34,143 bases of DNA from Frankiales bacterium (lineage in GTDB: Bacteria > Actinomycetota > Actinomycetes > Mycobacteriales > SCTD01), in contig JAOPWV010000044.1 of NCBI GenBank assembly GCA_025965475.1, positions 1 to 34,143 on the forward strand, read 5' to 3'. Numbering within the stretch: the first letter of the stretch is position 1; every line of letters starts with the position of its first letter. The notes under the pieces were generated by a model. The model worked only from the letters and a program-made list of their open reading frames with translations. It did not search any database and was not told the origin of the DNA. This document shows, in pieces, positions 1 to 34,143 of this stretch. The position numbers were made by a program, and so were the translations under genes.

Positions 1-1
1 G

Positions 2-88
2 CGGAGGGCGTGGGATTCGAACCCACGAGGAGCTTGCACCCCTAGCGGTTTTCAAGACCGCCGCCATCGGCCTCTAGGCGAGCCCTCC
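2..88 (-). tRNA. tRNA-Ser (anticodon UGA)
   Basis: Read on the minus strand this folds as a complete class II tRNA. The acceptor stem is GGAGGGC/GCCCTCC with discriminator G. The anticodon arm is GCGGT-CTTGAAA-ACCGC with anticodon TGA. A long variable arm typical of serine tRNAs follows, then a T arm GTGGG-TTCGAAT-CCCAC. CCA is not encoded in full. The 5' half and its upstream region are repeated in decayed form near 17.4 kb, which makes this gene a candidate integration target. Confidence 0.97.
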
Positions 89-114
89 CGATAGGAGCGC
101 CATTGTGCCCGAAC
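50..114. repeat. left copy of tRNA-Ser half duplication (candidate att site)
   Basis: This block holds the anticodon loop to the 5' end of the tRNA-Ser gene plus its upstream promoter block. It matches 17,374-17,437: 23 bases are identical (50-72), then one mismatch and one missing base, then a shared GCGAGCCCTCC, then a diverged 13-base spacer, then a block matching 13 of 14 bases. The left copy is the intact one because it belongs to a complete tRNA gene. Confidence 0.7.
102..107 (-). promoter_or_regulatory. candidate -10 element of the tRNA-Ser promoter
   Basis: On the minus strand CACAAT lies 13 bases before the mature tRNA 5' end. It sits in a block (101-114) that is conserved at the same spacing beside the second, decayed tRNA half at 17,424-17,437, where it reads CACCAT. 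No convincing -35 box is visible, so the assignment rests on position and on the conserved block. Confidence 0.4.
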
Positions 115-499
115 GGCCGATGGGAACGCCTCCAGCCCTTGATCGTGGGACACAGGAGCGGACGTCCGGTGCACGGTCGACACCAGGCGGGAGCGTCCAC
201 ACGCGCCCGTACCCACGCCCCCCGCCCGGAATCGGCATCAGCGGTTGGGCACGTGAGCCGTCGCCAGGGTGCGACCCGGCCCTGCCAGCGCCAGGGGACA
301 TGTAAGTCGGACGCGAGCGGCCGGCAGCGCGGCGAGAGTGAGTGACGACGACCCCGGGCGAGCGGGCGGCGCCACCCTCAACCCCGGCGCTACCGTGGGC
401 TCGTTCGGGGCGCGCCGCATGATCCGCCAGCACGAGCGCCCCGCGGCCGCCCGAAACGTGTCGTGGACGCCGCGGCGTAACCAACCGACGGCCGGACCC

Positions 500-515
500 C
501 CGCCCGGCAGGGCGG
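500..515 (-). terminator. possible hairpin terminator of the leftward operon
   Basis: CCGCCC and GGGCGG form a perfect 6-bp GC stem with a 4-base loop, 140 bases beyond the stop of the last leftward gene. There is no T-run, so it would be an actinobacterial hairpin-only terminator at best. Confidence 0.3.
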
Positions 516-654
516 ACCCCGCCAACACGGAACTCCTCGTTCGTGTGGAGATCTGCTCAGATGAGCGCCCGTTGTGCGCGGGATCCGGCTGCCTCGGAAG
601 CGTTCGGTCGCCGGGCCTTGGTCGCCTGGGGAGACGCGTCGGAATGCCTCGTCA

Positions 655-1677
655 TCACCCGCGTGGCGCCTGCTGCATCCGCGCGAACACATCGGCGAAG
701 GACTCCATCAGTTCGTGCGGCAGCGAGTACGAGCCGACGTGCTGCAGGAAGACGCTGGTGGCGCCGGCGGCTTCGACGTCGGCGATGCGGGCGAGGATCT
801 CGTCGGGCGTGCCGAACAGGCAGAACTCCGTCGCGAAGCGCAGGGCGTCCTCGTCGCTGACCCACTGGCCGCAGAGCTCCACGGCCGCGTCCCAGTCCTC
901 CGCGTGCACGAGGTCCGGGTACACCTCCGGGATCTGCCTGGGCACCTCGACGTGGATTCCCGCTACCGCCAGCGCGGCGCCGCCGCCTATCTGCGCAATC
1001 CCCGCGCAGATGGGCTTGAGCTGACGCGCGTCGCGGGCCACGTCGTCGGTGACGTGCGCGAACGTCGACACGACCATCTGCAGGTCGTCCAGCGAGCGGC
1101 CAGCCGCCGCCGCTCCCTCCGCCACCTTGGCGCGGCTGCTCGCCAGGGTTGTCGGAGAGATCCCGCTCAACAGGATCGCGCCGTCGGTGACCTCCCCGGC
1201 CAGCCGGAGGTTGCCTGGGCCGCTGGCCGCCATCATCAGCTTCGGCGGAACGCCGGGGTCGCGCAGGGCCGAACGGACCCCATTGAAGTCGACGTCCTCC
1301 CCGCCGAGCAGCCCGCGCAGGACGGCGATGCCCTCGCGCATCTGCGCCTGCGTGCTCGGCCGCAGCCCGACGGGTACCACCGAGCTGTTGCCCACACCCA
1401 GACCGAGGACGAAGCGGCCCTCCGCGATCTCGGCCACGCTGCGGGCAGCGGAGGCGAGTACAGCCGGGTGCCGCGTCTGCAGGTTGGTGACGGCGGTACC
1501 CAGCTGCACCCGCTCGGTCGCCTCGGCCGCGGCCGTCAGGGTCACGAAGACGTCGCGCCACAACAGCTGCGAGTCCGGGAACCACACCTCCGCGAAGCCG
1601 AGCTGCTCCGCCTTGGCTGCTGCGGCGGCGACCTCTTTCGCCGGGCCGCAGGGGGGCAGCCGGATACCGAGCCGCAT
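655..1677 (-). CDS. LLM-class (luciferase-like) flavin/F420-dependent oxidoreductase
   Basis: A 340-residue protein of normal length for single-domain luciferase-like oxidoreductases related to methylene-tetrahydromethanopterin reductase. It starts with the family pattern of a short beta strand followed by a helix (MRLGIRLPPCG, then EQLGFAEVWFPDSQ). It keeps the central TAVTNLQTRHPAVLASAARSV stretch, where the non-prolyl cis-peptide region lies, then GRFVLGLGVGNS. The family uses F420 or FMN; the sequence alone does not settle which. The ATG lies 3 bases beyond the stop of the upstream hydrolase gene, so it is the last gene of the leftward operon. It could reduce or oxygenate an aromatic intermediate, but the substrate is unknown. 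Confidence 0.9.
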   Translation of the reverse strand: MRLGIRLPPCGPAKEVAAAAAKAEQLGFAEVWFPDSQLLWRDVFVTLTAAAEATERVQLGTAVTNLQTRHPAVLASAARSVAEIAEGRFVLGLGVGNSSVVPVGLRPSTQAQMREGIAVLRGLLGGEDVDFNGVRSALRDPGVPPKLMMAASGPGNLRLAGEVTDGAILLSGISPTTLASSRAKVAEGAAAAGRSLDDLQMVVSTFAHVTDDVARDARQLKPICAGIAQIGGGAALAVAGIHVEVPRQIPEVYPDLVHAEDWDAAVELCGQWVSDEDALRFATEFCLFGTPDEILARIADVEAAGATSVFLQHVGSYSLPHELMESFADVFARMQQAPRG

Positions 1678-1679
1678 TG

Positions 1680-2528
1680 CTAGGCCTTACCGAGCAGGAA
1701 GGCGATGTTGAGCTCGTTGAAGCGGGAGCTGTGCTCGTGCTGCGGCCAGTGGCCGCACCCGCCGAAGATCTCGAGCCGCGAGTCGGGGACGCTGGCCTTG
1801 ATCCGCTCGGCCTCGGGCACGTCACCGAACGGGTTCTGCGCCCCCCAGATGACGAGCGTCGGGGCGGCGATGCGGTGCATCTGCTCCTCGGTGAGGATGT
1901 CGCGCTGCCGGTTCTCCATCTCCTGGAGCGAGAGCAGGTGGTCGATGCCCGCCACGAAGGAGGGGCGGTGGTAGATGGTGTGGCGCACCTCGACGAGCTC
2001 GTCCGTGACGTTCTCCGGATCGTGCATCAGCAGTTCGAGCCGCTGGCGCGTCAGCGCGATGTCATCACTCTCCACCGCGGCGCGGGTGCTGGTCTTGATC
2101 CGTTCCATGACGGCCGGATTGGCAACGGTCCCCCCGGGGGCGACGAGGGTGAGACGAGCCACCCGGTCGGGGTGGTCCGCCGCCAGCCGGGCGGAGACCC
2201 AGCCACCGAGGGACTCCCCGACGAAGTGGGCGCGGTCGATGCCTTCGGCGTCGAGGTAGGCCAGGATGTGGTCGACGTACCTCGGGATGGTGTAGGGCAC
2301 GCCGGGCTGCTCCGTGTAGCCGTGCCCGAGCATGTCGACGGCATGGCACGAGAAGTGCTCGGCGTGTGCCGGGATGTTCCGCACGAAGGCTTCGAGGTGC
2401 CCGCTGGTGCCGTGCAGGAAGATGACGGGATCACCCGAACCCGCGGTCAGCGTACGGGTCCGGACGCCGCCGGCGTCCACGTAGCGCAGCGCGTGCGGCG
2501 TTTCGGTGAGGTCGGTCCAGATCGTCAT
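1680..2528 (-). CDS. alpha/beta hydrolase, meta-cleavage product hydrolase type
   Basis: A 282-residue alpha/beta hydrolase of the size and layout of C-C hydrolases that split ring-cleavage products (MhpC/HsaD group). The oxyanion motif HGTSG is at 39-43, the nucleophile elbow GESLGG has Ser106, and the catalytic His260 is in GCGHWPQ. In the usual acid position (WGxxD) it reads WGAQN, so Asn232 replaces Asp and another acid, perhaps the nearby Asp of FGDV, may serve. The start is ATG with AAAGG upstream. It lies in the same operon as the extradiol dioxygenase, which supports a role in hydrolysing the meta-cleavage product to a 2-oxopent-4-enoate type acid. The exact substrate is inferred only. 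Confidence 0.88.
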   Translation of the reverse strand: MTIWTDLTETPHALRYVDAGGVRTRTLTAGSGDPVIFLHGTSGHLEAFVRNIPAHAEHFSCHAVDMLGHGYTEQPGVPYTIPRYVDHILAYLDAEGIDRAHFVGESLGGWVSARLAADHPDRVARLTLVAPGGTVANPAVMERIKTSTRAAVESDDIALTRQRLELLMHDPENVTDELVEVRHTIYHRPSFVAGIDHLLSLQEMENRQRDILTEEQMHRIAAPTLVIWGAQNPFGDVPEAERIKASVPDSRLEIFGGCGHWPQHEHSSRFNELNIAFLLGKA

Positions 2529-2601
2529 GGGTGCCTTTCGTGGGTGGAGGGGCCTACTGGCTGAATCGGGGGGACAGGTGTCCTTGGCCGCATCGCGCGG
2601 C

Positions 2602-4125
2602 TCACGGTCCGTCCGGGTCGCCCAGTCGTGGAGGCGGGATGGTCACCGGGCGGATCTGACGGGGGATGAAAAGGCGGAACAGTCCTCCGAGCACGGTCAC
2701 GACCAGCAATGCACGGAAGACCTGGTGGGTCGACTCGTGCATCGAGGCGCGCAGGAACGCGCCGGCCGCCGAGTCGCCCGCGGCGCGCGCCGCCGAGATG
2801 AACGCGTCGCCGCTCGCCCCGAGGTCGCCGCCGAGCGCCGCCGGCGCGGACGCGAGCCGACGGGACAGTTCGTGGTCGGCGACCGCAGCGAACCCGGCAA
2901 CGCCTGCGGCGCTTCCGATCGAGCGCGCGAACATGTTCGTCCCCGTGACGACGCCCCGCTGACTCCAGCCAACGACCGACTGCAACGCCACGGTGACCGG
3001 CATAGAGGTGAGGCCCAAGCCCAGGCCGATGACGAAGCACGCGCCGGCGATCGTCGCGACACCTGATGCCGGCGTCAGGGCGACCAGCACCAGCACCCCG
3101 GCGACGGTGAGCGCGGTGCCGATGAGCGCCGTGGCCCTGACACCGATCCGCAGGTAGAGCCGCCCCGACTGGGTCGTGGCGATCGGCCAGCCGAGCGTCA
3201 TCGCCGCCAGGGCGAACCCGGCTTCCAGCGGTCCCGTCCGGTGCACCACCTGGATGTAGGTGGGCAGGTACGCCGCCACGCCGATCGTCAGTGCCCCGAT
3301 GGACACCGCGGACAGGTTGCCGGCGAGTAGCACCCGACGACGGAAGATCCACAGCGGCAGCACCGGTGCGGCCGCTCGTCGTTCCGCGAAGACGAAGACC
3401 GCGAGACTGGCCGCGCCGACGGCGAAGATCCCGATGCTGGTCGTGGAGCCCCACGCCCAGGTCGTCCCACCCGAGAGCAGGCCAAGGATGCACAGGGAGC
3501 AGCCGGTCGTGAGGGTGGCCGCGCCCAGCACGTCCACCCGGGCCGGCTGCCGCGTGATGCGCTCGTCGAAGTGCTTGACCAGCATCCACAGCGCGACAGC
3601 GCCGATGGGTGCGTTGAGCAGGAAGATCCAACGCCACGACAGGAACTCCGAAAACAGGCCGCCGAGCGCCGGGCCGAGGACGGAGGACACTCCCCAGACC
3701 GTCGCCATGTAGCCCTGGACACGAGCGCGGTCCTCGAGCTCGAACAGGTCGCCGAGGATCGTTGTGGTGATCGGCTGGATCGCGCCCGCGCCGATTCCCT
3801 GTGCCGCCCGCGCGGCGATGAGCACGGGCATGTTCCACGCGAGTCCGCACAGCACCGAACCCACCACGAAGACCATGATGCCGATGAGGATCACCGGCTT
3901 GCGCCCCACCGCGTCGGCGGCGCGGGAGTACAGCGGCATCGTGACGGCCTGCGCCAGCAGGTAGACGGAGAAGAGCCAGGGGAAGTCCCTGAACCCTCCC
4001 AGGTCGTCCACGATCGACGGGACGGCCGTGGCGATGATCGTCCCCTCGAGCGCGACCAGCGCCATCGCGACCATGAGAGCTGCCAGCACGGGTGCGTGCG
4101 GACGCAGGTCTGTCTTGGCCGTCAC
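2602..4125 (-). CDS. MFS transporter, DHA2 (EmrB/QacA) type
   Basis: A 507-residue integral membrane protein of the 14-helix DHA2 drug:H+ antiporter type. The first helix contains LVALEGTIIATAVPSIV, a pattern typical of the family, followed by motif A-like YSRAADAVGRKPVIL and the helix 5 segment GVSSVLGPALGGLFSE (motif C, antiporter hallmark). It sits between the ABC importer genes and the hydrolase in the leftward operon and may export a toxic intermediate or move the aromatic substrate. The assigned start is GTG at 4125, which lies inside a perfect 15-bp inverted repeat and has no clear ribosome binding site, so the true start is uncertain by a few residues. Confidence 0.92.
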   Translation of the reverse strand: MTAKTDLRPHAPVLAALMVAMALVALEGTIIATAVPSIVDDLGGFRDFPWLFSVYLLAQAVTMPLYSRAADAVGRKPVILIGIMVFVVGSVLCGLAWNMPVLIAARAAQGIGAGAIQPITTTILGDLFELEDRARVQGYMATVWGVSSVLGPALGGLFSEFLSWRWIFLLNAPIGAVALWMLVKHFDERITRQPARVDVLGAATLTTGCSLCILGLLSGGTTWAWGSTTSIGIFAVGAASLAVFVFAERRAAAPVLPLWIFRRRVLLAGNLSAVSIGALTIGVAAYLPTYIQVVHRTGPLEAGFALAAMTLGWPIATTQSGRLYLRIGVRATALIGTALTVAGVLVLVALTPASGVATIAGACFVIGLGLGLTSMPVTVALQSVVGWSQRGVVTGTNMFARSIGSAAGVAGFAAVADHELSRRLASAPAALGGDLGASGDAFISAARAAGDSAAGAFLRASMHESTHQVFRALLVVTVLGGLFRLFIPRQIRPVTIPPPRLGDPDGP

Positions 4126-4160
4126 GACGGCTGCCGAGGTGCCAGGGCAGCCGTCGTGAC
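4121..4160. promoter_or_regulatory. 15-bp perfect inverted repeat over the MFS start
   Basis: GTCACGACGGCTGCC (4121-4135) is an exact inverse of 4146-4160, with a 10-base spacer. It covers the GTG start codon of the MFS gene and the region where its ribosome binding site should be. It could be an operator, a transcription terminator after the ABC genes, or an mRNA hairpin that hides the start. Confidence 0.55.
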
Positions 4161-4305
4161 GGCGACGCAGCGGAACAACGAAACTCCGTTACGCGGACGC
4201 GCGGCCCGCCCCGCGCCCGAGAACCCTTGCTGGTCGAGGGCCACCTAACCGCCGAGAGCGGTCGAGCACGCCCACCACCAGGGGCATGGCCGCGCTGCAC
4301 GCCCG

Positions 4306-5139
4306 TCAGCCACTGCCGACCAGCCCCATACCGGCCGGGTCACGCTGGTCGTCAGGGGCGTAGATGCAGAGACGGATCTCGCGCCGGAGACTGACGAAAG
4401 TCTCCGACTCCGCGAAGTCGTCGCCGCGGGGCCGCGGTGTCGCGACGTCGAAGATCCTGGAGATGCGGCCGGGGCGCGCCGACATGACGACGACCCTGTC
4501 CCCGAGAAGCACAGCCTCCTCGATGTCGTGCGTCACGAAGATGATCGTCGCCTTCGTCTCGCTGCTGATCTTCGACACCTCCAGCTGCAGACGTGTCTTC
4601 GTCATGGCATCGAGAGCGCCGAAGGGCTCGTCCATCAGGAGGACCTCAGGACGGGTCGCGAGGGCCCGCCCCAGGTTCACGCGCTGCTGCATGCCCCCAG
4701 ACAGCTGGTTGGGGTAGGAGTCCGCGAAGTTCTCCAGCCCGACCAGCTCCAGGGCCCAGTCAACCCGCTCCTTGCGCTCGCCCTTGCTGGCTGAGCGCTG
4801 CATCTCCATCCCGTACGCGATGTTGCCGCGCACGCTCCGCCACGGGAGCAACGACGCGTGCTGGAAGACAACGCTGCGCTCGGGGCCGGGTCGCCGCACC
4901 TCTTTTCCGTGCACCAGGATCCGGCCCGAGGTGAGCTTCGTCAGGCCGGCGCAGGCGGTCAGCAGGGTCGACTTGCCGCAACCGGAGGGCCCAACGATCG
5001 TGACGACCTCGCCCTTTGCGACCGTGAGCGACACGTCCTGCAGCACCTGCAGGTCGCCGCCCTTCCCCCGCGGGAAGACCTTGTTGGCGGACTCGACCAC
5101 CAGTGCGGCGTCCGGGGACGTCACCTCAGCCGTTGCCAT
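4306..5139 (-). CDS. ABC transporter ATP-binding protein, NitT/TauT (SsuB/TauB) type
   Basis: A 277-residue cytoplasmic ATPase of a nitrate/taurine/sulfonate-type importer. Walker [10 protein letters not shown], signature LSGGMQQRV, Walker [13 protein letters not shown] and the switch His in FVTHDIEEA are all present. I chose ATG at 5139, giving [10 protein letters not shown]. The open frame extends 50 residues further upstream, but that stretch overlaps the preceding gene and looks like antisense low-complexity sequence. The start overlaps the stop of the substrate-binding protein gene by 14 bases, which indicates translational coupling. With the next two genes it forms a complete importer, probably for an aromatic or organic acid given its location. 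Confidence 0.93.
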
Positions 5140-6184
5140 GGAGCTTCTCCGCGAAGGACTTGTCGACCATGTCCGCCGCAGGGAAGCCCTTGGCAGCCGG
5201 GTTGGTGAAGGCCAGCTGCTCGAGCACGTTCTTGTGGTCCGCCTCCTGGGGGAGCATCGAGGTGTCGATTCCGGCGACGGCGACGTCAAAGCTCTTGCGT
5301 ACGAGCGTCAGGTCGGTGGTGCTCGTGAACTTGGAGATGATGGCGACGATCTGGTCGGCCTTGGCCGGGTCCTTGTACGCCTTCGCCGCGTCCTGGAGCG
5401 CGGCAAGAACCCGGCTGATCGTGTCCTGCTTCTTGTCCGCCGTGCTCTTCGTGACCACGATGCCGGCGTACGGCCAGGCGAAGTCCTCGCCGCTGTAGTC
5501 GATGAGGATCTTGGCGCCGGGCACCTTCGCGACGGCCGTGTAGGTGACGGGGGCGCCGAAGATGGCCGCCTTGACCTGACCCGAGGCGAACGCGCTGAGC
5601 GCCGCGCCCTGTCCCCCGACGTTGCGCCGGATGACGCTCGTGGCGGGGTCGAGGCCAGCCTTACGCAGCAGCATGTCCGTGTAGATGGCCGTCGTCGTGC
5701 CCGGGGACGAGACCGCGATGGCCTTCCCCTTGAGGTCCTCGACACTGTTGATGCCGGGGGCCACCACCAGTCCGAGGTTTGACTTGTGCGTCCAGACGCC
5801 GACGTACTTGATGGGCGCCTTCTGTACAGCCCCGACCTCCGGACCGGGGGCGGAGTAGACGCCGAAGTCGAGGCTTCCTCCCACCAGTCCAGCAGTGATC
5901 TGAGGGCCACCGGGGATGAGCTTGACGTCCGCTTCGATGCCGTGGGCCTTGAAGAAGCCGAGCTCCGCGGCGACGGCCGGGAGCGACTGCTCTGCGGTCG
6001 GTGCCGCCACGCCGATGGCGACCTTGGTGGTCGCTCCTGCCGACGAGCTGGCCGCGGCCTTGCTCTCCGCGTTGCTGCCGGCCGCGTTGCTGCTGCCGCA
6101 CGCGGCGGCCGCTCCGAGGCTGGCGGTAATGGCAAGGAGAGCGAGCAAACGCCTCGTCGGGGACGAGGATGCGATGTGGGGCAC
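5126..6184 (-). CDS. ABC transporter substrate-binding lipoprotein, NMT1/SsuA-like
   Basis: A 352-residue periplasmic-type binding protein of the NitT/TauT/SsuA group. The N-terminus has a signal peptide ending in a lipobox (GAAAACGSS), so it should be a lipid-anchored receptor. The mature part shows the family patterns AELGFFKAHGIEADVKLIPGG and GSLDFGVY, then VEDLKGKAIAVSSPGT. The start is GTG with AAAGGA upstream. It sits between its permease (45 bases upstream) and ATPase (14-base overlap). The substrate cannot be read; proteins of this family bind sulfonates, phthalates, pyrimidine precursors and others. Confidence 0.92.
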   Translation of the reverse strand: MPHIASSSPTRRLLALLAITASLGAAAACGSSNAAGSNAESKAAASSSAGATTKVAIGVAAPTAEQSLPAVAAELGFFKAHGIEADVKLIPGGPQITAGLVGGSLDFGVYSAPGPEVGAVQKAPIKYVGVWTHKSNLGLVVAPGINSVEDLKGKAIAVSSPGTTTAIYTDMLLRKAGLDPATSVIRRNVGGQGAALSAFASGQVKAAIFGAPVTYTAVAKVPGAKILIDYSGEDFAWPYAGIVVTKSTADKKQDTISRVLAALQDAAKAYKDPAKADQIVAIISKFTSTTDLTLVRKSFDVAVAGIDTSMLPQEADHKNVLEQLAFTNPAAKGFPAADMVDKSFAEKLHGNG

Positions 6185-6228
6185 GGTGTTCCTTTCGATG
6201 GTGGCGGGCCGGGCTGAACGCGGATCTT

Positions 6229-7062
6229 CTAGTCCTGCCAGGGCGTCAACTTCCTCTCCAAGTAGCGCAGCGCACCGGTGAGGACCATGGCGGTGCCGGC
6301 GACGATGAAGACGCCCACGAAGGCGACGTCGGTCCGCAACTCCAGGCCGGCGCTGGTGATGAGCGCACCGATGCCGACGTTGCCCCCGAAGAACTCGGCG
6401 ACGACGACGCCGATCAGCGCCTGGTTGATGGCGTGGCGCAGGCCGGACACGATGAACGGCACGGAGCCCGGGAGCACCAGGGTCCTGAAGATCGCCAGGT
6501 CACTCGCCTGGAAGCTGCGTGCCACCCGCAGCAGGTCGGGATCGGTGGCACGCACCCCGGCGATCGTGTTGATCAGGAGCGGGAAGACCGCCGCGAGGAC
6601 TACGACGATCAGCCGAGATTCGAAGCCGATCCCGGCCCAGACGAGGACGAGTGGGATCAGCGCGATGCGCGGCGTCGCGTAGAGCATCGACACGAACGGG
6701 TCGACGATCGCATCAAGCCAGCGATACCAACCCATGGCGATCCCGAGCGGGATGGCAATGAGGATAGAGACCACGAACCCCACGGCGAACAGCTCGGCGC
6801 TCGACCGCACGTTGGTGCCCAGCTGCCCGTTCGTCCACATCTCGCGAGCCGCGGAGACGATGGCGGTGGGCGAACTCGTGAACAGGGGGTTGATCCACTC
6901 TCGGTCCGCGGACAGCTGCCACAGGATCACGAAGACCGTCACGCTTGCCGTGCCGATGAGCTTGCGTTGCTGTCGCGCTGCAAGCGCGCGGATACCGCCG
7001 CCGCCGGCGCCGAGCGCCTTCGTCGCCGCCGCCTGCTGGGGCGGCAATGTCCCTGTCACCAT
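6229..7062 (-). CDS. ABC transporter permease, NitT/TauT (SsuC) type
   Basis: A 277-residue inner-membrane permease with about six membrane segments and the BPD_transp_1 EAA-type loop (ALIGVVVAEFFGGNVGIGALI) that contacts the ATPase. The ATG is preceded by GGAGGAG, a strong ribosome binding site. It is the first gene of the importer block (permease, binding protein, ATPase). A gap of 159 bases separates it from the decarboxylase-like gene upstream, so it may have its own promoter or be read through from the operon. Confidence 0.93.
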   Translation of the reverse strand: MVTGTLPPQQAAATKALGAGGGGIRALAARQQRKLIGTASVTVFVILWQLSADREWINPLFTSSPTAIVSAAREMWTNGQLGTNVRSSAELFAVGFVVSILIAIPLGIAMGWYRWLDAIVDPFVSMLYATPRIALIPLVLVWAGIGFESRLIVVVLAAVFPLLINTIAGVRATDPDLLRVARSFQASDLAIFRTLVLPGSVPFIVSGLRHAINQALIGVVVAEFFGGNVGIGALITSAGLELRTDVAFVGVFIVAGTAMVLTGALRYLERKLTPWQD

Positions 7063-7221
7063 TGGTCTCCTCCGGACGTTGCTGTCACGCGACCGGGGTA
7101 ATCCCCTGGATCGGCATGTGTCGTCGCTGCGCGGCGAGCGCGCAGGTGGTCTGTGATCGGCGCTCGCGCGCCTGGCTTCGTGCGGCCGTTCGAGATGCGC
7201 GGGTTCACGGGTGCGCCCATG

Positions 7222-7935
7222 TCAGACGTCCGACTGCTGGCCGGTGAAGTGCTCAGCGACGCCGAGGACGTTGTTGAAGAACCGGCGCCCAGCCGTCGTG
7301 ACGAGGGACTGCGCGGGCCCGACCCACCACGTGCCGCCCAGCAGAACGATGCTGTCGCTGGTCGCGTCGAAGGCAACGGCATCAGCAGCCAGGCGTTCGG
7401 CGTCGGCCGCGCCCGCAGTCAGGCTGTCCGTCAGGTTGGACGTCATCGCCTGCGGCCAGGCGACGATGCCAGCGCAGTCGAAGCCGGCGGAGACGAAGAA
7501 GCTGCGGACGCTGTCGTCCGCAACGCCGGCCAGTCGATGCGCGATCGTCACCCTGGAGGCTCCGGCGGCCCTCATCTGTGCGACCACGACCATCATGTCG
7601 GTCATGACCCGCACACCTGCCTGGCTTGAGGCTTGTTCCGCTCGCAGCAGCAGCTCGTCCCAGGTGAAGGCGAAGCTGAAGGCGCTGCCGCCAACCACCA
7701 CTGCGTCCACGTTCCCGGCGTCCAGCGCCAGGCCGCGGCCTGCCAACTGCAGCAGGTCGTCACCGTGTCGGGGGTCGTAGCCGGCCACGTCCACGTGTCG
7801 GACATCGAGGATCACGTCCGGGCCCGCGTGGCGATAGAAGGTGTACGGAACGACGTCGCATCTCGCGCCCGGGCACAGGTAGACCACGGAACGGGGGGCC
7901 GTGCGATCCGGCACGGTTCTAGACAAGGACATCAC
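7222..7935 (-). CDS. Asp/Glu racemase superfamily, arylmalonate decarboxylase/maleate isomerase-like, catalytic Cys absent
   Basis: A 237-residue protein with the two-fold Rossmann-like layout of the Asp/Glu racemase superfamily. From memory it lines up best with bacterial arylmalonate decarboxylase: DAVVVGGSAFSF (77-88) matches its GTSLSF segment, and SDSIVLLGGTWW (193-204) matches the segment that carries the catalytic Cys (SCGG), but here Gly200 takes the Cys place. The first Cys of the racemases and maleate isomerases is also absent. It either uses different chemistry or is a non-redox binding or lyase variant. The start is GTG at 7935 or ATG at 7932; it overlaps the PrpD gene stop by 14-17 bases, so the two are coupled. 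Function is not assigned beyond family. Confidence 0.75.
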   Translation of the reverse strand: MMSLSRTVPDRTAPRSVVYLCPGARCDVVPYTFYRHAGPDVILDVRHVDVAGYDPRHGDDLLQLAGRGLALDAGNVDAVVVGGSAFSFAFTWDELLLRAEQASSQAGVRVMTDMMVVVAQMRAAGASRVTIAHRLAGVADDSVRSFFVSAGFDCAGIVAWPQAMTSNLTDSLTAGAADAERLAADAVAFDATSDSIVLLGGTWWVGPAQSLVTTAGRRFFNNVLGVAEHFTGQQSDV

Positions 7936-9235
7936 GGTCCCCGACGCCCGCGCCCCGTGGCACCAGTCGCCGCGTGAAGGGCTCGCCCCCGTCCGCGGAC
8001 AGCAGCGGCCCGGTCCAGCTCTCCAGGGACTCGCCGGGCGACACCGCCTTCAGCAGCCCCTCCCACTTGTTGTAGAGCTGAGCCCTGCCCAGCGGCCGCG
8101 TCTCAGCCCCGAGCGGAACGGTCACCAGCTCGGTGTAGGTAGCGGCACCGGCGTCGACCACGACGCGCGCGCCCCAGGAGCGTGGGTACAGGTCGTCGAT
8201 CGGCGCGCCGCCCGCCACGAGCGAGACCGGCACGTCCGGCAGGTCCAGCGCGCGCCAGTACGTCCGGCAGTCGTCGGCACAGCCGCTGACCGCTGCCCGC
8301 GTCACGTACGTGACGCTGCACTTGCGGCCCCCGACCGTCTCGGGCTGCGCCTCCTGGTTCAGGAACCTGCGCAGGGGGGCGGGCACCGCGACCGTGATGC
8401 TCCGTATGTCGCCGGGCTGGAGCCCTGCATGCTCGACCACGCCGCGGGTCGCCTCGGCGACAGCATGCAGCGGACGGGCGCACGGGTAGGGCTTCAGGGC
8501 TGTCGACACGATTGCCGGAGGTCCGGCCGGGGTGAGCGTTGTCGCGTCCAGTGGATAGGCACCGTCGTCGAAGATGCGCAGCGAGCCCACGAGGCCTAGC
8601 GCGGCTTGGCGAGCCGCCTCCAGGCCGAGTCGCGCAGCCGTGCCGGCGGAGGTGTAGTGGCCGTCCGTGATGTCCGGTGGCAGCTGCGCGCATCCGGACG
8701 TGGCCGCGATCGCGACGGCATGCGCGCAGGCCTGCCTGTCGAGTCCCATGAGGTAGCCGGCAGTCACGGCAGACCCGAGCTTGGCGAACAGCGAGCTGGG
8801 CCAGAGCCCCCTCGCGTACATGCCGGGTGCGTCACCCGCCGTCGCGGCGGCCACGGTGGCCTCGTAGCCCGCGACGACGGCGCGCAGGACCTGGTCGACC
8901 GTGCTTCCCAGGCGCAGGCCCAGGTGCACGGCTACCGCGACGCACAGCGCGGGGCAGGTGGCGCTCTCCTCGTGCAGCGCGTCGAACTCGTCGACGTGGA
9001 TGAGCGTGGCGAGCAGGTCCACCGACTCCGGCAGGCTGGGCCCGGTCGGCGAGTCGGCGCGGGCGGCCACCACCATCAGCTCTCCCAGGGGACCGACGGC
9101 TCCGCCGGCGGCGCAGCACACTGCGTCGGCGACGTGAAGCCTTGCCGTGAGCAGCACGTCGGCGGACGCCGACTCTGCGGCATCGAGCGCGTGCTCTACC
9201 AAGGTCGCCGCGGTCCCGGCGAGCGCACCCGTCAC
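7919..9235 (-). CDS. MmgE/PrpD family protein
   Basis: A 438-residue protein of the MmgE/PrpD family (2-methylcitrate dehydratase, aconitate/itaconate-forming decarboxylase and relatives). It shows the all-helical N-terminal lid domain with DAVCCAAGG, HVDEFDALHEES, VVAGYEATVAAA, and the conserved KPYPCARPLHAVAEA stretch near 270-285. The family usually dehydrates or decarboxylates small hydroxy-tricarboxylic acids. I chose GTG at 9235 because its first bases overlap the SDR stop as GTGA, which is a classic coupled start; the open frame runs on upstream only through antisense-looking sequence. No propionate or methylcitrate genes are nearby, so a role in side-chain processing of the aromatic pathway is more likely. 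That is inference. Confidence 0.85.
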   Translation of the reverse strand: MTGALAGTAATLVEHALDAAESASADVLLTARLHVADAVCCAAGGAVGPLGELMVVAARADSPTGPSLPESVDLLATLIHVDEFDALHEESATCPALCVAVAVHLGLRLGSTVDQVLRAVVAGYEATVAAATAGDAPGMYARGLWPSSLFAKLGSAVTAGYLMGLDRQACAHAVAIAATSGCAQLPPDITDGHYTSAGTAARLGLEAARQAALGLVGSLRIFDDGAYPLDATTLTPAGPPAIVSTALKPYPCARPLHAVAEATRGVVEHAGLQPGDIRSITVAVPAPLRRFLNQEAQPETVGGRKCSVTYVTRAAVSGCADDCRTYWRALDLPDVPVSLVAGGAPIDDLYPRSWGARVVVDAGAATYTELVTVPLGAETRPLGRAQLYNKWEGLLKAVSPGESLESWTGPLLSADGGEPFTRRLVPRGAGVGDRDVLV

Positions 9236-10017
9236 AGCCCCGCCACCTGTCCGCCGTCCACGTCGATGCCTGCGCCGATCAGGTACGAGGCACGGTCGGA
9301 GGCCAGGAAGGCAATGACGTCGGCGACCTCCGCGGCTTCGGCTTCGCGGTGCAGCGGGATCTCGGTGAGCAGGTGCTCGCGGGCCTCGGCGAGCGTCATC
9401 CCCTGGGCGGCCGCCCGGGCCTCGTGGTGGCCGCGGAGCCGGGGGCTCGTGACCGCACCCGGGTTGACGGTGTTGAGCGAGACGCCGTCCTTCGCCAGCA
9501 CCCGCGCGAAGCCCTTCGCGAACAGGGAGAGTGCAGCGTTGGAAGCTCCGCCGGGAAGGTGGACATCCATGGGCTGGATCCCGCCCACACCGGAGACGAC
9601 GACGATCCGCCCGTGCCCCTGCTGGCGCATGACCCTGGCGACGCTGAGGACCAGTCGCACGTTGATGAGGAACTTGTTGGTCATCGCGTGCTCGTAGTCG
9701 GCGTCCGTCGCCTCGTACGCCGGGACGCGGCGGGTCGAACCCGCGGCTGACACCAGGACGTCCAGGGAGCCGGCTGTGTCGGCGATGTCCGCCACGACCG
9801 CATCGAGGGCAGCGGCGTCCTCGAGGTCGCAGAACCGTGCCTGCGCCTGCCCCCCTTGGGCCCGCAGGGCGGCGGCGGCGGCTTCGAGTGCCGTCTGGTC
9901 GCGGCCCAGCAGGACGACGCGGGCGCCCTCCTGCGCGAGCCGGCGGCATACGGCAGCTCCGAGCTCGCCGCTCGCCCCCGCGACAAGGGCCACGCGGTCA
10001 GTGAGTCCGAGGTCCAC
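9232..10017 (-). CDS. SDR family oxidoreductase with non-canonical active site
   Basis: A 261-residue short-chain dehydrogenase/reductase. The nucleotide-binding GASGELG motif is at 14-20, the SAAG motif at 90-93, the active-site Ser142 in VVVSGVGG, and the C-terminal YLIGAGIDVDGG is typical. The YxxxK catalytic pair is missing: the segment reads GGASN, so Gly156 stands for Tyr and Asn160 for Lys. GTG start with GGGA eight bases upstream. It overlaps the PrpD gene by 4 bases. It may use an atypical mechanism, or act as a lyase or isomerase; calling it a dehydrogenase would be family inference only. Confidence 0.88.
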   Translation of the reverse strand: MDLGLTDRVALVAGASGELGAAVCRRLAQEGARVVLLGRDQTALEAAAAALRAQGGQAQARFCDLEDAAALDAVVADIADTAGSLDVLVSAAGSTRRVPAYEATDADYEHAMTNKFLINVRLVLSVARVMRQQGHGRIVVVSGVGGIQPMDVHLPGGASNAALSLFAKGFARVLAKDGVSLNTVNPGAVTSPRLRGHHEARAAAQGMTLAEAREHLLTEIPLHREAEAAEVADVIAFLASDRASYLIGAGIDVDGGQVAGL

Positions 10018-10065
10018 GTGCGCGTCCCTTCGGCGTGGCCCGGAACCCGGACTTCCGGTCAGTGG

Positions 10066-10809
10066 TCACAGCGGCACCGCCATGGACAGCTCTGCCGCCG
10101 CGGCGGCCAGCAGTCCCTGCATCTGGTGGAGCTTCTCGTCGTCCACGCGCTGGACGGGGCCGGCGGCGCTGAGCGCGGCGACGACAGCGCCCGCACGGTT
10201 GCGCACCGGCACGCCGATGGCCCGCACGCCTTCGTTTCGCTCCTCCTCGTTGACGGCGAAGCCACGTGCGCGGATCGTCTCCAGCTCCGCCGCCAGCACA
10301 TCTGCGTCGACGATCGTCCGGGCGTTGTAGCGGACGAGGCCGGCCGCGAGCACCGCCTCCTGCAGCTCGCTGTCGCCGTACGCGAGCAGGACCTTGCCCG
10401 CGGCGCTGGCGTGCAGCGAGGTGAGGGGGGAGGGCAAGGTCGCCAGCCGGACCGCCGCGTCGACCGGTTCGCGCCGGTCGAGGTAGAGCAGCGCGGTCCC
10501 TTCGAGCACGCCCAGGTGCACGGTTTCGCCGCACGACACCACGAGCCTGTCCAGAAGCGGGCGCGCCGCGGTGACCAGGCTGTTCTGGCTGGCCGCGAAG
10601 ATTCCGAGCGCGATGATCCTGGTCCCGAACGCGTAGTTCCTGTCCGGGAGCTTGCGGACGAACGCATGCCGCTCGAGCGTGCTGAGGATCCGGTGAACCG
10701 TGGGCTTCGGCAGTCCCGTGGTCGCAGTGATCTCCGCAAGGCTCTGGCTGCCTGCTGCTGCCTCGAGGCATTCGAGTACGGCGATCGCCTTGTCAATGGC
10801 GGTGTCCAA
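10066..10809 (-). CDS. IclR family transcriptional regulator
   Basis: A 247-residue IclR-type regulator. The winged helix-turn-helix occupies about residues 1-70 (SLAEITATTGLPKPTVHRILSTLE), followed by the effector domain with HLGVLEGTALLYLDRREP, SLHASAAGKVLLA and GFAVNEEERNEGVRAIGVPV. I chose the TTG at 10809 because GAGGAGG lies exactly 8 bases before it and it gives the usual start (M)DTAIDKAIAVLE. An ATG at 10833 would add 8 residues but has no ribosome binding site. It follows the extradiol dioxygenase gene in the leftward operon and probably controls both divergent operons through the palindromes between them, responding to a pathway aromatic or acid. Confidence 0.92.
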   Translation of the reverse strand: MDTAIDKAIAVLECLEAAAGSQSLAEITATTGLPKPTVHRILSTLERHAFVRKLPDRNYAFGTRIIALGIFAASQNSLVTAARPLLDRLVVSCGETVHLGVLEGTALLYLDRREPVDAAVRLATLPSPLTSLHASAAGKVLLAYGDSELQEAVLAAGLVRYNARTIVDADVLAAELETIRARGFAVNEEERNEGVRAIGVPVRNRAGAVVAALSAAGPVQRVDDEKLHQMQGLLAAAAAELSMAVPL

Positions 10810-10904
10810 CGTCAGAACCTCCTCACATCGCATCGTGAAAGCCAAGCGGCGAACCTGACCTGCGGGCGCGCAGAGCGCCTCTTCTCGAGCTGGAGCTGGC
10901 CGCG

Positions 10905-11834
10905 TCAGGCCGGTAGCAGCGCCACACCCATGCCGGTGATCCACTCCTCGATCGCCCAGTAGCCCACCGTCTCGGCGGGGGCTGCGCCCACGAAGTTCTT
11001 CGCAGCGATCCAGTTGCGGATCTCTGCCCCGCCGTTGCCGGCTTCCGCGTCCAGGTCCTGGAACTCCTTCGCGAGGACGGCCGGATCGCCGCCCTGCTCG
11101 AGCGCTCGCAGGAAGCGCCGGTCGAACTCGGGGTTGATGCGGGACGGCGCCGCGCGGATGATCTTGCGCCGAGCGTCCTCGTACTGCGCCGTCCCGTGGC
11201 GCCCGCGCAGCCAGGCCTCGACGAGGAAGCGGTCGTCGTCGCTCTCCGGCGCGCGCCAGTCCGGCCACGGCAGCGTGTGCGAGAGGCCGCCGGACGCGAC
11301 CACAGCCACCCGGCAGTCGGCCGGGAAGTCCCGGACGGCGCTGGCCAGCGCTTGGCCGAGCTGGGCGCATCGCTGGACCGAGGGCAGTGGCGGCGCGAAC
11401 AGGTTGATGACGATCGGGATGATCGGGACGGAGGCGCTCGGCCACAGGTATTGCACCGCGTGCGTCAGACCGTGGTCGATCGTCATGTCGATCGAGAACG
11501 CCGCGTCGATGTCCCGCTGCACCAGCCCCTCGAGCAGGTGCCGGGCCAGGGTGGGGTCGGTCTCCAGCCGGCCCTTCGGGGTGCCGCTCTCGCCGGTGCC
11601 GGTCACGTCCCCCACCCCGATCGAGAACGTGGGAAGCAGGTCCAGGAAGAAGCCCCGGAAGTGATTGCTGCCGATGCAGATGATCGCGTCCGGCGCGAGG
11701 CCGACGAGGTAGTCGCGGGCCGTGCCCAGCGCCTGCTTGAACCCGACCGCACTGGCGACGTCGCGGACCCGGTCGAAGTCGGTGTTCATGAGCGTGCTGT
11801 GTGAGGCAGCCACTCCGCCGACGATCGTTGCCAT
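10905..11834 (-). CDS. class III (LigB-type) extradiol ring-cleavage dioxygenase, MhpB-like
   Basis: A 309-residue Fe(II) dioxygenase that lines up along its length with E. coli MhpB (2,3-dihydroxyphenylpropionate 1,2-dioxygenase), recalled from memory. Likely metal and catalytic residues are His12 (ASHSTL), His58 (SNHFRGFF), Asp120-His121 (IDHGL) and His186 (GGLSH). The C-terminus EEWITGMG also matches. It should open a catechol-type ring next to the diol, giving a semialdehyde-type or 2-hydroxy-6-oxo acid. I chose the ATG at 11834, with GGAG 10 bases upstream, rather than one further upstream that overlaps the operator. It is the first gene of the leftward operon; the exact catechol is unknown. 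Confidence 0.92.
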   Translation of the reverse strand: MATIVGGVAASHSTLMNTDFDRVRDVASAVGFKQALGTARDYLVGLAPDAIICIGSNHFRGFFLDLLPTFSIGVGDVTGTGESGTPKGRLETDPTLARHLLEGLVQRDIDAAFSIDMTIDHGLTHAVQYLWPSASVPIIPIVINLFAPPLPSVQRCAQLGQALASAVRDFPADCRVAVVASGGLSHTLPWPDWRAPESDDDRFLVEAWLRGRHGTAQYEDARRKIIRAAPSRINPEFDRRFLRALEQGGDPAVLAKEFQDLDAEAGNGGAEIRNWIAAKNFVGAAPAETVGYWAIEEWITGMGVALLPA

Positions 11835-11868
11835 CGGGGCTCCGTTCCGGTCCAGGCATTCCAACATG

Positions 11869-11882
11869 TGGAACGCGTTCCA
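11869..11882. promoter_or_regulatory. candidate IclR operator, left copy
   Basis: TGGAACGCGTTCCA, a perfect 14-bp palindrome 35 bases upstream of the extradiol dioxygenase ATG. The flanks AACAT and ATGTT extend the symmetry. An identical copy lies at 12,057-12,070. Palindromes of this size and type suit IclR regulators. Confidence 0.7.
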
Positions 11883-12020
11883 TCGATGTTGCACACCTGA
11901 TCATCGATCCCCGTCGGCGTCAAGCACTCGATCGGAGCCCGTTCCGACGTGTCCGCGGCACGCCGCCGACCCGTGCGCGGCTCATCGGAAACGCTTGCGC
12001 AGCACCGTCGGGCGCGCTCC

Positions 12021-12050
12021 TTGACACCCCCGCGACGCCGCTGATAGACA
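12021..12050 (+). promoter_or_regulatory. candidate promoter of the hydratase operon
   Basis: TTGACA at 12,021-12,026 and TAGACA at 12,045-12,050, spaced 18 bases. The right operator starts 6 bases after the -10 box, which fits repression at the start site. Confidence 0.5.
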
Positions 12051-12056
12051 CATATC

Positions 12057-12070
12057 TGGAACGCGTTCCA
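12057..12070. promoter_or_regulatory. candidate IclR operator, right copy
   Basis: A second perfect copy of TGGAACGCGTTCCA, placed just downstream of a -10-like box, so that bound regulator would cover the transcription start. A further half-site TGGAAC follows at 12,076-12,081. Confidence 0.7.
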
Positions 12071-12234
12071 TATTATGGAACGGCCACGAGATCACGCCGC
12101 CCCGCCCCACATGGGGCGGCAACGAAGGCGGCCCCCCTACGACCGAGCTGGGAGTCGCTGGTGCAGCACGCCCCCGTTGCCGTTCCGGACGGGCGCGTCG
12201 ATGTCCGACGGGTCGATGTCCGGCGAGACCACTC

Positions 12235-13053
12235 GTGACCCCCTTGGCCGGCCCGGTGGACCGGGCGGCCCGGCGCCTGTCGAACGCTGCGGCGACGCGT
12301 GCGGCCTGCGCCCCAGTGCGTGACCTTCTCGGCGCCGAGGACGTGGGTGTCGGCTACCAGGTGCAGGAGTTGCTGGTCGCCGAGCGCCTTCGTGCCGGGC
12401 AGACCCGCGTCGGCCGCAAGATCGGCCTGACCAACCCGAAGGTGCAGCATCAGCTGGGCGTGGACCAGCCGGACTTCGGAGTGCTGCTCGACGCCATGGC
12501 CTGGCCCCAGAACCAGCCGGTCGACCTGGACCGCCTGCTGCAGCCGAAGATCGAAGCGGAGATCGCCTTCGTACTCAAGGCCGACCTGGACCATGAAGGC
12601 GTCACCGAGGCGGACGTGCTCGCCGCAACGGACCACGTGCTCGCGGCCCTTGAGATCGTGGACAGCCGCGTCGCGGACTGGGACATCAGCATCGTTGACA
12701 CGGTGGCGGACAACGCCTCCTGCGGCCTGTTCGTCCTCGGAAGCGAACCGGTGGCTCCGGCCAGCCTCGACCTCGCGGCCGTGTCCATGACCCTGCGGCA
12801 GGATGGCGAGCTGGTCTCGAGCGGGACAGGTGCCGACTGCCTCGGGAATCCGGTGACCGCCGTCGCCTGGTTGGCCAACACGGCGCGCGCCTACGGGGCG
12901 CCCCTTCGAGCCGGAGAGGTTGTCCTGTCCGGAGCCCTGGGGCCGATGGTGCCGGTCCGACCCGGCGCGCGATACGACGCCGAGCTGGTCGGCATCGGCA
13001 GCGTCGGCGTCGCGTTCAGCGCCGCCCCGGTGCCGCCGGGAGCGAGCGGATGA
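12235..13053 (+). CDS. 2-oxopent-4-enoate hydratase (MhpD-like)
   Basis: A 272-residue protein of the fumarylacetoacetate-hydrolase-fold hydratases (MhpD/DmpE/XylJ), which add water to 2-oxopent-4-enoate to form 4-hydroxy-2-oxovalerate. Family patterns are [39 protein letters not shown] with the metal-binding Glu pair, EIVDSRV and the late [12 protein letters not shown]. The start codon is probably GTG at 12,235, but ribosome binding sequence is weak and later GTG or TTG codons (for example 12,256) could serve; MhpD itself begins near that point. It is the first gene of the rightward operon and acts directly before the aldolase encoded next. Confidence 0.92.
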
Positions 13054-13174
13054 CGGCAGGGCGCGCCGCGCGCCGGCCGAGCGGTCACCCCGGTGCCCAC
13101 CCAGGCGTACGCATCGTCGCAACGGCCTGCGACCTCGTGGTCGCACAACCCACCGAGCTGACAAGGGAGGCACG

Positions 13175-14248
13175 ATGAGCGAGCGCGAGTCCACCGAAGG
13201 GCCGGCCGCAGGCCCGCGGGTCTACATCCAGGATGTGACCCTTCGCGACGGGATGCACGCCGTGCGTCACCGGTACACCCTGGACGACGTCACCACGATC
13301 GCCGCCGCCCTCGACGCAGCCGGAGTCGACGCGATCGAGATCGCGCACGGGGACGGACTAGCCGGCTCGAGCCTCACGTACGGCCCGGGCGCGCACTCGG
13401 ACGAGGCATGGATCGGTGCCGTCGCCGCTGTCGTGAAGAACGCCCGGCTGACCACCCTGCTGCTGCCGGGGATCGGCACCATCGAGAACCTCGAACGCGC
13501 ACACGACCTGGGCGTCACCTCCGTCCGTGTGGCCACCCACGCGACGGAGGCCGACATCGCCGCGCAGCACATCGCCAAGGCTCGTGAGCTCGGCATGGAC
13601 GTGTCCGGCTTCTTGATGATGAGCCACATGTCCCGCCCAGGCGACCTCGCGGCACAGGCGCTACTGATGGAGTCCTACGGCGCCCACTGCATCTACGTCA
13701 CCGATTCGGGAGGTCGCCTCACGATGGACGGCGTCCGCGATCGGGTACGCGCCTATCGGGACGTGCTGGATCCGGCCACGGAGCTCGGCATCCATGCGCA
13801 CCAGAACCTCTCCCTCGCCGTCGCGAACTCCGTTGTCGCCGTGGAGAACGGCGTCACCCGCGTGGATGCCTCGCTGGCCGGCATGGGCGCAGGTGCGGGC
13901 AACTGCCCGATCGAGCCACTCGTCGCCGTGGCCAACATCCAGGGCTGGCAGCACTCGTGCGACCTGTTCGCACTGCAGGACGCGGCGGACGACCTCGTGC
14001 GCCCGCTGCAGGACCGACCGGTCCAGGTCGACCGGGAGACCCTGACGCTCGGCTACGCGGGCGTGTACTCGAGCTTCCTCCGGCACGCCGAGCGCGCCGC
14101 AGCCGAGTACGACCTGGACACCCGCGACATCCTTGTGGAGGTCGGGCGACGCGGCCTGGTCGGCGGACAGGAAGACATGATCATCGACGTGGCGCTGGAC
14201 CTCGTCGGACGGGGCGGCGCCCGTGGCCGCACGATGCAGAAGGTCTGA
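13175..14248 (+). CDS. 4-hydroxy-2-oxovalerate aldolase (MhpE/BphI-like)
   Basis: A 357-residue class II pyruvate aldolase of the HMG-like TIM-barrel family. The catalytic Arg24-Asp25 and His28 lie in [11 protein letters not shown], and the metal-ligand histidines are in GIHAHQN. The C-terminal part ([17 protein letters not shown]) matches the domain that docks the acetaldehyde dehydrogenase. It splits 4-hydroxy-2-oxovalerate into pyruvate and acetaldehyde and usually channels the aldehyde to its partner enzyme. ATG with GGGAGG upstream. In most clusters the partner dehydrogenase gene is adjacent, whereas here the hydroxylase gene lies between them. Confidence 0.95.
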
Positions 14249-14254
14249 TCGACT

Positions 14255-16057
14255 GTGACTGACGCCCATGCCGACGACACCGAGACGTACGACACCGACG
14301 TCCTGGTCGTCGGAACAGGACCTACTGGCGCCACCGCCGCACTGGCACTGGCCACCTACGGCGTGCGGGTACGGGTAGCCACCAGGTGGAACTGGCTGGC
14401 CAACACCCCCCGCGCGCACATCACGAACCAGCGCGCCCTCGAGGTACTGCGCGACCTCGGCGTCGAAGCCGAGGCCGCATCGGTAGGGACACCCTGGCAC
14501 CTGATCGGCGACATGGTGTTCGCCACCAGCCTGGCCGGCGACGAGATCGCGCGACTGCACACCTGGGGCACGGGCGCCGAGAGGCGGACCGAGTACGAGC
14601 TCGGAAGCCCCTGCCCCCTGCTCGACATCCCGCAGCCGTACATGGAGCCTGTGCTCGTCAAGAACGCGGCAGCGCGCGGCGCCGACATCTCGTTCAACAC
14701 CGAGTACCTGTCGCACGTGCAGGATGCGACCGGGGTCACCTCGACCCTGCAGGACCGGCTCACCGGTCACGAGTACACCGTGCGCAGTCGCTTCCTCGTG
14801 GGCGCCGATGGCGCCCGCTCGCGCATCGCCGAGGAGCTGGGTCTCCCCATCGAAGGGACGATGGGCAGGGCGGGGACCGTCTACACGCAGTTCCGTGCCG
14901 ACCTCGCGCCGTATGTGACGCACCGCCCGAGCATCCTGCACCGCATCCTGCTCCCCAGCTACGCGTTCGGTGAGATCGGGCTGGCGACGCTGCGCGCCAT
15001 CCGGCCCTGGGACCAGTGGATCGCAGGCTGGGGCTACGACATCAACGGGCCCGAACCCGACCTGCGGCCCGAGGCGGTGCTGCCACGGGTGCAGGAGATG
15101 ATCGGCGACCCCTCTGTCGCAGTCGAGATCGAGGACGTCCGCACCTGGCAGGTGAACCAGGCATGGGCGACGCAGTACTCATCCGGGCGTGTCTTCTGCG
15201 GAGGCGACGCCGTCCACCGGCACCCTCCGTCGAGCGGGCTCGGCTCCAACACCTCCATCCAGGACGCGTTCAACCTGGCCTGGAAGCTGGCGTACGTGAT
15301 CAAGGGCTGGGCCGGCCTGCCGCTGCTCGACACCTACTCACCCGAACGCGCGCCGGTGGGCGAGCAGATCGTGGCCCGCGCCAACCAGTCCCGCCGCGAC
15401 TACGCCGGCATCAACGACGTCCTACGCGTCGTCCGGGAGGCGGACTCGGTGGCGGCCGGGCTCGCGAAGCTCACCGAGGCCACCCGGGAGGGCGTCGCCC
15501 TGCGCGAGGCGCTCGTCGAGGCCGTAGCCGTCAAGAACAACGAGTTCAACGCTCAGGGCACCGAGCTCAACCAGCGGTACGCGTCCTGCGCGGTGCTGCC
15601 GGACCCCGACGCGGGTGAGGAGGTCTGGACTCGGGACAAGGGCCTGCACCTCCAGGCGACGACCAGACCAGGAGCGAAGCTGCCGCACGCCTGGCTCGTC
15701 GACGAGTCAGGCCACAAGGTCTCCACCCTGGACGTGACGGGCAAGGGCAAGGTCTGCATCGTGACCGGTATCGCCGGCACTGCCTGGGTGAAAGCCGCTA
15801 CGGAGCTCGACCTGCCGTTCCTGCGGGTCGTCACGGTCGGCGCGGCCGGCGCGCAGGACCTCTACCACCAGTGGCACCGCGCCCGGGAGATGCACGAGGC
15901 CGGTGCGCTCCTCGTGCGGCCGGACGGCTATGTCGCCTGGCGTCACGCACAACCGGTCTGGGACAGCGCGGAGGCCGCCGGTCTTCTGCGCAAGGCAGTC
16001 GACGCCCTTCTCGCCACGCCCGGGGCTCAGGCACCGCCCGGGCAGCTGCCGGACTGA
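14255..16057 (+). CDS. FAD-dependent aromatic hydroxylase (TfdB/MhpA group)
   Basis: A 600-residue class A flavoprotein monooxygenase. The dinucleotide-binding VVGTGPTGATAALALA begins near residue 18, the NAD(P)H-related GADGARSRIAEELG near 185, and the FAD ribityl-binding GGDAVHRHPPSSGLGSN near 312, with a thioredoxin-like C-terminal domain making up the usual length of about 600. The segment HITNQRALEVLRDLGVE is typical of 2,4-dichlorophenol 6-monooxygenase and related phenol hydroxylases. It should hydroxylate a phenolic ring ortho to the OH to give the catechol cleaved by the dioxygenase. GTG start, 6 bases after the aldolase stop. Substrate range is not deducible. Confidence 0.93.
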   Translation: MTDAHADDTETYDTDVLVVGTGPTGATAALALATYGVRVRVATRWNWLANTPRAHITNQRALEVLRDLGVEAEAASVGTPWHLIGDMVFATSLAGDEIARLHTWGTGAERRTEYELGSPCPLLDIPQPYMEPVLVKNAAARGADISFNTEYLSHVQDATGVTSTLQDRLTGHEYTVRSRFLVGADGARSRIAEELGLPIEGTMGRAGTVYTQFRADLAPYVTHRPSILHRILLPSYAFGEIGLATLRAIRPWDQWIAGWGYDINGPEPDLRPEAVLPRVQEMIGDPSVAVEIEDVRTWQVNQAWATQYSSGRVFCGGDAVHRHPPSSGLGSNTSIQDAFNLAWKLAYVIKGWAGLPLLDTYSPERAPVGEQIVARANQSRRDYAGINDVLRVVREADSVAAGLAKLTEATREGVALREALVEAVAVKNNEFNAQGTELNQRYASCAVLPDPDAGEEVWTRDKGLHLQATTRPGAKLPHAWLVDESGHKVSTLDVTGKGKVCIVTGIAGTAWVKAATELDLPFLRVVTVGAAGAQDLYHQWHRAREMHEAGALLVRPDGYVAWRHAQPVWDSAEAAGLLRKAVDALLATPGAQAPPGQLPD

Positions 16058-16147
16058 CAGAACTCGCGCCGTCCGCCGCCTGCGCAGGCGCCGCACCGGT
16101 CCTCGGACGAGGCCGGCACTGATTCACCCACGCGAAGGGAGACCGCT

Positions 16148-17104
16148 GTGACAACCAGCAAGACCAGGGTTGCAGTGATCGGTTCCGGCAACATCGGGAC
16201 CGACTTGATGATCAAGATTCTGCGCATGTCACAGACGCTGGAGATGGCAGCCATGGTCGGCATCGACGCGGCCAGCGATGGCCTGGCACGCGCACGGCGC
16301 ATGCACGTCGCGACCACGGCTGACGGCATCGACGGCCTGTTGAGGATGGACGAGTTCGCCGACGTCCAGGTGGTCTTCGACGCGACCTCCGCGGCGGCCC
16401 ATCGTGAGAACGATGCCAAGCTGGCCGCATCCGGCGTCCGTGTCATCGACCTGACCCCGGCTGCGGTAGGGCCGTTCGTCGTCCCCGCGGTGAACCTGGA
16501 CAGCGTCGCCGACGCCAGGAACGTCAACATGGTGACCTGCGGGGGTCAGGCGACGATCCCGATCGTCGCAGCTGTCTCGCGGGTGACCCCGGTGCGGTAC
16601 GGCGAGATCGTCGCGTCGATCGCGTCCAGGTCTGCCGGACCGGGCACGCGAGCCAACATCGACGAGTTCACCGAGACCACGGCCAGGGCTATCGAACGGG
16701 TCGGCGGCGCCGCGCGGGGCAAGGCAATCATCATCCTGAACCCCGCCGAACCCCCGATGATCATGCGCGACACGGTGACGGTGCTCGCAGACACGGCGGA
16801 CCAGGACGCGATCGTCGACTCCGTCCACCAGATGGTGCGGGACGTGTCGGCGTACGTGCCGGGCTACCGGTTGAAGCAGGAAGTCCAGTTCGCAGAGGTC
16901 CCCGACGGCGACCCACGGCGCCAGCTGGTCTCGGCGCGCGACGCCGGCCACGGGTTGTCGCACGTCACCGTGCTGCTCGAGGTCGAAGGTGCCGCCCATT
17001 ACCTTCCTGCCTACGCGGGCAACCTCGACATCATGACCTCAGCTGCGCTGCGCGTTGGTGAAGCCCTCGCAGCCGCTCCCGCGATGACGGGTGCAGCTCG
17101 GTGA
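16148..17104 (+). CDS. acetaldehyde dehydrogenase, acylating (MhpF/BphJ-like)
   Basis: A 318-residue enzyme that converts acetaldehyde, NAD+ and CoA into acetyl-CoA. The Rossmann motif GSGNIGTD is at 12-19 and the catalytic Cys131 lies in [11 protein letters not shown], with [15 protein letters not shown] and [15 protein letters not shown] also matching the family. GTG start with GAAGGGAG upstream. It is the last gene of the rightward operon and partners the aldolase two genes before it. The downstream end borders the 17.4 kb tRNA-half repeat. Confidence 0.95.
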
Positions 17105-17530
17105 AGGTCGCGTCCCGCCTGTGCTCCCGGTACAAGCCCGCGGCATAGACGCCTGCGCCGCGGCGCTCGCCCGTGAATGCCGCCGCCGGGAGCTTGACCA
17201 TGATCCGGCGGCACGAGGCGCGGGGGGCATGGACGGGTCGGTTGTGGTCATGGTCTGACCGGTGCTGGGTGCACGCCGGAACGCGGTCAGGTCGACGCCG
17301 GTTCCGTACGGATTGCCGTACAGCGTGGCCCGGGGACAGTGCTTTGAGCGTGAAGCGGGCCGATGCGGGTGCGTTTCAAGACCGCCGCCATCGGCCACTA
17401 GCGAGCCCTCCACGTAGCCGGGTCATGGTGCCCGAACCGGGCCGTTGGGTGGCGCAACCCCGCTGAGCTGCGTTGCGCCGAGGACGTCACCGCCTCGTAT
17501 CGAGGGAGACGCTGCGCCAGGCCGGCTGCC
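17105..17530. other. non-coding stretch holding the right tRNA-half repeat
   Basis: No credible gene in 426 bases. It contains the decayed tRNA-Ser 5' half and promoter block (17,374-17,437). The part before it shows no integrase C-terminus that I can recognise; an antisense frame across 17,039-17,413 is compositionally gene-like in places but matches nothing I know. Confidence 0.6.
17374..17437 (-). repeat. right copy of tRNA-Ser half duplication (candidate att site)
   Basis: This block repeats the tRNA-Ser gene from anticodon loop to 5' end (17,374-17,411) with one mismatch and one lost base, then the upstream block CATGGTGCCCGAAC at the same spacing as beside the intact tRNA. There is no 3' half, so it cannot make a tRNA. 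It marks the probable right edge of an island whose left edge is the intact gene, or a decayed tandem tRNA copy. Confidence 0.7.
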
Positions 17531-18409
17531 TCAGCCGGCGGCTGGGCTGCCGTTGTAGCGCAGGGTCCAGGTCCTGCCACCGTCGATCGAGGCGAAGATG
17601 CCCTTGTGCGCCACGGCCGCGTACAGGCTGTTCTTGTCGGTGGTGATCGCTTCGGGCGACCCGCCCAGGCTGCCGCGCTTGGTCCAGCTGCGTCCGCCGT
17701 CCGCGCTGGCGTACAGCGCGCCGCCGGTGTCGAGCCCGACCAGGTTGTCGGGGCGCTTCCAGGCAAGCACCGCGAGCGCTGGGCCGCGGCTCGGCTGGAA
17801 GCTACGGCCGGCGTCGCTGCTGCGCAGCAGGCCGCGCTCGGTGGTGGCGAACAGGACCCGCGGGTCGTCGGGGCCGACGACGAAGTCCGCCAGGTCCAGG
17901 ATGGCCCGCAGCTGCCAGGTCACGCCGTTGTCGGGCGAGACCATCAGGCGGCTGGTGTCGGAGTCCCAGCCGTAGATGGTGCCGTGCGCCCTGCGCAGCG
18001 CATGGAAGTCGGCCTGCCCGGACAGCGAGACACTCTTCCAACTCTGCCCTGCGTCGGTGCTGCGCATCAGCCCGAGCCGGGGCGGCAGGTCGGGCTCCAT
18101 CAGAGCGTCCGGATGCCCGGAACCCAGGAAGGTCTTCGGGCCGACGATCGTGAAGCCCATCGTGTCCTGCATGCGGTTGGCGACCCGGGTTGGCTTGCCC
18201 TGCCCGGGGATGCGGAACAGCCCGTAGTGGGTCGCGGCGTACAGCACCCCGTCGGCCGGGTCGACGTCCAGACCGTGCACGTGCTCGACCCCGCCATCCG
18301 GCAGCTGCGCTGTGCGCACGGTGCTGCCCGAACCGGGCCAGATGCCGCAGGCACTCAGGCTGAGGAACACGAGGGCGACAGCGACGCCAACGTTCCAACG
18401 GCGGGGCAT
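17531..18409 (-). CDS. BNR/Asp-box repeat lipoprotein (F510_1955-like)
   Basis: A 292-residue secreted beta-propeller-like protein. The N-terminus has a signal peptide with lipobox LSACG. Five Asp-box repeats are visible: STDAGQSWK, SPDNGVTWQ, SSDAGRSFQ, SADGGRSWT and SIDGGRTWT, spaced along the chain as in sialidase-type or photosystem-assembly-type propellers. I chose ATG at 18,409 with GGAG upstream; the frame is open further but that part lacks a signal pattern. It is divergent from the permease gene. Automated labels for this family say exo-alpha-sialidase or glycosylhydrolase, but no catalytic residues support that here. I would treat the function as unknown. Confidence 0.82.
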   Translation of the reverse strand: MPRRWNVGVAVALVFLSLSACGIWPGSGSTVRTAQLPDGGVEHVHGLDVDPADGVLYAATHYGLFRIPGQGKPTRVANRMQDTMGFTIVGPKTFLGSGHPDALMEPDLPPRLGLMRSTDAGQSWKSVSLSGQADFHALRRAHGTIYGWDSDTSRLMVSPDNGVTWQLRAILDLADFVVGPDDPRVLFATTERGLLRSSDAGRSFQPSRGPALAVLAWKRPDNLVGLDTGGALYASADGGRSWTKRGSLGGSPEAITTDKNSLYAAVAHKGIFASIDGGRTWTLRYNGSPAAG

Positions 18410-18790
18410 GGAGATCTCCGGAGGGGCATGCAGGCAGGACGAGGGATGCTCCACGGGAAACCCTAGGCGCGCCAAGCGTCAGATGCCATGCGACTGTCGC
18501 CGAGCATACCGGGACGGGGTACCACCGGGCTCTGCGCTGACATGCCGTCCGCCCGGTCTGCGCGCGGGCTGACCGTGCGGCAGTCGATCAAGGTGGCGCT
18601 GGGGTCTGTTCCGGGGCAGCCCTGGCGTTCTCCTCAGCCGCCGCATCCGTCGTGACCGTGCCGGTCAACAGGTGGCTGATCGCCCGCGGCAGGGGCACCT
18701 GGTGGTGCACGCCCACCACTGAACCGGCGAGGTCCGGGAACCGCGTCACCGTGGTGGCCGAGCGCGCTGCGCCGGAAAGGAGCACGAACC
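18410..18790. other. divergent non-coding stretch upstream of the permease
   Basis: The 381 bases between the lipoprotein and permease starts should hold their divergent promoters, but I find no clear boxes. A 65-residue minus-strand frame (18,588-18,785) is not convincing because it covers the permease ribosome binding site and has none of its own. Confidence 0.5.
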
Positions 18791-19972
18791 GTGAACATCG
18801 TCCACGCGATCCTGGAGGCGCTGCGGGCAGCGGGTGAGATGGGCTGGATCATCCTGTGGCCACTCGTGCTCGGGTTCGCGCTGTCCGGCGCGATCCAGGC
18901 GGCCGCCCGGCCGGAGGAGATCAGCCGACTGCTCCCGGACGACTCGCCGCGCAGTCTCGCGCGCGCGTCCCTGCTGGGCATCGTGTCCTCGTCGTGTTCG
19001 TACGCCGCGGTCGCCATCGCACGGGCCCTGGTCCGCAAGGGTGCGAACTTCACCGCGGCGATGGCGTTCCAGGTGGCCGCCACCAACCTGGTCGTCGAGT
19101 TGGGCATCGTGACCGCGCTGCTGCTCAGCTGGCAGTTCACGCTCGCGGAGTTCGTCGGCGGCCCGCTGATGATCCTGCTGGTCGCGCTGATGTTCCGCTG
19201 GTGGGTCTCCGACAGGATCGTGGCGGCCGCCCGGGAGCAGGCCGACCGTGGCCTTGCGGGGTCGATGGAAGGGCACGCCGCGATGGACATGAGCGTGCAC
19301 GGCGACCAGCCGCTCCTGCGCCGGCTGCTGTCCCCCACGGGGGCGACGGCGACCGCGAGGTACTTCGTCATGGACGCGGTCTCCGTCTGGCGCGACATCG
19401 TCGGCGGGCTGCTCATCGCCGGGGCGTTCGCCGCATGGGTGCCCGACACGTGGCTGCAGATCTTCTTCCTGGCCGACCACCCGCTCGCCGCACAGCTGTG
19501 GGGACCGCTCATCGGCCCGCTGGTCGCCGTCGTGTCGTTCGTCTGCTCGGTAGGGAACATCCCGCTCGCCGGCGTCCTGTGGAACGGCGGCATCAGTTTC
19601 GGCGGGGTGGTCAGCTTCATCTTCGCCGACCTGATCATCCTCCCGATCCTGCTCATCTACCGGAAGTACTACGGGACGGCGATGGCGCTGCGCATCTTCG
19701 TCTTCTTCTACGCGGCGATGGCCGGCGCCGGTTACGTCGTCGAGCTGGTGTTCCGGCCGCTGGGCCTCATCCCCACCGGACGGCACGCCAAGGTCACCGA
19801 CATCGGCATCACGTGGAACTACACGTCGTGGCTCAATATCGTGTTCCTGGCCGTCGCGGCGGCGCTGGTCGTACGTTTCGCGCGCACCGGCGGCCTGCCG
19901 ATGCTGAAGGCGATGGGCGGCGCGCCCCCAGCCGCGCAGGGCCTGCCGGGGGTGCCGCCTGAGGCTTCCTGA
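18791..19972 (+). CDS. permease of the DUF318/ArsP_1 (PF03773) type
   Basis: A 393-residue membrane protein with about 8-10 hydrophobic segments. It carries two inverted half-repeats, each with a Cys in a small-residue loop: SSSCSYAAVAIARALVRKGA (near 73-92) and SFVCSVGNIPLAGVLWNGG (near 250-268). These patterns belong to the PF03773 permease family, some members of which export organic arsenicals or other metal(loid) compounds. A His-rich loop (EGHAAMDMSVHGDQ) sits mid-protein and could bind metal. GTG start with AAAGGAG upstream. No arsenic operon genes are nearby, so the substrate is open. Confidence 0.88.
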   Translation: MNIVHAILEALRAAGEMGWIILWPLVLGFALSGAIQAAARPEEISRLLPDDSPRSLARASLLGIVSSSCSYAAVAIARALVRKGANFTAAMAFQVAATNLVVELGIVTALLLSWQFTLAEFVGGPLMILLVALMFRWWVSDRIVAAAREQADRGLAGSMEGHAAMDMSVHGDQPLLRRLLSPTGATATARYFVMDAVSVWRDIVGGLLIAGAFAAWVPDTWLQIFFLADHPLAAQLWGPLIGPLVAVVSFVCSVGNIPLAGVLWNGGISFGGVVSFIFADLIILPILLIYRKYYGTAMALRIFVFFYAAMAGAGYVVELVFRPLGLIPTGRHAKVTDIGITWNYTSWLNIVFLAVAAALVVRFARTGGLPMLKAMGGAPPAAQGLPGVPPEAS

Positions 19973-19999
19973 ATTCGGCACGGGCGGGACCGACCGACA

Positions 20000-21070
20000 T
20001 CAGACGAGCACGAACAGCGATGCGCCGAAGACCAGGTAGAACGCAGCGGACGCGGCGAGCCGGCCGGCGGTGAGCGCTTTGCGGCTCATCAGGACCAGCA
20101 GGTAGACGATGACGGCCATCGTGACCAGGCCGGAGACGAGCAGCGGCCCGTCGAAGCGCCACGGGGTGAAGAAGATGCCGAGCGCCGACGGGACCGTCGC
20201 CTGGATCATCATGGCCCCACTGATGTTGGCCAGCGCCAGCTGCGTCTTGCCCTGGCGGATCCAGATGATCGCGTTCATCACCTCGGGCAGCTCGGTGGCG
20301 ATCGGGGACAGCAGCAGGGCAACGACAGCTGCCGGTAGCCCCAGCGCCGGCCCGGCCCACTCGAGCTGGGCGACGAACAGCTGCGACGCCGCGAAGATGA
20401 CAGCCAGCGTGGCCAGCACCTGCGCGATGACCGCCGCGGACGAGGGAACAGCCCGCGTCGGCTGCAGCTTCAGCGGCTCGAGGTCGTCACCGCTGGCGTG
20501 GTCGCCGGTGCCGCGCATCTCCCGGTAGAAGTACACGCCGTACGCGGCCAGGAAGGCGAGCCCGAGGAGCGGCTTGAACGCGAACGCGACCAGGCCGAGA
20601 GCGACCTTCACGATGAAGATCGCGAGGAACCACCGCTGATCACGGGCCAGCCGGTCGATGTCGACACCGTCGAACACATCGTCGCCCGCGGCGGGCCGGC
20701 CGGCCGACTCCCCACCCGCCCATGTGCCTGCTGCCACGGCCGTTTCAGCCAGGCGCGCCTGGGCCTGCCGCCGGCGGCGGGTGAACAACAGGAAGCCGGA
20801 GACGCCGTACGCGATGGTCGCGAGGGCCAGCGGCCCTCCCATGGCGGCGCCCACACCGATGTCCTTGCTGTGCTCGCCACTGCCCATGGTGACGGCAACG
20901 AGGGTGACCACGCTCTCCGGCAGCGCCGTCCCGACAGCCGCAAGGATGGTGCCGACCGCGACCGCGCCGACCTTGAGCTGGACGCCGAGCCACTCGACCG
21001 CGTTGATGAACCACTCGCAGGCCAGGTAGATGGCCACCGCGCAGCCGAGCAGCAAGATGATGTGAAGCAC
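20000..21070 (-). CDS. CaCA family cation antiporter (sodium/calcium exchanger-like)
   Basis: A 356-residue membrane protein of the Ca2+:cation antiporter family. The two signature alpha repeats are present: GTALPESVVTLVAV near residue 49 and SPIATELPEVMNAIIW in the second half, each with the ion-binding Glu. About ten membrane segments are split by a hydrophilic loop. I chose GTG at 21,070 with GAGAGGA five bases upstream; the frame is open further into the leader RNA. The leader holds a yybP-ykoY element, so expression probably follows cytoplasmic Mn2+ and the protein may export Mn2+ and/or Ca2+. It converges with the PF03773 permease. Confidence 0.93.
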   Translation of the reverse strand: MLHIILLLGCAVAIYLACEWFINAVEWLGVQLKVGAVAVGTILAAVGTALPESVVTLVAVTMGSGEHSKDIGVGAAMGGPLALATIAYGVSGFLLFTRRRRQAQARLAETAVAAGTWAGGESAGRPAAGDDVFDGVDIDRLARDQRWFLAIFIVKVALGLVAFAFKPLLGLAFLAAYGVYFYREMRGTGDHASGDDLEPLKLQPTRAVPSSAAVIAQVLATLAVIFAASQLFVAQLEWAGPALGLPAAVVALLLSPIATELPEVMNAIIWIRQGKTQLALANISGAMMIQATVPSALGIFFTPWRFDGPLLVSGLVTMAVIVYLLVLMSRKALTAGRLAASAAFYLVFGASLFVLV

Positions 21071-21145
21071 GAGGTTCCTCTCCCGCGCCGCGGGACCAGG
21101 ACCACCTCTGAGGCGACCCCGACCCACGGCAGACGACACGTCTGG

Positions 21146-21260
21146 CCTTGGGTCGAAGGTCTCGCTACCCGCACCAGCGCGGGCCCGGGCGCCGGGAACC
21201 TCACGGTTCCAGCATGTCGACGGTCCGGCGGGGAGCTACTCCCCTTCAACCGTCCCAAGG
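21146..21260 (-). promoter_or_regulatory. yybP-ykoY (manganese) riboswitch
   Basis: On the minus strand the closing stem is CCTTGGG (21,260-21,254) with CCCAAGG (21,152-21,146). The two conserved internal loop strands are GGGGAGTAGC (21,244-21,235) and GGTAGCGAGACCTT (21,169-21,156), matching the recalled yybP-ykoY consensus. Between them lie GTCGACATGCTGG and GC-rich hairpins. It ends 75 bases before the antiporter start, leaving room for an expression platform that could hide the ribosome binding site. This class senses Mn2+. Confidence 0.88.
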
Positions 21261-21339
21261 TAGCGCAGGCCGCGACCATGACTCCGGCGACCGGTTCCGG
21301 CACGACCTCCGCATCGAGATCGACGTGGGTACGCAGGCA

Positions 21340-22674
21340 TCAGCGCAGCAACGGGCAGTCGCGGCTGGCGAACGCGGCAAGTCCGTCGACCGGCGTGAAC
21401 CGACCCGTGCTCCGGTCGACGGCCCAGGTGAACTGCTGCGTCTCCCCCGTCACGGTCTGCTGTTCGGCGTGGATGAAGAAGGTGTCCGGGGTGTCCGTAT
21501 CGGCGAACGACACCACGGTGCCGTCCGTCGGCGGTTCTATCGGCGCGTGGAAGTCGCACTCCGTCCCGGCCCGATCGAGGATGGCGGCGGCCTGCTGTTC
21601 GGCTGCGTCCGGTGCCGTCGGGACCGACTCGGGCGCCGCGCTGGCGGCAGGCGCCGCGGGCTGTTTCGACGACCCCCGCGGGCTGGGCGGCCGGGCCGAG
21701 TACTGCCGCGGGCTGGGCGGCTGCGTGGACCGCAGCCGCGGACTGGCCGGTTGTGCCGGCAACTCCGGCGGGCTGGTCGAGGGTGCGCCCGCCGTCGCCG
21801 TCGCCGGCGGGCCCGCAACGCTGCGCCGGGAGCGCGGCGGCGTGGTCGGGGCCGTCGAGGCTGCGGTGTAGGCATCATCGGCTGTGCCACTGGTGCCGGC
21901 CGGCCGCGTGAAGCGCGCTGCGGTGGCCGGGTCGACCAGCGTGAAGGTGGTGATGACCGCGGCTGCCGGCTGGATCACGGTCAGGCCACCCGCGTCGAAC
22001 GTCGGCCACCTCGGGCCGTAGTAGCTCGGCCGTGTGTAGCTGAACGCGGGTGTCAGCGGGTTGCCGCAGTAGCACTTGGTGACCGGAGCACCGTGCCGGT
22101 CCACGAGAACCGCGGTTCCGGCCTGCAGAACAGCCGGCACGGTGGTCGGGCTCCCCAGCGCGTACCCGTGGTTGGTGACGTAGGTGTCGGTGCGCAGCAG
22201 CGCGGGGGTGAGCCCCGAGACAAAGCGGGGTACGTCGCCACGCGCGATCCCGATGACGTTCGCCCAGGCCTCCCCGGCGTCGGGATGCTGCTGGAGGAAC
22301 GTCACCATCCGCGAGCGGTCGCAGACAGCGCCCTGCGGGACGCCGCCGTACAGCCCAGGGGTGTCACCGCTGAACGCACCCGCGCTCCTACGCGGTGGCG
22401 TGGCCTTGGGCGCGTCCGTGCCGACGGGCGGCATGAACGGATCGGCGCCGCGGCTGGAGACGGGTTCGCGTGCCACCCGCACCGTCGCGGTGGGAGCCGG
22501 ATGACTGCCCCGCGAGGCAAGCACCACACCGCCGAGCGCTCCGACGACGGCAGCGATCGCGACGATGCCGAGCAACGGTCCCTTCGACAGGTCACGGCCC
22601 GGATCGGCCCGCCGCCGGAGGCCGGTCGGCGCGTCGCCCGGAGGCTGCGGCCCGTGTGGGCCACGTGTCGGCAT
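21340..22674 (-). CDS. DUF6777-like membrane-anchored protein
   Basis: A 444-residue protein with a Pro-rich cytoplasmic N-terminus, one membrane helix (GPLLGIVAIAAVVGALGGVVLAS, about 32-54) and a large outer part. The region GLYGGVPQGAVCDRSRMVTFL through LRTDTYVTNHGYALGSPTTVPAVLQAGTAVLVD to KCYCGNPL matches actinobacterial proteins labelled DUF6777, as I recall them. A Ser/Pro-rich stretch made of 10-residue repeats (SPRxxSxxPP) follows at about 298-335, then a C-terminal domain with Cys residues. Function is unknown; it looks like a cell-surface or envelope protein. Confidence 0.8.
   Translation of the reverse strand: MPTRGPHGPQPPGDAPTGLRRRADPGRDLSKGPLLGIVAIAAVVGALGGVVLASRGSHPAPTATVRVAREPVSSRGADPFMPPVGTDAPKATPPRRSAGAFSGDTPGLYGGVPQGAVCDRSRMVTFLQQHPDAGEAWANVIGIARGDVPRFVSGLTPALLRTDTYVTNHGYALGSPTTVPAVLQAGTAVLVDRHGAPVTKCYCGNPLTPAFSYTRPSYYGPRWPTFDAGGLTVIQPAAAVITTFTLVDPATAARFTRPAGTSGTADDAYTAASTAPTTPPRSRRSVAGPPATATAGAPSTSPPELPAQPASPRLRSTQPPSPRQYSARPPSPRGSSKQPAAPAASAAPESVPTAPDAAEQQAAAILDRAGTECDFHAPIEPPTDGTVVSFADTDTPDTFFIHAEQQTVTGETQQFTWAVDRSTGRFTPVDGLAAFASRDCPLLR
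21677..21781 (-). repeat. imperfect 30-bp tandem repeats within the DUF6777 gene
   Basis: Three full units and part of a fourth, each 30 bases and starting CGCGGGCTGGGCGG or a close variant on the plus strand (near 21,677, 21,707, 21,737 and 21,767). They encode the Ser/Pro linker repeats of the overlapping gene. Confidence 0.75.
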
Positions 22675-22723
22675 CGGGGCACCCCCGCAGGTACGGCGTC
22701 AGGGGCGGGCCAGCCGCCCGCGT

Positions 22724-22966
22724 TCACGTGACAGCCGGCCCTGCCTCACCAGCGCCTTCGAGCTGCTTGATGAACTCGTGGCATCGGCGCGCCCGGGCCG
22801 AGTCCTGCTCCATGACCTCGCGGAAGAAGCTCGCGATGTCGCCCTTTCCGGCGTTCTCGGCGTCGCGCACGTACTGCCCGTAGTCGTGGCCGGCCTTCAA
22901 GGAGTGGTACTGGACCGAGATCAGGTCATAGGTCACGTCGTCGAAGCCGGTCTCTCCCGTCGCCAT
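22724..22966 (-). CDS. small helical protein of unknown function
   Basis: An 80-residue, charge-rich protein that appears all-helical (VTYDLISVQYHSLKAGHDYG, FFREVMEQDSARARRCHEF). The spacing of His, Glu and Tyr residues recalls half of a ferritin-like four-helix bundle, but there is no full di-iron motif. It starts 2 bases after the stop of the hemerythrin gene, so the two are made together and may act together in oxygen or redox stress. I do not recognise a named family. Confidence 0.7.
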   Translation of the reverse strand: MATGETGFDDVTYDLISVQYHSLKAGHDYGQYVRDAENAGKGDIASFFREVMEQDSARARRCHEFIKQLEGAGEAGPAVT

Positions 22967-22968
22967 GA

Positions 22969-23535
22969 TCAGCCCTCCGCCCGTCCGGTCAGCTTGTCGC
23001 GCAGCCGGTCCACCAGGCCTACGCCGGGCCCGACCAACTTGTGGAACAGCTCGCTGTTCGGCGCGGAAGGGTGTGGGCGGGTCGGTGCGAGTTTCTTGGC
23101 CGTCTCGACCTTCCCGCCGAGTTCGACGAGCTTGTCCGCCGGCACCTTCTCGCGCAGCCGAGGGAACTGTCCTGACTCCTCGTCCTGGACGTGGTCACGG
23201 AGCGTCCTCTCGAGTTCGCCGATGAGCACCGTGAAGCCGGGGCCTGCCGGGTCAGCGCCCTCGAGCTCCTTCATGATCCGCTCGAGTTGCTTGTGCTCCT
23301 CGGTGTCGTGTGACACCACCGCATCCCCGTCGGGAAGGTGCTCGAGCATGACCGGATAGACGTACATCTCCTCCGCCACGGAGTGGCGCACGAGCTCGGT
23401 GATGACGGTGTCGGTCAGCTCTCGGCGCGTCTGCCCGTCCGGGGTCTCCTTGATCTGCCTGATCAGCTCGATCGCTTCCCGGTGGTCGGTCGTCAGGATG
23501 TCGATGACGTCCTGGCCGCCGTGCGTCTCGTTCAT
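22969..23535 (-). CDS. hemerythrin domain protein
   Basis: A 188-residue protein with a hemerythrin-type four-helix bundle and the expected di-iron ligands: His18, His51 and Glu55 (HSVAE), His76 and His81 (HDTEEH), His115 and Glu119 (HVQDE). A C-terminal tail of about 60 residues is basic and ends in VDRLRDKLTGRAEG. ATG with GAAGGAG upstream. Such proteins bind O2 or sense oxygen, NO or iron; no partner domain is fused here. It is followed directly by the 80-residue gene. Confidence 0.93.
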   Translation of the reverse strand: MNETHGGQDVIDILTTDHREAIELIRQIKETPDGQTRRELTDTVITELVRHSVAEEMYVYPVMLEHLPDGDAVVSHDTEEHKQLERIMKELEGADPAGPGFTVLIGELERTLRDHVQDEESGQFPRLREKVPADKLVELGGKVETAKKLAPTRPHPSAPNSELFHKLVGPGVGLVDRLRDKLTGRAEG

Positions 23536-23554
23536 GCCCAGCTCCTTCGGATCG

Positions 23555-24679
23555 TCAGCGGGTGGGGATGTCGCGGACGATCGGTCCGGGCGTTTCCCGG
23601 CGCGGGTGGGGGGCGGAGGAGGAACGTCCGCTGGTCGCGCTGCCCGGATGCCCAGCCAGCTTGCCCGCTTGCTGCTTCATCTGTTCGTACCGACCCCGCC
23701 CGGCCGCCGCGCCCATGACGTAGCCGGCCCCCAGCCCCATCCCCAACGTGAGCAGTCGCACCGTCTTCCGCCTTGCCGACGCCGCCTTGGCAGCTCCCTC
23801 CTGCGCCGCGGTCCGGGCCGAACGGGCGGCGGCCGCCACCTGCCGCTGCGTCTCAGCAGTCTGGCCTGCAAGACGGTCCGCAGCTTCCGACCGCTGGGCA
23901 CGCCGGCCCGCGCGGACGGCCTGACGCGCCGCGACCTGGCGGGCTCGGGCCGCGAGCGGCCCGGGCACGTCCATCGTTCGACGTGCGGCCTTCACAGCAC
24001 GGCGGGACGGACGCGCCGACCGCCGGACGAAGGGCTCGCGTCGGGCCAGCTGACGTCGGCCGTCCCACCCTCGGAGCGCAAGTGCCACGCCACCCAGGGC
24101 GGCGAGGGTGAGCAGTCGCGCGAGCAGCGTGCGGGCGGACAGCCCGGGCGGCCGCGGGATGCCGCGGATGTCGGACACCCACGCCGGCGCACCGGCCTCC
24201 GCACCCAGGTCGGACCTGGCGGTTTCGGCCCGCGGGCCGGGGATCGCGCCCTCCGGCGGCGGGGCGGGTGCCTGTCCGGGGCCGCCCGACCCGCCTGGCT
24301 CCGTTGAACCGCCGGGACCGGGAGCGCCGACACGCAGGCGCACGTTCGACGAGGACCCGCCCCTGTCCGGGCGCTGGTAATGCGCCGACAGCAACTGCTG
24401 ATCCGTTCGGCTCAGCCGGTGCGTCGAGCCGATCGTCGGAGCAGACACTGCCCCCTTCCGGTCGACCGCCAGCCGTACGTCGTCATCGGCTTCGGTCGCA
24501 CCATCGAGCGGGACGATCACAACCCGGTCCGCGTCGGCCAGCACCACGGCCAGCCACTGCGGCACGCCGCTCTTCTCGTCGACGAACACCGCCGAGCACG
24601 AGCCGACGAGCTCGCCCGTCGGGTCGACCACCCGCCGGCCGATCAAGTCTGTCGCCGTCGCGCGCTCCCTGAGTGCCAT
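23555..24679 (-). CDS. PRC-barrel domain protein with YtxH-like C-terminus
   Basis: A 374-residue protein. Residues about 10-95 form a PRC-barrel (DLIGRRVVDPTGELVG, PQWLAVVLAD, VVIVPLDGA), a fold often found in RNA-binding or envelope-linked stress proteins. A Gly/Pro-rich linker follows, then one hydrophobic segment (TLLARLLTLAALGGVALAL), a long Ala/Arg-rich helical stretch, and a C-terminal TLGMGLGAGYVMGAAAGRGRYEQM, which resembles small YtxH-like proteins of actinobacteria. ATG with GGAGG 6 bases upstream. It sits just before the hemerythrin gene and may belong to the same stress-type operon. The molecular role is unknown. Confidence 0.85.
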   Translation of the reverse strand: MALRERATATDLIGRRVVDPTGELVGSCSAVFVDEKSGVPQWLAVVLADADRVVIVPLDGATEADDDVRLAVDRKGAVSAPTIGSTHRLSRTDQQLLSAHYQRPDRGGSSSNVRLRVGAPGPGGSTEPGGSGGPGQAPAPPPEGAIPGPRAETARSDLGAEAGAPAWVSDIRGIPRPPGLSARTLLARLLTLAALGGVALALRGWDGRRQLARREPFVRRSARPSRRAVKAARRTMDVPGPLAARARQVAARQAVRAGRRAQRSEAADRLAGQTAETQRQVAAAARSARTAAQEGAAKAASARRKTVRLLTLGMGLGAGYVMGAAAGRGRYEQMKQQAGKLAGHPGSATSGRSSSAPHPRRETPGPIVRDIPTR

Positions 24680-24843
24680 GTTGCGCCTCCCTGGCTCGTG
24701 CACTTCAGTCCCCTTCAGGCTGCGAGAGCCTTGGGGGCAGCACAACTGACGCTGACGCCAGAATCGATGGCCTACCCGGCGGGCAGATCCGGCAGCCGGC
24801 ACCCCGCGGTCACGAGCGTCGCCAGGCCGATCATGAGCGTGCG

Positions 24844-25794
24844 TCAACGGGCACGCGCTCGGGCGGCCGGGTGGTCCTCCAGGGCCGCGCGGTTCCAGTT
24901 GCCGAGGTCCGCCGCCGCGGCATAGGTCGACTGCAGGAAACCGGCGAGCATCCGGTCCGGGTCGTCCGCCACGCGCACCGCTTCGTACGGAAGCAGGAAC
25001 TCGCCGAGGTCCGCGCTGTAGGAGGCGGCGTCGGGGTCCACCGGGTACTCCCCGAAGCCGTCGGGCTCCGGGTACGCGTAGGCGTAGAACGCGCCCTCCT
25101 CCCCGGCGCCCGACCAGAACCCGCAACTGCTCACCTCGTGGGAGTAGGCCTCGACCATCACCCAGTCCGGGCAGTTCGGTGCCCCACCGGGATGCCGGGG
25201 CGCGGTCCTGCCGGAGAACCGGGTGCAGGCCAGGTCGAAGCCGCCCCAGAAGAAGTGCACCGGGCTGACCTTGCCGATGAAGTGCGACCGGAAGCCGGTC
25301 ATCACCCGCTGCGCCTGCACGAGCTGTCGCCAGTACAACTGCATCGCTGCCGGGTCGTACGACGCGTGTTCCGTGTCGTCCGCGAACGGGATCGCGCGTT
25401 CCACCTCGGTCGGGACGGGCCTGATGGCGAGGTCGAGGTCCAGGTCGTGCAGCGCCGCCATCGTCTCGGCGTAGAACGTGGCCACCGGCTTGGCCTCCAG
25501 CGCCACGGCCTGTTCCGCGCCGTCGCTGGACCGGATACGCAGCTGGTGGTCCCGGAAGTCGAACTCCATGTCGAACAGGCGCCGGCCGTACGGGATGGCG
25601 GAGGTCGTCAGGCCCCGCGGGGTCAGGTAGAGGGTGGTCTGCCACCAGTGGTTGACCATGGGCGCCTGGGCGAGCCGGATCTTGCCGATGATCTGGGTCC
25701 ACATGTGCACGGTGTCCCTGGTGGCCGCCCAGTCCGCCGCGCGCAGAGCCGGCCACGGCTCGGCGCGCACCGCACCTGCGGTCACCTCCGACAT
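24844..25794 (-). CDS. DUF5996 family protein
   Basis: A 316-residue protein recalled as DUF5996: it opens with WPALRAADWAATRDTVHMWTQIIGKIRLAQAPMVNHWW, then LTPRGLTTSAIPYG and FDFRDHQL, and ends with the SHEVSSCGFWSG block. ATG at 25,794 with GGAGGG upstream gives the family-like start. There is no signal peptide or membrane segment. The family is widespread in actinobacteria and proteobacteria, but its activity is not established. It is upstream of the PRC-barrel gene with a 164-base gap. Confidence 0.87.
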   Translation of the reverse strand: MSEVTAGAVRAEPWPALRAADWAATRDTVHMWTQIIGKIRLAQAPMVNHWWQTTLYLTPRGLTTSAIPYGRRLFDMEFDFRDHQLRIRSSDGAEQAVALEAKPVATFYAETMAALHDLDLDLAIRPVPTEVERAIPFADDTEHASYDPAAMQLYWRQLVQAQRVMTGFRSHFIGKVSPVHFFWGGFDLACTRFSGRTAPRHPGGAPNCPDWVMVEAYSHEVSSCGFWSGAGEEGAFYAYAYPEPDGFGEYPVDPDAASYSADLGEFLLPYEAVRVADDPDRMLAGFLQSTYAAAADLGNWNRAALEDHPAARARAR

Positions 25795-25906
25795 GCCGCC
25801 CTCCGATGATCGGGGACCTGCGTGCTGGTCACTGACCCAGCCGGCTGGTCGTACGTCCGGCCATCGGGCTGACTCGCCGATGGCGGCCGCAGGTGGGACG
25901 GTAGGC

Positions 25907-26110
25907 GTGACCCTGGGGAGCGGCAAGGGGCGGCAGCCCGGGCGGGGTCAGGCGGTGCCGGCGATCCCGACGAAGCCGCCAGGCGCGCGCTACCTGCTGG
26001 CGCCGCGCGGGCCGACGCAGTGGGTGCGCAACCTGCGCCAGGCGAGCGAGGGTGAGCTGCGCCGGCTCGCCACGGGCTACCCCGCGTGCCGCGTCGTCGC
26101 CCAGGCCTGA
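25907..26110 (+). pseudogene. fragment of a deazaflavin-dependent nitroreductase-like gene
   Basis: A 67-codon open frame whose centre, GARYLLAPRGPTQWVRNLRQASEGEL, resembles the core of DUF385/Ddn-type deazaflavin-dependent nitroreductases, where a similar RYLV-SPYG-WVRNLR pattern is found. The N-terminal third and the C-terminus of the usual protein of about 130-150 residues are missing, so this is probably a remnant. There is no clear ribosome binding site. Confidence 0.5.
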
Positions 26111-26130
26111 CCGGACGTTGCGCCCGCACC

Positions 26131-26168
26131 GTACGACCTGCGAGGTAGGCGTACCTCGCAGGTCGTAC
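26131..26168. terminator. perfect 17-bp hairpin, terminator or operator
   Basis: GTACGACCTGCGAGGTA (26,131-26,147) is inverted exactly at 26,152-26,168, with a 4-base loop. It follows the nitroreductase fragment by 20 bases and precedes the ABC exporter operon by 93 bases. There is no T-run. It may be a hairpin terminator or a large operator for the exporter operon. Confidence 0.55.
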
Positions 26169-26261
26169 GCAGAAGGGCCGCAAGATCAACCTGCAGCATG
26201 TCGGCAGCACGTCGCCGGCTGCCTACGGTGGGTGAACCACCGAAGAAGGGCTCCACTCCTC

Positions 26262-27179
26262 ATGATCGAGGCTCACGCGCTGACCAAGCGCTACGGCGAC
26301 AAACTCGCCGTGGACGCACTGACCTTCACCGTCCGACCTGGCGTCGTCACGGGCTTCCTCGGCCCGAACGGCGCCGGGAAGTCCACGACGATGCGGATGA
26401 TCCTGGGGCTCGACCAGCCCACATCGGGATCGGTCACCGTCAACGGGAAGGCATACGCCCAGCACGCGGCGCCCCTGCAGGAAGTCGGGGCGCTGCTCGA
26501 GGCCCGGGCCGTGCACACCTCCCGCTCGGCGTACAACCACCTGCTGGCGCTGGCGGCGACGCACGGGATCGCCCGGTCCCGCGTCGACGACGTGATCGAC
26601 CTGGTCGGGCTGCAGGACGTGGCACGCCGCCGCGCCGGCGGGTTCTCCCTCGGCATGGGGCAGCGGCTGGGCATCGCGTCCGCGCTGCTGGCCAACCCGT
26701 CCACGCTCATCCTCGACGAGCCGGTGAACGGTCTCGACCCGGAGGGCATCCGCTGGATCCGCGAGCTGCTGCAGGACCTCGCTGCGGAGGGCCGCACGGT
26801 GTTCGTCTCGAGCCACCTGATGAGCGAGATGGCCCTGACCGCCGAGCACCTGATCATCGTCGGCCGCGGGCGGCTCATCGCCGACACGTCGGTCGCCGAA
26901 CTCATCCGCGGCGCCTCCACCGATGTCGTGGTCGTACGGACCCCGCAGGCCGCGCAGCTGCGTGACGCGCTGGTCGGCACCGACGTGACGGTGTCGAGCA
27001 CGGAGCAGGAGCTGCTGGAGGTCACCGGGCTCTCCGCGTCCCGGATCGGCGAGATCGCCCGCGACCTCGGTGTCGTCCTGCACGAACTCACGCCTCAGCA
27101 CGCCTCTCTGGAGGAAGCCTTCATGGACATGACCCGCGACGACGTCGAGTACCAGGCCGCCACCCGGAGCGCGGCATGA
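26262..27179 (+). CDS. ABC-2 type exporter ATP-binding protein
   Basis: A 305-residue ATPase of the CcmA/DrrA type. Walker A GPNGAGKST, signature region FSLGMGQRLGIASALL, Walker B LILDEPVNGLDPEG and the switch His in VSSHLMSEM are all present. The C-terminal extension of about 85 residues is usual for this class. ATG start. Its stop overlaps the permease start as ATGA. It energises export of an unknown compound, possibly a peptide antibiotic or lipid-like molecule, since this gene pair with a NarL-type two-component system is a common actinobacterial resistance module. Confidence 0.93.
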   Translation: MIEAHALTKRYGDKLAVDALTFTVRPGVVTGFLGPNGAGKSTTMRMILGLDQPTSGSVTVNGKAYAQHAAPLQEVGALLEARAVHTSRSAYNHLLALAATHGIARSRVDDVIDLVGLQDVARRRAGGFSLGMGQRLGIASALLANPSTLILDEPVNGLDPEGIRWIRELLQDLAAEGRTVFVSSHLMSEMALTAEHLIIVGRGRLIADTSVAELIRGASTDVVVVRTPQAAQLRDALVGTDVTVSSTEQELLEVTGLSASRIGEIARDLGVVLHELTPQHASLEEAFMDMTRDDVEYQAATRSAA

Positions 27180-28009
27180 CCGCCGTCGCCGAGGCCCCGA
27201 CGCAGAGCCGCCCCGGGCGGCCGCCGGTTCCGGCCCTGAAGGTCACCCAGGCCCGGGTGTTCACCTCCGAGTGGATCAAGATGCGCTCGTTGCGCTCGAC
27301 CGGCTTCACGCTGCTGGCAGCGGTCGTCGCGATGATCGCCCTCGGCTGTCTGGTCGGCTGGGCGACGAACGCGCACTGGGCGCAGATGGATCCGGGCGAG
27401 CACGCCCACTTCGAGGCCATCGGCCGCAGCCTGGCCGGGGTCAACCTCGCGCAGCTCGCCATCGGCGTCCTCGGGGTGCTGCTCGTCTCCGGCGAGTACG
27501 CGACCGGCATGATCCGCGCGACGTTCTCGGCGGCCCCCCGGCGGCTGCCGGTCGTCTGGGCCAAGGCCGCCCTGTTCGCGGCGGTGACCTTCGTGCTGAT
27601 GCTGATCTCGTCGTTCCTGGCCTTCTTCGGCGGCCAGTACTTCCTGGCCGCCCACGGGACCACGCTGTCCGCTCCGCATGCGCTGCGAGCCGTGTTCGGC
27701 GTGGCCGTCTACCTCACACTGGTCGGCGTGTTCGCCGTCGCTCTCGGATTCATCGTGCGCAGTACGGCGGGAGGCATCGCCACCCTGTTCGGGCTGCTGC
27801 TCGTCCTGCCGGGGATCGGTCAGGTCCTGCCGGCCAGCTGGCAGCAGCACACCCTGCCGTACCTGCCCAGCAACGCGGGCGCCTCCCTCTTCGGCGTACG
27901 CCTCGATCCGACGGCGCTGTCCCCCGGGGCAGGCCTCGCCGTCCTGTGCCTGTGGGTCGTGGCCGGGCTCGCTCTGGCCGCCGTGCTGGTCAAGCGCCGG
28001 GACGCCTGA
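27176..28009 (+). CDS. ABC-2 type exporter permease
   Basis: A 277-residue membrane protein with six predicted segments. The region VFTSEWIKMRSLRSTGFTLLAA at the start is typical of ABC-2 subfamily 3 permeases, and GEYATGMIRATFSAAPRR is the conserved cytoplasmic loop. The ATG overlaps the ATPase stop by 4 bases. It forms the membrane part of the exporter and precedes the sensor kinase gene by 5 bases. Confidence 0.92.
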   Translation: MTAVAEAPTQSRPGRPPVPALKVTQARVFTSEWIKMRSLRSTGFTLLAAVVAMIALGCLVGWATNAHWAQMDPGEHAHFEAIGRSLAGVNLAQLAIGVLGVLLVSGEYATGMIRATFSAAPRRLPVVWAKAALFAAVTFVLMLISSFLAFFGGQYFLAAHGTTLSAPHALRAVFGVAVYLTLVGVFAVALGFIVRSTAGGIATLFGLLLVLPGIGQVLPASWQQHTLPYLPSNAGASLFGVRLDPTALSPGAGLAVLCLWVVAGLALAAVLVKRRDA

Positions 28010-28014
28010 GCCCG

Positions 28015-29289
28015 ATGCTCGACGCGCGCCTGCCACCGACCGCATCTGCCGGCTCGGTGGCAGGCGCGCCCTCGTCCGACCTCGACCGGGACGAGTTCGC
28101 CGGCTCCGCCCCGGCCGGCGCCGTACGACGCCTCCTGGACGCGCGGCCCGCCGCCACCGACGTCGCCGTCGCCCTGCTGCTCGACCTGTTCACCGCGCTG
28201 CCGCTCCTGCACCGGGGCGGCGTCAGCGGGTGGATCTGGCTGCTGGACCAGGTCTTGGTCCTGCCGCTGGCCGTACGCCGCCGCAGTCCGGTCGCCGTAT
28301 TCGCGGTGATCGCCGCGGCCGGCGGGGTGCAGTGGATGACAGGACAACGGCTCCCGGCCGACGTCGCCCTGCTGGTCGCCCTCTACACGGTGGCCGCCCA
28401 CGAGCCACGCCGGAAGGCGGCCGTTGCCGCCTGGATCGTCGAGTCCGGCGTCGTCATGGCGTCGATCCGGTTCGCCCCCACCGGAGACGGTGTCATCGGC
28501 TCGCTCGTGTTCCTGTCTGGTCTGGTCGCCGCCGCCTTCTTCCTCGGCACGTCGCTACGCACCCGGCGGGCCTACCTCGCCTCCGTCGAGGACCGGGCCG
28601 TCCGCCTCGAGCACGAACGCGACCAGCAGTCCCGGCTCTCGGCCATCGCGGAACGCACCCGCATCGCCCGCGAGATGCACGACATCGTCGCCCACAACCT
28701 GTCCGTCATGATCACGCTGGCGGACGGGGCCGCCATCGCGCACCGGACCGACCCGGCGGCGGCCGCCGCCGCCATGGGCCAGGTCTCGGCCACCGGACGG
28801 CAGGCGCTCGCGGAGATGCGCCAGCTTCTCGGCGTGCTGCGCGACGACACCCGGGACGCCGACCTGGGACCGCAGCCGGACCTCGGGCACCTCGACGAGC
28901 TGCTCGACCAGGTCCGTGGCGCAGGGCTCCCGGTGCGGCTGAGCGTCCGCGGGCTGCCACAGCCGCTCCCCGCCACGGCGCAGGCCACGGTGTACCGGAT
29001 CGTCCAGGAGGCGCTGACCAACACGCTCAAGCACGGGCGCGACGTCACCGCGGTGCACGTCGTCCTCGACTGGGGGACGCAGGCGTTGGAGGTCACGATT
29101 GCCGACGACGGCAGTGCGGCGGCGCCCCTCGGCGCTGCCGGCTCGACCGGCGGCCTCGGTCTCGCCGGCATGCGGGAGCGCGCCGCCCTCCATGCCGGCA
29201 CCGTCAGCGCAGGGCCGACCGCCGGGCCGACCACAGCGCCCGCGGGCCGGGGCTGGGTCGTGCAGGCCCGCCTGCCGCTGGGCGGGTAG
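28015..29289 (+). CDS. sensor histidine kinase, NarL/DesK (HisKA_3) type
   Basis: A 424-residue kinase. About four membrane segments lie in residues 40-190 (for example TDVAVALLLDLFTALPLL, GSLVFLSGLVAAAFFLGT), then a short coiled linker and the dimerisation box ERTRIAREMHDIVAHNLS with phosphorylated His222. The ATP-binding part has the N box (EALTNTLKHG) and G box (GGLGLAGMRERA). ATG at 28,015, 5 bases after the permease stop. It probably senses the compound or membrane stress that the exporter relieves, and phosphorylates the regulator encoded next. Confidence 0.93.
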   Translation: MLDARLPPTASAGSVAGAPSSDLDRDEFAGSAPAGAVRRLLDARPAATDVAVALLLDLFTALPLLHRGGVSGWIWLLDQVLVLPLAVRRRSPVAVFAVIAAAGGVQWMTGQRLPADVALLVALYTVAAHEPRRKAAVAAWIVESGVVMASIRFAPTGDGVIGSLVFLSGLVAAAFFLGTSLRTRRAYLASVEDRAVRLEHERDQQSRLSAIAERTRIAREMHDIVAHNLSVMITLADGAAIAHRTDPAAAAAAMGQVSATGRQALAEMRQLLGVLRDDTRDADLGPQPDLGHLDELLDQVRGAGLPVRLSVRGLPQPLPATAQATVYRIVQEALTNTLKHGRDVTAVHVVLDWGTQALEVTIADDGSAAAPLGAAGSTGGLGLAGMRERAALHAGTVSAGPTAGPTTAPAGRGWVVQARLPLGG

Positions 29290-29293
29290 ACCG

Positions 29294-29974
29294 GTGTCCG
29301 TGACCCGCATCCTGCTCGTCGACGACCAGCCGCTCATGCGCATGGGCTTTCGCATGATCCTCGACGCGCAGGAGGGCTTCGAGGTCGTGGGTGAGGCCGG
29401 CGACGGGGACGAGGCCGTCCGGCTGACCGCACGCCTCGACCCGGACGTCGTCCTGATGGACGTGCGCATGCCCGGCACGGACGGCGTGGCCGCCACCCGC
29501 CGCATCGTCGGTTCCGGCAGCGCCTCCCGGGTGCTCATCCTGACGACGTTCGACCTCGACGAGTACGCCTTCGCCGGGCTGCGGGCCGGCGCCAGCGGCT
29601 TCCTGCTCAAGGACGTGCCGCCGGACGAGCTGACCGCCGCGATCCGGGCCGTCGCCAGCGGGGACGCGGTCGTCTCCCCGCGGATCACCCGCAAGCTGCT
29701 CGACAGCTACGCGAGCCAGCTGCCCGAGGACGGCCGGGCCAGGTCGGCGCTCAGCCGTGAGGACGAGCGCCGGCTCGAGCGGCTGACCGGGCGCGAGCGC
29801 GAGGTGCTCGGCGAGGTCGCCGCCGGTCTGAGCAACGCGGAGATCGCCGCCAGACTCGTCCTGTCCGAGGCCACCGTGAAGACGCACGTGACCCGGATCC
29901 TGACCAAGCTCGGCCTGCGGGACCGCGTCCAGGCCGTCGTCTTCGCCTATCAGATAGGCCTCGTCCAGCCCTGA
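29294..29974 (+). CDS. response regulator, NarL/LuxR type
   Basis: A 226-residue regulator. The receiver domain shows LLVDDQPLMRMGF, phosphoacceptor Asp56 in VVLMDVRMPG, the Thr in ILTTFD and the Lys in LLKDVPPDEL. The C-terminal LuxR-type helix-turn-helix reads LTGREREVLGEVAAGLSNAEIA followed by SEATVKTHVTRILTKLGLRDR. GTG start 4 bases after the kinase stop; a second GTG two codons later is possible. It should control the exporter operon. Confidence 0.94.
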   Translation: MSVTRILLVDDQPLMRMGFRMILDAQEGFEVVGEAGDGDEAVRLTARLDPDVVLMDVRMPGTDGVAATRRIVGSGSASRVLILTTFDLDEYAFAGLRAGASGFLLKDVPPDELTAAIRAVASGDAVVSPRITRKLLDSYASQLPEDGRARSALSREDERRLERLTGREREVLGEVAAGLSNAEIAARLVLSEATVKTHVTRILTKLGLRDRVQAVVFAYQIGLVQP

Positions 29975-29999
29975 TCCGCCGGAGCTTTTCGGGCTCGGG

Positions 30000-31457
30000 T
30001 CAGGCGGGGACGACGGCAACGACGTGGTTGCGGCCGTTGCGCTTGGCCGTGTAGAGCGCGCCGTCGGCCCGGGCCAGCAGCTCGGCCGCGTCCTCGCCGG
30101 GCAGCCAGGTCGTGACTCCGCCGCTCACGGTCTGTCCGCGAGGGATGCCGGCCGTCAGCGCGGTGACGATGTCACGGGCGTCGTTGGCCTCGGTCGCCGG
30201 GAGCGCGAGGCCGAACTCCTCCCCGCCGAGGCGGGCCAGCGTCGCCCCGGACGGGATCTTCGACGCCCAGGCGGCGGCCACCTCGGCGAGCAGGACGTCG
30301 CCCGCCGGATGGCCGAAGGTGTCGTTGAAGACCTTGAAGTGGTCGAGATCGAGGACCGCCACCGCCAGCGACTCGCCGGCCGCGAGGGCGCGGTCGAGGT
30401 GGGTGATCAGGGACTGCTCCCAGCCGCGGCGGTTCAGCAGTCCGGTCAGCGTGTCCGTCCGCGCCTGCCGTTCGAGGTCCTGCTGCTGAGCGCGGTGCCC
30501 GGTGATGTCCTCGACGTGCGCGACCAGGTGCAGCGGGCGGCCGTCCGGGGAACGGACGAGGCCTGAGGTCAGCCGCACCCAGATCGGCCGGCCGTCGGCG
30601 TGCACGTACCGCTTGTCCATCCGGTAGTTGTCGCAGCGGCCCGCCAGCACGTCCGCGACGTTGGCGAGGTCAGCGGCCAGGTCGTCGGGATGAGTGATGT
30701 CCTGGAAGGTGACGGCGAGCAGCTCCTCGCGGGTGCGACCGACGAGGTTCAGCATGGCGTCGTTGACGCGCAGCCAGTGGCCGTCCAGCCCGACGAGGGC
30801 GATGCCGATCGGGGCCTGGTCCAGGGCGAGGCGGAACCGCTCCTCGCTGCTCCCGAGGGCCGCGAGCGCGTCGGCGGCCTCGAGCCGGGCCGCGGCGACG
30901 GCGGCCAGCCGCTCGAGCGCGGCGACGTCGGCGGGTCCCAGCGCACCAGGCTGACGGCTCGTCACCGCCACGACGGCCGTCATCTCGCCCTCGTGCATCA
31001 GCGGGACGACGGCGCCGCTCACCACGCCGAGCTTCCGGCAGACCGCCTGGTCCACCCGCGGGTCGTCGCGCACGTCGGCCGAGTAGGCCGACTCACCTGT
31101 ACTGGCGACCCAGCCCAGCAGGGACGCCTCCGTGTCGAGGCAGACACCGCTGGTCCCCCGCAGGCTCCCCGCACCGGCCAGCAGGACCAGATGATCCCCA
31201 GCGTTGCGTACGACGACCGCGCCGTCCGCGGCGCACACCTCCTGCGCCGCGGCGGCCAGGACAGCCATGACCGTCTCGGGTACGGCGGGCGCGCACGCCA
31301 CCTGCTGCTGGGCCTCGACCAGGCGCTCCAGCCGGCTTCCGGCCAGGGCAGCGCGAGGCTGCTCGGGCACGGAGCCGGCCGGGACTCCGGAGCACCCCGG
31401 CGACGACAGGAAGGACGTCACCCTGTCGGTATCGGCCGCAGGGCCCGTCAGGAACAT
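30000..31457 (-). CDS. diguanylate cyclase with GAF and PAS domains
   Basis: A 485-residue soluble signalling enzyme. A GAF-like domain lies at about 40-190, a PAS/PAC unit at about 195-325 (ERFRLALDQAPIGIALVGLDG to HVEDITGHRAQQQDLERQA), then a GGDEF domain at about 326-485. The active site reads GGEEF (411-415) with upstream DLDHFKVFNDTFGH intact, so it should make cyclic di-GMP. The inhibitory RxxD site before GGEEF is absent (PSGA at that place). ATG at 31,457 lacks a clear ribosome binding site. It converges with the response regulator gene. Confidence 0.92.
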   Translation of the reverse strand: MFLTGPAADTDRVTSFLSSPGCSGVPAGSVPEQPRAALAGSRLERLVEAQQQVACAPAVPETVMAVLAAAAQEVCAADGAVVVRNAGDHLVLLAGAGSLRGTSGVCLDTEASLLGWVASTGESAYSADVRDDPRVDQAVCRKLGVVSGAVVPLMHEGEMTAVVAVTSRQPGALGPADVAALERLAAVAAARLEAADALAALGSSEERFRLALDQAPIGIALVGLDGHWLRVNDAMLNLVGRTREELLAVTFQDITHPDDLAADLANVADVLAGRCDNYRMDKRYVHADGRPIWVRLTSGLVRSPDGRPLHLVAHVEDITGHRAQQQDLERQARTDTLTGLLNRRGWEQSLITHLDRALAAGESLAVAVLDLDHFKVFNDTFGHPAGDVLLAEVAAAWASKIPSGATLARLGGEEFGLALPATEANDARDIVTALTAGIPRGQTVSGGVTTWLPGEDAAELLARADGALYTAKRNGRNHVVAVVPA

Positions 31458-31551
31458 CACCCGAACGGTTGAGGCACCTGTGCGGCACGGACCAGCCCCT
31501 CTCCCGGCGGCTGGTACGACCTGATCACGGCACGAGCATCGGCCGACGAGG

Positions 31552-32061
31552 TCAGTACCCGCCAGGATTCGCCGCGCCCCCGGCCGCCGGGGCGGACGCA
31601 CCCGTGGTCAGCGCTCCGGCCATGCCCGCCTTCGCGTGGTACTCGCAGGTGAACACGAGGGTGCCCGACGCCGGCAGGGTCACGGTGAGGGTCATGGCCT
31701 TGTCCGGCGCCAGGTCGTCGTTGATCTTCTGCGCCGCCAGGGTGACGTTGTGCGGCGTCGCCGTCACGTTCCGCAGGTGGATGGTGATCTTCTGGCCGGG
31801 CTTGCCGTGGAGCACCGACGGCCTGAAAGCGAAGTTCTCCGCGGTCATCTCGACCGTCGACCTTTCCGTGACCTCCGCCTGCCCGCGGTTGTTGATCTTC
31901 TGCCCGTCGACGGTCAGCACGGACGGCGCACTCGAGGCTGCGGCCGGGGGCCCACCGGCTGCCGCACCGGCCCCGCCCCCGGAACTGCCCGATCCGCACG
32001 CAGCGATCCCGACGAGCGCCAGTGTGGCGAGCAGCCCGCTGCGGGCCGAGAGGTGACTCAT
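31552..32061 (-). CDS. cupredoxin-like lipoprotein with type 1 copper site
   Basis: A 169-residue secreted protein. It has a signal peptide with lipobox GIAACGSG, an Ala/Gly/Ser linker and a cupredoxin domain. A full set of type 1 copper ligands is visible: His104 (TPHNVT), Cys139, His142 and Met147 (in FTCEYHAKAGM). It should be a lipid-anchored blue copper electron carrier on the outer face of the membrane. ATG with GGAGG upstream. No oxidase or copper operon gene is adjacent. Confidence 0.9.
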   Translation of the reverse strand: MSHLSARSGLLATLALVGIAACGSGSSGGGAGAAAGGPPAAASSAPSVLTVDGQKINNRGQAEVTERSTVEMTAENFAFRPSVLHGKPGQKITIHLRNVTATPHNVTLAAQKINDDLAPDKAMTLTVTLPASGTLVFTCEYHAKAGMAGALTTGASAPAAGGAANPGGY

Positions 32062-32129
32062 GGCTGCTCCTCCTTCCCACGGGTGAAGCGACTGTGCGGC
32101 GGCCCTCTCCGGGAGCGCCATCGGACGAT

Positions 32130-32141
32130 GGTCCTAGGACC
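32130..32141. promoter_or_regulatory. palindrome in the divergent cupredoxin promoter region
   Basis: GGTCCTAGGACC, a perfect 12-bp palindrome 69 bases upstream of the cupredoxin start and 131 bases upstream of the rightward small gene. It may be an operator for either or both; I cannot name the regulator. Confidence 0.35.
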
Positions 32142-32271
32142 GGGCGCGCCGGAATCTCCTGCCCGCGGGCTTGAACGAGTGTGGTTGCGGTACTCCGTCG
32201 CAGGACCGGCGGTGGACCCGTGAGCAGAAACGGGTGGCAGGCGCACCAGGGCTTCCGGGAGGCGGCAGGCG

Positions 32272-32541
32272 ATGGTCACGTTCAAGACCCCCGACGGCAC
32301 CGAAGTGGACCTCGGCTGCGGCGACGACGTCGAGGTGGCCCTGGTGGATCCCAGTGTGCAGGGACGACTACGGGTCCTGGCTGGTCAGGTGACGTCGCTG
32401 CGGCCCGGTCAGAGCGCGGTGTGGGTGCGCGGCATCCGGGTCGACGCGGAGGCCGCGACCGTGCTGCGCTGGATCCCCAGCACCGCGCCCGAGAACCTGA
32501 CCCGGCCGCCCACCGTCTGCGATCCGGGCAGCGTCGGATGA
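32272..32541 (+). CDS. small protein of unknown function
   Basis: An 89-residue protein with a mostly beta-strand pattern (MVTFKTPDGTEVDLGCGDDVEVALVDP). There is no signal peptide or membrane segment. GGGAGG lies upstream of the ATG. Its end overlaps the start of the alpha/beta hydrolase gene by 4 bases (ATGA), so it belongs to that operon. I do not recognise the family. Confidence 0.72.
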   Translation: MVTFKTPDGTEVDLGCGDDVEVALVDPSVQGRLRVLAGQVTSLRPGQSAVWVRGIRVDAEAATVLRWIPSTAPENLTRPPTVCDPGSVG

Positions 32542-33206
32542 GCCGCGCCGTCGACGAGGCGACCTGGCTTGCCGCGGCAGGGGTGCGGCTCGACGTCGAC
32601 GTCCACGTGCCACGGGACGCCGTCGGTGTCGTGGTACTGCCGGACGCCGGGACCGGCACGCGCCACAGCGCACGCAGCGCCGCGGTGGCGGGGGAACTGC
32701 AACGTGGCGGGCTGGCGACCGTCGTGGCCGACCTGCTGACCACCGAGGACAAGCTCGTCGCCGCGACGTTCGATCAGCGCCGCGCGGACGTCGACCTGCT
32801 GGCCGCGCGGCTCGCGGCGCTCGCCTCCTGGACGGCGGAGCACGAACCGACCAGCGGGCTCCGGCTCGGGCTGTACGGCGCGGACACGGGCGCGGCGGCC
32901 TGCCTCGACCTCGCCGCCGACCGGCCGGAGCTGGTGCGGACCGTGGTCTGCGCCGGGGCCCGCCTCGACCTGGCCGACCCCATGCTGGCCCGGGTCACCC
33001 AGTCCGTCCTGCTCCTCGTCGGGGAGCGCGACCGGCCGCTGATCGAGCTGACCGAGACGGCGGCCTCGCGGCTGGGCGGCAAGGCCGCGGTGATCGTCGT
33101 ACCCGGCGCATCGCACCGGTTCGAGGAGCCGGGCGCCTTGGAGGCGGTGGCCGAACTGGCCAGGGACTGGTTCGTCGCACGGCTGCCGGTGGAGGCCGAC
33201 GGCTGA
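32538..33206 (+). CDS. alpha/beta hydrolase (dienelactone hydrolase-like) with Asp at the nucleophile position
   Basis: A 222-residue single-domain alpha/beta hydrolase fold protein. The elbow that normally reads GxSTG is GADTG here, with Asp116 in place of the Ser or Cys nucleophile. The acid (LLVGERDRPL) and base (PGASHRFEEPG) segments are kept. An Asp nucleophile occurs in haloalkane dehalogenases and epoxide hydrolases, so changed chemistry is possible, as is loss of activity. The start overlaps the preceding small gene. Comparable actinobacterial proteins often stand beside phosphoribosyltransferase or stress genes, but none is visible here. Confidence 0.85.
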   Translation: MSRAVDEATWLAAAGVRLDVDVHVPRDAVGVVVLPDAGTGTRHSARSAAVAGELQRGGLATVVADLLTTEDKLVAATFDQRRADVDLLAARLAALASWTAEHEPTSGLRLGLYGADTGAAACLDLAADRPELVRTVVCAGARLDLADPMLARVTQSVLLLVGERDRPLIELTETAASRLGGKAAVIVVPGASHRFEEPGALEAVAELARDWFVARLPVEADG

Positions 33207-33225
33207 GCTGCCTTGGGAACCCGGT

Positions 33226-33516
33226 TCAGAGGTCGTCGTCGTCGACCGGCGGGCCGTCGTCGTCCGGTCGCGGCCGGACCGTGACCCGGCTCATCCATGT
33301 GCCCGGCACAGGCCCGAGGCCGGGCACGTCGGTCAGGTCCGGGACCCGCGCCATGGTCAGGTCCTCCAGCGCGCGTACGAGTGCACGGGGTCCGGAGTCC
33401 TCAGGCGGCCGCGTCCCCGCGTCGAGCTCGACCTCTTCCGCCGCGCTCAGGACATCCTCCACGTCCTCCACGCGCACCTGCAGGTCGATGCGCACGAGGT
33501 AGTCACGGGCAGCCAC
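33226..33516 (-). CDS. small acidic protein of unknown function
   Basis: A 96-residue acidic protein that starts MAARDYLVRIDLQVRVEDVEDV and ends in an Asp-rich tail (PDDDGPPVDDDDL). The first half alternates strand and helix patterns; there is no signal peptide. It is convergent with the hydrolase gene and lies 103 bases beyond the PepSY gene on the same strand. I recognise no family. Confidence 0.62.
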   Translation of the reverse strand: MAARDYLVRIDLQVRVEDVEDVLSAAEEVELDAGTRPPEDSGPRALVRALEDLTMARVPDLTDVPGLGPVPGTWMSRVTVRPRPDDDGPPVDDDDL

Positions 33517-33573
33517 CGGACGACCGTCCCACCTGGGCGCCGCTTCCGGAACCCCCGTTGCCGGACAGCAGGC

Positions 33574-33607
33574 GGCCCCGGAGCCCCGGTGGACGGGACC
33601 CGGGGCC
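33574..33607 (-). terminator. candidate hairpin terminator of the PepSY gene
   Basis: GGCCCCGG (33,574-33,581) pairs perfectly with CCGGGGCC (33,600-33,607) across an 18-base loop that is itself GC-rich. It lies 12 bases beyond the stop of the PepSY gene. There is no T-run. Confidence 0.4.
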
Positions 33608-33619
33608 GGCCACTGGCGC

Positions 33620-34143
33620 CTAGCGGGTCCGCGTGGTGACGACGCCGAACGTCGAGTTCAGCAGCACCTCGACGTGCGTCCCGTCCGCCTTGGTGACGTG
33701 GGCCTCGTAGACGGCGCCCGTGGGGCCGTCCTTCTCCGCGCTCGTCCGCTCCACCGTGCCGCCGGGTACGGCGGCGAGGGCCGCCGCCTTCACCTTCGCG
33801 GCGACGTCCGTCGCCAGGGCGGCCTCACCCGAGCCGCCCCGGCCATGCCCGGGGCCAGCCCCGCGGCCATGGCCGTGGTCACCGCCGGCCGGCTCCGTCT
33901 CGGTGTTGACGACCGCATATGCGCTGTCGAACTGCAGCTTCACGCGGCTGCCGTCCGCCTTGGTGACGTGGGCCTCGTAGACGGCACCGGTCACGCCGTC
34001 GTTCTCGGAGCTCGTCCGGTCGACCGTGCCACCGGGCACGGCGGCAAGAGCGGCCGCCTTCACCCCCGCGGCCACGTCGGCCGCGAGCGCGGTCTCGCCC
34101 GAGCCGCCGCCGCGCTCGGCCCGGTCCGCGGCCTTCGAGGTCG
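33620..34143 (-). CDS. tandem PepSY domain protein, 5' end outside the window
   Basis: At least 173 residues of a protein that continues beyond the window edge; the frame is open to base 34,143, so the GTG at 34,075 is not the true start. It holds two PepSY-like units with 90-residue spacing, each reading VKAAALAAVPGGTVxRT, then GAVYEAHVTKADGxxV and a final strand. A His/Gly-rich linker (GGDHGHGRGAGPGHGRGG) separates them. PepSY domains are found in secreted inhibitors and redox or metal-related envelope proteins. The signal peptide, if any, is out of view. Confidence 0.85.
   Translation of the reverse strand, partial: TSKAADRAERGGGSGETALAADVAAGVKAAALAAVPGGTVDRTSSENDGVTGAVYEAHVTKADGSRVKLQFDSAYAVVNTETEPAGGDHGHGRGAGPGHGRGGSGEAALATDVAAKVKAAALAAVPGGTVERTSAEKDGPTGAVYEAHVTKADGTHVEVLLNSTFGVVTTRTR
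33620..34143 (-). repeat. 270-bp tandem repeat inside the PepSY gene
   Basis: Sequence from 33,681 recurs at 33,951, with long identical runs, and shows a 270-base (90-codon) period. It reflects domain duplication within the gene. Confidence 0.8.

Follow-up and report, generated by a model that had tools for sequence, protein, structure and literature searches.

A variant yybP-ykoY-type riboswitch precedes a probable Mn2+ exporter of the CaCA superfamily in Actinobacteria

We analyzed a 34,143-nt stretch of DNA from a Frankiales bacterium (contig JAOPWV010000044.1), which we will call the window. It contains a transporter gene on the minus strand, with GTG start at 21070, and a structured RNA that precedes this gene on the same strand:

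20000-21070, minus strand: CaCA-superfamily transporter gene (356 amino acids, GTG start; PF01699)
21249-21153, minus strand: yybP-ykoY-type (Mn2+) aptamer in a three-way-junction form, with P1.1, P1.2, P3.1, P3.2, and P4
21236-21243, minus strand: loop L1 region, GGGAGUAG; by eye, the adenosine at 21240 fits the A-minor adenosine
21215-21220, minus strand: loop L3, UCGACA, with the equivalent of the Mn2+-contacting adenosine (A48 of X. oryzae) at 21215

The transporter gene is convergent with an ArsP_1 permease gene (18791-19972, plus strand), 27 bases away, and a gene for a DUF6777 protein (21340-22674, minus strand) lies upstream of the RNA on the same strand. Elsewhere in the window, a run of genes at about 9232-17104 resembles, by eye, a meta-cleavage aromatic degradation cluster (short-chain dehydrogenase, hydratase, aldolase, FAD hydroxylase, and aldehyde dehydrogenase), and a tRNA-Ser (TGA) is at the contig end (1-88, minus strand).

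An earlier note on this DNA had reported both conserved loop strands, and both are present: the L1 strand GGGGAGUA and UCGACA in L3. The role of the A-minor adenosine in L1 and the string that holds the Mn2+-contacting adenosine (ACA48UACU) are described in PMC6754395. Aligning ACAUGCU from the window with this string by eye places the adenosine at 21215.

The same note had named a low covariance score as evidence against a riboswitch, and the score is indeed low. With Rfam release 15, the yybP-ykoY model (RF00080) has no match anywhere in the window at its gathering cut-off of 45 bits. In E-value mode, it matches 21260-21167 at 21.6 bits (E 0.00054 for a 501-base stretch and E 0.037 for the whole window), and the 3' part of this match is wrongly placed. 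A search of the whole genome with RF00080 finds nothing at E<=0.001. When tested against the curated score, the aptamer falls short, so we consider it to be a variant that would function as yybP-ykoY switches do, not a member of the Rfam family. Taken on their own, these values would suit a chance resemblance within an ordinary GC-rich leader. We rejected that reading, which we consider exceedingly improbable, because it is refuted by conservation, covariation, and gene context.

To begin with conservation, a protein search of 298 genomes of the order found matches at E<=0.001 in 42, of which about 20 are strong. Among 20 loci from the order (L001-L020, including the window), 18 carry GAAGGGGAGTAG (one mismatch allowed) at a distance of 177 to 737 nt upstream of the matched stretch; in L013 and L015, the aptamer was not found in the stretch tested. 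Scanning the protein alignment A1 over named genomes gave 80 loci from Streptomyces, Actinomadura, Actinoallomurus, Blastococcus, Modestobacter, Pseudonocardia, and other genera. The full set of motifs is found within 700 nt upstream of the orthologous gene in 58 of these 80 actinobacterial loci, and the other 22 have no aptamer in the stretch tested. Two Streptomyces loci (L054 and L098, upstream of 3001) have kept the gene and have what seem, by eye, to be decayed aptamers without the 5' L1 strand. In L033, an aptamer lies farther away, at about 790 nt upstream, and is followed by a separate small ORF.

The helices covary. In alignment A3 (19 aptamers, an unfitted MAFFT seed), 98.2% of cells are paired, and 36 cells have changed on both sides, versus 9.4 when shuffled, which supports P1.1, P1.2, P3.1, P3.2, and P4. 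P2 is missing from the actinobacterial aptamers. The conserved part of P1.1 is the inner UUGAAGG/CCUUCGA, which ends 82 nt before the GTG.

We also built a covariance model (R1) from 19 actinobacterial aptamers. The window's copy is among the seeds, so its R1 score of 91.9 bits (at 21249-21153) is high by construction. An R1 alignment of 92 sources, most of which are not seeds, has 94.4% of cells paired, with changes on both sides at 22 of 29 pairs and in 431 cells (versus 121.5 after shuffling and no more than 65 in slid versions); these figures lean towards the model because the alignment was fitted to it. The L1 strands (5' GGGAGUA and 3' GAGAC) are invariant in all 92 matches, including the window, as is the Mn2+-discriminating adenosine of L3 (92/92).

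At E<=0.001, R1 matches 215 of the 298 genomes of the order, whereas RF00080 matches 3, none of them above its cut-off. This comparison is like for like (one sample, searched each time with the stricter filters of Infernal), but each count is a minimum, and most of the sequences behind R1 came from that order. Across the phylum, R1 matched 41 of 296 genomes. Among 20 named loci, 19 of which have the full aptamer, RF00080 recovers none at gathering; in E-value mode, it finds 4 of 18 loci, at 19.5 to 30.2 bits. Its blind spot is not total, as Rfam recognizes copies in Corynebacterium (PMC3890552, PMC3890534). Because RF00080 misses nearly all of the copies in the order, a low score from it does not count against the aptamer. 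The comparative evidence outweighs that score and confirms, at the level of sequence, that the region holds a real yybP-ykoY-type aptamer. Three lines of this support are independent of the window's score as an R1 seed: siting before orthologous genes, covariation across 92 mostly non-seed matches, and the gene context of the non-seed matches. The proposal that a yybP-ykoY switch lies in front of a CaCA antiporter is thus borne out.

To describe the gene context, we examined, at 107 distinct loci, whichever ORF downstream of the aptamer looked most like a membrane protein. These were the best R1 matches plus hand-picked regions (L145, with an R1 E-value of 0.156, was left out), so this non-random choice favors strong matches. 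The ORFs comprised 82 GDT1 (UPF0016), 17 Na_Ca_ex, 3 TerC, 1 VIT1, 1 MntP, and 1 P-type ATPase; L182, which is among the 107 loci but not in these counts, has TerC downstream. With the six weaker matches below included and 13 seed loci left out, a known or probable metal-efflux family is downstream in 98 of 100 non-seed matches. Six weaker R1 matches precede a P-type ATPase, a Na_Ca_ex protein, three TerC proteins, and, in L190, a 288-aa ORF that matches no family. In L162, the aptamer is followed by a 269-aa ORF with no Pfam match, and a shorter ORF nearby resembles Rce1-like proteins. It is possible that L162 and L190 are new Mn2+-regulated genes, or they may be false positives.

The source genome carries three copies of the aptamer, before CaCA (in the window), GDT1, and TerC genes. 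The two copies outside the window are:

G000:C166:56596-56700, minus strand: second copy (L143/L146), before a GDT1 (UPF0016) gene; R1 71.9 bits
G000:C149:900-993, minus strand: third copy (L144/L147), before a TerC gene on a 3.6-kb contig; R1 59.1 bits

Streptomyces bluensis has the aptamer twice in one locus (L096:5148-5960), before a CaCA gene and before a nearby GDT1 gene. At L127, L150, L151, L187, and L027-L029, which include genomes of family f8, the aptamer lies before genes of another, distantly related CaCA subfamily; where these proteins match the window protein, identity is about 30%.

The window protein belongs to the CaCA superfamily: it matches PF01699 in two stretches, or repeats (E 4.7e-20; 72.5 bits versus a cut-off of 24.9). 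No other PF01699 gene was found in the genome; both matches fall within this one. The model for Na+/Ca2+ exchangers of the NCX type, TIGR00367, gives 76.5 bits, which is far below the NCBIfam cut-off of 179.65. An AlphaFold2 model (pLDDT 86.4, pTM 0.83) is similar to NCX_Mj (5jdq: Z 27.8, rmsd 3.2, 289 aligned; 3V5U: Z 27.7) and to CAX (4kpp: Z 26.5), both of which share the CaCA fold of two alpha repeats with a Glu pair.

The window protein differs from NCX_Mj at the Na+ sites. The side-chain ligands for Na+ in NCX_Mj, which we take to be S51, S77, N81, S210, S236, and D240, align with A49, G79, L83, E260, A286, and Q290, so all six positions differ (the C-terminal alignment is weak, with E about 1). 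Four of the six replacements (A49, G79, E260, and Q290) are invariant in alignments A1 and A4, and several relatives have Ser at position 286. At the divalent site, the Glu and Thr ligands (T50, E54, T209, and E213 in NCX_Mj) are retained. Classical Na+/Ca2+ exchange by this protein is unlikely.

Given the predicted Mn2+-sensing RNA switch in front of its gene, the transporter probably pumps out Mn2+. The closest studied case is BP3410 of Bordetella pertussis, a CaCA protein whose gene has a yybP-ykoY switch and is induced by Mn2+ but not by Ca2+; its export of Mn2+ is supported by ICP-MS (PMC8546581). Another shared feature is that each locus has one promoter, with a -10 box, immediately upstream. 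We liken the two proteins at the superfamily level only, by description, and Mn2+ export by the window protein is a prediction. The RNAs differ in that Rfam finds the one from B. pertussis (E 8.5e-15 in PMC8546581) and misses the one in the window. The outputs may differ as well: in the absence of Mn2+, the BP3410 transcript reportedly terminates early, whereas for the window we propose a translational platform (see below).

The switch might instead sense Mn2+ while the CaCA protein handles Ca2+ too, or mainly, which would amount to joint control of the two ions. This would fit with membership in PF01699 and with the retention of both Glu ligands of the divalent site, and a review describes a switch in S. 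pneumoniae that regulates Ca2+ efflux via a Mn2+/Ca2+ transporter (PMC9495176). On the other hand, the Na+-site ligands are replaced (four of them invariantly), the remaining families found downstream of this RNA are linked to Mn2+, and the expression of BP3410 did not respond to Ca2+ (PMC8546581). We consider joint control to be unlikely. The earlier note had offered both Mn2+ export and joint Mn2+/Ca2+ handling; the Mn2+ switch class and Mn2+ export are supported by homology, by covariation, and by the metal-efflux genes after the non-seed matches, while our analysis found no evidence for joint handling.

The regulatory elements around the aptamer are:

21262-21257, minus strand: -10 box TACCTT; the inferred transcript start is at about 21251-21250
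21161-21115, minus strand: anti-P1 hairpin, in which the 3' strand of P1.1 (21161-21150) pairs with 21125-21115, which excludes P1.1; from the minimum free energy fold of the leader
21101-21076, minus strand: predicted hairpin that sequesters the ribosome-binding site AGAGGA (21081-21076)

The promoter box is conserved: in 53 of 55 leaders, TANNNT lies 7-13 nt upstream of GAAGGGG, compared to a background of 0.08 leaders per offset further upstream. (L033 and L096 were left out of this count and of the count of T-rich stretches in 74 leaders, below.) The position of the box also bears on the closing stem that had been proposed from the window sequence, CCTTGGG/CCCAAGG, 75 nt before the GTG. 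This outer extension of P1 coincides in part with the -10 box, and only 4 of the 55 leaders, including the window, have at least 7 consecutive pairs there, so we rejected it as part of the RNA. Given the overlap and a start near 21250, its 5' strand is probably not transcribed and is mostly promoter.

For alignment A2 and for folding of the ribosome-binding site, we reduced 57 non-redundant leaders to 53 by dropping L018, L019, L033, and L096. In these 53 leaders, the anti-P1 helix joins the 3' strand of P1.1 to a strand about 25-40 nt downstream, with 92.4% of cells paired. Four pairs have changes on both sides; as 18 of 500 shuffles reach this number, the covariation is moderate. In the window, the probability that the Shine-Dalgarno sequence is unpaired rises from 0.18 in the free ensemble to 0.91 if P1.1 is enforced. 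In L004, L006, and L012, which are from the same family, it rises from 0.42, 0.28, and 0.24 to 0.81, 0.77, and 0.97, respectively. We rejected the idea that closure of P1.1 opens the ribosome-binding site in all relatives: across the 53 leaders, opening went up in 24, down in 9, and was unchanged in 20. Also, P1.1 is practically absent from the free ensembles, so the model requires ligand and co-transcriptional folding.

The same aptamer and ligand could instead control transcription, with the anti-P1 hairpin ending transcription without Mn2+ and P1.1 closure preventing this. The switch of L. lactis works in this way, with P1.1 competing against an overlapping terminator (PMC11087558), and among the actinobacterial leaders it is the anti-P1 helix, not the opening of the ribosome-binding site, that is conserved. 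Furthermore, in 4 of 74 leaders (L046, L048, L060, and L071, all from Actinoallomurus), the anti-P1 hairpin is followed by a T-rich stretch with at least 5 T in 8, similar to an intrinsic terminator, which suggests that the output of the switch may differ by lineage. But a canonical intrinsic terminator was rejected for the window, where the 16 nt after the hairpin have at most 2 T in any 8 and no run longer than 1. In another actinobacterium, Mycobacterium tuberculosis, intrinsic terminators are scarce and translational platforms dominate, according to the authors of PMC12810186. Transcriptional output at this locus seems rather doubtful to us, if slightly less so than joint control of Mn2+ and Ca2+. 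For the window and its close relatives, we propose an ON switch that acts on translation; because of the mixed picture over the 53 leaders and the four T-rich leaders, we confine the proposal to these and leave the output open elsewhere.

Our preferred explanation, to which we assign a probability of roughly 0.78, is that an actinobacterial variant of the yybP-ykoY Mn2+ riboswitch is a genetic ON switch for a Mn2+ exporter of the CaCA family. The computed evidence for this model is the promoter box at the edge of the aptamer, the covarying helices, the two alternative partners for the 3' strand of P1.1, and the metal-efflux gene context. Without Mn2+, the anti-P1 hairpin would form, the arm at 21101-21090 would sequester the Shine-Dalgarno sequence, and translation would be off; Rho-dependent termination might add to the off state. 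Mn2+ would bind between L1 and L3, where the invariant adenosine would hold it, and would stabilize P1.1. Once P1.1 closes, the freed strand (21129-21110) would pair with the anti-Shine-Dalgarno arm, which would open the ribosome-binding site. The transporter would then be made and would export Mn2+, probably driven by protons or another ion and not by the three-Na+ mechanism of NCX.

Compared to the yybP-ykoY switches of RF00080 (L. lactis and X. oryzae), the variant shares L1, L3, the discriminating adenosine, and P1.1 as the switch helix, a role that is established for L. lactis (PMC11087558). It differs in the missing P2 (three-way instead of four-way junction), a GC-rich and compact P4, and the platform. 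The leaders of Corynebacterium glutamicum are likewise actinobacterial and belong to RF00080, and one was observed by RNAseq before terC; their Rfam scores of 43.7 to 49.9 bits (PMC3890552) are far above those of the copies described here. The Mbox at pe20 of M. tuberculosis is another actinobacterial metal riboswitch with anti-Shine-Dalgarno and anti-anti-Shine-Dalgarno strands, but it has a different aptamer and is an OFF switch for Mg2+ (PMC12810186).

A yybP-ykoY switch before a CaCA-type Mn2+ exporter is known in kind, as it was shown in B. pertussis (PMC8546581). In the open-access literature that we searched, we found no paper that joins calcium cation antiporters, manganese, and actinobacteria. 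As far as that literature goes, the following look new: the variant found in Actinobacteria, its CaCA targets, and the near-failure of RF00080 to detect it.

More broadly, we think it fairly likely, though less so than the reading of this locus, that Actinobacteria contain a widespread, GC-rich variant of the Mn2+ riboswitch that Rfam misses almost entirely. It would govern a Mn2+-efflux regulon (GDT1, TerC, MntP, VIT1, and P-type ATPase) along with at least two subfamilies of CaCA proteins, which would be a recurring and overlooked class of bacterial Mn2+ exporters, at least one of them without the Na+ sites of NCX. If so, then Mn2+ efflux in most genomes of the order would be regulated by an RNA that goes unnoticed in routine annotation, and many genes that are annotated as calcium/sodium antiporters would be Mn2+ exporters. 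With a corrected covariance model, Mn2+ regulons could be mapped across the Actinobacteria at once.
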